DNA from: Methylicorpusculum sp. | Lineage (GTDB): Bacteria > Pseudomonadota > Gammaproteobacteria > Methylococcales > Methylomonadaceae | Direction: 5' to 3' | Assembly (NCBI RefSeq): GCF_030651835.1 | Contig: NZ_JAUSBX010000036.1 | Coordinates: forward strand, 1-64,000 | DNA length: 64,000 nt | Shown here: positions 1-64,000 of the stretch, piece by piece | How positions within the stretch are numbered: position 1 is the stretch's first letter | Layout of the letters: every line of letters begins with the position of its first letter | Translations under genes and position numbers: made by a program | Notes under the pieces: model-generated | The model's input: the letters and a program-made list of their open reading frames with translations, nothing else | Told to the model about the DNA's origin: nothing | The model's database searches: none

Positions 1-73
1 CGCGGGTTTTGTCAATCAATGAGCGCGCTGTAAAGGGTGCCGGTTTCGTTGAGGGATGAAAGGGACTGGCCAT
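1..73 (-). CDS. Start of an unidentified protein running off the left edge (partial)
   Basis: An ATG at 73-71 opens a frame that continues to the window edge; the protein begins MASPFHPSTKPAPFTARSL. A GGAAG-like ribosome site lies just upstream, and a TATAAT-like box lies about 30 bases before the ATG, so the arrangement resembles a real gene start. Only 24 codons are visible, and no family can be recognised. An alternative short frame ending at a TGA near position 10 is also open here, so the call is uncertain. Confidence 0.35.
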   Translation of the reverse strand, partial: MASPFHPSTKPAPFTARSLIDKTR

Positions 74-96
74 AAGCTTCCGTGCAGGTTGCAAAA

Positions 97-140
97 ATTA
101 AACATTATACAAGCTATGGTTTTAAATTGAGAATTGCTGA
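97..140 (-). promoter_or_regulatory. Candidate sigma-70 promoter beside a repeat-like inverted end
   Basis: Reading leftwards, TATAAT occupies 109-104 with a TTCTCA-like -35 about 18 bases earlier. The -35 lies in a segment (about 122-140) that closely resembles the terminal sequence of the MITE-like repeat found at 9.07 kb. It would drive the partial gene starting at 73. Motif-based only. Confidence 0.35.
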
Positions 141-1201
141 CCGGTCAGAGCATCTTGCCAAGCCGCATCGACAAAGGCTCGATCTGCGGGATGGACAATA
201 TCGAGAAACGTCTGGTAAGTTAAGGGCGTACCTGGGGGCAGACCAAAAATTCGATACGTTTCATCAGACCACGACAAACTGTTTTTACAAATATCCATTC
301 GCCAGCTGCCGATATGAGCGACTGCCTGTGCATGATTAAGATCATGACGGCTTCTCAGCAAAGCCTCCTCAGCGTGCTTTCGCTCAGTAATATCAGTTTG
401 TGTACCGCTCATCCGCCTGGCTTTGCCGTTGGCATCGAACTGCATCACCCTGCCGTGATCTAGTACCCATTTGATGCCGCCATCTTTATGGTACATACGG
501 TGTTCAATTTTATGCACCAATGAACGTCCTTCAAGCGTATCCGTTACAGACTGCCATACTTTTTCTTTATCATCAGGATGAATGAGTTCAGCCCATTGAT
601 GACTCGTCTGGCTTATGTCCTCATGGCTGTAACCCAGCATTGTTGCCCATATTTCATTTCTTTCCACATTATCGGTTTCAATATCCCAGTCCCAAAACCC
701 CACCTCCGCGCCTTCCAAAACCAATCGAAGCCTTTCCTCACTGGCTTGTAATGCCGTTAATGCGAGATTTTTTGCATGTTCTGCTTTTTCTCTTTCCTGG
801 ATTTCATTTCGTAATACGGCCACCGTGTTTGGTAACTGGAGTGCTTGCGGAACGACTCGAAACACAACACATAACGTCATTAATGAAAGAATGGCGGTTA
901 GCGCTTTAAGCCATCCGTCTAACCAATACACGGGCATCCAAATGGTCATGATGGAAATGACATGCGTCATGCCACAAGCAACAATAAAGGCACAAAACAT
1001 CAAAAACACATTGCTGTAAGGAATGTCTTTGCGTTGCTTTATAAAGGTGAAAATAACCAGCGGAATCATGAAGTAAGAGAAGGCTGTAACCGCGCCGGAC
1101 ATAACATGAAGCAATAGCAGTGTTGAGTCCCAGCTTAAGCAATATCCGTGAGGAGTAAAATTATTTATCCCAAAAAAATCAATGCTAGTTTTCATCATCA
1201 T
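122..1201 (-). CDS. Sensor protein: ethylene-receptor-like membrane domain plus PAS domains, truncated
   Basis: The protein has 359 residues. Residues about 25-110 form three hydrophobic segments resembling the ethylene-binding domain of plant ETR1 and its bacterial relatives: a YF-x-IPL motif near 43-48 and a CGMTH motif with Cys76 and His80, equivalent to the copper ligands Cys65 and His69. The acidic residue matching ETR1 Asp25 appears to be Gly36. A short coiled segment (ERE..EHAKNLAL) leads to a PAS/PAC pair (about 155-275) and a second PAS domain that stops abruptly after TGQQFSI, well short of a full domain. No kinase or GGDEF output domain remains, so the product probably cannot signal normally. 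Three consecutive ATGs (1201, 1198, 1195) are possible starts. Ligand is unknown. Confidence 0.75.
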   Translation of the reverse strand: MMMKTSIDFFGINNFTPHGYCLSWDSTLLLLHVMSGAVTAFSYFMIPLVIFTFIKQRKDIPYSNVFLMFCAFIVACGMTHVISIMTIWMPVYWLDGWLKALTAILSLMTLCVVFRVVPQALQLPNTVAVLRNEIQEREKAEHAKNLALTALQASEERLRLVLEGAEVGFWDWDIETDNVERNEIWATMLGYSHEDISQTSHQWAELIHPDDKEKVWQSVTDTLEGRSLVHKIEHRMYHKDGGIKWVLDHGRVMQFDANGKARRMSGTQTDITERKHAEEALLRSRHDLNHAQAVAHIGSWRMDICKNSLSWSDETYRIFGLPPGTPLTYQTFLDIVHPADRAFVDAAWQDALTGQQFSI

Positions 1202-1251
1202 GTGTTCGATACCGCCATTGCCAATAAGCGATGAATGTCAGCTTGAATAAC

Positions 1252-1854
1252 TCATCCACCAAGCCATTGTTTTCGGAGTTTTTGCCGGTTCAGTGCCAGC
1301 CACTGGATAGCGATAATCGGAATACCTGAATTGATTTCCCCCTGATCCATAAGCGCATAAGCTTCGTCAAAACTTACCGTCCGAACCAGGATATCTTCCT
1401 GCTCATGATCCAAGCCGTGTATGCCTTCGATTTCCCGGCTATCAACCCGCCCACAGAACAGACTGATCCACTCAGACGACCCGCCGGGGGTGGTATAAAA
1501 CTCCTTGATCAGAATCATGTCTTTAATATCGCAGCCAGCTTCCTCACGAGATTCTCGATAAGCCACTTCTTCAGGCGTCTCGCCTTCTTCTATGGCTCCG
1601 GCCACGATTTCCAACAACCAGGCCGGCTCGGGCCGCAAAATGGCACCCACGCGGAATTGTTCTATCAACACCACCGCATCACGATCAGGATCGTATAACA
1701 ACACGGCCACGCAGTTGCCGCGTCTGAACAACTCTCGATCCAGTTCCCCGCTCCAGCCGCCTGCAAATAAAACATGTTTCAACCGGTATTTTTCCAGCCT
1801 GAAAAATCCCTGGTAAACCACCTCGGTATTCAGAATTTCAAATGCTTTATCCAT
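1252..1854 (-). CDS. nudF: ADP-ribose pyrophosphatase (Nudix hydrolase)
   Basis: This 200-residue Nudix hydrolase should split ADP-ribose into AMP and ribose 5-phosphate in the cytoplasm. The Nudix box spans residues 86-108 and has the pattern G-x5-E-x7-RE-x2-EE-x-G with all key glutamates present. The family-typical N-terminal strand region and the glycine-rich VAGAIEEGE lead-in are visible, and the length matches E. coli NudF (about 209). The start ATG is at 1854. It lies six bases downstream of the preceding exported-protein gene (stop at 1861) on the same strand, so the two are probably co-transcribed. Substrate assignment rests on family resemblance. Confidence 0.85.
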   Translation of the reverse strand: MDKAFEILNTEVVYQGFFRLEKYRLKHVLFAGGWSGELDRELFRRGNCVAVLLYDPDRDAVVLIEQFRVGAILRPEPAWLLEIVAGAIEEGETPEEVAYRESREEAGCDIKDMILIKEFYTTPGGSSEWISLFCGRVDSREIEGIHGLDHEQEDILVRTVSFDEAYALMDQGEINSGIPIIAIQWLALNRQKLRKQWLGG

Positions 1855-1860
1855 TGACGA

Positions 1861-2967
1861 CTAGGGGGTGTAAGTAACTTTGTAGATAACGCCCAGATGA
1901 TCGTCCGAAATCAGGAGACTTCCATCCTGCATTTCCAGAACATCAACAGGACGGCCTAATACTTTTCCGGATCCAGTCAGCCAACCCGAGATAAAAGCGG
2001 CATCGGACACCGGCTTACCTTGCTCGAATTTGACCAGTACCACCCGGTAACCATGAGGTTTCGAGCGGTTCCACGAACCGTGTTGTGCGACGAATAATTG
2101 ATTTTTAAAGCTGTCAGGAAACTGTTTGCCATGATAAAAATGTAATCCTAACGGAGCCATGTGCGCTTTGAAAGTCCAGGCAGGCGCAACAAAGTCTTTG
2201 CAGCTTTTGTTTTTGCCAAATTCAGTTTCGGCAATAATGCCGCCGTGGCAATAGGGATAACCGAAATGCTGGCCTTTGTTCGACCACTGATTGAGTTCTT
2301 CGGGCGGCACATCATCACCCAAAAGGTCTCGTCCGTTATCGGTAAAAAACAGTGCTTTTGTTTCGGGCTCCCAAGCTATCCCCACTGAGTTGCGGATGCC
2401 TCGCGCAATAATCTCAAAATCACTGCCGTCGGGATTCAACCGAACCAGCGAAGTATAGATGTCCTTGTCAGGCTCGCAGATATTACAAGGGGCTCCGACA
2501 GCCGTATACAACTTGTTATCCGGGCCGAACCGAAGGTATTTCCAGCCGTGATGTTGATCAGAGGGTAACTTGTCATACACGACCCGGGGCTTGGGTGGGT
2601 TGTCCAAATGCTCGAGAATGTTTTCGAATTTTATAATTCTATTCACTTCGGCAACATACAATGTCCCATTCTTGTAGGCCACACCATTGGGCATGTAAAG
2701 TTGCCTGGCAATTACAAAGGTTTTATCGGCTATGCCGTCGCCGTTGGTATCCTGAACCGCATAGACTTCGCCTTTTTGGCGGGTACCGACAAAAACGACG
2801 CCATTATCTGCAATAGCCATCGATCGCGCATTAGGCAGATGGTCGGCAAACAATGAAATTGAAAAACCGGGAGGCAGGTGTAATTGTTTAAGAATGTCTT
2901 GCTTACTTTCGGCCTGTGCATTTAAGGTAAACCCAAAAAATAACGCAAGATAAGCGATATATTTCAT
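1861..2967 (-). CDS. Exported PQQ-type glucose/sorbosone dehydrogenase-like beta-propeller protein
   Basis: A 368-residue protein with an N-terminal signal peptide (MKYIAYLALFFGFTLNAQA, cleavage near residue 19). The body matches the soluble glucose dehydrogenase / L-sorbosone dehydrogenase fold: LPPGFSISLFA at the start, the MPNGVAYKNGTLYVAE blade, an HHGWKYLRFGPDNKLY blade, NSVGIAWEP, and the HMAPLGLHFYHG segment near the C-terminus. Members act in the periplasm on sugars or aldoses, with PQQ in characterised enzymes. The CNICEP cysteine pair near residues 161-164 might form a disulphide. The substrate cannot be deduced. It precedes nudF by six bases. Confidence 0.75.
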   Translation of the reverse strand: MKYIAYLALFFGFTLNAQAESKQDILKQLHLPPGFSISLFADHLPNARSMAIADNGVVFVGTRQKGEVYAVQDTNGDGIADKTFVIARQLYMPNGVAYKNGTLYVAEVNRIIKFENILEHLDNPPKPRVVYDKLPSDQHHGWKYLRFGPDNKLYTAVGAPCNICEPDKDIYTSLVRLNPDGSDFEIIARGIRNSVGIAWEPETKALFFTDNGRDLLGDDVPPEELNQWSNKGQHFGYPYCHGGIIAETEFGKNKSCKDFVAPAWTFKAHMAPLGLHFYHGKQFPDSFKNQLFVAQHGSWNRSKPHGYRVVLVKFEQGKPVSDAAFISGWLTGSGKVLGRPVDVLEMQDGSLLISDDHLGVIYKVTYTP

Positions 2968-3080
2968 CTTTCATTCCTCTGCAATAAACTTTGAACTATG
3001 TTAGCACTGAGCAGATCAATTGAATTAAAATTTTGAGACCCCATATCGTTTTCAACTCAACTAATAAATAGGACACTCAC

Positions 3081-3956
3081 ATGATGCGAATTATTCTATT
3101 CCTGGCTACTAACGCAGCGATACTGGTTGTCATCAGTGTCATTTTTAATGTCCTGGGACTCAGCGGGACGCTGGATGCTCAAGGCATTGATCTAAATCTT
3201 AACGCGCTGCTGATCATGTCGGCTGTCATCGGTATGACGGGCTCGTTTATTTCGCTGGCCATCTCAAAATGGTCGGCAAAGTCCAGCATGGGCGTTCAGG
3301 TGATCGAACATCCTTCCAACCAGACCGAGCGCTGGCTGTTGGACGTTGTCGCCCGTCAAGCAAAGGCAGCCGGTATCGGCATGCCTGAAGTCGGTATATT
3401 TCAGAGTCCCGATCCTAACGCTTTTGCTACCGGTATGAATAAAAACTCGGCACTGGTCGCAGTCAGTACCGGACTTTTACAGAGCATGAGCACGGATGAA
3501 GTGGAAGCTGTACTGGGACACGAAATAAGCCACGTCGCCAATGGTGACATGATTACCATGTCGCTGATGCAAGGTGTGGTCAATACGTTCGTGTATTTCT
3601 TTGCAACGGTCATCGGTCATTTTGTCGATCGTGTGGTATTCAAAACCGAGCGGGGTTACGGTCCTGCTTACTATGTTACGCAGATCGTTATGCAAATCGT
3701 ATTATCGATTCTCGCGTCCATGCTGGTCATGTGGTTCTCGCGTTACCGCGAATTCAGGGCCGATGCCGGTGGTGCTAATTTAGCCGGCCGTCAAAAAATG
3801 ATCGGTGCGCTGCAAGCTTTGCAACGGTCTCATGAACCCGCAGAATTACCCGGTCAACTGGCCGCATTCGGGATTCACGGCGGCGGCATCAGCCGCTTGT
3901 TTATGAGTCATCCGCCGCTGGAAGAGCGTATCGCCGCCTTGAAAAACCAACGTTAA
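3081..3956 (+). CDS. htpX: Membrane zinc metalloprotease HtpX (M48B)
   Basis: HtpX degrades misfolded inner-membrane proteins alongside FtsH. The 291-residue product has two N-terminal transmembrane segments (about 4-26 and 42-62), the zinc motif HEISH at 147-151 and a third ligand in the [10 protein letters not shown] segment near residue 223. Two more hydrophobic stretches (about 162-182 and 197-215) follow the active site. Length matches E. coli HtpX (293). The first ATG at 3081 is followed by a second at 3084, and either may be used. It is monocistronic and divergent from the dehydrogenase-like gene. Confidence 0.92.
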
Positions 3957-3974
3957 CCGTGCTCACCCCTCCCA

Positions 3975-4083
3975 GTTGATTGGGTCTAGGTGCTTGATTT
4001 CAAAGGACGCATCAATACGTCCCTGCAGCTCTCTGCAACATCCGTGCTGCAGAAGCCTTTTCAATCAATCACCTAGATCCTCT
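3975..4083. repeat. Palindromic repeat with an internal CTGCAG hairpin
   Basis: The outer arms are inverted: GATTGGGTCTAGGTG near 3977-3991 faces CAATCACCTAGATCC near 4066-4080. Inside is a GC-rich segment in which CTGCAG (4023-4028) pairs with a later CTGCAG (near 4049). This resembles the REP-like palindromes scattered between genes in methanotroph genomes. It fills most of the 200-base space between htpX and the DUF2835 gene. No coding potential is apparent. Confidence 0.6.
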
Positions 4084-4158
4084 ATTCCAAAGGGGCGGGT
4101 AGTTAAATTTAATCAACTCTATTGAGGCCGGACAGGCAACTGTCCGGCTTTCATTTTC

Positions 4159-4389
4159 ATGGCTCAAAACCAAATCATTCGATTCTCACTCAATCTAGGC
4201 TACGACCAGTACCTTATGGTTTACCAGGGCGTTGCCAAGCAAGTTTCTGTCGTGGCCGACGATGGCCGGCGTATCGCGTTTCCCGCCGGAAAGATTCAGA
4301 GCTATCTGAATCGTGACGGCGTCTCAGGCTATTTTGAAATGGAGTTAACGCCAACCAATCAGTTTGTTTCGATCAGAAAACTGCGTTAG
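4159..4389 (+). CDS. DUF2835 family small protein
   Basis: A 76-residue soluble protein beginning MAQNQIIRFSLNLGYDQYL and containing the YQGVAKQVSVVADDGRRI, PAGKIQSYL and GYFEM segments typical of DUF2835, a small gammaproteobacterial family of unknown function. Its 3' end overlaps by four bases the 3' end of the convergent fdhD gene (stop at 4386), so the two transcripts meet tail to tail with no terminator visible between them. The function is not known. Confidence 0.75.
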   Translation: MAQNQIIRFSLNLGYDQYLMVYQGVAKQVSVVADDGRRIAFPAGKIQSYLNRDGVSGYFEMELTPTNQFVSIRKLR

Positions 4390-5207
4390 TGCTCCTCCTT
4401 GACATCAAAATCAATATGTTCGGCCCCGTTCAAGACCAGAAAATGCCGGCCTTTGGACCTCGCGATCAGTGTAACGCCGGATTGTCTGGCCATTTCCAAT
4501 CCCATCTGAGTTGCACCGGATCGTGACAGCAATACCGGTATCTCCATTTGAGTGACCTTGATCACCATCTCGGAAGTTAAACGCCCTGTCGTGTAAAAAG
4601 TTTTATCCTGACCGGATATGCCGTTTAACCACATAAATCCTGCAATGGCGTCGACCGCGTTATGCCGTCCGACGTCTTCGACAAAAAAATCAATGTCCGT
4701 TCCGCTGCATAGCGCGCAGCCATGCACCGCACCCGCTTTTTTGTAGACTTCGTTATATTCCTTCAATGACGCCAGCATACCGTACAAGGTCGATTGTTTA
4801 ATCGCCATGTCCTGTACACGTATCATTTTTAATTTTTCCATCAACCGCCCGAAGACAGTACCCTGCCCGCAACCTGTCGTCACGGTTCGTTGCGCCATTT
4901 GTCCGGAAAAATCACTGTTATCCCGATAAGTCGCAACAGCTACCGCTTCGGTTTCCCAATCGACTTGAACCGCTTTTATATCGGCAATATTCTCAAAGAA
5001 CCCCTGATTTTTCAGATAGCCCAGCGTCAGCAATTCGGGGTGTGTCCCCATCGTCATTAATGTCACAATTTCCTGTTTGTCGACATAAATGGTCAACGCC
5101 CGTTCTCCGACCAGTTCTATCAGGCGTTCCTCACCTTTTTCGTCAACGGCTATGACTGATTTTGAAAAAGCCAGACCGGCATGACTGATCTCCGGTTTAT
5201 TATTCAT
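4386..5207 (-). CDS. fdhD: Formate dehydrogenase accessory sulfurtransferase FdhD
   Basis: FdhD moves sulfur from the cysteine desulfurase IscS to the molybdenum/tungsten bis-MGD cofactor, which is essential for formate dehydrogenase activity. The 273-residue product shows the TTGCGQGTVFG segment, the CALC cysteine pair that carries sulfur, the FFVEDVGRHNAVDAIAG motif, and the TTGRLTSEMVIK and SRSGAT motifs of the family. The start is the ATG at 5207, which sits inside the last codons of mobA (ATGAATAA), so translation is coupled. Its likely client is the formate dehydrogenase at 10.3-14.8 kb. Confidence 0.93.
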   Translation of the reverse strand: MNNKPEISHAGLAFSKSVIAVDEKGEERLIELVGERALTIYVDKQEIVTLMTMGTHPELLTLGYLKNQGFFENIADIKAVQVDWETEAVAVATYRDNSDFSGQMAQRTVTTGCGQGTVFGRLMEKLKMIRVQDMAIKQSTLYGMLASLKEYNEVYKKAGAVHGCALCSGTDIDFFVEDVGRHNAVDAIAGFMWLNGISGQDKTFYTTGRLTSEMVIKVTQMEIPVLLSRSGATQMGLEMARQSGVTLIARSKGRHFLVLNGAEHIDFDVKEEH

Positions 5208-5796
5208 GGACCTCAGCCTCCAATTGCTCCAAATCCGACAAGGTGTTGATATTTTGAAAGACTTCAGGTTGTTCACTGAAATTGACTTTCACCAGCGCAT
5301 GTTGCTCAAGCCAGCGGTCGATTTTTCGTTCACCGCTGTTAAGATACTGCTCAAGACTGTCTTTAAGACCGGTTTTAAGTGCCAGAAAAACAGGGTGCAA
5401 GCGTTCGCCGTCATAGGCGACCGCAATATCGGCATCCGCCTCAGCGCGTTCAGTCAATAATCGCTGCAGATGCTGCGGCTGAATAAGCGGAGAATCGCAA
5501 GGCATGATCACCAACACATCACCATCGGTTGAACACAGCGCTGATAAAACACCGGCCAGCGGCCCGTCAAAGGTCTGCGTTTGATCGGCAATGACCGGAA
5601 AACCGAAAGCCCGGTATTCAGCTTCATTACGATTGGCATTAATCATCAAGTTTCCGGTAACTGCTCGCATCGCCTCAATCGCATAAGCAACCATTGGCCT
5701 GCCTTTGTATTTCACCAAGCCTTTATCTTGTTGATTCATCCGCCTTGCCATTCCTCCGGCAAGAATCACTCCCGTCACTTTTGTTTGATCGTTCAT
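5200..5796 (-). CDS. mobA: Molybdenum cofactor guanylyltransferase MobA
   Basis: MobA attaches GMP from GTP to molybdopterin to make the bis-MGD cofactor used by formate dehydrogenase. The 198-residue protein has the nucleotide-binding LAGGMARRMNQQDKGL signature at residues 12-27, the conserved KGRPM segment, a PCDSPL magnesium-binding motif near residue 100, and HPVFLAL. It overlaps fdhD by eight bases, so cofactor assembly and sulfuration are co-expressed. The ATG at 5796 lies close to a divergent lipoprotein gene. Confidence 0.92.
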   Translation of the reverse strand: MNDQTKVTGVILAGGMARRMNQQDKGLVKYKGRPMVAYAIEAMRAVTGNLMINANRNEAEYRAFGFPVIADQTQTFDGPLAGVLSALCSTDGDVLVIMPCDSPLIQPQHLQRLLTERAEADADIAVAYDGERLHPVFLALKTGLKDSLEQYLNSGERKIDRWLEQHALVKVNFSEQPEVFQNINTLSDLEQLEAEVHE

Positions 5797-5837
5797 AATG
5801 TTAAGCTTTGTCGCAACCCTGTAAATTGTTAGAAATG

Positions 5838-6293
5838 ATGCTGATACGCCTACTCATTTTCGCAACTCTAGTACTAATTGCAAGCTGTGCTTCACAACCT
5901 CAGGGAGAGTTTGTACGTTACTACGAAGCAAAAACGGACAAGCCCTATGATGACGTGTTAGCTGAGCTGGAAGTTGCCATCGCCGAACACAATTTCAGAA
6001 TTACCGGTCACAGCCGGGTCGGCAAAGTGATTCGGGACAGAGGCACACCGGACTTTCCGGACTATGATACGATTCAATTCTGCAATCTGACCCATGCCAA
6101 AATCTTGCTGCAAATGTCACCGCATGCGGTCAAATACATGCCGTGCAATGTTGTGGTATACCAATTTGAAGGAAAAACCATCATCAAAACGCATCTGATG
6201 CCGACCGATACGGACCATCCGGAATTGAATGCATTTTCTGAAAAAATGAACGAAACGCTGATGAAAATTGTCGATTTCGCTGCTGAACAATAG
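5838..6293 (+). CDS. DUF302-type lipoprotein
   Basis: A 151-residue predicted lipoprotein. Two adjacent ATGs (5835, 5838) start a signal peptide ending in the lipobox LIASC (Cys17 from the second ATG). The mature part resembles DUF302: YDDVLAELEVAIAEHNFRITGHSRVGKVIRDRG near the start and CNLTHAKILLQMSP followed by CNVVVYQFEGKTIIKTHLMP later. DUF302 proteins are soluble or anchored single-domain proteins of unknown role, often seen near sulfur and quinoprotein genes. It is divergent from mobA with about 40 bases between them. Confidence 0.7.
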   Translation: MLIRLLIFATLVLIASCASQPQGEFVRYYEAKTDKPYDDVLAELEVAIAEHNFRITGHSRVGKVIRDRGTPDFPDYDTIQFCNLTHAKILLQMSPHAVKYMPCNVVVYQFEGKTIIKTHLMPTDTDHPELNAFSEKMNETLMKIVDFAAEQ

Positions 6294-6335
6294 TAATAAT
6301 TTTGTGGACTTACCGTGAAAGCCTGGGTGGTAAAT

Positions 6336-6410
6336 GGGTAGGGATAAGTGATAGCACATCCATCTTTAACAGCATTGGCGGATACGGCTGTCGCCTTCCT
6401 CCCTACAACT
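6336..6410. repeat. Dispersed palindromic repeat, family 2, copy a
   Basis: The segment GGGATAAGTGATAGCACATC, then a TTTAACAGCATT core and GCGGATACGG, ending CCTACAAC, is closely matched by a second copy at 60721-60799. Both copies lie between genes and can fold through paired ends (GGATAAG against a later CTTATCC-like arm in copy b). Here it lies between two lipoprotein genes. It is best read as a small dispersed repeat of the REP or MITE class. Confidence 0.65.
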
Positions 6411-6543
6411 TTTAATTTACAATCGGTCGTGATAAAAAAGCGGCCTAGACCGGCCTGGGATACAAAACCACCGAAAACTCTGCCTATGCAGACTGGCCGG
6501 GGATTTTTTAACACTCTAAACTAATGGAACAAGAGAACTTTTA

Positions 6544-6963
6544 ATGAAATATAGACACTTACTTTTTGGTTTAGCCTTGATAGCTGGAACCGTGGGCTGT
6601 ACTGGCACACATGAAAAATCGGATGAAGAACCGGTCGCGATCAATGATTTTCCGACTCAGGAACGTATTGATTATGCACTGAGCTGCATTGCCAAAAAAG
6701 GCGGACTGACGTATATCTCTCAATACGGTTGCGGCTGTAAAGTGGATAAAATCGCTGAAAAAATGAGTTTTGAAGAATTCGATCAGGCGCGGACTTTCGG
6801 CTTTTTAAGATCAACGCCCGGCGAGGCAGGAGGCGTATTTCGAGACCCTGAGCATGCCAAAAAACTTAAAGCAAAATTACAAGCGGCCGAAGAGTACGCG
6901 GAAAAAAGTTGTTTTGTAAAACAAATTCAAAACCCCAAATTGAGTCCGGCCCCAGCCAAATAA
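6544..6963 (+). CDS. Cysteine-containing lipoprotein of unknown function
   Basis: A 139-residue lipoprotein with signal peptide MKYRHLLFGLALIAGTVGC and lipobox Cys19. The mature domain contains a Cys-x(n)-CGC-K pattern (ALSCIAKKGG, then YGCGCKVDKIAEKM) and a further Cys near the C-terminus (EKSCFVK), suggesting disulphides. It is preceded by AAGAG and by about 230 bases of repeat-bearing spacer. It is convergent with the SoxYZ-like carrier gene across a shared terminator. I do not recognise the family. Its position suggests, but does not prove, a link to the periplasmic quinoprotein module. Confidence 0.7.
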   Translation: MKYRHLLFGLALIAGTVGCTGTHEKSDEEPVAINDFPTQERIDYALSCIAKKGGLTYISQYGCGCKVDKIAEKMSFEEFDQARTFGFLRSTPGEAGGVFRDPEHAKKLKAKLQAAEEYAEKSCFVKQIQNPKLSPAPAK

Positions 6964-6972
6964 AAGCTGATT

Positions 6973-7000
6973 AAGGGCGATGCCTGACGGTATCGCCCTT
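6973..7000. terminator. Bidirectional hairpin terminator
   Basis: AAGGGCGAT (6973-6981) and ATCGCCCTT (6992-7000) form a perfect nine-base stem with a ten-base loop, located between the stop codons of two convergent genes (6963 and 7012). Short T runs follow on either strand, so it can serve both transcripts. Confidence 0.65.
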
Positions 7001-7011
7001 TCGACGGAAGA

Positions 7012-7848
7012 TCAAGGATTGATCTGATAACTCTCCGAATAAGCATTTCCGGAAGTGCAGACTGCCCGACTGGTAGGACTCTCACACGAAGCATCGGTAA
7101 TTTCCGCTTTCAGCACACCGGATTTTTCGGGCACAAAAAAGAACCTGAAATTGGGATCTGCGCTGACAGCAATATCCGTTTTAGCCGTCAGCACCGGTTT
7201 ACCGTCGAAAGTCACATTGACCGATCTGACAAAGTGAGACTTTTTAATCGTGCGGCTTACCTGATCCATTTGCATACCGGAAATATTCGGGTGACTGATG
7301 AACAGTTGAATCTCATTGGCCTCGCCGGTTTTCACTTGCTCCGGAACACGGAACTTCATTTTACCCAGGCGTTTCATCGCCGCATCCAGATCGGCTCCCA
7401 TAGGCGCAGAACAGCCGCCACTGGCTTTAATGTATTTTTTTGCCATAAACAGCTGGCCGTCGTTTAATTCGGCAACAACTCTGACAAAACTGTAAGTATT
7501 GACTCTCACCCGCATGGCCAGATCAGCTTTGCCGCTTTCTGGACCCATCTCAAATTCGCCGACAAAGGGATAGGGGTTATTGTCGACAAACACGGTAATT
7601 TTCTTGATGAATTTGTCTTTCGTTTGCGGCATCTGACTGACAATTTTTAACGGAACCAGTGCCGGATCCTCAGCCCGATAAGGCGCATCCACGGTAATCA
7701 CCGAGTCGGATTCGACAATGGCCTTACCTTGGTAATACTGATCCTTGAGAACATTCGTCCAGTTTCTTTCATCTTCAGCAGCGCTTACTTGAGCCGCGGC
7801 CAATAACAAGCTCCAACCCAACAGCCAACCTAATCGGTTTCTTTTCAT
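7012..7848 (-). CDS. Quinoprotein dehydrogenase-associated SoxYZ-like carrier protein
   Basis: A 278-residue exported protein with a signal peptide (cleavage near ...QVSAA, residue 24). The N-terminal half resembles SoxY and ends in YIKASGGCSAP, placing Cys146 as the candidate carrier cysteine, and the C-terminal half resembles SoxZ (FISHPNISGMQMDQ, HFVRSVNVTFDGK). Proteins of this fused type occur beside PQQ-dependent dehydrogenases and are proposed to take part in a periplasmic quinoprotein relay. The start chosen is the ATG at 7848, preceded by AGAGAGG. Upstream is the metallo-hydrolase gene of the same module. The exact reaction is not established. Confidence 0.82.
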   Translation of the reverse strand: MKRNRLGWLLGWSLLLAAAQVSAAEDERNWTNVLKDQYYQGKAIVESDSVITVDAPYRAEDPALVPLKIVSQMPQTKDKFIKKITVFVDNNPYPFVGEFEMGPESGKADLAMRVRVNTYSFVRVVAELNDGQLFMAKKYIKASGGCSAPMGADLDAAMKRLGKMKFRVPEQVKTGEANEIQLFISHPNISGMQMDQVSRTIKKSHFVRSVNVTFDGKPVLTAKTDIAVSADPNFRFFFVPEKSGVLKAEITDASCESPTSRAVCTSGNAYSESYQINP

Positions 7849-7919
7849 TGTTTGCCTCTCTTTAAGACGGATAATTGAAAATTTACTTACATTTGACAGG
7901 CCATAGCCTAAGCCTTGAT

Positions 7920-8834
7920 TCACTCTTCCCACTCCAGCTCAGCAAATGCAGCCGTAACATTTTTGCGATGAAACTGATCGAACAACAGCCATTGATCCTT
8001 AAACTGATAACCCACCGTTTCAATGGCTTCCTCAATAAATTTCCCTGATTTTATCAGGGCTCGAATTTCTTGCTGCAGCGTTTCCAGATACTGTTTTTCA
8101 GGTTGCAGGCTTTTCGGCCAGTCGCTGACAATAGGGCCATGGCCTGGAATAACGATCTTAAATGACCGCTTTTCCAGCGCCTTGATTTCTTTTAGCCATC
8201 CCAAAAGACTGCCGTCTATCACCGGCAAATGCCTTATAAATAACAAATCCGACATCCATAGCGTTTCAGTCGCCGGATCATAAACCGTCAGGTCATTGTC
8301 CGTGTGCGCGGCCGCATGCGCAGTCAACTCCAGCACACGTCCGCCCAGATCGATTTTCATATGACCATTGACGGCCTTATCGGGCGGAATGAGGTTTTCC
8401 GGTTTCAGATCGACCGCGATTTGCTCAGCCGCCCTATCCAGGTAAAACTGAGCTCTGGCAGCCATGGCGCGAGCCAGATTCTTATGCCCGATAAACTGTA
8501 CTCCCCGCATTTTAAAAGCGATATTGCCGTAGATATGATCCGGATGAACATGCGTATTGATGACATAACACACCGGTTTTGACGTGATTTTTTGAATCGA
8601 CTGCTTCAAGGCCATCCCTTCATCAGGATTGCCGCCCGTATCGATCACCGCGACACAGCGATCACCGACGATAAAACCGATGTTCGCAATTGCGCCATGA
8701 TTGGTGGTATCAGGTAGTTCATGCTTGCCCTGATGCACATAAATACCCTGAGCAGCTTCGGTCATACTTAATGCAGACTGAGCATACAGAGGCATGGCAA
8801 TAACCATACAGAGCAAAATCAAAAAAATTCGCAC
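7920..8834 (-). CDS. Quinoprotein relay system zinc metallohydrolase (MBL fold)
   Basis: A 304-residue metallo-beta-lactamase-fold protein with an N-terminal signal peptide (MRIFLILLCMVIAMPLYAQ). The zinc motif HVHPDH lies at 95-100, followed by a later AHAAAHTDNDL histidine region, a WMSDLLF aspartate motif and VIPGHGP. Such proteins are paired with SoxYZ-like carriers next to quinoprotein dehydrogenases. Here the carrier gene follows on the same strand, with its ATG 71 bases beyond this stop. Substrate unknown; the name follows the family convention. Confidence 0.82.
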   Translation of the reverse strand: MRIFLILLCMVIAMPLYAQSALSMTEAAQGIYVHQGKHELPDTTNHGAIANIGFIVGDRCVAVIDTGGNPDEGMALKQSIQKITSKPVCYVINTHVHPDHIYGNIAFKMRGVQFIGHKNLARAMAARAQFYLDRAAEQIAVDLKPENLIPPDKAVNGHMKIDLGGRVLELTAHAAAHTDNDLTVYDPATETLWMSDLLFIRHLPVIDGSLLGWLKEIKALEKRSFKIVIPGHGPIVSDWPKSLQPEKQYLETLQQEIRALIKSGKFIEEAIETVGYQFKDQWLLFDQFHRKNVTAAFAELEWEE

Positions 8835-8923
8835 GTGTTTCTCCGGTTAAACAAAGGGGCAAAAAACTTAAATTATTGTATCTAGTTCTGACCTCAAACC
8901 CAGTTATTGCCTAGATGCTATCG

Positions 8924-9086
8924 GCAAATCCCAGTTTGAACTTTTATATTGCTTTGAGGCTAGGTGTAAGCCTTGCGAGGAACGCCGTAAAACCATCCAT
9001 GGGGGCTTGACGGCAGCATCCCTGCTACCGACATCCCCACAAAGCTTACGCCTACCCTTTTTTATCATCAAATTGGGAATTGCTGA
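8924..9086. mobile_element. MITE-like repeat, family 1, copy 1 (about 163 bp)
   Basis: The ends are inverted: CAAATCCCAGTTTGAA at the left and TCAAATTGGGAATTGCTGAG at the right. Just inside are subterminal inverted blocks, GTGTAAGCCTTGCGAGGAAC and the facing AAAGCTTACGCCTA. The centre carries a GGCAGC/GCTACC hairpin. Copies occur at 31987-32110 (without the central hairpin) and 55456-55531 (one half with the hairpin). There is no coding capacity, so any movement would need a transposase in trans. It fills the space between the MBL gene and the LysR gene. Confidence 0.7.
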
Positions 9087-9104
9087 GACACTATTAAGCC
9101 TTGG

Positions 9105-9995
9105 CTATTTACACAACTGAAGAAATGCACTGGCCGCCCGGGACTGAATGATGGCTTTGGGAGCAATGATGTTTAAATGCCAGATCAAGCCTTCCGGCGG
9201 ATTGACACGCCGCGCAACCAGACCGCTGCGTTCATTGCGCAATGCCTGGGAGGAAGCAAAGCCGATACCTAAACCCGCTCTGACGGCCTCTTTAACGCCT
9301 GATACACCGGTGACTTCGATATTGACCTCAACATCGACTCCGGCGCGGCTTAAAGCACTTTCCACCACCTTTCTGGCACCTGATCCCACCTCTCGCCAAA
9401 TAACGGGGTACTCGGCAAAAACGCTTAGCGGAACACATTCCGGATAAACACTGGCCAACACATGATCTTCCGGCAGTACCAGAACAATTTCATCTTGTTG
9501 CCAGGGAATGACTTCATAGTTGCCGGGCAGTTCCTCGCTTTCAACAGGGCCTTCGATAAACCCCAGATCGAGCTCATGAAGCTGTTTCAGAATTTCATCG
9601 GTATCCGCCGTTTTCATGGTCACCCTGACACCGGCATGCAAGGTCTGAAATTCCACTAAAAAATGCGGCAAGTAGTAACTGGCAATGGTTGTTGTAGAGC
9701 CCAACCTTAAATGGCCGGCATTGACTTTTTTCAGGCAGCGAACATAGTCAATCGCCTGATTGAGATCGTCCGACATTTTCTGAGCATAACTCAAAAGCCC
9801 TGCGCCGGCAGGTGTCAGTTCAATTTGATGGCCTTTGCGCTCATAAAGCGGCTCGCCAACCTGTTGCTGAAGCAACTTTAGCTGACCCGACACGGCGGGT
9901 TGTCCGATATGCAGACACTCTGCCGCTTGTGTAATACTTTTTAAACGAGCCACAACCGCAAAGGTGAGCAAATGATTAGGGTTCAAAGTATCCAC
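9105..9995 (-). CDS. LysR-family transcriptional regulator, candidate regulator of formate dehydrogenase
   Basis: A 296-residue LysR regulator: an N-terminal winged helix-turn-helix (LLTFAVVARLKSITQAAECL, then IGQPAVSGQLKLLQ) and a C-terminal effector-binding domain (LRLGSTTTIASYYLPHFL, VGSGARKVVE). The GTG at 9995 is chosen because LysR proteins normally begin about seven residues before the LLTF segment. A TTG at 10088 would add 31 atypical residues and run into the palindrome at 10087. The gene is divergent from the formate dehydrogenase genes, like fdsR upstream of fds operons, so regulation of that operon is the simplest inference. The inducer is unknown. Confidence 0.85.
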   Translation of the reverse strand: MDTLNPNHLLTFAVVARLKSITQAAECLHIGQPAVSGQLKLLQQQVGEPLYERKGHQIELTPAGAGLLSYAQKMSDDLNQAIDYVRCLKKVNAGHLRLGSTTTIASYYLPHFLVEFQTLHAGVRVTMKTADTDEILKQLHELDLGFIEGPVESEELPGNYEVIPWQQDEIVLVLPEDHVLASVYPECVPLSVFAEYPVIWREVGSGARKVVESALSRAGVDVEVNIEVTGVSGVKEAVRAGLGIGFASSQALRNERSGLVARRVNPPEGLIWHLNIIAPKAIIQSRAASAFLQLCK

Positions 9996-10086
9996 CTTCT
10001 GCCGACCGAATTGAGTTTCAAACACAGGTTTTCGTAGCCGCCTAAACTCTGCAGGCCCTTGAAGTAGCTGCCGATTTAGCCGGTGC

Positions 10087-10112
10087 AATGATAGTGAGGC
10101 GATACTATCATT
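10087..10112. promoter_or_regulatory. Palindrome, candidate LysR operator
   Basis: AATGATAGT (10087-10095) and ACTATCATT (10104-10112) form a perfect nine-base inverted repeat with an eight-base spacer, in the intergenic region between the LysR gene and the divergent formate dehydrogenase operon. LysR proteins commonly bind imperfect dyads in such positions. The site lies nearer the regulator gene, which would suit autoregulation. Confidence 0.5.
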
Positions 10113-10203
10113 ATTTATGATGTCAATCCGAATAAATAATGAGTTGAAACATAGTCAGTAGCTAAGTTAAAGTGCCAGCAATTTGCGGTAGACGCAACGC
10201 AAA

Positions 10204-10233
10204 AGCGCTGATAAGTTTGTATAGCCCTATAAT
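10204..10233 (+). promoter_or_regulatory. Candidate sigma-70 promoter of the formate dehydrogenase operon
   Basis: A perfect TATAAT box at 10228-10233 lies about 48 bases before the GTG start. The corresponding -35 region (GCGCTG-like, about 17 bases earlier) is a poor match, which would suit an activator-dependent promoter. Confidence 0.4.
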
Positions 10234-10280
10234 ATAAGAAAGACCCGCTGACAGAGGCGGATTACTTGGAGGAAACACGC

Positions 10281-11972
10281 GTGGCAGTCATAACAATTAC
10301 ACCTGAACAGATCACTAAAAAGAAACGTAAAGGCCCCAAAGGCCATGCGGTGGACTTAAGCGCATTAGATGAAATCAGAGCCTTGCTGGGAAACGAGCCC
10401 CGCCGCCCGGATCTGCTGATAGAGCACTTACATAAAATTCAAGACACGTTTCATCATATATCCTCCAAGCATCTTGTCGCACTCGCCAGTGAGATGAAAT
10501 TGTCGCCGGCTGAAGTTTTTGAAGTAGCTTCTTTTTATCATCATTTTGACGTTGTCAAGGAAGGCCATACCCCTCCTCCCGCGCTGACGATCAGAGTCTG
10601 TGAATCGGTCTCATGCGAAATGGCAGGCGCCCACGAACTGATCAGCGCGCTTGAACAGGGCTTGAGCGATAAAGCCCGCATCCAGAAAGTCCCTTGTGTA
10701 GGCCGTTGCCAACATGCGCCTGTCGCCGTCGTCGGTCAAAACCCCATTGATAAGGCCGACGCTGAAAAAGTGTCCGGCGCCGTAGCAAACAACGCCATTC
10801 AAGCGCCCGTAGCCAGTTATATCAGTTTTGAAGAATACAAAGCGAATGGCGGCTATCAGACCATGAAAAGTCTGCATGAAGGGGATATTTCCGCAGAAAG
10901 CATCATCAAGAAGATGGAAGACTCCGGTCTCAGAGGCCTAGGCGGCGCCGGATTTCCGGCCGGAAGAAAATGGCGCATTGTCAAAGGATTTGCCGGACCA
11001 CGCATGATGGCCGTGAACATCGATGAAGGCGAACCCGGTACGTTTAAAGACCGTTTTTATCTGGAAAGAGACCCGCACCGCTTTCTGGAAGGTATGCTGA
11101 TCGCAGCATTAACCGTGGGCTGCGATGAGATTTATGTTTACCTTCGCGATGAATATGCCGGATGCCGGGAAATTCTGACCCGCGAAATTGCCAATCTGCA
11201 GAATAACCCGCCTTCGCCAAAATACCGCTTGCCCCCGATTCATTTACGCCGTGGTGCCGGTGCCTATATTTGCGGCGAAGAGTCCGCAATGGTCGAATCC
11301 ATTGAAGGCAAACGCGGCATGCCGCGTTTAAGACCGCCTTTCCTCGCGGAAGTGGGCTTATTCGGACGTCCCACACTGGAACACAACATGGAGTCGGTGT
11401 TCTGGGTACGCGATATCGTCGAAAAAGGGCCTGACTGGTTTTCTTCATTCGGTCGCAACGACAGAAAAGGATTACGCTCATTTTCGGTTTCAGGCCGGGT
11501 TAACAAGCCGGGCGTGCATCTGGCACCGGCCGGTATTACCGTTCGTGAATTAATTGATGAATATTGCGGCGGCATGCTGGAAGGACATGAGTTTTACGGA
11601 TACTTTCCAGGCGGGGCATCGGGGGGCATATTGCCCGCTTCGTTGGGCGATATCCCTCTGGACTTCGACACCTTGAATCCTTACGGGTGTTTTATCGGTT
11701 CGGCAGCCGTGGTGATATTTTCCAATCACGACAGCGCGAAAAAACTGGCCTTGAATGCCATGCGGTTTTTCGAAGAAGAATCTTGCGGACAATGCACTCC
11801 TTGCCGGGTGGGAACCACCAAGGCGGCCCATCTGATGGCATCGGAGCAATGGGATACCAGCCTGCTGGAGGAATTGTCCTCGGTCATGGTCGATGCATCG
11901 ATCTGTGGCCTGGGTCAGGCTGCGCCCAATCCCCTTCGCTGCGTCATCAAATATTTCCCGCACGAATTATGA
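10281..11972 (+). CDS. NAD-dependent formate dehydrogenase, fused beta subunit (NuoE-NuoF type)
   Basis: A 563-residue diaphorase subunit that passes electrons from the alpha subunit to NAD+. Residues about 40-165 are a NuoE-like thioredoxin-fold domain with 2Fe-2S cysteines Cys107, Cys112, Cys139 and Cys143. The rest is NuoF-like, with the GLGGAGFPAGRKW motif for NADH/FMN, the GAGAYICGEESAM motif, and 4Fe-4S cysteines Cys502, Cys505, Cys508 and Cys542. The GTG at 10281 is chosen because GGAGG lies eight bases upstream; an in-frame TTG at 10266 lacks such a site. The fusion matches Fdh1B of Methylobacterium. The alpha gene follows after 30 bases. The enzyme regenerates NADH in the last step of C1 oxidation. 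Confidence 0.92.
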   Translation: MAVITITPEQITKKKRKGPKGHAVDLSALDEIRALLGNEPRRPDLLIEHLHKIQDTFHHISSKHLVALASEMKLSPAEVFEVASFYHHFDVVKEGHTPPPALTIRVCESVSCEMAGAHELISALEQGLSDKARIQKVPCVGRCQHAPVAVVGQNPIDKADAEKVSGAVANNAIQAPVASYISFEEYKANGGYQTMKSLHEGDISAESIIKKMEDSGLRGLGGAGFPAGRKWRIVKGFAGPRMMAVNIDEGEPGTFKDRFYLERDPHRFLEGMLIAALTVGCDEIYVYLRDEYAGCREILTREIANLQNNPPSPKYRLPPIHLRRGAGAYICGEESAMVESIEGKRGMPRLRPPFLAEVGLFGRPTLEHNMESVFWVRDIVEKGPDWFSSFGRNDRKGLRSFSVSGRVNKPGVHLAPAGITVRELIDEYCGGMLEGHEFYGYFPGGASGGILPASLGDIPLDFDTLNPYGCFIGSAAVVIFSNHDSAKKLALNAMRFFEEESCGQCTPCRVGTTKAAHLMASEQWDTSLLEELSSVMVDASICGLGQAAPNPLRCVIKYFPHEL

Positions 11973-12002
11973 ATCACTGTTTAGTTGAAAAGAGGTCAAC
12001 CC

Positions 12003-14777
12003 ATGGCTGCTAATCCGGAATTTTTGAACAAACCCATCGTCAATTTCACACTGGACGGCAACGAATTTTCAGCTTTCCAGGGAGAAACCATCCTGCAGGC
12101 TGCCAAACGGCAAGGCAAAGAGATACCGCATCTTTGTTACAAAGATGGCCTTCGCCCTGACGGGAATTGCCGCGCCTGCGTGGTGGAAATTGAAGGCGAA
12201 CGGGTGCTCGCGCCTTCGTGCTGCCGCATGCCAAGTGAAGGCATGAAAGTCAAAGCCGAGAGTGAAAGGGCTATCAAGTCCCAGAAAATGGTATTGGAAT
12301 TGTTGAAATCCGATATGCCTAATCAGGGTAAATCACCTTATACACTAAACTCCGAACTGGATTATTGGGCCGATAAACTGGAAGTCGGCACACCCCGTTT
12401 TGAAGGCCGGAAACAACCTCTGGCCGATTTTTCACATCCCGCCATTTCGGTCAACCTGGATGCCTGCATACAGTGCACCCGTTGTTTGAGAGCCTGCCGT
12501 GAAGAGCAGATGAACGATGTCATAGGCTATGCGAACCGCGGCGGCCATTCCGAGATTGTGTTCGATATCGCTGACCCTATGGGCGCCAGCAGTTGCGTGG
12601 CCTGCGGTGAATGTGTCCAAGCCTGCCCTACCGGCGCGTTGATGCCCGCTAACAATGTGGGACTGGAGGTCGCCGATAAAACCGTCGACTCGACATGCCC
12701 CTATTGCGGCGTAGGTTGCTTGATCAAATACCACGTCAAGGACAACAAAATTCTTTATACCGAAGGCCGGGATGGTTTCACCAATCATTTGCGTCTTTGT
12801 GTCAAAGGCCGTTACGGTTTCAACTATATCCATAACCCGCTGAGGCTGACCCAACCGCTGATTAGAAGAGAAGGCGTGGCCAAAACCGCCGAACTTTTGG
12901 ACCCCGACCAATTGTATGACGTTTTCCGTGAAGCCAGCTGGGAAGAGGCGCTGGATTTTGCCGCCAATGGCTTGAAAAAAATTCGCGAGGAAAAAGGCAG
13001 TAAAGCGCTGGCCGGTCTCGGCTCGGCCAAAGGCAGTAACGAAGAAGCTTATTTATTCCAGAAACTGGTACGTATCGGTTTCGGCTCAAACAATGTCGAC
13101 CATTGCACCCGCCTTTGCCATGCCTCTTCGGTCGTTGCCTTGCTGGAATGTCTGGGTTCGGGCGCAGTATCCAATCCGGTCGCCGATGTCAGCAAAGCCG
13201 AAGTGATTATTATCATCGGCTCTAATCCGACGGTAAATCATCCGGTCGGGGCCACATTCATGAAGAATGCAGCCAAAAAAGGCGCGAAGATCATTCTGAT
13301 GGACCCGATCAAAACGTCCATCTCAAAGTATGCGACTCACGTTCTGCAATTCCGTCCGGATACCGATGTTGCCTTACTGAACGGCATTATGCATACGATT
13401 CTGGCTGAAAATCTGCAAAACGACGACTACATCAAAAAACACACGGAAGAGTTTTATTTGATGAAAGAGCATTTGAGAAATTACAGCCCGGAACATGTTG
13501 CGCCTATCTGCGGCATCGATGCTGAAATGATCAAAGAAGTGGCCAGACTCTATGCAACATCAAAGGGGTCAATGATTTTGTGGGGCATGGGCATTTCCCA
13601 GCATATTCACGGCACCGATAACGCCCGTTGCTTGATTTCCCTGGCATTGATGACCGGACAGATCGGCCGGCCCGGTACCGGATTACATCCGTTACGCGGC
13701 CAAAACAACGTACAAGGCGCATCCGACGTGGGCTTGATCCCTATGGTCTATCCAGATTATGAATCGGTGGAAAATCCCGCCTATCAAGCCAAGTATGAAA
13801 AATTATGGAATGCCAAGCTTGATCCTAAACGCGGTTTGACTACGGTTGAAATGATTCATGCCATTCTCGATGAAGAACTTTACGGTATGTATATCGAAGG
13901 CGAAAATCCGGCTATGTCCGATCCCAATCAGAATCACGCGCGGGAAGCATTGGCTGCGCTGGAACATCTGGTCGTTCAGGATATCTTTTTGACTGAAACA
14001 GCCGGTTTTGCCGATGTCATTTTACCCGCCTCGGCGTTCTATGAAAAAACCGGCACATTCTCCAACACCGACCGTAGAGTCCAGATGGGACGTCAGGCCG
14101 TCAATCCGCCGGGAGATGCGCGCCAGGATCTGTGGATCATCCAGGAAATTGCCAACCGCCTGGGTTGTAACTGGAACTATCAAGGCCCAGAAGATGTGTT
14201 CAATGAAATGCGTCAAGCCATGACCAGCATTGCCGGGATGACTTGGGAACGGCTTGAAAAAGAAGACTCGCTGACTTATCCGCTGGAAAAAGAAGGCGAC
14301 CCGGGCCAGCCTGTGATTTTTACCGACGGTTTTCCAACGCCCTCAGGCAAAGGTAAATTTGTACCCGCACACTTTATTCATGCCGATGAATTACCTGATG
14401 ATGAGTACCCCTTGATTTTCATCACCGGACGTCAACTTGAACATTGGCATACCGGCAGTATGACCCGTCATTCATCGACCCTGGATGCAATAGAGCCGGA
14501 TCCGGTTCTCAGTGCCCATCCGAATGATCTGGCCAAAATGAATATCGAACCGGGCGGCTTAATCACCATCGAATCCAGACGCGGAAAAATCACGGCTTAT
14601 GCCCGGTCAGAACTGGGCATACAGGAAGGCAGTCTGTTCATGGCTTTTTGTTATAACGAAGCCAGTGCCAACCTGATCACCAACGAGGCGCTGGACCCTG
14701 CCGCAAAAATTCCGGAATTTAAATTCTGCGCTGTAAAAGCCTATGCCGGAGGCGAAATAGGCACGCGTATTCAATAA
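12003..14777 (+). CDS. Formate dehydrogenase alpha subunit (molybdenum/tungsten bis-MGD)
   Basis: The 924-residue catalytic subunit oxidises formate to CO2. The N-terminus is NuoG-like, with a 2Fe-2S ferredoxin domain (Cys45, Cys56, Cys59, Cys73/74), then 4Fe-4S motifs at about 155-165 (CIQCTRCLRAC) and 198-208 (CVACGECVQAC). The catalytic domain starts with a 4Fe-4S motif, Cys232, Cys235, Cys239 and Cys266. In the segment VDHCTRLCHASS, Cys372 takes the position of the metal-binding Cys/Sec of E. coli FdhF, so this is a cysteine enzyme. The C-terminal molydopterin-binding domain contains TGRQLEHWHTGSMTR. ATG 12003 follows an AAGAGG ribosome site. Tungsten versus molybdenum cannot be told from sequence. 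Confidence 0.93.
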   Translation: MAANPEFLNKPIVNFTLDGNEFSAFQGETILQAAKRQGKEIPHLCYKDGLRPDGNCRACVVEIEGERVLAPSCCRMPSEGMKVKAESERAIKSQKMVLELLKSDMPNQGKSPYTLNSELDYWADKLEVGTPRFEGRKQPLADFSHPAISVNLDACIQCTRCLRACREEQMNDVIGYANRGGHSEIVFDIADPMGASSCVACGECVQACPTGALMPANNVGLEVADKTVDSTCPYCGVGCLIKYHVKDNKILYTEGRDGFTNHLRLCVKGRYGFNYIHNPLRLTQPLIRREGVAKTAELLDPDQLYDVFREASWEEALDFAANGLKKIREEKGSKALAGLGSAKGSNEEAYLFQKLVRIGFGSNNVDHCTRLCHASSVVALLECLGSGAVSNPVADVSKAEVIIIIGSNPTVNHPVGATFMKNAAKKGAKIILMDPIKTSISKYATHVLQFRPDTDVALLNGIMHTILAENLQNDDYIKKHTEEFYLMKEHLRNYSPEHVAPICGIDAEMIKEVARLYATSKGSMILWGMGISQHIHGTDNARCLISLALMTGQIGRPGTGLHPLRGQNNVQGASDVGLIPMVYPDYESVENPAYQAKYEKLWNAKLDPKRGLTTVEMIHAILDEELYGMYIEGENPAMSDPNQNHAREALAALEHLVVQDIFLTETAGFADVILPASAFYEKTGTFSNTDRRVQMGRQAVNPPGDARQDLWIIQEIANRLGCNWNYQGPEDVFNEMRQAMTSIAGMTWERLEKEDSLTYPLEKEGDPGQPVIFTDGFPTPSGKGKFVPAHFIHADELPDDEYPLIFITGRQLEHWHTGSMTRHSSTLDAIEPDPVLSAHPNDLAKMNIEPGGLITIESRRGKITAYARSELGIQEGSLFMAFCYNEASANLITNEALDPAAKIPEFKFCAVKAYAGGEIGTRIQ

Positions 14778-14791
14778 GGTTGAAGTTGATT

Positions 14792-14811
14792 GGGTTGGTG
14801 TAAACCAACCC
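14792..14811 (+). terminator. Hairpin after formate dehydrogenase operon
   Basis: GGGTTGG and CCAACCC form a perfect seven-base stem with a six-base loop 14 bases after the alpha-subunit stop. No T run follows, so it may be a weak terminator or an mRNA-stabilising structure. Confidence 0.45.
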
Positions 14812-14846
14812 ATGCTAAGACGTTAAGAAGCAACTATAAAAAAGCA

Positions 14847-14920
14847 TGTAGGATGTGCTGAGCGATAGCGAAGCGCATCAATCGCGACCGATGCGGCTCC
14901 TGTTGTCATTGCATCCTACA
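14847..14920. repeat. Palindromic repeat bounded by TGTAGGATG / CATCCTACA
   Basis: Perfect inverted ends TGTAGGATG (14847-14855) and CATCCTACA (14912-14920) enclose a segment with GAGCGATAGCGAAGCGCATC. This class of intergenic repeat is common in proteobacteria. Its right arm supplies the stop codon of the adjacent leftward DUF2442 gene. Confidence 0.6.
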
Positions 14921-15148
14921 GAACTTTCAAAATATTGTTAGGCCAGTTTTTTTTGCATTTCTCGTAAACAAACTCAGGATCAAGATCGGCTCCAGACTCC
15001 CATTCAATAGTGTCAAAAGCAACTGAAACCTTTTCAAAAGATTGGCTATCTTTAAGTCGATGAAAAATGCCGAAATCCAGGTAGGGTTTCATATCCAATA
15101 TTCCACTTTCACCATTACTAAAGGTGATCTCAAGCAAATAATGATCTC
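14916..15148 (-). pseudogene. DUF2442 gene, 3' part, split by IS630 insertion
   Basis: Reading leftwards from the insertion point, this segment encodes RDHYLLEITFSNGESG, then ILDMKPYLDFGIFHRL and ends WPNNILKVL, a DUF2442 domain (small proteins of unknown function, often paired with DUF4160 proteins). The 5' part lies beyond the insertion element at 16408-16438. Removing the element and one TA copy gives a continuous 87-residue frame. In the present arrangement a longer frame starts within the element (around 15248) and could still express the domain with a foreign N-terminus. The stop codon lies in the TGTAGGATG repeat arm. Confidence 0.8.
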
Positions 15149-15150
15149 TA

Positions 15151-16407
15151 GTAGTTCGTTTCACAAAAACATTTACAATAAATTTTAACATGTCATGATA
15201 CTTTTTTTCATAGAGATTAGGCCATGGCACGGAAAACAGAACGCGCACCCTTAGTGCTTACGGAAGAGCAACGGCAGGAGTTATTAATTCAAGCAGGTTC
15301 AAGAACAGCTGCAAAGCGGAAGGTTGAGCGCGCCGGAATTTTGCTCCGTTACGCAGAAGGCACGCCCATTTCACAGATCGGGAATTTACTTGGCGTAAGT
15401 CGTCCAACGATTTACAAGTGCATCGACAAAGCCTTGGCAGCCGGTATAACCGTGGGGTTAAGTGACGCGTACCATCGCCCGAAAGCACCCGAGATTAGCG
15501 ACGACGCAAAGAGCTGGGTGGTCAGCATAGCGTGCACCAAGCCAAAAGATCATGGTTTGGCGGCAGAATTGTGGTCCTTGTCACAGCTGGCGAAGTTTAT
15601 TGGGGCAGCGGCTGAGAATGCGGGATTTCCGCGCCTTGCTCAGGCACACAAGACCACGGTTTGGCGAATTCTTGATGAGCACGAAATCAAGCCGCATCGC
15701 ATCCGCTATTACCTGGAGCGGCGCGATCCTGATTTTGATGCGAAGATGCGCGAGGTCTTGATGGTTTATCAGGAAGTGTCCCTGCAAAACGCGATGTCAA
15801 CGAAGACTGTCGGTGGCTCATCAGCATCGGGACGATCGGTTATAACCGTCAGTGTCGATGAAAAGCCCGGGATCCAAGCCATTGCGACCGTGGCACCGGA
15901 TTTGCCGCCGGTGGCCGGGCATCATGCAGAAACCGGACGGGACTATGAGTACGTGCGACATGGAACTTTAAGTATTCTTGCTGCACTTGATTTACATGAT
16001 GGTCATCTATTTGCTGAAGTGGAAGAGCGTCATCGCAGCTGTGAATTCATCCAGTTGCTCAAACGCCTGGATGGGCACTATCCGATCGATGCGACTATTC
16101 GGGTAATCCTCGATAATCACAGCTCGCATATTTCTAAGGAAACAATGGCCTATTTGGCGACGCGGCCCGGTCGCTTTGAATATGTCCATACGCCAAAGCA
16201 TGGCTCCTGGCTGAATCTGATTGAAATAGCCTTCTCCAAAATGGCTCGCTCTTTCCTGCGCCATATCAGAGTGACTTCCAAAAAGGAACTCAAAGAACGA
16301 ATTCTGAAGGGCATTGCCGAATTTAACGAACAACCGGTCGTTTATAAATGGAAACAATTCGATCTTGACCTGGTATAGTATGTAAGTATTTTAATGAAAC
16401 GAACTAC
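15151..16407 (+). mobile_element. IS630-family insertion sequence, complete
   Basis: The element is 1257 bases with perfect 13-base inverted ends, GTAGTTCGTTTCA at the left and TGAAACGAACTAC at the right, with partial matching for another 14 bases. It is flanked by TA on both sides (15149-15150 and 16408-16409), the target duplication expected of IS630/Tc1-mariner elements. It contains one transposase gene and interrupts a DUF2442 gene. Confidence 0.9.
15224..16378 (+). CDS. IS630-family transposase
   Basis: A 384-residue DDE transposase. The N-terminus has a helix-turn-helix (AEGTPISQIGNLLGVSRPTIY) and a second DNA-binding region (KTTVWRILDEHEIKPHRI). The catalytic core shows the first Asp in SVDEKPGIQA, the second in VILDNHSSH and the last acidic residue in GSWLNLIEIAFSKM, the IS630 pattern. 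The ATG at 15224 lies 73 bases inside the left inverted end, and the stop lies 29 bases before the right element boundary. The frame is intact, so the element may be active. Confidence 0.93.
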   Translation: MARKTERAPLVLTEEQRQELLIQAGSRTAAKRKVERAGILLRYAEGTPISQIGNLLGVSRPTIYKCIDKALAAGITVGLSDAYHRPKAPEISDDAKSWVVSIACTKPKDHGLAAELWSLSQLAKFIGAAAENAGFPRLAQAHKTTVWRILDEHEIKPHRIRYYLERRDPDFDAKMREVLMVYQEVSLQNAMSTKTVGGSSASGRSVITVSVDEKPGIQAIATVAPDLPPVAGHHAETGRDYEYVRHGTLSILAALDLHDGHLFAEVEERHRSCEFIQLLKRLDGHYPIDATIRVILDNHSSHISKETMAYLATRPGRFEYVHTPKHGSWLNLIEIAFSKMARSFLRHIRVTSKKELKERILKGIAEFNEQPVVYKWKQFDLDLV

Positions 16408-16438
16408 TAGGGAAAACTGCTAATACAGATGGGTACAT
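16408..16438 (-). pseudogene. DUF2442 gene, 5' part, split by IS630 insertion
   Basis: The ATG at 16438-16436 encodes MYPSVLAVFP, which joins in frame to RDHYLLEITF at 15148 when the insertion element and one TA are removed. A leftward GAAGCATCTTTATAATC tract upstream includes TATAAT-like bases. This is the start of the interrupted DUF2442 gene. Confidence 0.75.
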
Positions 16439-16493
16439 TTTATTACCTGATTATAAAGATGCTTCATCTCTAACACTTTTCCTCTAGCCGACC

Positions 16494-16596
16494 GCGTCAT
16501 TTCGGCAGGGATTGCCGAAATCCAGACTACATGGATAGCTCGAAGCTTACCATCCATAGCACTGGATGCCCGTTTCCCAAAGGGCATGACGGGCGC
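16494..16596. repeat. Palindromic repeat starting GCGTCATTTCGGCAGGGATT
   Basis: The sequence begins GCGTCATTTCGGCAGGG, contains GGATTGCCGAAATCCAG and CACTGGATGCCCG, and ends GGGCATGACGGGC, so CGTCAT at the left faces ATGACG at the right. This is a widespread intergenic repeat type in proteobacteria. It lies upstream of the interrupted DUF2442 gene and downstream of ackA. Confidence 0.6.
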
Positions 16597-16670
16597 TTTT
16601 ATAGTTGGCTGAAACATTACTAATCAGGTTTCTTGGATTCACATTAGAAGTGATTAAGAGAAAAACAATA

Positions 16671-17858
16671 CTAATTCAATAATGCCCAAGTCTCCTGAGC
16701 AATCTGCAATTCTTCGTGGGTTCGGATGACCAGGATGCGCGTTTTTTGTCCCGTTTGGGCAATGTCGCAAACGTCAGCGTTTTGGCTTTTATTTGCTGCG
16801 TCGTCAATTATTAGGCCTAAATGCGCTAAACCGTCGCAGACCAGGCTTCGCACCATTGCCGCATTTTCGCCCACGCCGCCGGTAAAAATGAGCGCATCGA
16901 TGCCGCCCATAACAGCCCAGTAAGCGCCGATGTATTTTTTTATCCGATAACAGTACATGTCCAGCGCCAGGGTTGCTGATGCTTCGCCTTGCTGACTGCG
17001 GATGATGAGCTCTCTAACGTCGTTAGTTCCGGTCAGCGCAGTTAAGCCAGAAGCATGATTAAGTTGCCAGTCAATCCGTGAGGCTTCCATTTGGTGAAAT
17101 GTTTGTAAATAAGTGGGTATGGCCGGGTCAATATCGCCGCTGCGCGCCCCCATCATCAAACCTTCCAGTGGCGTGAAGCCCATGGACGTATCGACACATT
17201 GACCCTTGGCAATTGCTGCCGCACTGGCGCCATTGCCCAAATGCAGGCTGATCACTGATGTCTCAGCCAGCGATTTTCCTAAAAACGCCGCAGCTTTTTG
17301 CGCGACATAATGATGCGAAGTACCGTGAAACCCGTAACGCCGGATACCGAAGGTTTGATACCAGAGCTCAGGAATCGCGTAACGATAAGCCCGAGGCGGT
17401 AATGTGTGATGATAAGCCGTATCAAACACGGCCACCTGTGGAATTCCGGGGAACCTCCTGTGACAGATCGCAATGCCGTTCAGATTGATAGGATTATGTA
17501 ACGGAGCAAAGGCGCTGAGCTCTTCGATCGCCTTGATTACGTCATCAGTCACGCGGGTGGCAGATGCAAATCTTGACCCGCCATGAACAACCCGATGGGC
17601 GATAGCGCCAAACTCAATAGCTGAAGCTAATGCCTTGAAAACCAGATCAAACGCGGCCTGATGATCGGGCGCGTTGACCTGACTTATCTTTTCATGCGTC
17701 GGATTTGAAGCATTAGTTTCCCAATGCTTCAGTCTTGCGTCACCGGAACCGATGCGTTCGAGAAGACCTTTGACCAGCACCCTGCCCTCAGGCATCTCCA
17801 GCAGCTCGTACTTTATCGACGAACTGCCGGAATTGATGACCAAAATGTTTGGAAGCAT
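16671..17858 (-). CDS. ackA: Acetate kinase
   Basis: AckA interconverts acetyl phosphate + ADP and acetate + ATP. The 395-residue protein has the N-terminal ASKHA signature ILVINSGSSSIKYEL, the phosphate-binding VAHRVVHGG segment, YGFHGTSHHYV, the HLGNGASAAAI motif with SMGFTPLEG after it, and FTGGVGENA near the C-terminus. Length is normal for the family. ATG 17858 lies 30 bases beyond the phosphoketolase stop, indicating one operon. Together they turn xylulose 5-phosphate or fructose 6-phosphate into acetate with ATP gain, a route described in gammaproteobacterial methanotrophs. Confidence 0.93.
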   Translation of the reverse strand: MLPNILVINSGSSSIKYELLEMPEGRVLVKGLLERIGSGDARLKHWETNASNPTHEKISQVNAPDHQAAFDLVFKALASAIEFGAIAHRVVHGGSRFASATRVTDDVIKAIEELSAFAPLHNPINLNGIAICHRRFPGIPQVAVFDTAYHHTLPPRAYRYAIPELWYQTFGIRRYGFHGTSHHYVAQKAAAFLGKSLAETSVISLHLGNGASAAAIAKGQCVDTSMGFTPLEGLMMGARSGDIDPAIPTYLQTFHQMEASRIDWQLNHASGLTALTGTNDVRELIIRSQQGEASATLALDMYCYRIKKYIGAYWAVMGGIDALIFTGGVGENAAMVRSLVCDGLAHLGLIIDDAANKSQNADVCDIAQTGQKTRILVIRTHEELQIAQETWALLN

Positions 17859-17887
17859 GACTCGCGCCTTATCTGATCAATCCCGCC

Positions 17888-20296
17888 TCAATCAAACGGC
17901 CAGGTCCAATTGGCGATTTCACTCTTGTCGGTGCCATGTTCATGGGCGTAGCTGAGATTATCGATAATTTCATTTTTCATCTGTTCTTTCAAATGAGCGG
18001 CTTTGGCGCTTAACCAAGGCACCCGGTCTATGACATCGATCACCAGATTGAAACGGTCGATTTGATTCAGTATGGCCAGTTCCATAGGCGTATTGATGTT
18101 ACCGCGCTCTTTATAACCCCGCACATGCAGATTGTCATGATTGGTAAAGCGGTACGCAAGTTTGTGAATCAACCAGGGATAGCCGTGGAAATTAAAAATA
18201 ACCGGTTTATCCGTGGTAAAAAGACTGTCGAACTCCCGATGAGACAAACCATGCGGATGTTCCGTCGCGGGTTGTAATTTAAACAAATCAACAACATTGA
18301 CAAAGCGCAGCTTAAGTTCGGGAACATGTGCGCGCAAAATCGCCGTTGCTGCCAAGGCTTCCTGAGTTGCCACATCACCGCACGACGCCATGACCACATC
18401 AGGCACTTCACCCTGATCATTACTGGCTTTGGACCAAATCCCGATGCCTTTGGCGCAATGCACGACGGCTTCGTCAATGGTCGTAAATTGCAGATGTTTT
18501 TGTTTATCAGCAACGATGACGTTGATTTTGTCGGTGGAACGCAAGCAGTGATCGGCTACGACCAGCAGTGTGTTGGCATCCGGCGGCAGATAAATACGCG
18601 TGACCTGCGGACTCTTATTGGTTAACAGATCGATAAAACCAGGATCCTGATGCGAAAAGCCGTTGTGATCCTGACGCCAGACTGTCGATGACAGTAAAAT
18701 ATTCTCGGATGCAACCGAAGCCCGCCAGGCAACCAGATTGGAAATGGCCAGCCATTTCGCATGCTGATTGATCATTGAATCAATGACATGGGCAAACGCT
18801 TCGTAGGTATGAAAAAACCCATGGCGCCCGGAGAGTAAATAGCCTTCCATCCAGCCGATCAGGGTATGCTCGGACAGCATTTCCATCACGCGGCCATCCT
18901 GGCTTAATTCGCCCCCGTCCGCATCTTCCGGCAGATAATCGGCCATCCAGCATTTTTTAGACGCTTCAAATACCGCCTGCAAACGGTTTGACGCTGTTTC
19001 GTCCGGGCCGAAGACTCGAAAATTAGCCGCATTCAGACTTAAGGTATCCCGTAAAAACTCTCCCAGCGGCTTGGTGTTTTCATATTCCGCACCCCCCGCT
19101 TTTTTGACTTCGACAGCATACTGACGAAAATCGGGCATTTTAAGTTCTTTTCGCAGCATGCCGCCATTGGCGTGAAGATTGGCGCTCATCCTTCGTGTGC
19201 CCTGCGGTGCCAAGGAGCGCAGGTCCTCTACCAAGCGCCCTTGCCCATCAAACAACTTAGCCGGTTCATAGCTCAACAGCCAGTCTTCCAGCAACTTTAA
19301 CGATTCCGGATTTTCCCGCACATCGGAAAACGGAACCTGATGAGAGCGCCACGAGCCTTCCGCTTTATGACCTTTGACCGTTTTAGGGCCAGACCATCCT
19401 TTAGGGGAACGTAATACAATCATGGGCCAAAAGGGGCGCTCCAGTGTCGTCTTTTCTCCGGAACGGGCGCTATGTTGAATGGCTTTGATTTCACCAATCA
19501 CCGTATTTAAAGTCGCGGCCATCTTCTGATGCATATCCGCAGGATCATCGCCTTCAACAAAATAAGGACGATAGCCGTAACCCATAAAAAGCGCTTCCAG
19601 TTCCTGATGACTGATTCGCGCCAAAATTGTCGGATTGGCGATTTTGTAGCCGTTCAAATTCAATATAGGCAGAACGGCCCCGTCCCGTTGTGGATTTAAA
19701 AATTTATTGGAATGCCAGGCGGTAGCCAGAGGCCCGGTCTCCGCTTCGCCATCGCCGACGACGCAGGCGACGATCAAGTCAGGATTATCAAATGCGGCAC
19801 CATAAGCATGCGACAAGCTATAGCCCAGCTCGCCGCCTTCATGAATCGAACCCGGTGTTTCGGGCGTTACATGCGAACCGATGTGTCCGGGAAAAGAAAA
19901 TTGCTTAAAAAATTTGCGCAATCCTTCTTCATCCAGGCTTTTATCCGGGTAAACTTCGGAATAAGTTTCTTCAAGGTAGCTCGGACCCAATACGCCCGGC
20001 GCACCATGACCCGGACCCGCGATAAAAATAACATCAAGGTCCTGTTCTTTAATCAGACGATTGAGATGAGCCCAGGTAAATGAGAGCGCAGGGCTCGCAC
20101 CCCAATGGCCCAGCAGACGGTGCTTGATATGCTCAACAGTCAACGGCTCTTTAAGAAGGGGGTTGTCCTTCAAATAAATCATGCCCACAGATAAATAGTT
20201 ACAAGCACACCACCAGGCATGAATTTTTCTTAATGCTTCCTGATCAAGCGGCCCGGAACCCGACTGTGAAAGATGAGCATGTTCCCAAGTAGTCAT
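17888..20296 (-). CDS. xfp: Phosphoketolase (xylulose 5-phosphate / fructose 6-phosphate)
   Basis: An 802-residue thiamine diphosphate enzyme that cleaves xylulose 5-phosphate (and often fructose 6-phosphate) with phosphate to acetyl phosphate plus a triose or tetrose phosphate. Visible are the [20 protein letters not shown] motif near residue 130, the diphosphate-binding [19 protein letters not shown] motif near 180, [24 protein letters not shown], and C-terminal [13 protein letters not shown]. The ATG at 20296 has GGAG seven bases upstream. It leads the xfp-ackA operon. Substrate preference cannot be told from sequence. Confidence 0.94.
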
Positions 20297-20932
20297 ACGT
20301 TTTCTCCACTGATTGATAGTAAATTTAATTAGCCTAAAATTATTTCAAGCATTTGGTTTTAGAATACTTATTTTATGCTTCGCATTAATATAAAGGGGGC
20401 AGCACTCTATCTTGCACGACAAACTACATTTTTCTGACGATCGAAGTCTACTTTATCCTTATCTGAATTTCACGTTAAAAAACAGGCGTTGTCCGTCCGC
20501 AAACGAACATCGATGAAAGCTTCAACCGCTGATCACGTCGATTGCTGAGCTACGCTCTCCGTGCTAATGCTACTTTCGTGGTTTATATGAAATCAGAACC
20601 CGGTAAGGCAGATTCGCCAACAGGCAATCCGCCATGGCTTTAAAGAGTGTTGGGGTTTTGCTAATTGGGTGACCCTAAGATTTTGACTTGACCCTAAGTT
20701 TTTTTTAAATGGCCACTCTTGCAAAAGCATTTCGATGGTGCAGTGAATTAAAAGTTCATGTCCGTTGTGGGAGTTGTCGGTGACATTGAAATCGCCGTGG
20801 ACATTTTATCACCGTCGTTATTAAAATCGCGCAATCAAAATCTCCTGTGTTGTCATATTTTGATGCTGCCATTCTGAAGTGCTAATGTGAAGTTCAGCCG
20901 CGTAGCGTTAGCGAAGTCGGCTGGGCGCAAGG
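20297..20932. other. 636-base intergenic stretch at the edge of the accessory island
   Basis: No convincing gene is seen. The first 100 bases presumably hold the leftward xfp promoter. At 20660-20679 lies GCTAATTGGGTGACCCTAAG, followed by a second TTGACCCTAAG at 20688; both resemble a motif at 30165-30183 on the far side of the restriction operon. A 24-codon frame from 20709 (MATLAKAFRWC...) may be a gene remnant. Near 20892-20924 is a small hairpin with AGCCG and CGGCT arms. Confidence 0.5.
20660..20706 (+). repeat. GGGTGACCCTAAG-type direct repeat, left copy
   Basis: GCTAATTGGGTGACCCTAAG is followed nine bases later by TTGACCCTAAGTTTTTTTT. The right-hand copy GCTAATGGGTGACCCTAAG lies at 30165. 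The pair encloses hicAB and the restriction operon and could mark island boundaries or be ends of a vanished mobile element. Confidence 0.5.
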
Positions 20933-21154
20933 CTAAGCATACAGCGCCTCAACGAATTCATCGACGGAAATGCCGGCTTGTTTCAGAACTCCGCTCAGCG
21001 TACCAGCTTTTAGTTCAACGTGGTTTGGCACGACGCAACCCGAGGAACCGCGCCGCATCACGATATGGCTACCGCGCTGCCGTGCAACCACGAATCCCAG
21101 ACGCTGCAAAACCTTTACAGCCTCTGCTCCCGAAACAACCGGCAATTTAGGCAC
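20933..21154 (-). CDS. hicA: HicA-type mRNA interferase toxin
   Basis: A 73-residue HicA toxin with the double-stranded-RNA-binding-like fold: SGAEAVKVLQRLGFVVARQRGSHIVMRR, where the histidine of GSHIVM is the catalytic residue, then VPNHVELKAGTL and ISVDEFVEAL. HicA cleaves mRNA and is neutralised by HicB. The start is a GTG at 21154 overlapping the last codons of hicB, so the antitoxin gene comes first, unlike the classic hicA-hicB order but common in this subgroup. Confidence 0.85.
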   Translation of the reverse strand: MPKLPVVSGAEAVKVLQRLGFVVARQRGSHIVMRRGSSGCVVPNHVELKAGTLSGVLKQAGISVDEFVEALYA

Positions 21155-21353
21155 GTTCCGGCACTTGGAATGAGGTCAGCAGAGGCCGCCCGACGATGGT
21201 AAGAGGGAATTCTTCGAGATAAAGCTCGGTCGCTTCACGCAAATTACTCAAAGCCTCTTCAACGGTTTCACCTTGTGTAGTTGTGCCGGTTTCTGGATTG
21301 AAGGCGATATATCCCCCTTCGGGGCTTGGCGTTAAAACTGCTGAGAGTTCCAT
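21147..21353 (-). CDS. hicB: HicB-type antitoxin
   Basis: A 68-residue antitoxin starting at the ATG 21353 (MELSAVLTPSPEGGYIAF); the upstream codons back to 21389 are atypical for the family. The YIAFNPETGTTTQGETVEEALSNL segment is the partial RNase H-like fold of HicB that binds HicA. No C-terminal ribbon-helix-helix or helix-turn-helix domain is present, so DNA binding may need other residues. It overlaps hicA by eight bases. Confidence 0.83.
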   Translation of the reverse strand: MELSAVLTPSPEGGYIAFNPETGTTTQGETVEEALSNLREATELYLEEFPLTIVGRPLLTSFQVPERA

Positions 21354-21422
21354 GGGTTTGTCCGTTAATGATGCGGGGGTTAAAGACAAGGATAACTTGC
21401 CTCAATGATCAAGCTTAATCGA

Positions 21423-21617
21423 TTATAAATAACTGATACGATTTTGCTCAATTTTTATGTGCTTACGCTTTTGAAGCTCATGGATAAAAGTGTCGATATC
21501 CGCCTCTGAAATGCCACTCTGGAATTGAAACATCGACTTTATTGAATTGACTAACTTCTTTTTCTTGCTCGGTCTCAATTTCAAAAGCCGTTCAACAGCG
21601 TGTCCGATGGTGTCCAT
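21423..21617 (-). CDS. Small basic protein of unknown function
   Basis: The ATG at 21617 gives a 64-residue protein beginning MDTIGHAVERLLKLRPSKKK, rich in lysine and arginine, with two predicted helices separated by a SGISEADIDTFIHEL segment and ending IKIEQNRISYL, a layout like a small winged-helix or helix-turn-helix domain. The frame is open further upstream (to 21815) but without similar composition. It lies between hicB and the truncated ATPase. I do not recognise the family; DNA binding is only a guess from charge and layout. Confidence 0.5.
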   Translation of the reverse strand: MDTIGHAVERLLKLRPSKKKKLVNSIKSMFQFQSGISEADIDTFIHELQKRKHIKIEQNRISYL

Positions 21618-22038
21618 TTCGTCAGTTGCTTGGGGTTCGTGATTTTGGAACTTTTTATGGCAACTTCTGGCTCTGATCGATTTTGTGGGTTTGATGACAA
21701 ACTGCAGAGCAAGGGGCAATTCGATGCGGTAATAATGGAAGCTTGCCGGTCTATTGCAATTTATTACCGAATGACCGGCAGCTTCAATCGCCATCGGCAC
21801 GGTCCGGCAATTCAATCGCTAAAAATGCAAACAATCCTCCACCATCGACGCCACCAGATATGCCGAGTCCGAACTCTTCCAATCAGATAGGTCTGCCAGC
21901 AACAAAACGGGAAATGCCTAAGTCTGAAGTCGCGGATCAAAGAGCAACGGGGGGATAAGTTTTGCAATATAGCAAAACGGCATGAGAATTGACTGTCAAA
22001 GCAACCTTTAGAGGAATAACCGGTTAAAGTGATTGATC
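21618..22038. other. 420-base non-coding stretch in the island
   Basis: No supported gene. It lies between the 64-residue basic protein and the truncated ATPase, where the missing 3' two-thirds of the ATPase gene would be expected, so it is probably a deletion scar or degraded sequence. Confidence 0.4.
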
Positions 22039-22428
22039 TTAAAGAAAGTTAATTCGAAAATCGGTTTTATCCGCAGGATCATTCTTGATCAGATAGTCCT
22101 GCGATACCTTGTCGCCGTCCACCCAGACGAAGGGGCGCTTTTGTTTGGCAGTATCCGCCTGAATACGCACGATGTGGCCGCGAATCGCATATTCCAGCGT
22201 GTAGTCGAAGGAGGCATCGCGGTCCAGATCGATGTCGCGAAATAAGGTAATCAGCGCCTCGATCAAATTGGATTTGCCGGTGCCGTTTTGGCCGATTAAG
22301 GCATGGCTACGGATCGGTTTGCCGGTTTGATCGCACGCTTGCGGCAACGGCTCGAACTGGCTTGAAAATTCAATCGCCATATCGCGCAAATTGCGAAAAT
22401 TGGGGATCGCCAGGTAGCGCAATTGCAT
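22039..22428 (-). pseudogene. AAA-type ATPase, 5' fragment
   Basis: The 129-residue product starts MQLRYLAIPNFRNLRDMAIE, typical of RecF/SMC-like AAA ATPases of defence loci, and has the Walker A motif IGQNGTGKSN near residue 45. It ends at KTDFRINFL without the coiled-coil, signature or Walker B regions, so only the first part of a gene usually several hundred codons long remains. The ATG at 22428 lies next to the hsdS stop (22430-22432), so it was the last gene of the restriction operon. It may encode an ATPase accessory to the system. The fragment is unlikely to work alone. Confidence 0.75.
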
Positions 22429-22429
22429 C

Positions 22430-24418
22430 TCAGGCCTCCGCGCGCTCGGCGGTGACTTGCCGCATTTCGGCGACTTCGGGTTCTTGAATCCAGCCATGCG
22501 CCACTTCGGTTTTGAGTTGCGCGTAAAACGCATCAATCTCGCCGCCGTAGCGTTGCCACAAATCCTTGGCGCTCATTTCGCCATTGTGTCGGGTTAGCAG
22601 GTTTGCCAACGGGGCCTGGGCTTTGATGTCTGGGGTTTGGCTCAGGCGGATTGGGGCGATGAGTTCGGTTGGTGGGGCTTTCATGGGCTCCTCGTTTGGT
22701 TCTGTGGCGATGCCTGTAAAAGTTGAAATGGCAGCAATACATAAACGTTCAGATAACTTTTGACTCTCTAGAAGTTGTGATTCCAGAGAATCGCAACAGC
22801 GCATGAGCTCTTCTAAACGCTTTACGATCCTAGATTGTTCTTGAAGTGGGGGAAGCGGTATTAATATTGAGCTGATGTGATTTTGATTAACCGTCTTTTG
22901 TCCCGCTGTAGTAACGAATTTACCCGCAATCTGTTGGCGAATAAATGGACTTTTAGAGGCGAACCAAATATATGCCACATTAATCATTTTTGGTATCAGG
23001 CGTAAACGAATAAAGTGATCGCAATACGCGATGTGCTCAAGATCAACCTTGATAAAACTACCAACTAAATCAGAACTGCCATTTACTCGGGTTATCAGAA
23101 TGTCACCTTCTCGCAGGAAATATTTTTCTTTCTAAACATCGTTTAATTGAATTGACCTTGGTTCCAACAAAGAAATCTTATTATTAGCGATATCTGCTAG
23201 CCTCAGAACCGTGATTGAATCACCTGAGCTTCCTTGTCTCTTTGATATGCCATTTTGAAAGTTTGGAGCTAATTCACCAAGTCGAGTCCATAGCCAATTT
23301 TTAGGTATATCAAACGGCAAATCATCTACTTGCAATTTAGGAAACGACTTTGGTCTGTTTGTTCTTTTATTTTGAAGTAACTTTTGCTCAATTGTTTTAA
23401 TTTCCTCAAATGTTACAAGAGCTGGTGTATCAACGTCTTTCTGTTCCGTAAGAAACCCTCGTATAGCTAAATCAAGAAGTAAATTTCTCAACCCCACTAC
23501 ATCATCCGGCGCACTAAATAACTGTCCAAAGTTGTTGGCGAGGCTTGTCCAGGTGGTTTGGAGTTCGTGGGGACTGGTTGCGGTGGCGACGGCTTGCAGC
23601 ATGGACTGGCGCAAGGCGTTTTGCAGTTTGCGGCGCTGCTGCTGTTGCTGTTCCAGCCTATCGCACAAGGCCATCAACTCATCGACTTTGGCGACGATGC
23701 GGGCTTGTTCGTCAAGTGGTGGTAGCGGGACCGGCAATTCTCGTACCTTATCCGCATTTAAATTTTGTACAACAGCACCAGCGGCTGACTTTAGGAAAAA
23801 GTTAGCGACGAATGGTGAAGAAAGTAAGTGATAAAGGTAGTCCTTTTCAAGGCATGAGGGTGGATGAATTCTTAACCAACCGTCATGAATGCATCCTTCT
23901 ATGTTTGTAATGTATGGGCGACCAAAACTCATTGAATTGGTTAATAAAAAATCGCCTGGATAAACCATCCGAGTTTTAACCAAACCCTCCTTCTTTATTT
24001 TTTCTCTCGTCGAAGTGATGAATTTCGAACCCTTGATAGTATCTCCTATTTTTATCCAGCTCAATCCGTCTGGATCGTTGGTTAAAAAATCATCAATTGG
24101 TCGAGGAGATCCACCACGTTCTATTTCAGCTATATCACCAAGGCGAACCCACTCCCATCCTTGAGGTTTTTCGAATGGCATATCCGAAGTGCTAATCTTT
24201 GATAGCGTATTTGGAAGTTTTGATTTGCTATTATTTGATACATCTCGTTTTCCAGCAGTAATGTTTTTTAGTAACTCACTAGCTGGCGAATCATTTGAAT
24301 CTTGTGCAATTAATCTGCCCTGTACAGCCAAGGCCAATACCATTTCACGCAATCGCACCAAGCCCCCCGGCGCATTCGCAATATGCCCAAACTCCGCCAA
24401 AAACTGTTGCGCATCCAT
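22430..24418 (-). pseudogene. hsdS: Type I restriction specificity subunit HsdS, one in-frame TAG stop
   Basis: The full frame would encode about 662 residues with two target-recognition domains, each followed by a conserved helical spacer (LPPLDEQARIVAKVDELMALCDRLE after the first; LPPLQEQSRIVKRLEELMRCCDSLE after the second). It is interrupted by one TAG at 23132-23134, inside the second recognition domain, after QLNDV and before KEKYFLREGDIL, where a glutamate codon (GAG) is the likely ancestor. Frame and sequence continue intact on both sides. The upstream piece (428 residues) carries one full recognition domain. The ATG at 24418 overlaps the stop of the DUF1016 gene (TGATG). Confidence 0.85.
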
Positions 24419-25476
24419 CAGGCTTCCTCGCCGTTTTGGTCGGTCGTGCGGTTGTCCAGCCGTTGCCGGAAGCGGGTGATGGCTTCGTGCAGTTTTTGTT
24501 GCAGCAGGGCTTTGGGTGGCAGTTCGGTTAGGTATTCGGCAACGTGAATGCCACTGGCGTCCAGTTCCAGCAGTTCGATTTGTTCCTGTTTTTTACCGCT
24601 GCACAAGATAATGCCCAGCGGTGCGGCTTCGCCGGGTTCCTGTTCGTGTTTAGCCAGCCAGCGTAAATACAGTTCCATTTGGCCTTTGTCGGCAGCTTTG
24701 AAGTCACCCAGTTTTAAATCGATTGCCACCAAGCGTTTGAGGCGGCGGTTGTAAAACAGCAGGTCGATGTAGAAATCGTCGTTGTCGATTTGCAGCCGCT
24801 TTTGGCGGGCAACAAAGGTAAAACCTGCGCCGAGTTCCAGCAGAAAATTTTCCAGTTCACGCAGTATGGCGTCTTCCAGGTCTTTTTCCAGATAGCGGTC
24901 TTGCAGGCCGAGAAAGTCCAATACGTAGTGGTCTTTGAGTATCAGCGTTGGACTTATCTGGTCTGTCGCGCGTAAATTGGCTAATTCACTGGCCAGCAGT
25001 TCATCGGGCAAGAGGGATAAGGCGGTCCGTTCAAACAGCAAGGAATCCAATCGCTCTTGCAAAGTGCGAGTACTCCAGCGTTCTTGCTGGCACATTTGCA
25101 GGTAAAAATCCCGTTTAAGTGGGTCGTCGATATAGATCAGGGTTTTGATATGCGTCCAGCTCAATTGTCTCCGCACTGCGGAGACAATTTCGGGGTCGGC
25201 AAAGACTTCAGCAAAACGCAGCATGTGGCGCAGGCTTTTAGCGGAAAAGCCGCGTCCGTAGTCGGTTTCTAATTGTCTCGCCAGTGTCGAGACAATGTGC
25301 TCGCCGTATTCCGCACGTTGGTGGTTCAACACTTCGCTGCGGATGCGTTGGCCGATGTGCCAGTAGAGCCGGGTCAAGGCGCTGTTGACGGTAACGGCTA
25401 GTGCACTGCGGCTGGATTCGATTAACTGGCGGATGTCGCCGATTAATTGAGGATTGGCTGGTGTGGCTTGTTTCAT
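24418..25476 (-). CDS. DUF1016 / PDDEXK-family nuclease (YhcG-like) inside the restriction operon
   Basis: A 352-residue protein. The N-terminal part (about 10-150) matches the DUF1016 domain: ALTRLYWHIGQRIR, YGEHIVSTLARQLETDYG, FSAKSLRHMLRFAE, LSWTHIKTLIYIDD. The C-terminal part is a PDDEXK nuclease fold: a glutamate helix, DDFYIDLLFYNRRLKRLVAI and then the DLK catalytic lysine. Such proteins are frequent companions of restriction systems and have been linked to DNA breakage or recombination. It starts within the hsdM stop (ATGA) and ends in the hsdS start (TGATG), so it is translated as part of the operon. Its role is not established. Confidence 0.82.
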   Translation of the reverse strand: MKQATPANPQLIGDIRQLIESSRSALAVTVNSALTRLYWHIGQRIRSEVLNHQRAEYGEHIVSTLARQLETDYGRGFSAKSLRHMLRFAEVFADPEIVSAVRRQLSWTHIKTLIYIDDPLKRDFYLQMCQQERWSTRTLQERLDSLLFERTALSLLPDELLASELANLRATDQISPTLILKDHYVLDFLGLQDRYLEKDLEDAILRELENFLLELGAGFTFVARQKRLQIDNDDFYIDLLFYNRRLKRLVAIDLKLGDFKAADKGQMELYLRWLAKHEQEPGEAAPLGIILCSGKKQEQIELLELDASGIHVAEYLTELPPKALLQQKLHEAITRFRQRLDNRTTDQNGEEA

Positions 25477-27242
25477 TCCACCTGCTCCGCAGTGAAGTGA
25501 TGCGCTAAGGCCGAGGCCAGTTCGCTTTTTAGATTATTTTCGGTTTCTTGAATTTCACCCAACAACGTTTTGTATTTTTCCAGCAGCAAGTCGGGATCAT
25601 GGCTTTCTTCTTGAGGTTTGTTTGGGTTTGGCACATCCAAATTGTAAATGGGCCAATACAGGCGGTCGCCTGCGGCTTGAGCATCGCGGGCTTGCAGGCG
25701 CAAGGGTTCTACCTGTTCGCGCAAGGCGGCAATTTGGGCGTTAATCTGTCCGCGGTAGGCGCTGTCGGTGCTGCCAACCAGACTTTTGGCTAAGTCTCTG
25801 GCTTGGTTTTCTAAACCAGAGGCTTGATTATTCAGTTGTTCGGCACGTTGCCAATGCGGCTGGGCGGCGGCTTCGGCTTGTTGGCGTTTGGCGCTAAAGT
25901 CGATTTTCCAAGCAAATTCGTTTTCGACGCGGTCGGCAAAGTCGTTGTCGGCATTGCCCCACCAATCTTGTTCGGGTTTGAACTCCTCAAAACGGATCGG
26001 TTTGGTTTTGGAATAGCTTTTGTAGCCCGCAGGATAGGGATGTTCGTAAAACCAAATGCTGTCGGTATGAAAATGCTCGCTGCCATCGTCGATGAACGGG
26101 CCTTTGGTGAAAAACAACAAATTGGTTTTGATGGTGGTGTACGGCGCAAACACGCCTTTGGGCAGGCGGACGATGGTGTGCAGTTTGCATTGCTGCATGA
26201 GGCGTTTTTTGATTTCGGCTTTAATGCCGTCGCCAAATAAAAAGCCATCCGGCAACACCACGGCGGCGCGGCCATTTTCGCGCAGCAATTTGACAATCAG
26301 CTGCATGAACAAGTCGGCGGTTTCTTTAGTGGGGTGGTGATAGCCCGCAGCCACGTTATCGTCTTCGTAGCCGCCAAACGGTGGATTGGTGATGACGCAA
26401 TCGACCCGGTCGTTGGCATTCCAGTCGTTCCAGCCAATCGCCAGGGTGTTTTTGTGCTCGATCTGGCTGGGCACGTCGATACCGTGCAGCAGCATGTTGG
26501 TGGTGCAGAGCAAGTGCGGCAGTTGTTTTTTTTCTATGCCGTGGATCAGATTCTCAATGGCCCGCTGGTCTTCGGCACTGGATTTATCCGTGATTTGTTT
26601 GCGGAAGTGGTCAATTGCTGCGGTTAAAAAGCCGCCGGTACCGCAAGCCGGATCGATCACTTTTTCGCGTTTATCCAGGCGCGGATTGATGCGGTCCACC
26701 ATGAATTGGGTGATAGCTCTGGGCGTGTAAAATTCCCCGGCATTTCCAGCACCGCGTAGGTCGTTGAGCATTTGTTCATAAACGTCGCCCAGACTGGCAC
26801 GGGTAGTAAAGTCGTGGAAGTTGATGGCTTCTTCCAGCTTTTCGATCACTGCCAATAACTGGGTACCGGATTTCATATAGTTGTTGGCATCCTCAAAAAC
26901 GCTGCGAATGACCTTGTGCTGCGGACTGAGGTTGGCATCCAGCTCTTTGAGGCCGGGGAACAGTTCGTTGTTGACGAAACTGATGATATCGGACGGTGAC
27001 TTTTGCGGGGCTTTTTTGCCATCCGGGCCTGCAACATAGGCTGCCCAGTTTCGCCAGCGGAAATGCTCGGGCAATGGCGAGCGATAGCTTGCATTATCGT
27101 CTTCCCATTCTTCCTCGCGTTGATCGAATACTTTCAGGAACAGCATCCAGGTTAATTGCCCCAAACGTTGGGCGTCGCCATCGACGCCGTCGTCTTTGCG
27201 CATGATGTCTTGGATCGATTTGATGGTACTGCTTAGATTCAT
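25473..27242 (-). CDS. hsdM: Type I restriction-modification methyltransferase HsdM
   Basis: A 589-residue N6-adenine methyltransferase subunit. An N-terminal helical HsdM domain (KDDGVDGDAQRLGQLTWMLF) precedes the catalytic domain, with GEFYTPRAITQFMVD, the S-adenosylmethionine motif DPACGTGGFLTAA and the catalytic NPPFGG. The C-terminus has a long alanine/glutamine-rich coiled region (about 460-530) that would contact HsdS. All key motifs are intact. It needs HsdS to select target sites, and that gene carries a stop. The ATG at 27242 lies 29 bases after the hsdR stop. Confidence 0.92.
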   Translation of the reverse strand: MNLSSTIKSIQDIMRKDDGVDGDAQRLGQLTWMLFLKVFDQREEEWEDDNASYRSPLPEHFRWRNWAAYVAGPDGKKAPQKSPSDIISFVNNELFPGLKELDANLSPQHKVIRSVFEDANNYMKSGTQLLAVIEKLEEAINFHDFTTRASLGDVYEQMLNDLRGAGNAGEFYTPRAITQFMVDRINPRLDKREKVIDPACGTGGFLTAAIDHFRKQITDKSSAEDQRAIENLIHGIEKKQLPHLLCTTNMLLHGIDVPSQIEHKNTLAIGWNDWNANDRVDCVITNPPFGGYEDDNVAAGYHHPTKETADLFMQLIVKLLRENGRAAVVLPDGFLFGDGIKAEIKKRLMQQCKLHTIVRLPKGVFAPYTTIKTNLLFFTKGPFIDDGSEHFHTDSIWFYEHPYPAGYKSYSKTKPIRFEEFKPEQDWWGNADNDFADRVENEFAWKIDFSAKRQQAEAAAQPHWQRAEQLNNQASGLENQARDLAKSLVGSTDSAYRGQINAQIAALREQVEPLRLQARDAQAAGDRLYWPIYNLDVPNPNKPQEESHDPDLLLEKYKTLLGEIQETENNLKSELASALAHHFTAEQVE

Positions 27243-27271
27243 GAGTTGTTTTTGTTAGGAGGCCGGCAGGC

Positions 27272-29692
27272 TTAGGCCTGTTTTTGTTCTGGCGTTTCGT
27301 AGAGTGCTTGTTCCAACTCGTGCAGGGCTTGGCTGAATTGTTCGGCGCCGCCAAAAATGCCGCGACGGATTTGGGTCTTGCTGCCGAATTGGTCAAAGGG
27401 CGGTAATTCTAATATTTTGGCGTCTTCGATGTCTTGTACGCCGTGGTCGGCGAATTTTTCCAGCAAGGCTTCCAACACTTGCCGGGCCTGCTCACCGTAC
27501 TTACCGAACACATCGCGTTTTTTAACCTGATTGGCGCGTTCGCGACGAGTAAGCGGTTTTTGGTCGAAAGCGACATGGGCGACCAAATCGAAAGCATCGA
27601 GTTGAGCGCCATTAGCGACGGCTTGTTGAAGCACATCGAGTGGAATGCCGTGATCAGCCAGTTCATCGATAACGGCTTGTTTGCGATCCGCGCTATTCCA
27701 GCGTTTGAGAAAATCGTTGAGATTGCCGAACTCGGCTTGTAGGGTTTTACGAATCTGATCTTTCAGATGAACCCGATATGCCTCGGTAATCAGCCTACCA
27801 TCAGCATCCAAATATTGTATGAGTTCGACCGCTATATGCACGTCTACATCATCGATGACAATTTTGGTTCGGCTTTCGCGGCCTCCGATATTGTCTTCGC
27901 CATCGACACCATTTTCCGTTTCCGGCTGATAAGGCTGTTGCGGTTCGTTGACATTGTTCGGCTCGGTGACTTCGGGCGGAACAACCGGTTCGTCAGGTTT
28001 GGGTTCGTAAATGACCACCGGTTCGCCATCGAAATCCGGGTCGGCAAACAGACGGGTTGCCCCCTTGAAATCCATGATGGTGAAATAAAGCTTGTTATAG
28101 TCTTCACGCAACCGTGTCCCGCGACCGATGATTTGCTTGAACTCGGTCATTGAGTTGATGGTTTGATCCAGCGCGATCAGTTTGCAGGTCTTAGAATCGA
28201 CACCGGTGGTTAGCAGTTTGGACGTGGTAGCGATGACTGGGTAAGGTTCGTCGTTGTCAATGAAGTATGACAGTTGGGCTTTACCTTCGTTGTCGTCACC
28301 AGTGATGCGCATTACATAGCGGCGATTGTTTTTCGCGGCAGGAATCAGGTTAACCAAGGCCTGGCGCATGCGTTCGGCATGGTCTTGGTCGTCTCAGAAC
28401 ACAATGGTTTTGGCAAATGGGTCGGTCGCCTTGAGATATTCCCAGACCTTGCTGGCGACCAATTGGGTACGCTTTTCCAGCACCAGATTGCGGTCGAAGT
28501 CCTTGGTGTTGTATTGCCGCTGCTCCACCGCTTGACCAAGCTTATCGACCTTACCCTTCTCCGGTGTGTAGCCAACCGCATCGACATCGGTGGCGATACG
28601 GATGACTTTGTACGGTGCGAGGAATCCGTCTTCAATACCTTGCCTTAGCGAGTAGGTATAAACCGGATCGCCAAAATAGGTAATGTTGCTGACATCCTTG
28701 GTTTCTTTGGGGGTAGCTGTGAGGCCCAAATGCGTGGCACTATTGAAGTAGGCGAGCACCTCGCGCCAAGCGGAGTCTTCTGCGGCGCTACCACGGTGGC
28801 ATTCGTCAATGACAACCAGATCAAAAAAATCGGCTGGAAACTGGCGATAGATTTGCTTCCATTCTTCCTTGCCGGTGACCGCTTGATAGAGGGCTAGATA
28901 GATTTCGTAGTTTTTCTTGATTTCGCGGTTGGTGACTTTGTGCATTACCTCGCCGAACGGTGCGAAGTCTTGTTGCATGGTTTGGTCAACCAGGATATTG
29001 CGATCAGCCAGGAACAGGATGCGTTTCTTGGACTTAGCTTTCCACAGTCGCCAAATAATCTGGAAAGCGGTGTAAGTTTTGCCGGTGCCAGTGGCCATGA
29101 CTAACAGTACGCGTTGTTGGCCCTTGGCGACCGCCTCTATCGCGCGATTGATCGCCACGCGTTGGTAATAGCGAGGCTCTTTGCCGCTGCCATCGGTATG
29201 GAATGGTTGTTCAACGAGTTTAATAGCTTCGGGAGCTGCCAGCCCTTTCCATTGTTGGTATAGGGGCCATAGATCATCGAGAGATGGGAATTCGCTGAGT
29301 TGCAGTTCGCGTTCCACTGGTTGAGTGAGACCGGTGCGGTCGTGCAGCAAAAAGCCGTCGCCATTGCTGCTGATGGCAAACGGTGCATCCAGCATCTCGG
29401 CATAGGCCAAGGCCTGTTGCATGCCATGCCCAATTGAAAACTTGGCTTGTTTGGCTTCAACTACTGCTATAGGAACGTTCGGCCTGGCATAAAGCACGAA
29501 ATCGGCGCGTTTGGGACCGCCTTTGGCTTCCGGATTTTTGATGCGAGCAGCCAGATTACCTCTCACCATCACACGGCCATCAGTAAGTTTTACTTCCTCA
29601 CGGAACTGGTGTAGTTGCCAACCTGCTTGTTGGATTGCGGGTGTGATGTACTTTGTACAGATGTCGCGCTCACTGAGTTGGAATTTATCCAT
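27272..29692 (-). pseudogene. hsdR: Type I restriction subunit HsdR, one in-frame TGA stop
   Basis: The full frame would encode about 806 residues. The N-terminal nuclease domain ([20 protein letters not shown]), Walker A ([14 protein letters not shown]), Walker B (VVIDECHRG) and LTATP are intact. A single TGA at 28394-28396 follows FAKTIVF; the text continues in frame as DDQDHAERMRQALV, where family members read FC-x-DQ, so TGC or TGT to TGA is likely. The stop separates the two helicase domains. The second piece holds motifs ATTSKLLTTGVD and QIIGRGTRLRE and the C-terminal region. The start chosen is ATG 29692 ([12 protein letters not shown]). Without readthrough the motor is incomplete. Confidence 0.87.
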
Positions 29693-29721
29693 GGCCGACT
29701 GCTCTCCCATTAATCGCGCTC

Positions 29722-29904
29722 TTACTCTTCATTCGCGCCGCCCGCGCGCACCCATTCATCGACTTCGGATAACTGAAATTTCCACAGTCGCCCAATCTTG
29801 TGCGCGGGCAACCCCTTACGCTCACGCCAGCGGTAGACAGTGTCTTTAACCACGCCCAGATGCTCAGCGACTTGCTCGGCGATGACCCACGCTTCGGTGT
29901 TCAT
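29722..29904 (-). CDS. Excisionase-type helix-turn-helix protein
   Basis: A 60-residue protein of the MerR/excisionase DNA-binding family: [21 protein letters not shown] as the helix-turn-helix, then [21 protein letters not shown]. It is the first gene of the restriction operon, 29 bases before the hsdR ATG. Small proteins like this often precede hsdR and may control its expression; the related Xis role would need a recombinase, which is not present in the window. Whether it regulates the operon is inferred. Confidence 0.75.
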
Positions 29905-30228
29905 AACATTGGCGATCAGGTGCTGACCCTAATAGTTGTCTTAAAGCGTTGAAAGTCTAACAGGGTGGCTGCTTAATGGCTATGAAAAACTAGGAGCATA
30001 GCTAGCCTGACTTAGTGGTGATAGAGCGTTAATGTCACCGTAAACAAAGACGCGCAGAATCCAGAAGACATCCAAGTCAAGCCGGCGCAACTGCAACAAA
30101 TCGCCGACGACCATTTTGGTCAGCGCGACGGGGTCACCCATTAGTTTTTCTTTGACTACGACAGGCTAATGGGTGACCCTAAGTTTTTCCCTTTCATAGG
30201 CAAAATGAAATCAGCTGAGTTTGCCGGT
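29905..30228. other. 324-base spacer at the right edge of the island
   Basis: It contains a 39-codon open stretch at 30025-30144 (VKPAQLQQIADDHFG region) with no start codon, probably a 3' gene remnant, followed by a perfect 14-base inverted repeat (30131-30144 with 30166-30179). The upstream part presumably holds the leftward promoter of the restriction operon. Nothing else is recognised. Confidence 0.45.
30131..30190 (+). repeat. Hairpin and right copy of the GGGTGACCCTAAG-type repeat
   Basis: GGGTCACCCATTAG (30131-30144) and CTAATGGGTGACCC (30166-30179) form a perfect 14-base stem with a 21-base loop, followed by TAAGTTTTTCCCTTT. The right arm plus TAAG repeats the motif at 20660-20679. 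It could be a terminator for the remnant gene as well as an island-edge repeat. Confidence 0.55.
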
Positions 30229-30717
30229 TTAGTTGAAATAAGACGCCAGCCACAACCTGAATCTTAAACCGAATTCCGTACTGTAACCTATTGATGAAAA
30301 AACGATATGACCGTTTTTATTAAGGAAAAATATCGCCGGCACACCTTTGATGCCGTAACGTTTTGCCGCAGCACCATCGGCATCGTTCACGGTGGGCCAG
30401 TTCAAATTACGGCTGGCTAGATAGCGATTTACCTGCTCGGTGGGGCCTGAATTAAGCGCCACAGTAATTCCAGGCGTATCTTGTAAAACCTTTGACATTG
30501 AACTTTGCATCATGCCGCACAACCCGCACCAATCAGCCCAAAAATAGATAATTCCTCCACCCTTAGGCATAACGGATTCTGTGGGCAGACCCGCAATAGT
30601 CTGTTCAGCCAGTTGCGGCGGCACTCCTGAGACCAGCCCCCGATTGAACAGGAATTGGCCTGAAAACAGCACGATAATGACGATACCATACAGAATGGCG
30701 TGTTTAAGCCACTTCAT
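30229..30717 (-). CDS. Membrane-anchored thioredoxin-like disulphide reductase
   Basis: A 162-residue protein with one N-terminal membrane anchor (about 6-26) and a periplasmic thioredoxin fold. The active site is WCGLCGMM (CGLC) near residue 68 and the cis-proline is in GVPAIFFL. It resembles ScsD/TlpA-like proteins that handle periplasmic disulphides, for example in cytochrome or copper-protein maturation. Its ATG overlaps the stop of the metallopeptidase gene (TAATG), so the two are co-translated. The partner is unknown. Confidence 0.78.
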   Translation of the reverse strand: MKWLKHAILYGIVIIVLFSGQFLFNRGLVSGVPPQLAEQTIAGLPTESVMPKGGGIIYFWADWCGLCGMMQSSMSKVLQDTPGITVALNSGPTEQVNRYLASRNLNWPTVNDADGAAAKRYGIKGVPAIFFLNKNGHIVFSSIGYSTEFGLRFRLWLASYFN

Positions 30718-31460
30718 TAAAGCCCCATCAGTAAATGGCCGCCATTGATCTTAAGCCACTGCCGCAGAGTCTTGTACTCAGGCATATGTTCAGCAACCAG
30801 CTCCCAAAACTGACTCGAATGATTACGGTGTTTAATGTGACACAATTCGTGCACGACGACATATTCCAATACTTCCGGAGGCGCCAGGATCAGCAGCCAA
30901 TTCAAATTGATATCGTTATAAACTCCGCAGCTACCCCAGCGGCTTTTTTGAGTTTTAATTTTGATACTCCGGGGATAAAGTCCATATCTTGCCGCATGTT
31001 TGTCAACACACTGCTCCACCATGCGTTTAGCTTCAAGCTTTAGCCAGCGCGTAAACGCCGAGCGAATAGCTTCGTGCAGGTCAGCTTCCAATAAGGTATG
31101 CGGAACCGACGCAATAAAATGACCGGTGAATTCCAAAGTTATTTTTTTGCGCTTAACTGGAACGATAACCAGCGGATAACTTCGATCCCGATATGGCAAT
31201 AAAGCGCCATGGGTATAAGTGGCAGGTGCCAGGCTGCGGAGATTTTCCCGCCGGTTTTTAAGCCGCTCTTGAGTGCTCAACACCCAGTCCTGTTTTTCCG
31301 ATACGAAACGATGAATACTTTGTTCCGAAACGCCGTGCGGGGCGATAACCTCAACCTGTTGAGACGTCACGCGCAAGCGCACAAGGCGAGCCCGTTTGCT
31401 GCGAAGAATCTGATAGGGAAACGGTAACGTATTGATGACTGGAACTCTATTGAATAGCAT
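30717..31460 (-). CDS. YgjP/SprT-like zinc metallopeptidase (DUF45)
   Basis: A 247-residue protein of the M48-like YgjP family. The zinc motif is VVHELCHIKHRNHSSQFW (HELCH with a downstream histidine), preceded by KTQKSRWGSCGVYNDINLNWLL, the family signature. ATG 31460 is preferred to an upstream TTG at 31469. YgjP proteins are cytoplasmic peptidase-like proteins of uncertain role. The stop overlaps the start of the thioredoxin-like gene. Confidence 0.83.
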   Translation of the reverse strand: MLFNRVPVINTLPFPYQILRSKRARLVRLRVTSQQVEVIAPHGVSEQSIHRFVSEKQDWVLSTQERLKNRRENLRSLAPATYTHGALLPYRDRSYPLVIVPVKRKKITLEFTGHFIASVPHTLLEADLHEAIRSAFTRWLKLEAKRMVEQCVDKHAARYGLYPRSIKIKTQKSRWGSCGVYNDINLNWLLILAPPEVLEYVVVHELCHIKHRNHSSQFWELVAEHMPEYKTLRQWLKINGGHLLMGL

Positions 31461-31515
31461 CTCTATCAATGCATCGCGCGATGCGAAAGCATACTCAAGT
31501 TATTGGAGCCCATGC

Positions 31516-31911
31516 TTATTCGTCCTTGTTAATCATATGCGTCGCCAATTCCTGCAAAGCCTGACTTAGATTTTCCCGGAATTCCGGATCAAGCGGCAAT
31601 TCGTTTAGCGCCTTATTCATACAAAACATCCATTGATCGCGTTCACTTGACCCTATTTCGAATGAAAAGTGCCGCATTCTGAGCCGGGGATGGCCGTATT
31701 GCTCGACAAACAGATCGGGACCTCCCAGCCATCCGGACAGAAACTTGAACAATTTGTCCCGCGCGCCATTCAAGTTTTTCTGATGGATAGCGCGAATACC
31801 GCGCGCTTCAGGCAGGGTATCCATAAAAAAATAAAACCGGTCAACCAGGCTTTGAATACCTTGCTCGCCGCCAACGAGTTGATAAGGGGTTATAGTGGGA
31901 GTTGCTGACAT
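31516..31911 (-). CDS. Group II truncated haemoglobin
   Basis: A 131-residue 2-on-2 globin. Features are PYQLVGGEQGIQSLVDRFYFFMD (A/B helices with the Phe-Tyr pair), GWLGGPDLFVEQYGHPRLRMRH with the proximal histidine at His81, and WMFCM with the group II tryptophan (Trp94). Such proteins bind O2, NO or CO and commonly protect against nitrosative or oxidative stress. ATG 31911 (MSATPT) is preferred over a TTG at 31923. It is a single gene with a repeat upstream. Confidence 0.85.
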   Translation of the reverse strand: MSATPTITPYQLVGGEQGIQSLVDRFYFFMDTLPEARGIRAIHQKNLNGARDKLFKFLSGWLGGPDLFVEQYGHPRLRMRHFSFEIGSSERDQWMFCMNKALNELPLDPEFRENLSQALQELATHMINKDE

Positions 31912-31986
31912 ATCTCTGATCAAAAGTTGTTAATGAAGTTATTGTACTTTTATAAGCCTTGAACGCGAAACTGACATCGCACAAAC

Positions 31987-32110
31987 CTGCAATTCCCAGT
32001 TTAAGGATAAAAAGGGGGACTTAAGCTTTGCGGGGTTGGGTTTACGGCGCTCCTCGCAAGGCTTACGCCACACCTCAAAGCTACATAAAAATTCAAACTG
32101 GAAATTTCTG
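31987..32110. mobile_element. MITE-like repeat, family 1, copy 2 (about 124 bp)
   Basis: In inverted orientation to copy 1: TGCAATTCCCAGTTTAAGG at the left end and AATTCAAACTGGAAATTTCTG at the right. Inner blocks GGCGCTCCTCGCAAGGCTTA and CTTAAGCTTTGCGGGGTTGG match copy 1 closely, but the central hairpin of copies 1 and 3 is missing. It lies between the haemoglobin gene and the BI-1 gene. Confidence 0.7.
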
Positions 32111-32250
32111 TTACACAGATTCCCTGCCAAATGGAATTTAATTGATTACTCCGTAGATTTCGGGTAAGGACTTACAAATGAAATGAAACTCTTGTACCAT
32201 TGCATGGTCTAGGAATTGTATTTTTTAACTTTCAACAGGAGTTTATCTCT

Positions 32251-32919
32251 ATGCGTTTAAATACCGCTGTATCACGTCCGGAATCAAGTATTCTGGCGAC
32301 GAACAAATTACTGAGAAACACCTATATGTTGTTGTCCATGACGTTGCTATTCAGCGCAATGACAGCTGGCGCGTCCATGGCATTTGATTTACCCCATCCG
32401 GGCATGATCGTGACCTTAGTTGGCTATTTTGGACTGTTATTCTTAACGACTAAATTTCGTAACAGCGCTCTGGGTCTGGTGTGCGTTTTTGCGTTAACCG
32501 GCTTTATGGGTTTGACCCTGGGTCCAATTTTGACCATGTATATAAAAGCCTTTAGCAATGGTCATGAATTGATCATGACCGCGCTGGGTGGCACGGGTGT
32601 CATCTTCTTGGGCTTGTCCGGTTATGCTCTGACGACCCGTAAAGATTTCAGCTTTATGGGCGGATTTCTGATGGTTGGCATTCTGGTCGCTTTTCTGGCA
32701 GGTATCGGCGCAGTGGTATTTTCCATGCCCGCTTTGTCACTGGCTGTATCGGCGATGTTTATTCTGTTGATGTCAGGCATGATCCTGTTTCAAACCAGCG
32801 CGCTGGTTAATGGTGGAGAAGACAATTACATTATGGCAACAGTTTCCCTGTACGTATCCATCTACAACTTGTTCTTGAGCTTGTTGCAGATTCTGGGCGT
32901 ATTTGGTGGTGATGAATAA
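32251..32919 (+). CDS. Bax inhibitor-1/YccA family membrane protein
   Basis: A 222-residue protein with seven predicted transmembrane segments, starting MRLNTAVSRPESSILATNKL with TYMLLSMTLLFSAMTAG as the first segment and YVSIYNLFLSLLQILG near the end, as in YccA and other BI-1 proteins. YccA inhibits FtsH-mediated quality control in E. coli; other members are pH-gated calcium leak channels. ATG 32251 follows CAGGAG at a good distance. Its stop overlaps the start of the next lipoprotein gene. Confidence 0.88.
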   Translation: MRLNTAVSRPESSILATNKLLRNTYMLLSMTLLFSAMTAGASMAFDLPHPGMIVTLVGYFGLLFLTTKFRNSALGLVCVFALTGFMGLTLGPILTMYIKAFSNGHELIMTALGGTGVIFLGLSGYALTTRKDFSFMGGFLMVGILVAFLAGIGAVVFSMPALSLAVSAMFILLMSGMILFQTSALVNGGEDNYIMATVSLYVSIYNLFLSLLQILGVFGGDE

Positions 32920-33508
32920 AGCGTTATTTATTTTAATAAAAAGCCCGGCCAAAACCGGGCTTTTTATTGTTTGGATGTTGCTGCTTTCGGCGTGCGAAAC
33001 ACCCAAAACGCCGGAGCAAGTCACGGCGGCATTCTGGCAGGCGATGATAGAGAAGGACGTGGAAACAGCGATACAGTTTGTTACCACCGATAGTCAGTCC
33101 CTCGTTTCCGCAGATGCCCATGAATTTCCAGACAATGCTTCAGTTGCAACCGGCCGTATTGTTATTGAAGATCAACATGCATCGGTCGAAACATTTATTG
33201 TCCCTGAAGATACCAACAGCTTGAGACAATCTTTTTATACCGAGTTACAAAAAGAAGGCGAAACATGGAAAGTCGACTTCAGACAAACCATTAACGCTAT
33301 TCCCGGCTATGCCTTAGGCCAATTATTTAAAAGCCTGAAAGGTATCGGCGAAAATCTGAACAAACAATTAGAAGAGCAAATGCCCCTATTCGAGAAAGAA
33401 ATCGAATCGCTTGGCCGTGAACTGGAAAAACAAAAGCAAGAGCTTGAAAAAAGGCTAGAAAAGCTATTCCCACCCAGTCAACCCAAGGGCAAGCCGGATT
33501 CAATCTGA
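32912..33508 (+). CDS. Lipoprotein with a C-terminal coiled coil (DUF4878-like)
   Basis: A 198-residue lipoprotein. The ATG at 32912 lies inside the stop region of the BI-1 gene and encodes a signal peptide ending in the lipobox LLSAC (Cys28). The mature domain (TPEQVTAAFWQAMIEKDVETAIQF) resembles the NTF2-like DUF4878 fold. Residues from about 145 form a charged coiled coil (EEQMPLFEKEIESLGRELEK). Unusually, a perfect terminator hairpin (32935-32968) lies within the signal-peptide codons, so most transcripts from the BI-1 gene may stop before this gene. Function unknown. Confidence 0.7.
   Translation: MNKALFILIKSPAKTGLFIVWMLLLSACETPKTPEQVTAAFWQAMIEKDVETAIQFVTTDSQSLVSADAHEFPDNASVATGRIVIEDQHASVETFIVPEDTNSLRQSFYTELQKEGETWKVDFRQTINAIPGYALGQLFKSLKGIGENLNKQLEEQMPLFEKEIESLGRELEKQKQELEKRLEKLFPPSQPKGKPDSI
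32935..32968. terminator. Bidirectional intrinsic terminator inside a coding region
   Basis: AATAAAAAGCCCGG (32935-32948) and CCGGGCTTTTTATT (32955-32968) form a perfect 14-base stem with a six-base loop and flanking A and T runs on both strands. It follows the BI-1 gene by 15 bases but lies inside codons 9-19 of the downstream lipoprotein. Confidence 0.8.
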
Positions 33509-33566
33509 ATGCGGGATCTTGATTAACCACCCATCCTCGACAACCGTTCCCGTTAATCTGATAACA

Positions 33567-34154
33567 ATGACAGGCATTAAACTTTTTGTTGGGCTAGGCA
33601 ATCCCGGCTCACAATACGAAAATACCCGGCATAATGCCGGTTTTTGGTGGATAGACCAGATTGTTCAGTCGACCGGAACCCGCATGAACAATGAAGCCAA
33701 GTTTTTTGGCATTGCCGGAAAACTTATTGAAAACAACCAGGAGGCTTGGCTTCTCAAACCGACAACTTTCATGAATTTAAGCGGCCGTTCGGTCAGTGCC
33801 TTAGCGAAATTCTACAAAATTCCGGCCGAACAAATACTGGTGATTCATGACGAACTGGACTTGCCGCCCGGTACTTGCAAGCTAAAAAAAGGCGGAGGAC
33901 ATGGCGGACACAATGGCTTGAAGGATATCGCGGCTCAACTGGGCACGAATGATTTTTGGCGATTGAGACTGGGAATTGGCCATCCGGGTGACAGAAATGC
34001 GGTAGTCAATTTCGTCCTGCATCCTCCGTCCAAAACCGAATGGCAACTCATTACCCAAACGATTGATGAAAGCGCAACGCTTTTAAATCAGTTACTGCAA
34101 GGACAAACCGAACAAGCGATGATGAAGTTGCATACTAAAATCGGGCAAAAATAA
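33567..34154 (+). CDS. pth: Peptidyl-tRNA hydrolase
   Basis: Pth frees tRNA from prematurely released peptidyl-tRNA and is essential. The 195-residue protein has VGLGNPGSQYENTRHNAGFW with the catalytic His22 and neighbouring Asn12, PTTFMNLSGRSV, the VIHDELDLPPG aspartate motif, GGGHGGHNGLKDI and FWRLRLGIGHPG. ATG 33567 gives the family's usual length (about 194); upstream codons lack similarity. It stands alone after the lipoprotein gene. Confidence 0.94.
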   Translation: MTGIKLFVGLGNPGSQYENTRHNAGFWWIDQIVQSTGTRMNNEAKFFGIAGKLIENNQEAWLLKPTTFMNLSGRSVSALAKFYKIPAEQILVIHDELDLPPGTCKLKKGGGHGGHNGLKDIAAQLGTNDFWRLRLGIGHPGDRNAVVNFVLHPPSKTEWQLITQTIDESATLLNQLLQGQTEQAMMKLHTKIGQK

Positions 34155-34234
34155 CGAAATAGGCAAGGCTCGCTCTTCCAAAATACACTTTACCGGCTGC
34201 GTACTCTGTAATAAATTTGCGCACCATGTCTTTT

Positions 34235-34260
34235 TAAGTACAATAATACGTACCTAAATA
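34235..34260 (+). promoter_or_regulatory. Candidate operator/promoter of yefM-yoeB
   Basis: GTACAATAATACGTAC (34238-34253) contains two GTAC half-sites just upstream of yefM; YefM operators are built from TGTACA-type palindromes, and TACAAT-like sequence could serve as the -10 box. Motif resemblance only. Confidence 0.35.
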
Positions 34261-34276
34261 GTTTAAGAGCTTAACA

Positions 34277-34531
34277 ATGGATACCATCAGTTATTCAAAT
34301 TTTCGCAGTCATCTGGCTAGCACGTTAGACAAGGTCAATGACGACCATGTGCCAATCATGATAACCCGCCAAAATGGCAAACCTGCCGTAATCATTTCTT
34401 TGGAAGATTTTAAATCTTACGAAGAAACCGCTTACCTTATGGCAAGCCCGAAAAATGCCGCGCGCCTGAATCAGGCAATCGCTGAAATAGAAGCCGGAAA
34501 AACCGTTCAACACCTTATTTTAGACGAATGA
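34277..34531 (+). CDS. yefM: YefM-type antitoxin
   Basis: An 84-residue Phd/YefM antitoxin starting MDTISYSNFRSHLASTLDKV, the DNA-binding N-terminal fold, followed by PIMITRQNGKPAVIISLEDF and an extended C-terminus that would wrap the toxin. It precedes and overlaps yoeB by four bases (ATGA), the usual order. It should repress the operon together with the toxin. Confidence 0.9.
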   Translation: MDTISYSNFRSHLASTLDKVNDDHVPIMITRQNGKPAVIISLEDFKSYEETAYLMASPKNAARLNQAIAEIEAGKTVQHLILDE

Positions 34532-34782
34532 TTTTGTCGTGGGCAGAGACGGCATGGGAAGATTACCTTTATTGGCAAGCAACCGACAAAAAAGTGTTAA
34601 AACGCATCAACCTCCTTATTACGGACATTCAACGGCATCCATTTTCAGGCTTAGGTGATCCCGAACCATTGCGGCATAACTGGACAGGCTATTGGTCGCG
34701 CCGTATCGACCGAGAACATCGGATCGTTTACAGAGCCTCCGACGAGGCCATCATGATTGCTCAATGCCGTTATCATTATTAA
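34528..34782 (+). CDS. yoeB: YoeB-type mRNA interferase toxin
   Basis: An 84-residue RelE-fold toxin: SWAETAWEDYLYWQATDKKVL, then INLLITDIQRHPFSGLGDPE, LRHNWTGYWSRRIDREHRIVYR and C-terminal CRYHY. The catalytic Glu, Arg and His residues and the terminal tyrosine of YoeB are present. YoeB cleaves mRNA at the ribosome. It overlaps yefM and appears intact. Confidence 0.91.
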   Translation: MILSWAETAWEDYLYWQATDKKVLKRINLLITDIQRHPFSGLGDPEPLRHNWTGYWSRRIDREHRIVYRASDEAIMIAQCRYHY

Positions 34783-34843
34783 ACTATCTGGCTTGCACAA
34801 TAGGCAGGCTGTAATTTCATATTATTTCTTCGGACAGATGCAC

Positions 34844-35308
34844 TTATAGCATCAGCCATTCGTCGAAAAAGGCGGCTTGGCCTCGATAAACGCCTGAATC
34901 ATCCAAAAGATTCCATACCACTGCGTTTTTGATCATAAACCGTCTGCCGTTTTTGGAAATGCGGATGCCCTGATAATCATTGATATAGCCTTGCTTACTG
35001 ACCAACGCCAAAAGACGGTTGCGTTCATCCTGATTAACCGTCTCAGCGGAAAGCCGGGAAGGTGTTTTGATCAATTCTTCCCAACTCATTTCAAACAGTT
35101 CAAGGGCTTTGGCATTTCCATAATTAAACACGGGATCGGCCTGTGTGTCGTGGGAAACCACCGCAAATGGCGCAAAATAAAGCATCTCCCCCATTTCAGT
35201 GTTATCGCCGTTTTCAGTCAGCAAGGGCTTGTTAAGCACCTTTTCAAAACTACGACCGATTAATCGGACATGTTCTTGATAAAAGTGATTTTCTCGACAA
35301 GGATGCAT
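34844..35308 (-). CDS. MEKHLA domain (PAS-like) protein
   Basis: A 154-residue protein that is essentially one MEKHLA domain: FYQEHVRLIGRSFEKVL at the start, FAPFAVVSHDTQADPVFNYGNAKALELFEMSWEEL and PSRLSAE in the middle, and GIRISKNGRRFMIKNAVVWNLLD at the end. The domain is a PAS relative, probably a cytoplasmic sensor of unknown ligand. It is the last leftward gene after the chemotaxis genes, 25 bases beyond DUF2802, but an operon link is only suggested. Confidence 0.78.
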   Translation of the reverse strand: MHPCRENHFYQEHVRLIGRSFEKVLNKPLLTENGDNTEMGEMLYFAPFAVVSHDTQADPVFNYGNAKALELFEMSWEELIKTPSRLSAETVNQDERNRLLALVSKQGYINDYQGIRISKNGRRFMIKNAVVWNLLDDSGVYRGQAAFFDEWLML

Positions 35309-35333
35309 GAGTTATCCGCTTAAAACTGTTTTA

Positions 35334-35714
35334 TTACGTTCGATTTCTGTGTAGCCGGATCAATAACACCGCTTCGTCACGGCTCATATTAAACTGCTGC
35401 ATCAGATCTTCTGCACTGGCGCCGTTATGCGCTTGCTGGATAGCGCCATAATAGGGCTGTGAAGCTTGGGAAAGCTGTTCCACCTCGGCCAGTTTTTCAA
35501 AGAGTTCTGTCACGGCATCATCGACATCAGTCAATCGTTGATCAACGGTTACGGATGCGGTGCATAAGCCCACCATATCCCGGTTAAGCGTGTTGACGAC
35601 GTCCTGCAAGGTCAGAAGCTTTTTTTTAAGCTTATGATGGCGGACTAAAAGCCAGGTTAGGAAAATACAATTCAGCACGAACAACCCTATGCCGACCAGA
35701 ATTACATCATTCAT
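35334..35714 (-). CDS. DUF2802 protein, end of the chemotaxis operon
   Basis: A 126-residue protein with one N-terminal membrane helix (about 4-24), a coiled-coil centre (KKLLTLQDVVNTLNRDM) and a C-terminal segment, EDLMQQFNMSRDEAVLLIRLH, that is typical of DUF2802 proteins found after cheW in Pseudomonas and Vibrio flagellar clusters. It starts within the stop of the 55-residue gene (TAATG). Role unknown; possibly polar localisation. Confidence 0.75.
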   Translation of the reverse strand: MNDVILVGIGLFVLNCIFLTWLLVRHHKLKKKLLTLQDVVNTLNRDMVGLCTASVTVDQRLTDVDDAVTELFEKLAEVEQLSQASQPYYGAIQQAHNGASAEDLMQQFNMSRDEAVLLIRLHRNRT

Positions 35715-35881
35715 TAAACCACTTCATCAATATGCTGCAAAGGTTCATTATCCCCGCTGGAATCCTCCTCTTTATCCGGATTTTGCGAATGCGGCGGATT
35801 TTTTTTGTTACGCTCTTCGTCTTTTTCGACTCTCGCGGGCCTAATGATAGGATAAGCAGGAATTATAGGCTTAATTTCCAT
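35714..35881 (-). CDS. Small hydrophilic protein between cheW and DUF2802
   Basis: ATG 35881 gives a 55-residue protein starting MEIKPIIPAYPIIRPARVEK and then almost entirely charged or polar. The upstream codons to 35965 overlap cheW and look unlike a gene start. It overlaps the next gene in the TAATG pattern seen throughout this operon, which supports real translation. No family was recognised; it is probably disordered. Confidence 0.65.
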   Translation of the reverse strand: MEIKPIIPAYPIIRPARVEKDEERNKKNPPHSQNPDKEEDSSGDNEPLQHIDEVV

Positions 35882-35930
35882 CGCATGACCCTCAATCGTC
35901 TTTGCATCCGAAACACGGATGCAACAAAGG

Positions 35931-36407
35931 CTAAAACAGATCCAATTCGGCTTTTTCCTCGTCACTCAAAAACCGGTTAAGATCAACCAAAATCAGAAGC
36001 TCATTTTCACGGCTTGTCACGCCTTGAATATAGCGTGACGTATCTTCGTTACCTACGTTAGGAGCCGTCTCAATATCAGAGGCTCTCAATTCAACAACTT
36101 CGGCAACACTATCGACAAGAATACCAATGATATGGGCTTCAGTCTCAATGATCACAATTCGGGAATTATCATCCGTTTCTTTCGTATAGAGCCCGAAACG
36201 GTTACGCGTGTCAATAACAGTAACCACATTGCCACGTAAATTAATAATTCCCAACACATAAGATGGCGCACCAGGCACGGGAGCAATTTCTGCAACGCGC
36301 AATACTTCCTGTACTTGCATGACATTAATGCCGTATTTTTCGTCTCCTAAACGAAAAGTGACCCATTGCATGATTGGATTATTTTGTTTCTCTTCGGACA
36401 ACTTCAT
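35931..36407 (-). CDS. cheW: Chemotaxis coupling protein CheW
   Basis: A 158-residue CheW domain: WVTFRLGDEKYGINVMQVQEVL, VPGAPSYVLGIINLRGNVVTVIDTR and IVIIETEAHIIGILVDSVAEVV. CheW couples chemoreceptors to CheA in the polar array. It is separated from parP by about 98 bases and precedes the small gene and DUF2802. Confidence 0.93.
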   Translation of the reverse strand: MKLSEEKQNNPIMQWVTFRLGDEKYGINVMQVQEVLRVAEIAPVPGAPSYVLGIINLRGNVVTVIDTRNRFGLYTKETDDNSRIVIIETEAHIIGILVDSVAEVVELRASDIETAPNVGNEDTSRYIQGVTSRENELLILVDLNRFLSDEEKAELDLF

Positions 36408-36505
36408 TCCTAATTACTCCCTATCGATAAAATTTTAGTAAATACTGCAATTCCATCCCTGACCTCAGTATCAACGCATAAAAATACGGTGTGCCAATAA
36501 TTCAG

Positions 36506-37414
36506 TTAGCTGCTTAACCTTCGAGGTGTCAGCAAATTGACATCGACGACCGCAGCCAATCCGTCGATGACGGTTCCGATTAACCAGGGCCTTTTTTTTC
36601 TATAAGTCCGCCAGCGCACCTGCTCAGGCAGCAACTTGCCGATATTCAGTAATTCGTCACACGCCAGCGCCCAATTGCCATCCTTGGTTATCAATAAACT
36701 TTTAAAAGGCTGTTCCAGCAGATTTCTTTGCTGGCCAATCACCTTTCCAAATATCAGTTGTCCGGTATCCAGGACCCCTACATTCTTTTCATGTTCCTGC
36801 AACAAACCCATAAACCAGGAAGGTTGACCGGGAACCGAACGTGTTTCGCCATCAAATTTTAACGTGCGGGAAAGCTCTGTTAAAGGCGTAGCCAATACCA
36901 ATTGGTCCACTTTAAAAAACAAGGCCTGAAATTCATACCGAGTCCAGTCGGGCATAACAGCCAATGGTCTGACGACTTTCGACTCAGGCAGTTTGACAGT
37001 CACTTTTTTCTTGGCCTGAGGCACGATAACCAACTGATTGACCGGCTTGATGTCCAGCTCAGTCGCTTCCAGTAACCTTGATACATCGCTCAAGGACGCC
37101 TGCAAGGCATCTTCTAAATCGACTCGCGCCTTTAAGCCTGGCGATTTCGTTAAGGTATTCGGTTTTTCCTTGATTAAGGTAATGGGATTTTGAATTTCTT
37201 TTATCAGAGCATTGTCAGCCTGTGAATCAAGCTCTGACATTGAGATGGTTTTTTCCGGTCCAGGGGGCGCTTTTGTATCCGCATCCGCATCCGTATTGTC
37301 TACTTCCACTGAATCGGACGAATCGAAGGGCTCGTCATCCAGTAAGGTCCTCAAGTAAAGATCAAGGGCTAAATCCTGATGAATAATCTCCCCATTACTT
37401 TTTTGATCCGTCAT
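36506..37414 (-). CDS. parP: ParP-like CheW-domain protein for polar chemotaxis arrays
   Basis: A 302-residue protein. An N-terminal low-complexity acidic/proline region (about 1-150) is followed by a CheW-like domain (RYEFQALFFKVDQLVLATPL, PGQPSWFMGLLQEHEKNVGVLDT, ALACDELLNIG). In Vibrio this architecture, encoded beside the ParA-like parC, is ParP, which links ParC to CheA and keeps arrays at the pole. ATG 37414 overlaps the parC stop (TGATG). Assignment rests on domain layout and synteny. Confidence 0.8.
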   Translation of the reverse strand: MTDQKSNGEIIHQDLALDLYLRTLLDDEPFDSSDSVEVDNTDADADTKAPPGPEKTISMSELDSQADNALIKEIQNPITLIKEKPNTLTKSPGLKARVDLEDALQASLSDVSRLLEATELDIKPVNQLVIVPQAKKKVTVKLPESKVVRPLAVMPDWTRYEFQALFFKVDQLVLATPLTELSRTLKFDGETRSVPGQPSWFMGLLQEHEKNVGVLDTGQLIFGKVIGQQRNLLEQPFKSLLITKDGNWALACDELLNIGKLLPEQVRWRTYRKKRPWLIGTVIDGLAAVVDVNLLTPRRLSS

Positions 37415-38217
37415 CACACAACTGCCGATTTATGCGCGTCAGCATGATTGAACAGCAACAACTGATCCAGCAGTTGTGAATAGGCAGCGACTGATTTAGC
37501 CTCCGGCATATAGAGTGAAATAGGCTGACCGGTTTTACTCGCTTCTCTCAGCTTGGTGTCTACCGGTATCACCGAATTCCACAAAAACTGGGGATATTTC
37601 TCCTGTAAAACATGCAGACTGTCAATCGCGGCCCGTGTTCGCCTGTCAAACATGGTTGGCACGATGGTGTAATGGGGAGGAGTTGATTTTGCGTGATAAA
37701 CCATGCCCAAGGTATGCATCATTCTTTCCAAGCCCTTGAGCGCCAGAAACTCGGCCAAGACGGGGATAATCAACTGCTCGCAGGCCGCCAAGGCATTAAT
37801 CATCAGCACACCCAACATAGGTGGACTATCAATCAACACATAATCGTAATCATCCTGAACCTTATTCAAAGCTCCGCTGATGACCAGGCCCATGCCGCCC
37901 ATGCCGGCAACCTGTCTATCCAAAGTTGCAATGGCGGTAGCGGCAGGCAGCACACTGAGCCCATCAAAGTCAGTCTTAACTATATAAGGCGCAGGACCAA
38001 TATTTCTCTTCTTTTGACTGGCGTCTTGAAAAAGATTGTAAACGCTGCCTTTTATGTTATCGGGATTCATCTTGAAGTAACTGGTTAATGCTCCATGCGG
38101 ATCCAGATCCACTAACAAGGTACGAAACCCCCAAGAGGACAATAAGCCGCCTAACGATATAACCGTGGTTGTTTTACCAACCCCACCTTTTTGATTGGAT
38201 ACTGCCCAAACTTTCAT
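37414..38217 (-). CDS. parC: ParA-like ATPase ParC for polar localisation
   Basis: A 267-residue ParA/Soj-type ATPase with the deviant Walker A KGGVGKTTT at 10-18, LVDLDPHGALTSYF (Walker A') and DYVLIDSPPMLG (Walker B). In the gammaproteobacterial flagellar/chemotaxis operon this gene (ParC in Vibrio, PA1462 in Pseudomonas) recruits chemotaxis arrays to the cell pole together with ParP, encoded next. It follows motD by eight bases. It should not be confused with topoisomerase parC. Confidence 0.82.
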   Translation of the reverse strand: MKVWAVSNQKGGVGKTTTVISLGGLLSSWGFRTLLVDLDPHGALTSYFKMNPDNIKGSVYNLFQDASQKKRNIGPAPYIVKTDFDGLSVLPAATAIATLDRQVAGMGGMGLVISGALNKVQDDYDYVLIDSPPMLGVLMINALAACEQLIIPVLAEFLALKGLERMMHTLGMVYHAKSTPPHYTIVPTMFDRRTRAAIDSLHVLQEKYPQFLWNSVIPVDTKLREASKTGQPISLYMPEAKSVAAYSQLLDQLLLFNHADAHKSAVV

Positions 38218-38224
38218 AGCGTAT

Positions 38225-39127
38225 TCACCGGTTTTTTTGAGTTTTCGGAGGCTCTACGCCTTCTGTTGTTTCAGGTTGTGCAATATTTAACAACCTGGCA
38301 CGTTCCTGATCATTTGCACCGTAACGTGCAAAAGCATGCGACATAAGCACGATAGAAACGCGTCTATTTTGAAATCGTCCATCATCAATTGTGTTATCGG
38401 CAATAGGATGGAATTCTCCATAACCAATGGCCGATAACCGGTCTGAATTGATACCTTCACGCTCAAACTCCCTAACAACGCTGGATGCCCTGGCTGAAGA
38501 CAACTCCCAATTGGATGGAAACTGAAGTGTACTGATAGGGCGGTTATCGGTGTGGCCTTCTACATTGATGGAATTCGGCATCAGCCTGACAATTTCAGAC
38601 ACTTTCTGAAGTATGGGGATGGCCTTAGGCGATAAAGCCGCTTCGCCGCTAGCGAATAACAACTCGCTGTTCATCTCCAGCTCGATCCAGAAATCGTTTT
38701 TCTTGACATTAACGAGTTCCTCTTCAATAAAAGGCGCCAGCACTTCTTTAAACTGCTCGGCTGCCTCTATCAAATTACGCCTTTCCTTCAAGATCTCTTC
38801 ACTCAATTCATGTTTTTTCTCGACTTCTTCCAATGTGGGCTGATCCAGCTCAATCGGTTGAATGGTCATAGGCGTATCGCCCACCTGAATCGGCTGGATG
38901 ATTTTATAAGGCATACCTTCATATTTCGCTATGTTTCGATCAGAACTCTTACTTGAAAAAGCCCCTTCCAACGAATCTGAAAGCGTTTTGTATTTGCCTT
39001 CATTCACGGATGAAATCGAATACATGACGACAAAAAAAGCAAACAACAAAGTAATAAAATCGGCGTACGAAACGAGCCACCGATCATGGTTATCACTTTC
39101 TAACAGCTCCTTTCTTTTTCGTCGCAT
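38225..39127 (-). CDS. motD: Flagellar motor stator protein MotD
   Basis: A 300-residue MotB-type protein: a short cytoplasmic N-terminus, one membrane helix with the essential proton-binding Asp23 (SYADFITLLFAFFVV), a linker, and an OmpA-like peptidoglycan-binding domain (VEGHTDNRPI, NWELSSARASSVVREFE, YGEFHPIADN). It pairs with MotC to form a stator. ATG 39127 overlaps the motC stop (TAATG). Confidence 0.9.
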   Translation of the reverse strand: MRRKRKELLESDNHDRWLVSYADFITLLFAFFVVMYSISSVNEGKYKTLSDSLEGAFSSKSSDRNIAKYEGMPYKIIQPIQVGDTPMTIQPIELDQPTLEEVEKKHELSEEILKERRNLIEAAEQFKEVLAPFIEEELVNVKKNDFWIELEMNSELLFASGEAALSPKAIPILQKVSEIVRLMPNSINVEGHTDNRPISTLQFPSNWELSSARASSVVREFEREGINSDRLSAIGYGEFHPIADNTIDDGRFQNRRVSIVLMSHAFARYGANDQERARLLNIAQPETTEGVEPPKTQKNR

Positions 39128-39897
39128 TATCGGCCTCTTTTTTTAGCCTTCAATTTTTCATCCAGATAACCGGATAGTTTTAACTCAATATTTCTTGGAT
39201 TTTCTCCTTCGGCAATCGCCACGATGCCCTCCATCAGCATCTCCCGATACTGAGACAAAGCAAAAACCTGCATCTTTAACTTGTTAGCAATAGGTAAAAA
39301 AAACAGGTTGGCAAACCCAACGCCATAGATAGTGGCAACAAATGCCGTGGCGATACCGGAACCCAGTAATGCAGGATCGGTCAGATTTTTCATAACATGA
39401 ATCAAACCGATCACAGCCCCGATTATCCCAAGCGTCGGCGAGTATCCCCCCATAGCCTCAAACAACCGCGCGGCCTGTAAATCTTTAAACTCCCTGGCAC
39501 CGATATCAAGTTCAAGGCAATCCCGGATAACATCCGGTTCACTGCCATCCACCAAAAGCTGTAGGCCCTTGACTGCAAAATCGTCTTTTTCCAGGTCAAT
39601 CAAGGTTTCCAGACCTAACAAGCCTTCTTTTCTCGCCATCGCACTCCAATCGACAATTTTTTCAATTTGCTTTCTGAGCATCAACGTCTGCGGTTTAAAA
39701 ATCCACAAACTGATTTTAAGGCTACGCATAAAGATGGCGGTTGGAAATTGCAGCAGAGTAGCCCCGAGTGTGCCTCCTAAAACAATCAGAAACGCAGGAC
39801 CATTGACGAGAGCAGTGACCTGCCCACCTTCAAGCAAGTTTCCACCGACAATAGCGGAAAACCCAATAATAATGCCGACGACACTTAAAAAGTCCAT
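39127..39897 (-). CDS. motC: Flagellar motor stator protein MotC
   Basis: A 256-residue MotA-type protein with four membrane segments (about 3-20, 32-50, 150-172 and 182-205) and a cytoplasmic loop. The conserved GGYSPTLGIIGAVIGLIHVM and YGVGFANLFFLPIANKLK segments are visible. With MotD it conducts protons to drive the motor. ATG 39897 overlaps the cheB stop (TAATG). Confidence 0.9.
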   Translation of the reverse strand: MDFLSVVGIIIGFSAIVGGNLLEGGQVTALVNGPAFLIVLGGTLGATLLQFPTAIFMRSLKISLWIFKPQTLMLRKQIEKIVDWSAMARKEGLLGLETLIDLEKDDFAVKGLQLLVDGSEPDVIRDCLELDIGAREFKDLQAARLFEAMGGYSPTLGIIGAVIGLIHVMKNLTDPALLGSGIATAFVATIYGVGFANLFFLPIANKLKMQVFALSQYREMLMEGIVAIAEGENPRNIELKLSGYLDEKLKAKKRGR

Positions 39898-40967
39898 TAG
39901 CTTAAACGGGCAAATGCCTCGCTTAACTCTTCCAAATTAAAAACAGCATCAGCCAGACCCGCGTCTATGATTGCTTTTGGCATCCCATAAATCGTACAAC
40001 TGGCTTGATCTTGTGCCCACACCTGAGCACCTGTCTTTTTTAATTTGTCAGCACCCTCTTTGCCATCTGAGCCCATACCCGTCATGATCACTGCCAGGGA
40101 GTTACCCGGATAATGAGCCGCCATCGAAGTCAAAGTAATATCTGCACAGGGACTGAATAATTCATGTTGTAGTTTTTCTCTTAATCTGATCATTTTTCCC
40201 CGTCCCCTGCTTTCTATTTCCAACTGCATTCCGCCGGGAGCCACTAAAATCATAGCCTCTTCCAGACTGTCTCCGTTGACGGCTTCCCTTACCCGGACCT
40301 GGCTCAGTTGATCCAACCTTTCCGCATAACTATGCGTAAAATTTTGGGGCATGTGCTGAACGATAATCAATGGAATCGCAAACGATTTAGGCAGTGTCTT
40401 GATGATTTGCTGAACCGCCAAAGGACCGCCGGTAGAGGCTGCCAACACGATCAAGCGAGGCATAAACACTTTTTTTTGCGAACCGCCGCTGAATTGCGGA
40501 GGGCTCTGCTTCTGGCTGTAGGGTTGGCATGCGTGAGAAGCCATTTTTTTTGCTTGCGAAGCGACGATTCTGACCCTGCGCCTTAACACTTGCCGCGCTA
40601 CTTCCGGATCAGCGTCAATGTCCGTCAATTGTTTGGGCAGAAAATCAATGGCCCCCGCTTGCAGGGCATCAAATGTTGCCTGAGCACCGACACGCGTCAT
40701 TGCCGAAAACATTAATATCGGCACAGGATATTCTTCCATGATGCGCTTGACAGCAGTGATGCCATCCATAACCGGCATCTGAATATCCATGGTAATGACA
40801 TCCGGCTTCAGCTGAACGGTTTTTTGAATGGCTTCTACTCCGTTAGCAGCAAATCCTATGACTTCAAGATCGCTGGGGCCTTCCGATTCAACTGAAAACT
40901 CAAGTATTTCCTTGATCCGTTTACGAATGAAACTTGAATCGTCCACCACCAACACTTTAATGGTCAT
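39897..40967 (-). CDS. cheB: Chemotaxis methylesterase/glutamine deamidase CheB
   Basis: A 356-residue response-regulator enzyme. The receiver domain has Asp9/Asp10 and the phosphoacceptor Asp61 (VITMDIQMPVMDG). A linker leads to the methylesterase with the catalytic Ser in LAASTGGP, His in IVQHMPQNF and Asp in MTGMGSDG. It removes methyl groups from receptors for adaptation. No cheR is seen in this stretch. Confidence 0.94.
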   Translation of the reverse strand: MTIKVLVVDDSSFIRKRIKEILEFSVESEGPSDLEVIGFAANGVEAIQKTVQLKPDVITMDIQMPVMDGITAVKRIMEEYPVPILMFSAMTRVGAQATFDALQAGAIDFLPKQLTDIDADPEVARQVLRRRVRIVASQAKKMASHACQPYSQKQSPPQFSGGSQKKVFMPRLIVLAASTGGPLAVQQIIKTLPKSFAIPLIIVQHMPQNFTHSYAERLDQLSQVRVREAVNGDSLEEAMILVAPGGMQLEIESRGRGKMIRLREKLQHELFSPCADITLTSMAAHYPGNSLAVIMTGMGSDGKEGADKLKKTGAQVWAQDQASCTIYGMPKAIIDAGLADAVFNLEELSEAFARLS

Positions 40968-40980
40968 AATTTATCCAGTT

Positions 40981-43185
40981 TTAACTGGCATATTTTTTCA
41001 TCAGACCAGGAACATCGAGAATCAATGCGATACGGCCATCACCGGTGATCGTTGCCCCTGAAAGACCATCGAGTCCCTGCAATTTGGCACCCAGAGCTTT
41101 GATAACCACTTCTTCCTGTCCGATTAATTGATCTACGACAAAACCCACTTGCCGTCCTCCCGCATTGACGACTACAACATGAGCCGCTACACGTTTTTGA
41201 ACTTCATAATGGGGATTTCTTATCAGCCATTCGCCCAAGTAAAATAAAGGCAAGGCCTTATTTCTGACCATGATCACCAGTTGGCCATCGACAACGTTGG
41301 TATTGCGTAAATCCAGATCAAGTATTTCAATCACGCTGGCCAACGGCAAGGCGAAAGCCTGATCAAAAAGTCTGACCATCAACGTGGGCATTATGGCCAA
41401 GGTTAAGGGGACCTTGATGGTAATCGTGCTGCCATAGCCCTCTGTTGAATCAACCTCTACGGTACCATTCATTTGAGATATGCGCGTTTTGACGACATCC
41501 ATGCCGACACCTCGACCTGAAACATCAGAAATCTCTGTTTTAGTCGAGAAGCCGGGCATGAATATCAGATTAAAACATTCTCTGTTATCAAGCCGGGCGG
41601 CTGTATCAGGGTCCATCAAGCCTTTTTCGACGACTTTTGCCCGTAAAACGTCAGCATTCATGCCCTTGCCGTCGTCTCTTATCGATAATTGGATATGGTC
41701 ACCTTGTTGAGAAGCCGTAAGCACCACAATGCCTTCTTTAGGCTTACCTGCTTTTTCCCGCTCGTCAGGCAGCTCAATACCATGATCCACCGCATTTCTA
41801 ACTAAATGGACCAGAGGATCAGCCAGCGCTTCAACCAGATTTTTATCCAGATCGGTCTCTTCTCCGATCAGCTCCAGTCTTATTTCTTTTTTTAGGCTGC
41901 GGGCCAGATCTCTTACAACGCGGGGAAAACGGCCAAAGACCTTTTTGATAGGCTGCATTCTCGTTTTCATCACAGCCAGTTGTAAATCAGAGGTAACAAT
42001 GGCCAGATTTGCTATAGCCTGAGCCATTTGATCATCTCGTTCGCTAGCCAGTTTCAGCGTCTGTAATCGATTTCTGACCAAAACCAATTCACCCACCATA
42101 TTCATAATCTCATCAAGCACCTGAGTATCGACTCTTACCGACGTTTCCACTTGGGGTGTTCCGGCTTTTTGTGCCTTGTTATCTGAACCGGATGGGGAAC
42201 TTGACGGCGCAGCCACACTGACGGCTGGCTTGGCCTCGACAGTTGGCCTGGATGCCGCTTGTGGGACAGCAGCTGAAGCTGCCATTGCTTTATTGTTTGG
42301 AATGGACTCTTTTTTGGATTGCGGTTCAACAATGCTCAGTTTGGAGGCATCAAATTTCCCTTTGCCATGAATTTCATCCATGACTTTTTCAAATTCGTCA
42401 TCACTGATTTCATCCGGGGCTACAGACTTCGATACCGTAGCGGATGTTTGAGCAATTTCCGCACCCTTAAATTTGCCTTTACCGTGTAATTCATCCATTA
42501 ACCGGTCAAACTCTTCTTCGGTCATGTCATCGGATTCAACAGATGAACCTTGACTGACAGTTTCTTTTACCTGGTTTTTAGGTGCGGCGGAAACATTCCC
42601 TTTTCCTTGCAAAGCATCCAGCAACGCCTCAAATTCTTCTTCGGTGATCTCATCTGAAGATGAAGCAGAGCTCCCACCAGCCTTTGATTCTCCGGCCCTA
42701 TCCAGCATAGCTTCAAACTGTGCTTCTACGGCTTCGCTGTCATCGACCGGCTCTTCCGACATAGTTTCTTCACCGGATACGTCGACATCATCTGAAGCCG
42801 GTACAGCAAAAGTTTGCAGATTAGCCAATAATTCAGGATCGGCAGATTCGGGTAAAATCCCGCCTCTGACTTGATTGAACATGTTGTTTACAACATCCAG
42901 AACTTGTAATACAACATCCATCAGTTCGGCAGAGACGCGCCTGTCTCCCTGCCGCAGAATATTAAAAACATCCTCTGCTTTATGACAAATTTCCACTAAG
43001 GCATCAATCGCCAAAAAACCGGCACCGCCTTTAACGGTATGGAATCCGCGAAATATGGCATTGAGCAAATCATAATCTTCGGGCATTTGCTCAAGCTGAA
43101 CCAACTGCTCTCCCAACAGATCTAAAATTTCACCTGCCTCGACCAGAAAGTCCTGAAGTATTTCGTCGTCCAGGTCAATTGCCAT
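40981..43185 (-). CDS. cheA: Chemotaxis histidine kinase CheA with tandem acidic repeats
   Basis: A 734-residue kinase. Domains: HPt with phosphorylated His49 (FHTVKGGAGF), a long linker, the dimerisation domain (RVDTQVLDEIMNMVGELVLVRNR), the ATP-binding domain (LVRNAVDHGIELPDEREKAGK, DDGKGMN, GRGVGMDVV), and a CheW-like regulatory domain. The linker holds three copies of a motif of the form (D/S)DE-F-x3-MDELHGKGKF at about residues 178-198, 219-240 and 258-279, spaced about 40 residues. It lacks an obvious separate CheY-binding P2 domain, so the repeats may serve that role or bind ParP. ATG 43185. Confidence 0.93.
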   Translation of the reverse strand: MAIDLDDEILQDFLVEAGEILDLLGEQLVQLEQMPEDYDLLNAIFRGFHTVKGGAGFLAIDALVEICHKAEDVFNILRQGDRRVSAELMDVVLQVLDVVNNMFNQVRGGILPESADPELLANLQTFAVPASDDVDVSGEETMSEEPVDDSEAVEAQFEAMLDRAGESKAGGSSASSSDEITEEEFEALLDALQGKGNVSAAPKNQVKETVSQGSSVESDDMTEEEFDRLMDELHGKGKFKGAEIAQTSATVSKSVAPDEISDDEFEKVMDEIHGKGKFDASKLSIVEPQSKKESIPNNKAMAASAAVPQAASRPTVEAKPAVSVAAPSSSPSGSDNKAQKAGTPQVETSVRVDTQVLDEIMNMVGELVLVRNRLQTLKLASERDDQMAQAIANLAIVTSDLQLAVMKTRMQPIKKVFGRFPRVVRDLARSLKKEIRLELIGEETDLDKNLVEALADPLVHLVRNAVDHGIELPDEREKAGKPKEGIVVLTASQQGDHIQLSIRDDGKGMNADVLRAKVVEKGLMDPDTAARLDNRECFNLIFMPGFSTKTEISDVSGRGVGMDVVKTRISQMNGTVEVDSTEGYGSTITIKVPLTLAIMPTLMVRLFDQAFALPLASVIEILDLDLRNTNVVDGQLVIMVRNKALPLFYLGEWLIRNPHYEVQKRVAAHVVVVNAGGRQVGFVVDQLIGQEEVVIKALGAKLQGLDGLSGATITGDGRIALILDVPGLMKKYAS

Positions 43186-43194
43186 ATGGTTTCC

Positions 43195-43926
43195 TCAAAA
43201 TCCCAAACTTGATAACAGGTCATCCACATCATCCTGACTGCTGGCGACAACTGTACCTTCACTATCATCCAAACCCGGAACAACAGGTCCCGGCAACTCA
43301 GGCTCGCTGCTGCCTATGTTTTTATCAGTCGACCTGCCGTGCCCGGACAGCTTAATTAAAGCCAGCATGCCCGATTCCAGTTCCTCGACCATGGTAATGA
43401 CACGCCGAATAATCTGGCCGGTGATATCCTGGAAACTCTGAGCCATCAAGATCTCATTAAAGCCATTTTGAATATTCTCAAGCGATTGAACGGATACTTT
43501 AAAATACTCCGTTATTTCTTGACTCATGTCCTTAAACTCCTGAAAAGGCATTTGCCTGATCAAAAAGCGGTCCCAGTTAGCAGACAGCTTTTGCACTTGC
43601 TGATTCAGCTCGAAAGCCACAGGATATAAATCTTCTACCGCATTCAAGGTCTTATTCGCAGCTTGTTCGGTCATTGAAATGACATAGTGCAAACGCTCTT
43701 TTGCATCCGGAATATCATTTTGCGCAAAAGCGGTAATTTTTGATTCCAGCGCAAAAGAAGTCATCGAATCATGAAGTTGCCGCGTTAATTTTCCAACTTC
43801 CTGATAAAGCTGAGTCTCTCGTATACCGGCAATTTCATCCATAAATTTATTGGCTGAAGCTTCGTCTCCATTCTCCAACGCTTCCAGTAAATTTTTAGCT
43901 AGGCTAAGGCGATCAATTTCGGTCAT
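43195..43926 (-). CDS. cheZ: CheY-P phosphatase CheZ
   Basis: A 243-residue helical protein. The catalytic glutamine lies in LMAQSFQDITGQIIRRVI, preceded by a long four-helix-bundle region, and the C-terminal tail (VASSQDDVDDLLSSLGF) is the CheY-binding helix. It ends the CheY-P signal. It lies between cheY and cheA with short gaps. Confidence 0.93.
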   Translation of the reverse strand: MTEIDRLSLAKNLLEALENGDEASANKFMDEIAGIRETQLYQEVGKLTRQLHDSMTSFALESKITAFAQNDIPDAKERLHYVISMTEQAANKTLNAVEDLYPVAFELNQQVQKLSANWDRFLIRQMPFQEFKDMSQEITEYFKVSVQSLENIQNGFNEILMAQSFQDITGQIIRRVITMVEELESGMLALIKLSGHGRSTDKNIGSSEPELPGPVVPGLDDSEGTVVASSQDDVDDLLSSLGF

Positions 43927-43942
43927 GGCAATCCTTCTTCAG

Positions 43943-44329
43943 CTAGCCGTCTATACGTTCAAAAATCTTCTCAATCTTTTCTTTAAGTGTAGCCGCCGTA
44001 AAAGGTTTGATGATGTAGCCATTGACCCCGGCCTGCGCTGCCATAATAATTTGCTCGCGCTTGGCTTCAGCAGTCACCATTAATACCGGCAACTTGGCCA
44101 AATCCGGATCCGCACGAACGGCCTTTAATAAATCCAAGCCGGTCATACCGGGCATATTCCAATCCGTAATCAGAAAATCGATTCCGCCTGCCTTCAGTTT
44201 AGGCAATGCGGTCTTCCCATCATCCGCTTCCAAAGTATTGGTAAATCCCAGATCCCGGAGCAAATTTTTCACTATTCGTCTCATTGTTGAAAAATCATCA
44301 ACAACCAGAATTTTCATGTTCTTATCCAA
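43943..44329 (-). CDS. cheY: Chemotaxis response regulator CheY
   Basis: A 128-residue single receiver domain with acidic residues Asp11 and Asp12, phosphoacceptor Asp56 ([12 protein letters not shown]), Thr86 (MVTAEAK) and Lys108 (YIIKPF). Phospho-CheY binds FliM/FliN to reverse the motor. It opens the chemotaxis genes about 235 bases after fliA; no strong promoter was identified in that gap. Confidence 0.95.
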
Positions 44330-44564
44330 GGATAGTCTCCAATCTGTTGTATTTTGTCATTCTCAGTGAATCCTTATTAACTCAACCCAATTATTAATCA
44401 TGAAATACGTTCGACTCACTTCATTAAATAGCGGGAATTTGACAACCTTCGCAACTTAAGCTGGACTTTATTCGTATTCGAAGTGCATAGCAGGCTATGT
44501 CTGTGTTTACGCAACAAAGTGGTGAACAAACAGACCTGTTGTTGAGTCTGTAAATGTCAAGCAC

Positions 44565-45293
44565 CTAAGCATTTTCACTTTCCGTCTCTTGCCAATCAGC
44601 CAGTCTGGCACGTAACCGCAGCATTGCTTTGCTTAAAATCTGACTGACCCGCGACTCACTGACCTCAAGCACCTTGCCAATCTCTCTCAAGTTCAGCTCA
44701 TCATTATAATACAGTGAAATGACCAGTCTTTCGCGTTCCGGCAATAGCATAATGGCGTCTTTCAGTGCCGTATTGAACGATTCATGGCTAATTTGCCCGA
44801 ATGGATCGCTTTCTACTTCAACACACTCATCAAAAGCATGATCACCTTCTTCCGCCAGTTTCTCTACACTCAACTCTCTACAGCAAAGCGTATCCTGAAG
44901 AATTTGCCCATATTCATCCATGCTGATGCCTAGGAATTTGGCAACATCCGCATCTCTGGCATCACAGCCGGTAGTGTTTTCGATCTGCCGGATAGCATCG
45001 GCAACCATCCGTGCTTTTCTATGCACAGAACGGGGCGTCCAATCGGAACGCCTGACATCGTCCAGCATCGATCCGCGAATGCGAATACCTGCATAGGTTT
45101 CAAAACTTGCGCCTTGTGACGCATCAAAATTTTTTACGGCTTCCAATAAGCCCAACATGCCCGACTGAATCAAATCATCGACCAGAATGGTGTCAGGTAA
45201 TTTACAAATCAAATGATAGGCGATGCGTTTAACCAAAGGGGCATACTGCGCCACAAGGTCCTCTTTGGACCCAGTCTGCACAGAGGCATACAT
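44565..45293 (-). CDS. fliA: Flagellar sigma factor FliA (sigma-28)
   Basis: A 242-residue sigma factor. Region 2 (YAPLVKRIAYHL, LPDTILVDDLIQSGMLGLLEAV, FETYAGIRIRGSMLDDVRRSDWTPRS) and region 4 (LPERERLVISLYYNDELNLREIG, SESRVSQI) are clear. It directs late flagellar and chemotaxis genes. ATG 45293 follows an AAAGGAG ribosome site; the ATG at 45308 inside the fleN stop lacks one. Confidence 0.94.
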   Translation of the reverse strand: MYASVQTGSKEDLVAQYAPLVKRIAYHLICKLPDTILVDDLIQSGMLGLLEAVKNFDASQGASFETYAGIRIRGSMLDDVRRSDWTPRSVHRKARMVADAIRQIENTTGCDARDADVAKFLGISMDEYGQILQDTLCCRELSVEKLAEEGDHAFDECVEVESDPFGQISHESFNTALKDAIMLLPERERLVISLYYNDELNLREIGKVLEVSESRVSQILSKAMLRLRARLADWQETESENA

Positions 45294-45304
45294 CGCCGCT
45301 CCTT

Positions 45305-46177
45305 TCATGCAACATGCTCCTGAGTACCGTATTGAATCATGCGTTCAACAAAAAACTCCAGGTATCCGCCCGCTTGATTCTTGATCGGCCAACGGTTGAT
45401 TTGCTGGGCGGCCGCTTTAATCGCCAGTGATGCCTTACTCCTGGGATAGGAAGCAATCACAGGATTTTGCTTTTGCACCGCTTTACGCAAATATTCGTCG
45501 AACGGAATTGCCCCTACAAAATCCAGTGAAACATCCAGATAGCGATCTGTCACCCGGGTTAATTTTTGAAACAGCAACTGGCCGTGCTGAACCGTCTGGA
45601 CCATATTAGTCAGGACATGAAAACGGTTAAGACCGTAATCTCTATTCAGTAATTTTATAAACGCATAAGCATCCGTCAGTGAAGTCGGTTCGTCACAGAC
45701 CACGATAATAATCTCCTGACAAGCTCTGGCAAAATTAACCACGCTGGGCGAAATACCCGCCGCAGTATCAACGATCATGACATCGAGATCATGGTTGATT
45801 TCGCTAAAAGCATGCACAATGGCCGCCTGCTCGATATTGGAAAGGTCAGACATGCGCTGCAGGCCTGATGAGGCAGGGATCACCAATAGACCTGATGGGC
45901 CATGAAGAATAATTTCATCCAGGGTTTTTTCGCCGTTGAGCACATGCGACAAATTAAACTGAGGATACATCCCCAGCAACACGTCGACATTAGCCAAACC
46001 CATATCGGCATCCAGCAAAGCCACTCGTTTACCCATTTCGCATAGGGCCATGCCTAAATTAACCGACAAGTTCGTTTTACCCACGCCACCTTTGCCGCTG
46101 GTAACAGCAATGACACGAACAGGGTTTACTTTTTTCATTTTTCTAATTCCGGCAGCTTGATCCAGTTGATTATGCAT
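45305..46177 (-). CDS. fleN: Flagellar number regulator FleN (FlhG)
   Basis: A 290-residue MinD/ParA-type ATPase with the deviant Walker A SGKGGVGKTN (residues 27-36), LLDADMGLANVDVLLG and MIVDTAAGISPSVV. It limits flagellar number by acting on FleQ and FlhF. ATG 46177 sits within the last codons of flhF, so translation is coupled; the N-terminal HNQLDQAAGIR matches the FleN activation helix. Confidence 0.93.
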   Translation of the reverse strand: MHNQLDQAAGIRKMKKVNPVRVIAVTSGKGGVGKTNLSVNLGMALCEMGKRVALLDADMGLANVDVLLGMYPQFNLSHVLNGEKTLDEIILHGPSGLLVIPASSGLQRMSDLSNIEQAAIVHAFSEINHDLDVMIVDTAAGISPSVVNFARACQEIIIVVCDEPTSLTDAYAFIKLLNRDYGLNRFHVLTNMVQTVQHGQLLFQKLTRVTDRYLDVSLDFVGAIPFDEYLRKAVQKQNPVIASYPRSKASLAIKAAAQQINRWPIKNQAGGYLEFFVERMIQYGTQEHVA

Positions 46178-47654
46178 AGCTTTGTGAAACCCAGTCATCA
46201 TAATTCATGCTGACCTTACTTTCGCCGGTCAGCTTAAGTTCTGCGACGCATTGCTCAACAAGATCTCTACCAACTGCATTATGCAAATCTTCGGGAACTT
46301 GTTGACCATTGGTGACAAAAGCCAGTGGTAAACGTTGTTCAGTCACAGCAGACAAGGCCGCGCCTTGGGATGTGGTCTCATCAAGTTTAGTCAAAATACC
46401 TGCTTCCGGCTGAAATATTTTAAAAGCCTCAATGATTTCCTTCGTGGTTTTATATTGAGTTGCTGCAGACATGACCAGATAACATTTGATAAACAGGTCA
46501 TCGTGCTGCAAAGTTTTGATCTGTTCGGCAAGACGCTGATCTCTGTGCCCCATGCCTGCGGTATCAATCAGAATCAAGCGTTTATCGGCAAAACCGTTGA
46601 TCAAGGATCTCAATTGCTCGGCATTTGAAGCGATCCGAACCGGCACATCCAATATGCGGCCATACGTATTGAGCTGATCATGCGCAGCAATCCGAAAATT
46701 ATCGGTGGAAATCAAAGCCACCTGTTTTGGACCGTGTTTCAGTATGAACTGAGCCGCCAATTTTGCGATGGTAGTGGTTTTTCCCACTCCGGTGGGACCT
46801 ACCAGCGCAACGATACCGCCATATTCAAGCAGATTGTCTTCGGCAATCGGCAATACGTTGATCAGCATTTCCTGCGCTTTTTTAAACGCCACATCCACAT
46901 CGCGGAGTGAGCCCAGACGATTAGCCACTTTGATACTGAGGTTCTTGGCAATGCCCATATCCGCCAGACGGCTCAGCAATTCGAGCCGGGCCGGATTATT
47001 CTGATTATTTTGCTGCCAACCCATTTCAGACAAGCGGCTGTTCATCGTCACACGCAATGACTTAAGCTCCTGAAACATGTCCATAATGAGTTTATCGTGA
47101 GCAATTTCGTGCTTTTCCTGAACGATAGTGTGTTGTTGATTTTTTTCTGCGTAATCGATTGATTTATTAACCTGGGCGGCAGAGGGTGCCCCAGATTTAG
47201 GGGATTCAGCAGGAATTTCCCAGCCCTGCTTAACCGCTTTTTTAGGGGCTGATAGTGGCTCCGAGTAGCTGACTGGTTTCGCCGGCCGGGTGAAATTGGC
47301 TTTTTCGGCATACCCCAGATACTCATCCATTTTGCGGCGTGAAGGCCGTGGTGGTATCTCGCCATCGGCACCTTTTTTTCTGGGGCTGCTGATAACGTGT
47401 AAAGGTTTTTCTTCCGCTTCAAACGTTTGCAAAACGGGTTTTCTTATTTCCTTGGATCTCGCAAGTTTCTGTTCTTCAGCCTGTTTTTGCAGACTACTGT
47501 GAATCAGCTCCTCGTCAAAATCGCGGGCCGCGACAATTTCCACGCCGCCGTCAACGGAACGATTCGACATTATCACCGCGTCGGCTCCGAGTTCCTCCTT
47601 GACCATACGCATGGCTTGGCGGATATCCTCCGCAAAATATCGTTTAATTTTCAT
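46170..47654 (-). CDS. flhF: Flagellar placement GTPase FlhF
   Basis: A 494-residue SRP-type GTPase. The N-terminal B domain (MKIKRYFAEDIRQAMRMVKEELGADAVIMSNR) is followed by a variable basic/proline region (about 65-180) and the NG domain, with GPTGVGKTT at 286-294, STDNFRIAAHDQLNTYG, LIDTAGMGHRDQRL and LTKLDETTSQG. It sets the site of polar flagellum assembly. It lies between flhA and fleN. Confidence 0.93.
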   Translation of the reverse strand: MKIKRYFAEDIRQAMRMVKEELGADAVIMSNRSVDGGVEIVAARDFDEELIHSSLQKQAEEQKLARSKEIRKPVLQTFEAEEKPLHVISSPRKKGADGEIPPRPSRRKMDEYLGYAEKANFTRPAKPVSYSEPLSAPKKAVKQGWEIPAESPKSGAPSAAQVNKSIDYAEKNQQHTIVQEKHEIAHDKLIMDMFQELKSLRVTMNSRLSEMGWQQNNQNNPARLELLSRLADMGIAKNLSIKVANRLGSLRDVDVAFKKAQEMLINVLPIAEDNLLEYGGIVALVGPTGVGKTTTIAKLAAQFILKHGPKQVALISTDNFRIAAHDQLNTYGRILDVPVRIASNAEQLRSLINGFADKRLILIDTAGMGHRDQRLAEQIKTLQHDDLFIKCYLVMSAATQYKTTKEIIEAFKIFQPEAGILTKLDETTSQGAALSAVTEQRLPLAFVTNGQQVPEDLHNAVGRDLVEQCVAELKLTGESKVSMNYDDWVSQSYA

Positions 47655-47670
47655 TTACTACCCCGTCAAA

Positions 47671-49776
47671 TTAGGTTCGCTGCCCTCCTCCTACCGTCGA
47701 AATCACTTTAATTTGTCTATCTTCAGGGATTTCGTTGTAAGCAAGAACGTGCAAGCCGGAAATTGAATAACGTACAAAGCGAGCCACCCAGGGACGGATA
47801 AATGAGGACACCAATAAAACAGCGGTTTGTCCTTCCAATTCCATTTTTTGCGTGCTTTCTTCCAATGCCCTGTGCATTTGCTCAGCCAGCCCAGGCTCAA
47901 TGCCAACGCCACCCTCTCCTGCAGTCTGTAATGACTTATGCAACAAGCGTTCCAAGTCCGGATCCAACGTAATCACCGGCAATTCTTGTTGTATACCACT
48001 GATTTCATGAACAATTGCCCTGCCTAACGAGACCCTTACCGCCGATGTCAGCACATCGGGATCTTGACTCTTCATACCGAACTCCGCCAAAGTTTCGGCG
48101 ATGGTCCGCATATCTCTTATCGGTACCCGTTCTTGAAGCAGATTTTGCAGGACTTTAACCACGACACCCAAAGGCATGGTTTTGGGTACCAGATCTTCAA
48201 CCAGCTTAGGCGCCGCCTTGGAAAGGTTTTCCAATATCCGTTGCGTTTCTTCGTATCCCAGCAACTGATAAGCATTACTCTGCAAGACATGGCTTAAATG
48301 AGTAGCCACCACCGTACCGGGATCGACTACCGTGTAACCGAGTGTTTGGGCATGGTCTTTTTGATTTGGCTCAATCCATACCGCCTCCAGGCCAAATGCC
48401 GGATCTCTGCATTCCTTTCCCTTAAGTGCGCCAAAAACCCTGCCGGGATTGATAGCCAGCTCCATGTCCGGTATAACATCCGCTTCACCCACGGTAACGC
48501 CCATCAATGAGATGCGGTAAGTTGTCGGGGTTAAATCCAGATTGTCTCTGATATGAACGGATGGAATCAAAAAACCCAACTCTTGTGACAGTTTTTTACG
48601 TACGCCTTTTATGCGGGTCATCAACTGTCCGCCTTGATTTTTGTCAACCAGCGGAATCAAGCGGTAACCGACCTCCAAACCAATCACATCGACCGGCATC
48701 ACATCATCCCAACCCAATTCTTTAATTTCAGCTGAAGGCGCCGGCTGCCGTAGCGCTAAATCCTTTTTAACCTCAACGCTCTGAACCAGCTCCTGCCGTT
48801 TTCCGGCCATATAACCGACACCGGCCAACACGGCCGATAAAAAAATGAATACCAAATTAGGCATCCCAGGAATTATGCCTAACAGACCGATGACCGCCGC
48901 GGTAATGTATAGCGATTTGGGATTGTCGAAAAGTTGAGAGCTGACTTGCTGCCCCAGATTCTCATCACCCACTTTGACGCGAGTCACCACGATAGCCGAA
49001 GCGGTAGACAACAAAAGCGACGGTATTTGCGCAACCAAGCCATCACCGATGGTCAACAACACATAAACTTCACCGGCATTACTAAAGCTCATGCCATGTT
49101 GCCCTACACCAATCGCCAAACCGCCGATAATGTTGACAAATAAAATGATGATACCAGCCACGGCATCGCCTCTGACGAACTTACTCGCACCGTCCATTGA
49201 ACCGTAAAAATCCGCTTCGGCAGCCACTTCAGCCCGCCTCTGTTTGGCTTGATCCTGATTGATCAGACCGGAGTTCAAATCAGCATCGATCGCCATTTGT
49301 TTGCCCGGCATCGCATCCAAAGTAAACCGCGCCCCGACTTCCGCGACCCGTCCGGCACCTTTGGTCACGACAACGAAGTTGATAATCACCAGAATGGCAA
49401 AAACGACCAGACCCACTGCAAAATTGCCGCCGATAACGAAATTTCCAAACGCTTCGATGACTTTACCTGCGGCCGCACCGCCATTATGACCATCGAGTAA
49501 CACGATACGGGTTGACGCGACATTGAGTGCCAGCCGAAGCAAGGTTGCGATCAGAATGACTGTTGGAAAAGCGGAGAATTCAAGCGGATTTAAAGTGTAA
49601 ACAACAACCAGCAGAATGATCAGCGAAAAAGCGATGTTAAAGGTGAAAAACAAATCCAATATAAAAGCCGGCAACGGCATCATGACCATTGCCAAGACCA
49701 TCATAATAAAAATCGGCGCGCCCAATCCTGAGCGACTGATTAACTTGAGACTTTGGGTAAGTTTACTAAGATCCAT
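47671..49776 (-). CDS. flhA: Flagellar export gate protein FlhA
   Basis: A 701-residue protein with eight N-terminal membrane segments, the FHIPEP-family cytoplasmic linker region (TKGAGRVAEVGARFTLDAMPGKQ, QAKQRRAEVAAEADFYGSMDGA), and a large C-terminal cytoplasmic domain (VDPGTVVATHLSHVLQSNAYQLLG) that docks chaperone-substrate complexes. It uses proton motive force for export. The gene lies four bases after flhB. Confidence 0.95.
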   Translation of the reverse strand: MDLSKLTQSLKLISRSGLGAPIFIMMVLAMVMMPLPAFILDLFFTFNIAFSLIILLVVVYTLNPLEFSAFPTVILIATLLRLALNVASTRIVLLDGHNGGAAAGKVIEAFGNFVIGGNFAVGLVVFAILVIINFVVVTKGAGRVAEVGARFTLDAMPGKQMAIDADLNSGLINQDQAKQRRAEVAAEADFYGSMDGASKFVRGDAVAGIIILFVNIIGGLAIGVGQHGMSFSNAGEVYVLLTIGDGLVAQIPSLLLSTASAIVVTRVKVGDENLGQQVSSQLFDNPKSLYITAAVIGLLGIIPGMPNLVFIFLSAVLAGVGYMAGKRQELVQSVEVKKDLALRQPAPSAEIKELGWDDVMPVDVIGLEVGYRLIPLVDKNQGGQLMTRIKGVRKKLSQELGFLIPSVHIRDNLDLTPTTYRISLMGVTVGEADVIPDMELAINPGRVFGALKGKECRDPAFGLEAVWIEPNQKDHAQTLGYTVVDPGTVVATHLSHVLQSNAYQLLGYEETQRILENLSKAAPKLVEDLVPKTMPLGVVVKVLQNLLQERVPIRDMRTIAETLAEFGMKSQDPDVLTSAVRVSLGRAIVHEISGIQQELPVITLDPDLERLLHKSLQTAGEGGVGIEPGLAEQMHRALEESTQKMELEGQTAVLLVSSFIRPWVARFVRYSISGLHVLAYNEIPEDRQIKVISTVGGGQRT

Positions 49777-49780
49777 GATG

Positions 49781-50908
49781 TTATTTCCGGTATTCTTCGG
49801 GAATGGGCAGGTCGCCTGGCGCTAATGGCTCGGCCCAGCCTTGTGATCGTGCGGTTTTAAGCTGAAACACATAAGCTAAAACCTGAGCCACTGCCAAAAA
49901 CAGACCTTGAGGTATTTCCTCTTTTAATTCGGTTGAGTAATACAGCGCTCGGGCCAATGGCGGCGCTGTCACCAAAGGGACTTTTGCCCCGGTCGCCAGA
50001 TTGCGTATTTGTGCAGCAATCAAATCGGTGCCTTTAGCCACCACACGGGGCGCAGCATTTGAGTTTTGATCATACTTAAGAGCGACAGCGAAATGCGTAG
50101 GGTTAGTGACGACCACATCGGCCAAAGGGACTTCTTCCATCATCCGCCTTTGCGCCATTTCCATCTGGATTCTGCGTTGACGCCCCTTTATTTCAGGACT
50201 TCCCTCCGACTCTTTCATCTCATCCCTGACTTCCTGTTTGGTCATCTTCAACTTTTGACTATGGTCCCATAATTGATAAGGCACATCGAACATGGCAATG
50301 ATCAATAACGAAGCGCTCAATATCAAATTGCAGAAACCGATGGCTTCCAGCGCATGCCTGATCGCTTGTTTAGGCGACTCGGCACTCAACCCGAGCAATT
50401 CATACATGACGCTTTTGAACAAAATGACTGCGACGAAGAACACCAGCATAAACTTTAACAGCGCTTTCACCAGCTCTATCAAGCCACGAACTGAAAACAA
50501 CCGCGCCATGCCTTTAATCGGATCAAGCTTTTCAAATTTAGGGGTCAAGGCATCCCAGCTAAACACCCATCCCCCCATAGCAATAGGCCCAAAAAGCGCG
50601 GCAATCAGCATCACTATAAAAAAAGGAGCCAACAGTAAAACCCCGTCAATCAGCGACTGCTTTAAATTGAGGTACATACTTTCCGGTGAAAAAATGGTTT
50701 CCCGGCTTAATTGAAAAGCTGACGTCATCATTTTCAGCATACCTTGTCCGATATGATCACCCATCACCAGCAACATCGTCGCTCCGGTTATCAGCATCAC
50801 GCAGGTATTCAGTTCTTTTGAGCGAGCGACCTGACCTTTTTTTCTTGAGTCATCAAGCCGCTTACCCGTAGGTTCTTCTGATTTATCTTGCCCGGAATCT
50901 TCTGCCAT
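49781..50908 (-). CDS. flhB: Flagellar export switch protein FlhB
   Basis: A 375-residue protein with a charged N-terminus (KSEEPTGKRLDDSRKKGQVARSKE), four membrane segments, and a cytoplasmic domain with the autocleavage motif NPTH at 269-272. Cleavage changes export from rod/hook to filament substrates. It follows fliR. Confidence 0.95.
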   Translation of the reverse strand: MAEDSGQDKSEEPTGKRLDDSRKKGQVARSKELNTCVMLITGATMLLVMGDHIGQGMLKMMTSAFQLSRETIFSPESMYLNLKQSLIDGVLLLAPFFIVMLIAALFGPIAMGGWVFSWDALTPKFEKLDPIKGMARLFSVRGLIELVKALLKFMLVFFVAVILFKSVMYELLGLSAESPKQAIRHALEAIGFCNLILSASLLIIAMFDVPYQLWDHSQKLKMTKQEVRDEMKESEGSPEIKGRQRRIQMEMAQRRMMEEVPLADVVVTNPTHFAVALKYDQNSNAAPRVVAKGTDLIAAQIRNLATGAKVPLVTAPPLARALYYSTELKEEIPQGLFLAVAQVLAYVFQLKTARSQGWAEPLAPGDLPIPEEYRK

Positions 50909-50916
50909 AGCGCCTC

Positions 50917-51690
50917 TTAAATACGAAGAATCTGCCCAATCAACTCATAGGCGTCCATAAGCAGGCCGGTAAAGTTTTCAAGAACCGATGGCAAAGTCAG
51001 CCAGATTAAAAGCAGACCCAGCATCAGGGTGACGGGGAAGCCGATTGAGAAAATATTTAACTGGGGTGCTGCCCGTGAAGCCACGCCAAAACTGACATTC
51101 ACCAATAACAGGCTCGCAATCACCGGCAAAGCGAGCAATAACCCGCCGGCAAATAACCGGCTGCCCCACGCAATGATTGACCAGATATCGGCCTTGTCCA
51201 GACTGTCCACGGCAATGGGTAATGTAGCAAAACTGTCCAGGATCAATTTTATCAACAGTAAATGTCCATCCATGGCCAAAAAAATCAATGTACTCATGAT
51301 GACGTAAAACTGGGCGACAACCGGGACCTGCTGGCCGTTTTGCGGATCGACCATTGACGCGAAGCCTAGGCCCATCCCGTAAGCGATACCCTGTCCGCCA
51401 AAAACGATTGCCCCAAACACCATCTGAAGAATAAAGCCCGTCGCCAGTCCAATGAAAACCTGATGCGCAGCAATCAATAGACCTTGGTAGCTGAACAATT
51501 CAATGGGAGGCAACGGCGGCAAGACAGGCATGACCACCAAGGTGAGCACAACCGCCAGGATCAGTCTGACCCTAGCCGGCACGCCATGTAGACTGAATAG
51601 CGGAGCCGCTATGAACAAGGCTCCTATGCGGATCAACGGCCAGACAAATGCCGTCACTTTGGCCATCAGCTCCGCCTCAGTAAAATGCAT
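50917..51690 (-). CDS. fliR: Flagellar export gate protein FliR
   Basis: A 257-residue integral membrane protein with about six hydrophobic segments and the FliR/SpaR features VWPLIRIGALFIAAPLFSL, GQGIAYGMGLGFASMVDP and AAPQLNIFSIGFPVTLMLG. ATG 51690 has a GAAGG site upstream; an earlier TTG (51714) overlaps fliQ. Confidence 0.93.
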   Translation of the reverse strand: MHFTEAELMAKVTAFVWPLIRIGALFIAAPLFSLHGVPARVRLILAVVLTLVVMPVLPPLPPIELFSYQGLLIAAHQVFIGLATGFILQMVFGAIVFGGQGIAYGMGLGFASMVDPQNGQQVPVVAQFYVIMSTLIFLAMDGHLLLIKLILDSFATLPIAVDSLDKADIWSIIAWGSRLFAGGLLLALPVIASLLLVNVSFGVASRAAPQLNIFSIGFPVTLMLGLLLIWLTLPSVLENFTGLLMDAYELIGQILRI

Positions 51691-51706
51691 CAGTAAACCT
51701 TCAGCA

Positions 51707-51976
51707 TCAACCAATCAAATGAGGAATATCCCTAATCGCTTCCTGGAAATAATCCACATACATTTGCAGCATCCACGGCCCCAATATCATTAACACAGCG
51801 CCGATAACAATCAGTTTGGGCACAAAAGTCAGCGTCATTTCATTGATTTGTGTGGCGGCCTGAAACATCGCAATCAACAAACCAACAACCAGAGAAGGAA
51901 TCAAAACCGGGGCTGTCAATTTAACTGCCACCAGCATCGCCTCCTGACCTACGTTGTAAATAGTTTCGGGCGTCAT
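51707..51976 (-). CDS. fliQ: Flagellar export gate protein FliQ
   Basis: An 89-residue protein of two membrane helices, beginning MTPETIYNVGQEAMLVAVKL and containing PSLVVGLLIAMFQAATQINEMTLTFVPKL, the FliQ signature. It forms part of the FliPQR gate. Confidence 0.94.
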   Translation of the reverse strand: MTPETIYNVGQEAMLVAVKLTAPVLIPSLVVGLLIAMFQAATQINEMTLTFVPKLIVIGAVLMILGPWMLQMYVDYFQEAIRDIPHLIG

Positions 51977-51991
51977 AACAACCCTCTTGAA

Positions 51992-52747
51992 TTAAGTGAC
52001 ATAAAAGCTTGCTGCCAGCATTTCCATGATCAAAGACCATCCGTCAGCCAAGACAAAAAGCATCAGTTTAAAAGGCAAAGAAATAATCATCGGCGACAGC
52101 ATCATCATGCCCATGGACATCAGAACACTCGCAACCACTAAGTCAATAATCAAAAAGGGCAAAAATATCAGAAAGCCAATCTGAAATGCGGTTTTCAATT
52201 CGCTGGTCACATAAGCCGGTAATAACAGTGAAAATGGCACATCTTCGTCGGACTGCAATTCTTCATGTCCGGAAATACGGACAAACATTTCCAGATCCGA
52301 CTCCCGCGTCTGCTTGAGCATGAACAAGCGAAACGGGCCCGACGCCCTTTCGATAGCGGTTGTGACATCAATTTTTTCCTCGAGATAGGGCTGCACAGCG
52401 TCAACGTAGACTTTGTCGAAAACCGGCATCATGATGAAAATAGTCAGAAACAAAGACAGCCCCAACAGAATTTGATTACTGGGCGCCTGCGCGGTGCCTA
52501 ATGCTTGCCGGAGTAAACTGAGCACAATCATGATTCTTGTAAAAGACGTCATGGTTAACAACAAAGCCGGCAACACGGTCAACGCAGTCATCAGCGCCAG
52601 AATTTGTATCGTCACCGAATAAGTCTGTCCGCCCTGCGAGTTTGTTGACACACTAAAAGCATCAATGCCCACCGCATAGGCGCCGGTAACCGGCCATAAA
52701 ACGCTGATTAGCAAAACGATAACTTTAAACTTGTGTAGATTACGCAT
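51992..52747 (-). CDS. fliP: Flagellar export gate protein FliP
   Basis: A 251-residue protein with a cleavable signal peptide (about 1-25) and four membrane segments; [36 protein letters not shown] and [19 protein letters not shown] are FliP signatures. It forms the core of the export gate. Its start overlaps fliO by eight bases. Confidence 0.95.
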
Positions 52748-53192
52748 CCGAACGCCCCGCCCCTTTCATGGCTTGCATCAACTTTTGAGCAAAAGCGCTA
52801 CTGCCATCCGAATCACGACTTTGTTGCTGCGCTAAGCAGTCATCGCCTTCCAGCACCAAAAGCGTTTCAATACGTCCCGGTGCCACACCGACCACCAGCT
52901 GCTTTTTTCCGACTTCAACCAGAACAATACGTTCTCGCATCCCAACTGAAATACCTCCCAGCACGCGCATTTTTGCTGCCGGTCCCGGTGTTAATGCCGT
53001 TAATTTGCGCATTGCCCACACACAGGCAAAGAACATAGCCAGCACTACCAGCATGCCAACTCCCCATTGCAGCAAATCGGCCGGTTCAACAATACGGGCT
53101 TTCAAGTGGCTGGCGGCTTGTGAATTTTCCGCCGCCAAACCCGGTATACTGAAAACCATGAGAACGACGCCTATTAGGGATTGAATTTTCAT
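52740..53192 (-). CDS. fliO: Flagellar protein FliO
   Basis: A 150-residue protein with a signal-like N-terminus, one membrane helix (about 42-62), and a cytoplasmic domain with [34 protein letters not shown], as in FliO, which helps assemble FliP. It starts at the fliN stop. Confidence 0.88.
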
Positions 53193-53623
53193 TAACTCAA
53201 TCGTTTGACTCGTTCAGAGGGGCTTACGACGTCGGTCAAACGAATACCGAACTTATCATTGACTACCACAACCTCTCCGTGGGCAATTAAGGTGCCATTG
53301 ACCAATACATCCATGGGTTCTCCAGCCAGCCTGTCCAGTTCCACAACAGAGCCTTCATTGAGCTGCAGCAAATTCCTGATATTGATTTGTGAGCGGCCAA
53401 TTTCCATCGAAATGACTACCGGAATATCGAGAATAACATCCAGCTCAATGTCCTCCTTGGACATTTTCCGCTCACCCTGTGTTGGCATGTTTTCAAGCTC
53501 ATCAAATTGGGCTGTCTCAAAATCTCCAGTATTGCGCCGCCCCTGAGTCTCGGCCGAGGCTTGCTCGTTCATTGCCGCCGCCCAGTCGTCGCCCATATCT
53601 TCGTCTTCTTCTATTTCACTCAT
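53192..53623 (-). CDS. fliN: Flagellar motor switch protein FliN
   Basis: A 143-residue protein with an acidic N-terminal region (EIEEDEDMGDDWAAAMNEQ) and the C-terminal SpoA domain (LDVILDIPVVISMEIGRSQINIRNLLQLNEGSVVELDRLAGEPMDVLVNG). It forms the C-ring with FliM and binds CheY-P. Confidence 0.94.
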   Translation of the reverse strand: MSEIEEDEDMGDDWAAAMNEQASAETQGRRNTGDFETAQFDELENMPTQGERKMSKEDIELDVILDIPVVISMEIGRSQINIRNLLQLNEGSVVELDRLAGEPMDVLVNGTLIAHGEVVVVNDKFGIRLTDVVSPSERVKRLS

Positions 53624-53656
53624 ACCTATCCGGTCTCACTTGATTGGCTGTGCCCG

Positions 53657-54637
53657 CTATAACAAATCGGGATTCACTTTTCTAACTATTTGCACGGCAT
53701 AATTGCCGTCCGACAATCCCACTTTTCCTTCAAAAACAGGGACAGTCTGAGAGTTAAGACGCACCAGTTCGGGCATATCAATCGGAATCACATCCCCCTT
53801 TTTGAAATGCATCACATCTCTGACCGTTACCGTTTTTTCTACCAGGATACTCTCCAGTGTCAGGTTGACACCCATGACCGTTTTGCGTAGCGACTCCTGC
53901 CAGCGGCCGTCAGTTTCGCCCCGGTCACTGGTGACTTGATCCAACAACTCTCTGATCGGCTCAACCATCGAGTAAGGTAAAACAATATTGATATCACCTC
54001 CGCCACCGTCAAGTTCGACGTGAACCGTCGAAATCACAACAATTTCGGAAGGACTGACAATGTTGGCAAATTGGGGATTGACCTCAGAAGTCATGTATTC
54101 AAATTCCAATGCCATAACCGGCTTCCATGCTTCAAAAAGATCTTTGAAAATCATATCCAGGAACAATCGGATGACGCGCATTTCGGTTGGCGTAAACTCG
54201 CGACCTTCAACCTTATTATAAAATTGTCCGGTTCCTCCGAAAAAATTATCGACCGCAGTAAAAACCAACCGGGGTTCCATAACAATCAGAGCCCTTCCCC
54301 GCAGAGGCATGAAGCGAACCACATTCAAGTTTGTTGGAACATATAGCCCTTGTATGTACTCTGAAAATTTCTGAACCTGAATACCTGAAATGGAAATTTC
54401 CGCTGCTCGCCTTAAAAAATTGAACAAGGTAACCCGAAAGTAACGGGCAAATCGCTCATTGATCATTTCCAGGGTCGGCATCCGCCCCCGAACTATTCGC
54501 TCCTGACTGGTAAAATCGTAAGCCCGGGTCCCTCCCCTGTTCGCCGAATCATCCGTTTCGGTTTCAATAGCACCATCATCGACACCATGCAGCAGTGCAT
54601 CGATTTCTTCTTGTGAGAGCAGGTCAGCAGTTGACAT
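53657..54637 (-). CDS. fliM: Flagellar motor switch protein FliM
   Basis: A 326-residue protein with the N-terminal CheY-binding segment (DLLSQEEIDALLHGVDD), the middle CheC-like domain (TLEMINERFARYFRVTLFNFLRRAAEI) and the C-terminal SpoA domain (EKTVTVRDVMHFKKGDVIPIDMPELV). It lies three bases from fliL. Confidence 0.95.
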   Translation of the reverse strand: MSTADLLSQEEIDALLHGVDDGAIETETDDSANRGGTRAYDFTSQERIVRGRMPTLEMINERFARYFRVTLFNFLRRAAEISISGIQVQKFSEYIQGLYVPTNLNVVRFMPLRGRALIVMEPRLVFTAVDNFFGGTGQFYNKVEGREFTPTEMRVIRLFLDMIFKDLFEAWKPVMALEFEYMTSEVNPQFANIVSPSEIVVISTVHVELDGGGGDINIVLPYSMVEPIRELLDQVTSDRGETDGRWQESLRKTVMGVNLTLESILVEKTVTVRDVMHFKKGDVIPIDMPELVRLNSQTVPVFEGKVGLSDGNYAVQIVRKVNPDLL

Positions 54638-54639
54638 GG

Positions 54640-55185
54640 CTATTGCATAACAAAAGCAGTAAAAAACACTTCTTTAAGGCGATCACTTCCTGACATTTTT
54701 TTCAACACATTACCCACTTCGAGTTTCATCGCTTCTTTGAGTTTTTCCTTGCCCTCACGCGAGGCCAAGTCTTCGCCGCTCTGGGAACTTATTAACATCA
54801 GTAAATTGTTTCTAATCATGGGATCATGTTTTTTCAGAGCATCTAAGGTTTCCTGACCTTTGACCATCAGCGACACTGAAATCTGGATCAACCGAATGGA
54901 AGAACCTCGGGGAAAGTCCACAATGAGAGGTTTACTCATATCGTAGTAAAGACTTTCTAATTTCACTCCCGCACTATCAACTTCATCATCAGCTTTACCC
55001 TCTTTTTCTGCTTTTTTATCTGAGTTTTCAATTGACTCCTCGGTTTCAGCTCCGGAATCCCCCATCAAAAAGAAATAAGCGCCCGCACCACCGCCAATCA
55101 AAAGGACCAGAATTACAATGATGATAATTAATTTTTTTGAGGACTTTTTTTCTTCACCCTCAATAGGTTGAGCTTTTTCAGCCAT
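54640..55185 (-). CDS. fliL: Flagellar basal body protein FliL
   Basis: A 181-residue protein with one N-terminal membrane helix (about 19-42), an acidic linker and the periplasmic FliL domain (SLMVKGQETLDALKKHDPMIRNNLLMLISSQ). It supports stator function. It is the first gene of this leftward operon; fliK and the upstream structural genes usually next to it are absent. Confidence 0.9.
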   Translation of the reverse strand: MAEKAQPIEGEEKKSSKKLIIIIVILVLLIGGGAGAYFFLMGDSGAETEESIENSDKKAEKEGKADDEVDSAGVKLESLYYDMSKPLIVDFPRGSSIRLIQISVSLMVKGQETLDALKKHDPMIRNNLLMLISSQSGEDLASREGKEKLKEAMKLEVGNVLKKMSGSDRLKEVFFTAFVMQ

Positions 55186-55216
55186 ATCGAAAATCCTAAA
55201 TTTTTACTAACATAGT

Positions 55217-55234
55217 ATGCAAAAAACAAACCAG
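55217..55234 (-). promoter_or_regulatory. Candidate sigma-54 promoter of the fliL operon
   Basis: Reading leftwards the sequence is CTGGTTTGTTTTTTGCAT, which has the GG and GC dinucleotides exactly ten bases apart as required at -24 and -12. It lies about 32 bases before the fliL ATG. Sigma-54/FleQ control of this operon is usual in polar flagellates. Confidence 0.5.
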
Positions 55235-55455
55235 AACAACATAATGATATTGATACTCAGAACCGGACACCGCTTCTCGTTTCGTAACTCATTAATAAAA
55301 ATATATTTTTATATACTATGACAATGAAACAAGATCATTCTTCACATCTCGCGGCACCGTGCAGACGTCATTTTTTTGACACAACACCGGCTCAATCGCC
55401 AACAAACATCAAAGTATAGAAGATAGTGGGACTTACTGCTTAAACGGTTTTCTTC

Positions 55456-55531
55456 GGCAGCAAGTCCCAATTTGATGATAAAAAAAGGGGGCGTAAGCTT
55501 TGCGGGGACGTCGGCAGCAGTGACGCTGCCG
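55456..55531. repeat. MITE-like repeat, family 1, half copy
   Basis: It begins GGCAGCAAGTCCCAATTTGA, continues with GGGGGCGTAAGCTTTGCGGG and ends with the hairpin GGCAGCAGTGACGCTGCC. This equals one end plus the central hairpin of copy 1 at 8924-9086. The other half is absent, replaced by unrelated sequence. Confidence 0.6.
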
Positions 55532-55728
55532 GATTCAGATACCATGAACCAATGGAAGCTTAGCATCCCGGTTCGTATGACGTAGATTCAGGGTAGCTGA
55601 AAGCGTTTGCTAGGTTGGATGAAGTTTTGGGTATTTCTTGCTTTTTGTCGAAAATGCGCTTGTCTGTTAAAAAAGTCCCGACTGATGAATCCGGATAGTT
55701 ATTTTTTTATTTTCCCCCGCATCGCATC

Positions 55729-56664
55729 CTAAATAAACACCAGCAGTAAGGCCAGTAGCGCGATTGAGGCAAACTGCCATCGCCTGTCGACCCAGATATC
55801 TTTGTTAACCGCTAAAGTTGCTGATTGAAGCGCCTGATTAAACGCTGCTGTATCGGTCAAGCGTTGATACCCCAACCCGGTCTCTGCCGCCAATTGTTTC
55901 AAATAAGGCTCATGCAAGCGGCTCAAATGTTCCGAACCCACCGCAGCCTCGCTGCCGAAAGGCGCATTGCGGGCATCGTAGCCTTGAATCGATTCCGGAT
56001 TCAGATCCGATTCGCCAAATGTTGAACGCTGCGGTACATCATCGGCGCTATAAAACCCGACACGTTTGCCTTGCTGATCAAATTTCGGGATGGGTTTCGC
56101 TTCCAGCCCACCAACCCCCACGATCAAACCTCCAATCTTGTCTTTGACGATTGAAAAATCAGGTCGATAACGCGTATTGAGCGGTGGTGCCTCATGTCCG
56201 TCCGAGATAAATATCAAACGGGTTTCCTTGTCGTCTTTCAACATTTCCAGGGTATTCAATAAACCCTGTGCAATCCGGCTATCAGCCGCCCAGGCCGATT
56301 GCCAATCCAATGCAGCAATGGCGGCATCCAGTTCATTAAAACCGGAGCACACTTCAATCGGCTGAAATAACAGTGACGATCGCCGCTCGGTAAAAACACC
56401 CAAACCCACTTTTGACTGGCACGGCAAGCTCGTCAAAAGCTCACGCAATGTCATTTTGACATACTCGAGACGACTGATGATTTCACCGTTATAACGGTAA
56501 TCTTCGGTGTTCATGCTCCGGGTAATATCAACAATGAATGTCATCTGATAAACCGGACCCGATTGCTTGACCCTGGGAAACAGAAACAGCAGAACCAAAG
56601 CCAATAGCGCCAAGGCTATACACCAAAAACGAAAGTCTTTCAGACTATTGCGGTTAACAATCAT
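55729..56664 (-). CDS. mxaL: MxaL, VWA-domain protein for methanol dehydrogenase maturation
   Basis: A 311-residue membrane-anchored protein: one N-terminal helix (about 13-32), a von Willebrand A domain with the metal-binding motif DITRSMNTEDY and later LIFISDGHEAPP, and a C-terminal membrane helix. In methylotrophs mxaA, mxaK and mxaL are needed to insert calcium into methanol dehydrogenase. ATG 56664 follows GAGAG; upstream codons overlap mxaK. It ends the cluster. Confidence 0.87.
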   Translation of the reverse strand: MIVNRNSLKDFRFWCIALALLALVLLFLFPRVKQSGPVYQMTFIVDITRSMNTEDYRYNGEIISRLEYVKMTLRELLTSLPCQSKVGLGVFTERRSSLLFQPIEVCSGFNELDAAIAALDWQSAWAADSRIAQGLLNTLEMLKDDKETRLIFISDGHEAPPLNTRYRPDFSIVKDKIGGLIVGVGGLEAKPIPKFDQQGKRVGFYSADDVPQRSTFGESDLNPESIQGYDARNAPFGSEAAVGSEHLSRLHEPYLKQLAAETGLGYQRLTDTAAFNQALQSATLAVNKDIWVDRRWQFASIALLALLLVFI

Positions 56665-56688
56665 GGCCACTCTCAGCGATACCAACCA

Positions 56689-57246
56689 TTACGGCAAACC
56701 TCGTGGAAAACCCGGCACTGTCGTCCATAACCGGGTTTTCCTGTTTTCCTTGGCATCGGCTTTGATGGTGATTCTGTCCATTTCCGGCGCTATCCGCATC
56801 GCCACCTCAAGATTGTATTTCGCATCCCAAAACTGACTGTCCAACGCAAGCGCTTGCCGGTAAGCCTGCTTTGCCAATGCGGCCAGGGGAAGTGCATCGT
56901 TGATCGCCATTTGTTCAGCCCGTTCAACTGTTTGCGTTAAATAAAGATTACCCAGGTTATACCGGGTTTTAGCCTGAAAGCTTGGGCTGCCCTGATCCAG
57001 AATTAAATTGAGCGTCGCCAAGGCTTCATCATAGCGGCCTTTTTCCCTTAAATAGACGGCTCGTGCCAAGCGCACTTCCGGCGAGGCCTTCACGACTTTT
57101 TCAATGGCAATATCGTGACCGGACAAAAGTCGGTTGATCCAGGTGTTTTCATTGTGAATTTGCAGCAATGTCCAGGCTTGGATCATAAAAACCAGCATAC
57201 TGACGCTGAATATTCCCCACAACACGGTATTTTTTATTATTCTCAT
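56689..57246 (-). CDS. mxaK: MxaK, methanol dehydrogenase maturation protein
   Basis: A 185-residue protein with an N-terminal membrane helix (about 7-27) and TPR-like helices (VRLARAVYLREKGRYDEALATLN, ARYNLGNLYL, LAKQAYRQALALDSQFWDAKYNLE). It is required with MxaA and MxaL for calcium insertion. ATG 57246 overlaps the mxaC stop (ATGA). Confidence 0.85.
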   Translation of the reverse strand: MRIIKNTVLWGIFSVSMLVFMIQAWTLLQIHNENTWINRLLSGHDIAIEKVVKASPEVRLARAVYLREKGRYDEALATLNLILDQGSPSFQAKTRYNLGNLYLTQTVERAEQMAINDALPLAALAKQAYRQALALDSQFWDAKYNLEVAMRIAPEMDRITIKADAKENRKTRLWTTVPGFPRGLP

Positions 57247-58229
57247 GACCGATTCACCTCGCACAGTTTCAACACCAGCAATAAAGCAATCATCAGACTG
57301 GCCCATTGATAACAAAGCCCTGATAAATCCTGCTTGGGTAGGCGTTCAAAATAATGTAACGGACGATTTTCCAGTTTATCGATATCGTCAATAGCCGATT
57401 GCAAACCTTCAGGAGACTCGGCTTCATAAACGTGATAAGGCACATTCAAACTAGAAAAAAACAAATGCAGATACTTTTCCGGCAAGGCCTGGGCATTGTC
57501 ATCACGCGAATTATCAGGTTTTTCATGAATACCGGGGCTGTTGGCCGTCCGTAAAAAAACCCAATATAAATGGATAGGCTGTTCCTTGATTAACGTGCGC
57601 AAGGCTTGCTCACTGTCTGAATCAATTGCAGCTGCCCCGTCGGAAACCAAAACCACAATCCGGGTTCCTGAAGTCGGCTGCTCGTCAAAAAAAGACAAGG
57701 CCATGGCCAAACCTTTGCTGACATGGGTATAAGCCAATGCCGGTGTCGCTGTCGCGGCGATCGCGGCATGCAGCGCCTGCTTATTTTCGGTCAGCGGCAT
57801 GACAAACAAAGGTGCCGTGCTGAACTCGGCAATACCCATCAAATCATGAACACGTTTGTCGATAAATTCAGTCAACAGTCTTCTTGCGGCCGAAGATTTG
57901 GACTCTTCCTGATCATTCATCGGAGCTTTGCCGGCAAATGTGGTATCCATGCTGTTACTTCTATCCAACAGCAGCACGATATGGGCACCCTGACCAATCC
58001 GCTCGATGCGTTGTTCTTTTAAATATAAGCCGGACAAACCCAGTATTAACAAACCAATCGCCGCCATACCAATTAAGCGAATGAAGACTGAAAGCAAGGT
58101 CGAGAGAGCATCACTGGGCAGGATAGCCAGCCAAGGATAACCTTGCGGTTTGATGCCGGTTCTCAGCAGAGGCACTGTCATCAAAAGCAATCCGGAAAGA
58201 AGCCACGGTGTATCGAAATTAATCAGCAC
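57243..58229 (-). CDS. mxaC: MxaC, VWA-domain protein of the methanol dehydrogenase cluster
   Basis: A 328-residue protein with membrane segments at both ends and a von Willebrand A domain containing LLLDRSNSMDTTFAG and VVLVSDGAAAID. GTG 58229 is the start, just after the mxaA stop (58233) and preceded by AAAGAGG inside mxaA. It probably works with MxaS, MxaL and the ATPase MxaR in enzyme maturation. Confidence 0.87.
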   Translation of the reverse strand: MLINFDTPWLLSGLLLMTVPLLRTGIKPQGYPWLAILPSDALSTLLSVFIRLIGMAAIGLLILGLSGLYLKEQRIERIGQGAHIVLLLDRSNSMDTTFAGKAPMNDQEESKSSAARRLLTEFIDKRVHDLMGIAEFSTAPLFVMPLTENKQALHAAIAATATPALAYTHVSKGLAMALSFFDEQPTSGTRIVVLVSDGAAAIDSDSEQALRTLIKEQPIHLYWVFLRTANSPGIHEKPDNSRDDNAQALPEKYLHLFFSSLNVPYHVYEAESPEGLQSAIDDIDKLENRPLHYFERLPKQDLSGLCYQWASLMIALLLVLKLCEVNRS

Positions 58230-58232
58230 AAC

Positions 58233-59171
58233 TCAGCCTCTTTCCAGTTCAACACAGCGTTGACACAATCTTCTCAGCGCGGACCATTCATCAGCACCGA
58301 CAGACGGATTGCCACCGAAAAAATAATCGTTGGAAAAATTAAAAAACCACTCCAAATCGGGGCCTATTTCTTTGAACTCCGGCCTTCGTCTGTAAAACTC
58401 TGACAAGCGGTGCTTAAACAGGGGTTTATGGTTCAACTGATTGAAAGCTTGATGAATAATCATCAAAGCCAAACCCAGTTCATTGGGCTGCAGTTTTTTT
58501 AACTGCCTGTTTGCCCGACTAAAAATGCTGCGCCTTGAAAAACCAATGAAATAGCCGTAACGAAAGGCTAATAGCCAGCCGCTGATCATGCCTAACGCTA
58601 AACTACCCGATAAGGCACGCCATGCATTCTGCGAAGAAATGAGGGTGGGCGTTGCATCGGGCCGCCGATATGTGTTGCCGTCCTCTTTTCTGACCCCCAA
58701 TTCATGAATTGGTGACACGGTAAATGGCCACTCGGGCACCAGCTGTTCAATCGACTGCTCACCTTGTTTGAACCGAAGTGTGAATCCGGGAATAGACAAC
58801 ATTTTGACTTCCAGCGGCGCGTAAAAGACCTGATACGTCAACTCGATTTCAGACAGATGCTCTGAAACTGGCCGAACAGTAATTTGATCGACTGAAAGCC
58901 AGCGATTAAGATCACCTTTGGTTGGCAGACTTGCCGACTCCAAATGGATACCGGACCGGGTTTCTATTATTAGCCGATGCCGTATTTTATCGCCTATCAC
59001 ATAACCAAACGGCTTAGGCGTCTCAAATTCAAATCGTTCGATAGGCGGAGGCAGTCCTTCTGAACAGGCAACCAGTAAAAACAATGAATACACCAGAAAA
59101 AAGCGGCCATATTTTAATATTTGACTGATAAAACATTTATCTGCGCTATAAAAGGGACCGGCTGATCTCAT
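58233..59171 (-). CDS. mxaA: MxaA, methanol dehydrogenase maturation lipoprotein
   Basis: A 312-residue protein whose N-terminus ends in a lipobox-like LLVAC near residue 36, followed by a periplasmic beta-rich domain, one membrane helix (about 185-205) and a cytoplasmic C-terminus rich in arginine (NRQLKKLQPNELGLALMII). Required with MxaK and MxaL for calcium insertion in methylotrophs. ATG 59171 overlaps the mxaS stop (ATGA). Confidence 0.82.
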   Translation of the reverse strand: MRSAGPFYSADKCFISQILKYGRFFLVYSLFLLVACSEGLPPPIERFEFETPKPFGYVIGDKIRHRLIIETRSGIHLESASLPTKGDLNRWLSVDQITVRPVSEHLSEIELTYQVFYAPLEVKMLSIPGFTLRFKQGEQSIEQLVPEWPFTVSPIHELGVRKEDGNTYRRPDATPTLISSQNAWRALSGSLALGMISGWLLAFRYGYFIGFSRRSIFSRANRQLKKLQPNELGLALMIIHQAFNQLNHKPLFKHRLSEFYRRRPEFKEIGPDLEWFFNFSNDYFFGGNPSVGADEWSALRRLCQRCVELERG

Positions 59172-60019
59172 AATGCTCTCGCCTGAAAATAACGGGTGAC
59201 TTCTTCAGATTGATAACCTTGGTTTATAAACAACGGTTCTGTGCCTAACGATCTGAAACACTGTTGTAAGTCGGCTTTTCGTTGAACGTAGGCTTCAATA
59301 ATTTGTTTTTTGTACGCCGGTCTCATCAGTAAAGTGCGGGTAGCTCCGTTTTCCTTGTCTTTAAATTTGACGATACCCCATTCCGGCAAATCCAAATAAG
59401 ACGTCTCATTCCACAACACAACAGGAACGACCGTATGCCTGTTCAGTTGCGGCAGCAGCGCTTTGAGCAGAGTCAGATCAAAGTGAAAATCGGAAATCAA
59501 AAAAATCAATGCGTGTTGTGAAGCTATGAGTGCAGGCGTTTTGAGCAAGCCGGAACTGGATCCAACCGGTGTTAATTCAGCCAACTGTCCGGCCATTTTT
59601 TGGACGATCCCCCAATGATGGCCGGCCGGAATATGCCACTTGCCACTGACATCAGCATCACAGCCGATAAAACCGAAACGGTCGCCAACCTGATAAGCCG
59701 AAAGCGCGGCCGAAAGCATAAATTCGGACATAACTCGCATCAAAGATGATTGCCCTTGCATCCCCATGGACCCCGACAAATCGGCGATCATGTAAAGTGT
59801 GGTTTGTGAGTGCTGTTGAAAGACTTTGACCCGATAGGATTGGAATGGATTAAGCAGGCTGGCTCTCAAATCGATGCGCCGGGTATCGGGATTAGCCATC
59901 AACGGCACATGCGTCTTGAACAGCTGACCCGCGCCTGTCAGTCGTCCCGGATGCGCTCCGGGATAAATAGGGGTTGACGGCTGCCCCAGACGATAAATAA
60001 AGGGTGTGGTAGAAAACAT
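59168..60019 (-). CDS. mxaS: MxaS, DUF58-type protein of the methanol dehydrogenase cluster
   Basis: A 283-residue DUF58/VWA-like protein with IDLRASLLNPFQSYRVKVF and the MIDAS-type metal site MIADLSGSMGMQGQ. DUF58 proteins work with MoxR ATPases such as the neighbouring MxaR. It lies between the unnamed membrane gene and mxaA. Confidence 0.87.
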   Translation of the reverse strand: MFSTTPFIYRLGQPSTPIYPGAHPGRLTGAGQLFKTHVPLMANPDTRRIDLRASLLNPFQSYRVKVFQQHSQTTLYMIADLSGSMGMQGQSSLMRVMSEFMLSAALSAYQVGDRFGFIGCDADVSGKWHIPAGHHWGIVQKMAGQLAELTPVGSSSGLLKTPALIASQHALIFLISDFHFDLTLLKALLPQLNRHTVVPVVLWNETSYLDLPEWGIVKFKDKENGATRTLLMRPAYKKQIIEAYVQRKADLQQCFRSLGTEPLFINQGYQSEEVTRYFQARAL

Positions 60020-60040
60020 CGATAAACCAAGACAAATGCG

Positions 60041-60667
60041 CTATTGATCGGTAATCAAATGAACAAATAAACCGCTGATCACTAAATAAGCCGGTAAAGC
60101 AAATTTAAGCGGTGTTTTTATCAACCAATTAATAAGGCCTGACACCTGTTGATCGTCATGGTTATAAATCGCTTCGCCCAATAGCCAAAGCAAGGTATTA
60201 GCCAAACACAGAGCCAACAAAACAAAGAAACCAATGTCGCTGAATAAAAACGATTTGGACGCCAGCAGCGTGACTTTTTCGCTGGCATGTAAAAAATTGG
60301 CCACCAAGATACCGATCATCAATGCCCCTTCATCAAAAGCCACAACGAAGAACGTATAGGTCAGTTGTCTCAGTTTTTTAACTGTTATTTCGAAACGGTT
60401 CAGATGTTCGGCCAGATAGATAAGCGGCAAGCTGGCACACAGTAACAACAAGCCGATAACCGACAGCAAAATCCAGAACTTATAACCCACCGCGTCATTG
60501 ACCGCATTCGTGTAATAGGCCGCATATGCCACCTCAGCGTATTTATCCAGCGCTGTAGCCACATAGGAGCCGATAAAACCGACACCGGCCCAAGTTAAAT
60601 AAGTTGCTTTTAGATGCTTTAATCCTGCTTTGGGAATAATAATCGCCAAGTATTTTTGATAATTCAT
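60041..60667 (-). CDS. Unnamed integral membrane protein in the mxa cluster
   Basis: A 208-residue protein with about five hydrophobic segments (TYLTWAGVGFIGSYVATAL, FWILLSVIGLLLLCASLPLIYL, GALMIGILVANFL, GFFVLLALCLANTLLWLL, FALPAYLVISGLFVHLI). ATG 60667 (MNYQKYLAII) is the only ATG near the frame start. It sits between mxaR and mxaS, where Methylobacterium has no gene, and on the same strand, so a role in methanol dehydrogenase maturation is possible. No family was recognised. Confidence 0.75.
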   Translation of the reverse strand: MNYQKYLAIIIPKAGLKHLKATYLTWAGVGFIGSYVATALDKYAEVAYAAYYTNAVNDAVGYKFWILLSVIGLLLLCASLPLIYLAEHLNRFEITVKKLRQLTYTFFVVAFDEGALMIGILVANFLHASEKVTLLASKSFLFSDIGFFVLLALCLANTLLWLLGEAIYNHDDQQVSGLINWLIKTPLKFALPAYLVISGLFVHLITDQ

Positions 60668-60720
60668 GGGCTTACGGTTAATCTGAAAAAACAGGTCCAA
60701 AAAAACTCAGGGTGGCTGAT

Positions 60721-60799
60721 TGGGAGGATGGATAAGCGACAGCACATCCACCTTTAACAGCATTAGCGGATGCGGCAGGTGGCTTATCCGTCCTACAAC
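60721..60799. repeat. Dispersed palindromic repeat, family 2, copy b
   Basis: GGGAGGATGGATAAGCGACA, then AGCACATCCACC, the TTTAACAGCATTAGCGGATG core, and GGTGGCTTATCCGTCCTACA match copy a at 6336-6410. GGATAAGC pairs with GCTTATCC. It lies between mxaR and the membrane-protein gene. Confidence 0.65.
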
Positions 60800-60853
60800 G
60801 GCCTTTCATTTGCAGAGGTGATGCCCAAGTTTTCATGAACGTTAGGGTTCTGG

Positions 60854-61873
60854 TTATGGTGCAGCCACAGCGTCAAGAATGCCGTTGATCAGTTGGGGCA
60901 TCAGTTCATCTTTCCGGTAGGCATAAACCGGCGCCAGAAAAATCCGGTGCGCCATGGTTACGTGATAAACCGCTTGAACATCCTCGGGCAGCAAAACGGT
61001 TCTGTTATTCAACCAGGCCCTGACTTTTGCGGCTTTAATGAAATAACTCATACCGCGCGGGCTTGCTCCTGCCTGTATCAATGACGGCATCTCCACGTCA
61101 CTTAATTTCACACCGTATTGACCAGGATCAGCGCTGGCCTTCCATAAATCCAGCGCATAGCTGCGCAGTCTTGGGCTGGGCTCCAGTGTTTTCTGGATAA
61201 GACCGGAAATGTCGTTCAGCTCATAATATTTGAGCGAATCGCGGTCAATACCGGCAATCAATGAATCGACATCATGAAAGCGCGGATTGAACATCAGCTC
61301 ATCCAGCACGGCATCATCAACCGGGGTGTTGACATTGATTTCCATCAAAAACCGGTCGCGGGCCGCGGCCGGTAATTCGAAAGTTTCTTCTCTTTCCACC
61401 CGATTGCGATCAGCAAAAACCTGGATATGCGGAAAACGATATTCTCGGTTAAAGGCGCTGACGCTGCCTTCTGACATAGCCCTTAATAACAGCGAATGAA
61501 CCTGAGGCCGTGCCCGGTTAATCTCATTAAAAAAGAAAGTCGACAATTGCTCACCTTCCTTGAGCAAAGGCCCGGGATCGACACAGGGCCGGCCTTCTTG
61601 GTTTAAATAGGTGTAATAAATAAGGTCGGCGGGCATCAAATCGATAGTGCCTTCAATCCGTTGATAGCTGCCTCCCAAGCCCTGTGCAACCGCTCGCAGC
61701 AACGTAGTTTTGCCGACGCCGACACCGCCTTCCAGCAAAACATGGCCTCGCGCAAAAATAGCGATCAGCACATTTCTGATTGTGGCTGATTGCCCAATGA
61801 CGACCTGATTGATGTTGCTTTCAAACTGAAGCGCTTTATCGCGCCAGTCAGTGAATAAAGAATCTGTTTTCAT
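60854..61873 (-). CDS. mxaR: MxaR, MoxR-family AAA+ ATPase
   Basis: A 339-residue MoxR ATPase with Walker A LEGGVGVGKTTLL, the FFNEINRARPQVHSLLLRAMSE Walker B region, and sensor-type motifs (LPAAARDRFLMEI). MoxR proteins act with VWA proteins to mature metal-containing partners, here methanol dehydrogenase. ATG 61873 is chosen because upstream codons lie in a terminator hairpin; an ATG at 61987 would be an unusual extension. Confidence 0.9.
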   Translation of the reverse strand: MKTDSLFTDWRDKALQFESNINQVVIGQSATIRNVLIAIFARGHVLLEGGVGVGKTTLLRAVAQGLGGSYQRIEGTIDLMPADLIYYTYLNQEGRPCVDPGPLLKEGEQLSTFFFNEINRARPQVHSLLLRAMSEGSVSAFNREYRFPHIQVFADRNRVEREETFELPAAARDRFLMEINVNTPVDDAVLDELMFNPRFHDVDSLIAGIDRDSLKYYELNDISGLIQKTLEPSPRLRSYALDLWKASADPGQYGVKLSDVEMPSLIQAGASPRGMSYFIKAAKVRAWLNNRTVLLPEDVQAVYHVTMAHRIFLAPVYAYRKDELMPQLINGILDAVAAP

Positions 61874-61879
61874 AGTTTT

Positions 61880-61913
61880 AAAAAAAGCCCCGGCGCATGG
61901 CTGTGCCGAGGCT
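61880..61913 (-). terminator. Intrinsic terminator or attenuator before mxaR
   Basis: On the minus strand AGCCTCGGC (61913-61905) pairs with GCCGGGGCT (61894-61886) with one mismatch, followed by a TTTTTT run. It lies between mxaI and mxaR, so it can end the abundant mxaFJGI transcript while allowing some readthrough to mxaR and later genes. Confidence 0.7.
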
Positions 61914-62217
61914 ATAAAGTCTATTAGTCTTAATAACACATTTGAAACCGTCAACGACTGCCGGCGTTTGGGTTTCGGAGAAAACATAAAAGATTCCTGT
62001 AACCATTAAGCGAAGACATCAACCGATGCTGTAAAACACATTGGCGGGGTCTGCTTAGTCCCCTAATCCAAGCTTGATAATTTCAGATGACTTTTATATT
62101 TAGGATCTGCAATCCTTTGCAGAATTGGTATTTGCCGGATGGATAACGTTTCGTAAGTTGAGCGGAATGTTAACCCTAACCCAATCTGCGCCCCATTGAC
62201 TCCATCTTGCAAAAAAT

Positions 62218-62499
62218 CTAGTTTTCTTCTATTTCATAAACAAATTTCCCGGTTTCGATTAAATGCTTCGTGCGTTTTTCGTTACGGGCTTCCATTTCCT
62301 TGATCGATTGGGCTTGTTTATTCAATTCGTTAGCATCGTGTTTCGGATCGTATTTACTTCCCGCTACCTGCGCCGGAAAGCCGGGTTTGGGCTCCCAGCA
62401 AACACCCGGCTCCTTGCAGTTGGTTCCGTCATAAGCCGAGGCCGAAAATGACATCACTGAAGCTAATGTCATCATGCTGATAGAAATTAATTTGTTCAT
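62218..62499 (-). CDS. mxaI: Methanol dehydrogenase small (beta) subunit MxaI
   Basis: A 93-residue exported protein. Signal peptide 1-22 (ending FSASA), then the mature YDGTNCKEPGVCWEPKPG segment with the subunit's disulphide cysteines and a long lysine-rich helix (KYDPKHDANELNKQAQ). It forms the alpha2beta2 methanol dehydrogenase with MxaF in the periplasm. It follows mxaG by 15 bases. Confidence 0.94.
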   Translation of the reverse strand: MNKLISISMMTLASVMSFSASAYDGTNCKEPGVCWEPKPGFPAQVAGSKYDPKHDANELNKQAQSIKEMEARNEKRTKHLIETGKFVYEIEEN

Positions 62500-62514
62500 G
62501 TTTAACTCCTTAAA

Positions 62515-62988
62515 TTATTTTAACCATTTCGCTTTTTGCGGGTCACCGGTGTAAATCGAGCGCAGAAACGCCATAATTTGCAGCATTTGATCGGTTGAGA
62601 AATTGACATACTGCGGTCCCATCATGCCGTTAGCACCACCAAATAAAATTTCAAACAAACCCTGATCAGTCAAACCGCTGGGATACGTCCAGTAATCATC
62701 GGCAAGGCCCGGCCCTAATTTGCCTTCTGCTTCATGCCCATGGCATCCAGAACAGCCTGTCATGTAGAGACTTTTACCTTCAGCTACAACTTTTTCGTTG
62801 CCGTTATAGGGGTTTTTACCGGTTTTTAAAAACTCTTTGAATGCCTCGGTATCGCCGCCTTTTTTGGCGAAACTCAGATCCAGGGCTTCACCGGTCAAAG
62901 CATGACGCAAGGTAATATCGGCATGCGCCAGGGTGCCTGACATAGCCAAAGCCATACCAATACCGGCCGCTATTTGTTTAATTTTCAT
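62515..62988 (-). CDS. mxaG: Cytochrome c-L, electron acceptor of methanol dehydrogenase
   Basis: A 157-residue exported c-type cytochrome with signal peptide 1-23 (ending AHA), haem motif CSGCH at 79-83 and the axial-ligand region QYVNFSTDQMLQIMAF. It takes electrons from the PQQ of methanol dehydrogenase. ATG 62988 follows AGGAATTACAAAATC; an ATG at 63006 overlaps the mxaJ stop. Confidence 0.93.
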   Translation of the reverse strand: MKIKQIAAGIGMALAMSGTLAHADITLRHALTGEALDLSFAKKGGDTEAFKEFLKTGKNPYNGNEKVVAEGKSLYMTGCSGCHGHEAEGKLGPGLADDYWTYPSGLTDQGLFEILFGGANGMMGPQYVNFSTDQMLQIMAFLRSIYTGDPQKAKWLK

Positions 62989-63002
62989 GATTTTGTAATT
63001 CC

Positions 63003-63854
63003 TCATTTCGATACTAAAACCTGTTCAGGTTCATCAACCAACGGAATCCCCTCGGCTTGTAAAATTTGTGTGATCTCATCGCTGCGATTCTCAACTGCTT
63101 TCTCCAGCTCTTTTAACAAAGCTGTATCATCTTTTCTGACTCCTAAAGACGTACTGTAATGAAACCCGACTTTTTCTCCGTCCGCGCGTTTGTTGTCATC
63201 CGGTATCAACGTCATCGTTAAAGATGTCGATGAAGCTTTAACATATCGGGCCGCTGCCGGACCCCACAAAACGGCGACATCGGCTTTGCCACCCGAGACT
63301 TCGGACACCAATTTTTCATTTTCATACTTGATATATTCGTTTCTGCGTGACTTGAAACCGGCCAGTTCATGCATGTAATTGAACATATCGTTATAGCGTC
63401 CGATAGCTCTCATCATGACTTCTGGAGGAGTTCCCGGCACAAAAGCAATACGTTCGGCTTTTCTCAGTGCTTCGTCATCCCATGATTTAATTTCATCGGT
63501 ACCTTCAGTTCGGGTGATAAAAACATACCCGGACCTATAATAGGGCTTGGTCGTCAACACGCGGGGATCACCGGCATCCATTCCGATCACAACATCACAT
63601 AAACCCTTGTCCAAAAAATCACGAACGATATAACGCGGATCGGCCCAGGTGACGAATTCGACTTTTCGGCCTAATTCATCAGCGATAATTTCAGCTAATT
63701 TATTCTCAAAACCTTCGCCTTTTTTATTGGAATAAGGCATTTCGTTTTCAGCACTGCATACTTTTAAAGCTTGTCTTTCAGCGTGTACCGGTTGCAATCC
63801 ACATCCGGCGGTGACTAACAAGCCTGCAAACAAAACGATAATTTGCTTTTTCAT
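63003..63854 (-). CDS. mxaJ: MxaJ, periplasmic solute-binding-like protein
   Basis: A 283-residue exported protein with signal peptide (lipobox-like VTAGC near residue 18 and VHAE after it) and a periplasmic type II binding-protein fold (LKVCSAENEMPYSNKKGEGFEN, LCDVVIGMDAGDPRV, VAVLWGPAAARYV). MxaJ is needed for active methanol dehydrogenase and may help assemble the subunits. ATG 63854 is the first good start; the frame is open upstream without similarity. Confidence 0.92.
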   Translation of the reverse strand: MKKQIIVLFAGLLVTAGCGLQPVHAERQALKVCSAENEMPYSNKKGEGFENKLAEIIADELGRKVEFVTWADPRYIVRDFLDKGLCDVVIGMDAGDPRVLTTKPYYRSGYVFITRTEGTDEIKSWDDEALRKAERIAFVPGTPPEVMMRAIGRYNDMFNYMHELAGFKSRRNEYIKYENEKLVSEVSGGKADVAVLWGPAAARYVKASSTSLTMTLIPDDNKRADGEKVGFHYSTSLGVRKDDTALLKELEKAVENRSDEITQILQAEGIPLVDEPEQVLVSK

Positions 63855-63878
63855 TGAATTCCTCAAAAATACCGCCAT

Positions 63879-63913
63879 GCAGGCCGGATAGCGTCATCGC
63901 TAACCCGGCCTGC
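63879..63913 (-). promoter_or_regulatory. Strong stem-loop between mxaF and mxaJ
   Basis: GCAGGCCGG (63879-63887) pairs with CCGGCCTGC (63905-63913), and inner AGCG with CGCT. There is no T run. It most likely protects the 3' end of the very abundant mxaF mRNA or sets the ratio of mxaF to downstream transcripts. Confidence 0.6.
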
Positions 63914-63919
63914 TTTTCA

Positions 63920-64000
63920 TTAGAGCGAGAACACCATAACGCCGCCACCCATTTGGGTGTGATGCGCCAATTCTTTAAATGCACCAACGGCACCCAAACC
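63920..64000 (-). CDS. mxaF: Methanol dehydrogenase large subunit MxaF, C-terminal end (partial)
   Basis: The last 26 residues, GLGAVGAFKELAHHTQMGGG followed by VMVFSL, match the C-terminus of the PQQ-dependent methanol dehydrogenase large subunit, and mxaJ, mxaG and mxaI follow as expected. The rest of the gene, including its promoter, lies beyond the right edge. MxaF oxidises methanol to formaldehyde in the periplasm. Confidence 0.88.
   Translation of the reverse strand, partial: GLGAVGAFKELAHHTQMGGGVMVFSL

Follow-up and report, generated by a model that had tools for sequence, protein, structure and literature searches.

The defence operon on the minus strand of the window (the whole 64-kb stretch of DNA analysed here) reads, by sequence, as a decayed member of the EcoAI (type IB) family of type I restriction-modification (R-M) systems, followed by the start of a Septu-like ptuA gene. 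Its present state is very probably the result of a recent, stepwise loss of a defence cassette by ordinary gene decay. The operon has suffered two independent nonsense mutations and has lost the end of its ATPase gene, and uninterrupted copies exist in relatives, which bears out the stepwise decay proposed as one of two readings in the first-pass annotation. The source is a methane-oxidising bacterium, whose genome is a 159-contig draft with an estimated completeness of 100%.

Layout of the operon and its lesions

The first gene of the operon (29722–29904, minus strand as for all that follow) was assigned from sequence to a small, excisionase-type DNA-binding protein (HTH_17, 60 aa), and is found upstream of hsdR at an identity of at least 60% in 15 fetched loci that had enough upstream DNA. 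It is followed by hsdR (27272–29710), hsdM (25473–27242), a gene for a DUF1016_N/YhcG PDDEXK nuclease (24418–25476), hsdS (22430–24418) and the 5′ stump of a PtuA-like (Septu) ATPase gene, recognised by homology to relatives (22039–22428). The hsdR pseudogene is one frame of 812 codons plus the final stop, encoding nuclease and motor domains when read through, and its sole internal stop is a TGA at codon 439 (28394–28396). The hsdS pseudogene is one frame of 662 codons plus the final stop, with two target-recognition domains, and its sole internal stop is a TAG at codon 429 (23132–23134). The frames of hsdM (589 aa) and the nuclease gene (352 aa) are open. The first-pass annotation had described these two stops, stop-free hsdM and DUF1016 genes between them, and a truncated terminal ATPase gene; all of this stands. 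Of the ATPase, 129 of about 600 residues are left.

The family assignment rests on each of the three subunits. HsdR, read through with X at the stop, matched NF046051 (EcoAI/FtnUII family) with 1122.7 bits (cut-off 550), contains an EcoEI_R_C domain and has 3h1t as its closest solved relative (E = 9.3e-166). HsdM carries N6_Mtase and HsdM_N domains, and the read-through HsdS frame holds two Methylase_S stretches, with the best PRK09737 stretch at residues 372–549. The two stops leave the R, M and S frames short of a full uninterrupted set.

Both stops are in frame, with sequence homologous to relatives on either side, so they interrupt the genes rather than mark gene ends. At codon 439 of hsdR, all 76 aligned stretches from relatives have a cysteine, and behind the TGA lie the later motor motifs (TTGVD at 501 and QIIGRGTRL at 526) and the C-terminal domain. 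The TAG of hsdS comes after roughly the first 57 residues of the second target-recognition domain (about 372–549); residues 1–428 precede it, leaving the first Methylase_S stretch (85–261) and the centre complete. Of the 49 fetched loci with a homologous ATPase frame, 47 have one of 539–658 aa and the remaining two have 223 and 487 aa, as against 129 aa here. The similarity of the stump to relatives stops at 22054–22090. In the 64-kb window no remnant of the C-terminal part was found and no credible match to ptuB, the sole match being 21 residues long (E = 0.15). When the window was scanned for coding potential, three stops stood out as lying between two coding-like stretches of one frame, namely the hsdR stop and two at the ends of neighbouring genes, which we take to be CheA-like and flagellar-export genes. 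The scan was strict (threshold 0.15, against a median of 0.143 for true coding pieces) and missed the hsdS stop; that it flagged no others is therefore weak evidence of their absence elsewhere in the window.

These observations are best explained by a horizontally exchanged type IB R-M cassette, carrying a DUF1016 nuclease gene as an accessory and ending in a Septu-like ptuA, that is now at an early stage of decay through three separate lesions. When intact it would have worked by the established mechanism of the EcoAI family, in which HsdM methylates a split site to which HsdS guides it, and DNA lacking this methylation is cut by HsdR. The TGA would deprive HsdR of its C-terminal domain and later motor motifs, the TAG would cost HsdS the greater part of its second recognition domain, and the third lesion took about four fifths of the ATPase and presumably ptuB too. 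The cassette should therefore have lost cutting, and methylation at the original site has most likely gone as well; we infer the order of these events and their neutrality. The open frames of hsdM and the DUF1016 gene would reflect the recency of the decay, these genes not being demonstrably kept. A half-length HsdS could still support methylation, as excerpts of PMC3874165 indicate for EcoDXXI-deltaC, EcoR124I-delta50 and NgoAV, so the loss of modification is not certain.

The region upstream of the operon offers a weak hint of regulation. According to the accessible part of PMC12255303, RptR, a repressor of 79 aa, has a TAGCTA operator in front of type I operons; the HTH protein of the window is of the HTH_17 type and has 60 aa. 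One TAGCTA lies 100 bases before the HTH gene of the window, and 3 of 15 relatives have one. Base composition would lead one to expect 1.1 sites in these 16 upstream regions, where 4 were counted; of the 64 six-base palindromes, none is more widespread there than TAGCTA, which GCCGGC equals. The distances vary (67–209), and TAGCTA may at most be put forward as a candidate operator.

Broken and open genes compared with chance

The first-pass annotation had also suggested selection against cutting, with the methylase and nuclease kept for another use. This reading finds no support. For random stops weighted by mutational opportunity, the probability that both miss hsdM and the DUF1016 gene is 0.39, and the probability of exactly one stop in hsdR and one in hsdS is 0.19. 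The contrast between open and stopped genes carries no statistical weight. Furthermore, HsdS places HsdM on the DNA in type I enzymes, and since HsdM needs HsdS for its site, the methylase is not spared by an hsdS stop, except in the case that HsdS still functions at half length.

Nor do the relatives break hsdM appreciably less often than hsdR. Among 73 relatives fetched with hsdM as bait, a full-length frame was missing for hsdM in 7 of 73 and for hsdR in 9 of 72 (hsdR alone in 8, hsdM alone in 6, both in 1). A close DUF1016 gene was complete in 28 of these loci, shortened in 7 and absent in 35. Across species, interruptions occur in hsdR, in hsdM and, in some loci, in hsdS, for which there is no systematic count. 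The second hsd operon of the same genome, on contig C58, has open hsdR, hsdM and hsdS frames and a DUF1016 gene that is cut short, with its nuclease half lost. The C58 operon is thus in the opposite state to that of the window.

Sequence constraint was compared at family-invariant positions. The DUF1016 gene had changed at 3 of 167 (rank 26 of 29) and hsdR at 2 of 323 (rank 52 of 61), so that DUF1016 in the window is no more constrained than hsdR. No change was found at the 223 such positions of hsdM, which fits either decay or retention. When the differences between the window's hsdM and that of its nearest relative (L009) were assigned, 32 changes fell to the window and 17 to L009; hsdM is therefore not unusually well kept.

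Age of the stops and structure of hsdR

Of the 141 family-invariant columns that follow the hsdR stop, 2 had changed. This puts the window at the 90% point among uninterrupted relatives, and it is far from what the 63 changes in this part would give if spread uniformly. The lack of a second stop in hsdR and hsdS sets a rough upper bound of 1.6% on neutral divergence since loss. By these measures the stops look young. The ratio of post-stop to pre-stop protein distance in hsdR was 1.58 for the window, the highest of 61 sequences (next 1.35), and the terminal branch of the window was 0.32 behind the stop and 0.03 before it. Taken alone, the ratio could point to an older stop and to selection that has been relaxed.

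Third codon positions diverge in the same place. From before to behind the stop, the third-position identity of the window's hsdR fell from 65 to 47% with L077, 65 to 45% with L073, 59 to 47% with L011 and 59 to 45% with L080. In a maximum chi-square test on same-residue codons, 0, 0, 1 and 0 of 2000 permutations reached the observed value for the four partners. The break was estimated at 28411 and 28429 in two of the four comparisons, 15–35 bases from the stop, and at 28765, about 370 bases off, in the other two. Six control pairs were put through the same test, of which five gave 91–242 of 2000 and one (L016/L067) gave 3 of 2000, so such breaks are not unique to the window. The mutual identity of the relatives also drops somewhat behind the stop point (L077–L073 from 62 to 54%, L077–L011 from 57 to 49%).

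Relaxed selection as the main cause of the post-stop divergence was rejected in view of the third-position drop, the chi-square break and the kept conserved columns. The back part of hsdR looks like a divergent functional allele imported by recombination, although the drop among the relatives themselves and the break in one control pair count against this; mosaicism is common in hsd genes.

Alternative explanations and related systems

The mosaic raises the question of whether one or both stops could be a sequencing artefact or stem from two hsdR alleles joined in a chimeric assembly. The two break estimates close to the hsdR stop, the draft state of the genome and the placing of that stop at an invariant cysteine would all fit. 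We nevertheless consider it quite unlikely, since an operon with two stops and a heavily truncated ATPase gene is typical of decay, one of six control pairs is also broken in a class of genes prone to mosaicism, and two comparisons put the break elsewhere. The invariant cysteine equally invites recoding, in which selenocysteine at the TGA or suppression of the TAG would allow HsdR and HsdS to be produced at full length, but the stop codon differs between the two genes. In the genome, the best match to selB reached 194.5 bits (cut-off 242.25) and the best match to tRNA-Sec 44.9 (cut-off 47; 150 of 338 candidates scored). No stop-reading tRNA was present among 40 tRNA places with 35 anticodon types (150 of 223 candidates scored; ARAGORN run on 42 loci covering the 40 places). 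With these searches, in part over partly scored candidate lists, all empty or below cut-off, recoding was rejected and is scarcely credible. Reversible on/off switching through nonsense mutation is just as hard to credit: each stop amounts to one codon in a frame that is open elsewhere, but the ATPase deletion is irreversible. Within 20000–31000 there is neither a simple repeat at either stop (three weak tandem arrays lie elsewhere in that region) nor a second hsdS copy or long inverted hsdS repeat, so that the region has neither the silent hsdS with repeats nor the slippery repeat of phase-variable type I systems. A genome-wide DNA-similarity search outside this region matched parts of the C58 hsdS.

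A different reading is that the R-minus state has been selected, with HsdM and the 428-residue HsdS fragment, which self-pairs, methylating a palindromic split site as an orphan methylase. The fragment retains the first recognition domain and central region that a symmetric half-S methylase uses, hsdM is unchanged at its invariant columns, and methylation of symmetric sites is described for truncated S subunits, both natural and engineered, in excerpts of PMC6158711 and PMC3874165. The fragment, however, ends inside the second domain instead of at the end of the centre; moreover, the stop distribution is random-like, the relatives have no tendency to keep hsdM, and the window's hsdM has changed more than that of L009. 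We regard this reading as improbable, and as slightly less probable still its fuller form, in which the truncated HsdS and intact HsdM would be a nuclease-free methylase with a new palindromic target, the loss of cutting would be coupled to a change in methylation and DUF1016 would act alone.

Under recent decay, the locus resembles several known systems. It shares the NF046051 match, the EcoEI_R_C domain and the order R, M, (X), S with the EcoAI family (EcoAI, EcoEI, CfrAI), but has nonsense codons in hsdR and hsdS and a DUF1016 nuclease gene between hsdM and hsdS. Its ATPase stump is most like PADLOC PtuA1 PDLC00293 (3.1e-33); unlike Septu (PtuA/PtuB), about four fifths of ptuA is missing and there is no credible ptuB in the window, whereas relative L012 has a full ptuA gene (662 bits) followed by a PtuB-like gene. 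REBASE has a 'decayed' class of R-M systems, as noted in the accessible part of PMC3874165, and its type I members have the same disrupted frames, with no substantial difference from the window. In NgoAV, EcoDXXI-deltaC, EcoR124I-delta50 and the engineered half-S of S. aureus CC398, S is likewise cut after the first recognition domain (PMC3874165 and PMC6158711, in excerpt); the window's cut differs in lying inside the second domain, and its HsdR is broken too. An extra defence gene within a type I operon is also described for EcoprrI (prrC) and the RRDM island (DarTG2) in excerpts of PMC3874165 and PMC12255303, whereas the accessory genes of the window are DUF1016/YhcG and ptuA. None of the titles and abstract openings returned by literature searches on DUF1016 or Septu with type I restriction, on nonsense or pseudogene hsd and on genes between hsdM and hsdS describes the same arrangement.

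As a discovery, one more decaying type I locus is little. It provides a worked warning that, in roughly four cases out of ten, two stops falling at random in these four genes will both spare hsdM and the nuclease gene. A small lead on part exchange and decay of hsd genes comes from the mosaic break near the hsdR stop, and the half-length HsdS, should it prove functional, would make the locus a natural example of how a defence operon turns into a methylase of new specificity.

Operon layout and lesions

The decayed EcoAI-family (type IB) locus reads as a single minus-strand operon, from 29904 down to 22039, in the order HTH_17, hsdR, hsdM, DUF1016/YhcG nuclease, hsdS and the start of an ATPase gene. 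The leading HTH_17 protein has 60 aa. hsdR (27272-29710) comprises 812 residues in a single frame, interrupted by one TGA at codon 439, and hsdS comprises 662 residues in a single frame, interrupted by one TAG at codon 429, while hsdM (589 aa) and the nuclease gene (352 aa) are open. Only the first 129 codons of the ATPase gene are left, ending at 22039. The frames read bear out the first-pass annotation, which had described stops in hsdR and hsdS, open hsdM and DUF1016 genes and a cut ATPase gene.

With the stop translated as X and the frame read through, HsdR falls in the EcoAI/FtnUII family (1122.7 bits against a cut-off of 550). HsdM carries N6_Mtase and HsdM_N domains, HsdS two Methylase_S stretches, and the nuclease DUF1016_N and a YhcG PDDEXK domain. 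At the position of the hsdR stop, all 76 stretches aligned from relatives have a cysteine. Behind the stop lie TTGVD (residue 501) and QIIGRGTRL (526), which we take to be motor motifs of the helicase core, and the EcoEI_R_C domain (649-804). When the window was scanned for coding potential with a strict threshold, three stops stood out: the one in hsdR and two at the ends of neighbouring genes. The hsdS stop was not among them, and its status as an interruption rests on homology. Recoding of TGA or TAG is very improbable: searches of the genome gave no SelB match over the cut-off (best 194.5 bits against 242.25) and no tRNA-Sec reaching the gathering score among the candidates scored (best 44.9, required 47). 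From a partly scored candidate list, 40 tRNA places were identified; they carry 35 anticodon types, none of which reads a stop.

Decay or selective retention

The contrast between open and stopped genes had been read either as decay or as selection that keeps the methylase and nuclease. Counting the single-base changes that create a stop (hsdR 281, hsdM 211, DUF1016 131, hsdS 284), the probability that two random stops both spare hsdM and DUF1016 is 0.39, and that of one random stop each in hsdR and hsdS is 0.19, so selection is not needed to explain the contrast. Relatives were collected by a contig scan with HsdM as query, the best 80 of 305 being retained, and gene states were counted in 73 of these, seven more distant loci being omitted. 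Here 'broken' means lacking one full-length frame: some short DUF1016 genes, and one or more hsdR genes scored 'partial' (L059), remain single open frames from which an internal part is missing. The draft genomes may hold sequencing errors. hsdR was complete in one frame in 63 loci, not complete in 9 and cut at a contig end in 1; hsdM was complete in 66 and not in 7 (2 nonsense, 4 frame change or indel, 1 partial). Only hsdR was broken in 8 loci, only hsdM in 6 and both in 1. Thus, hsdM is broken about as frequently as hsdR, even though using hsdM as bait biases the count towards intact hsdM. Together with the chance probability of 0.39, this leaves selective retention unsupported and favours decay; a decaying type I system is a kind of locus already known.

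Internal hsdS stops also occur in some relatives (e.g. L043, L047). In the same-genus genome G001, hsdR, hsdM and DUF1016 each keep one frame and the hsdS match is split over two frames near its end, and in G005 the ptuA match is spread over two frames, so near relatives are also partly damaged. Of the 73 loci, 28 contain a complete close DUF1016 gene, 7 a shortened one and 35 none; in the other 3 a contig end obscures its state. Some loci carry a distant DUF1016 (about 33% identity) between hsdM and hsdS in its place. By these comparisons, the hsdM-hsdS interval appears to be an exchangeable slot.

Age of the lesions and origin of hsdR

Under free drift, changes behind the hsdR stop should fall on columns regardless of how conserved they are. 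Instead, the columns that depart from the consensus there number 2 among 141 invariant ones, 8 among 95 that are nearly invariant, 25 among 89 of middling conservation and 28 among 47 variable ones, fractions within the 90% points of uninterrupted relatives, yet above their medians. Neither hsdR nor hsdS has an additional stop, which puts neutral divergence since the loss at roughly 1.6% per site or less, assuming equal base-change rates and one common time and ignoring indels. A loss so recent leaves little power to detect selection on hsdM or DUF1016 since then. Pairwise dN/dS against the nearest relatives is low (about 0.03-0.12 for hsdR, hsdM and DUF1016, where dS was computable), with most dS values near saturation. 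Invariant columns are changed in 3 of 167 cases in DUF1016 (rank 26 of 29), 2 of 323 in hsdR (rank 52 of 61) and 0 of 223 in hsdM; long-term conservation of DUF1016 is no better than that of hsdR. In a comparison with the related locus L009, 55 hsdR changes were assigned to the window and 49 to L009; the corresponding counts were 32 and 17 for hsdM and 13 and 13 for DUF1016.

Before the stop, HsdR is 95% identical to that of Methylomonas koyamae SM2 (terminal branch 0.03); after it, the best match is 82% (terminal branch 0.32). The bootstrap run for these branches had not converged. At third codon positions, identity to four close relatives falls from 59-65% to 45-47%. Maximum chi-square placed the break at 28411 and 28429 with two partners, 15-35 bases from the stop, and at 28765 with two others; control pairs gave a break in one of six (3 of 2000 permutations). 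The drop in identity and these breaks indicate that hsdR was most likely assembled from two lineages, with a front close to M. koyamae and a back from an isolated divergent allele. The position of the stop beside the break may be fortuitous, may have come with the exchange itself or may point to a chimeric assembly.

Flanks, Septu genes and the second operon

TAGCTA, described in PMC12255303 as the operator of RptR, a regulator of type I operons, lies at 29999-30004, 100 bases upstream of the HTH gene. It occurs in 4 of 16 regions upstream of the HTH gene in the window and relatives (1.1 sites expected), a weak hint of a candidate operator shared among these operons. A 24-base direct repeat (88%) surrounds the cassette (20666-20689 and 30170-30193, 9.5 kb apart); the sequence directly before the left copy (about 20597-20663) also turns up in a number of related genomes, so this may be part of a dispersed repeat. 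Also left of the cassette, 20890-21693 matches sites in the related genomes G037, G032, G011 and G029 at 84-85% identity. The small DUF7387 frame at 21147-21389, with a Pfam match slightly below cut-off, is presumably HicB-like.

The closest family of the ATPase stump is PtuA of Septu (3.1e-33). Its homology ends at 22054-22090, no further ptuA remnant was found in the window, and the sole ptuB match there covers 21 residues (E 0.15). Of the 80 loci fetched, some of them truncated by contig ends, 49 contain a homologous frame, which is 539-658 residues long in 47 of these; it stands behind hsdS in, for example, L012, L020, L025 and L048. Downstream genes matched PtuB in all four relatives scanned (L012, L025, L048, L010). 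Type IB systems and Septu thus appear often to travel together.

HsdR lacking the later motor motifs and the C-terminal domain should no longer cut, and HsdS, with its second recognition domain mostly missing, should not bring HsdM to the original site. PMC6158711 and PMC3874165 describe exceptions, truncated S subunits able to pair and methylate palindromic sites; that the truncated HsdS here pairs with itself and guides HsdM to such a site is unlikely. The DUF1016 protein may act independently, as a putative function. A second EcoAI-like operon that looks complete lies on contig C58 of the same draft genome (10688-17688), with hsdR, hsdM and hsdS all open; they encode 822, 485 and 621 aa, at 54%, 51% and 28% identity to the window's HsdR, HsdM and HsdS. 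Its DUF1016 gene is reduced to the N-terminal domain (192 aa), the reverse of the window: the cutting genes are retained and the nuclease half of the DUF1016 protein is gone. We take the frame beside this gene to be GIY-YIG-like. Given this complete-looking type I set, losing the window's system may cost the cell less.
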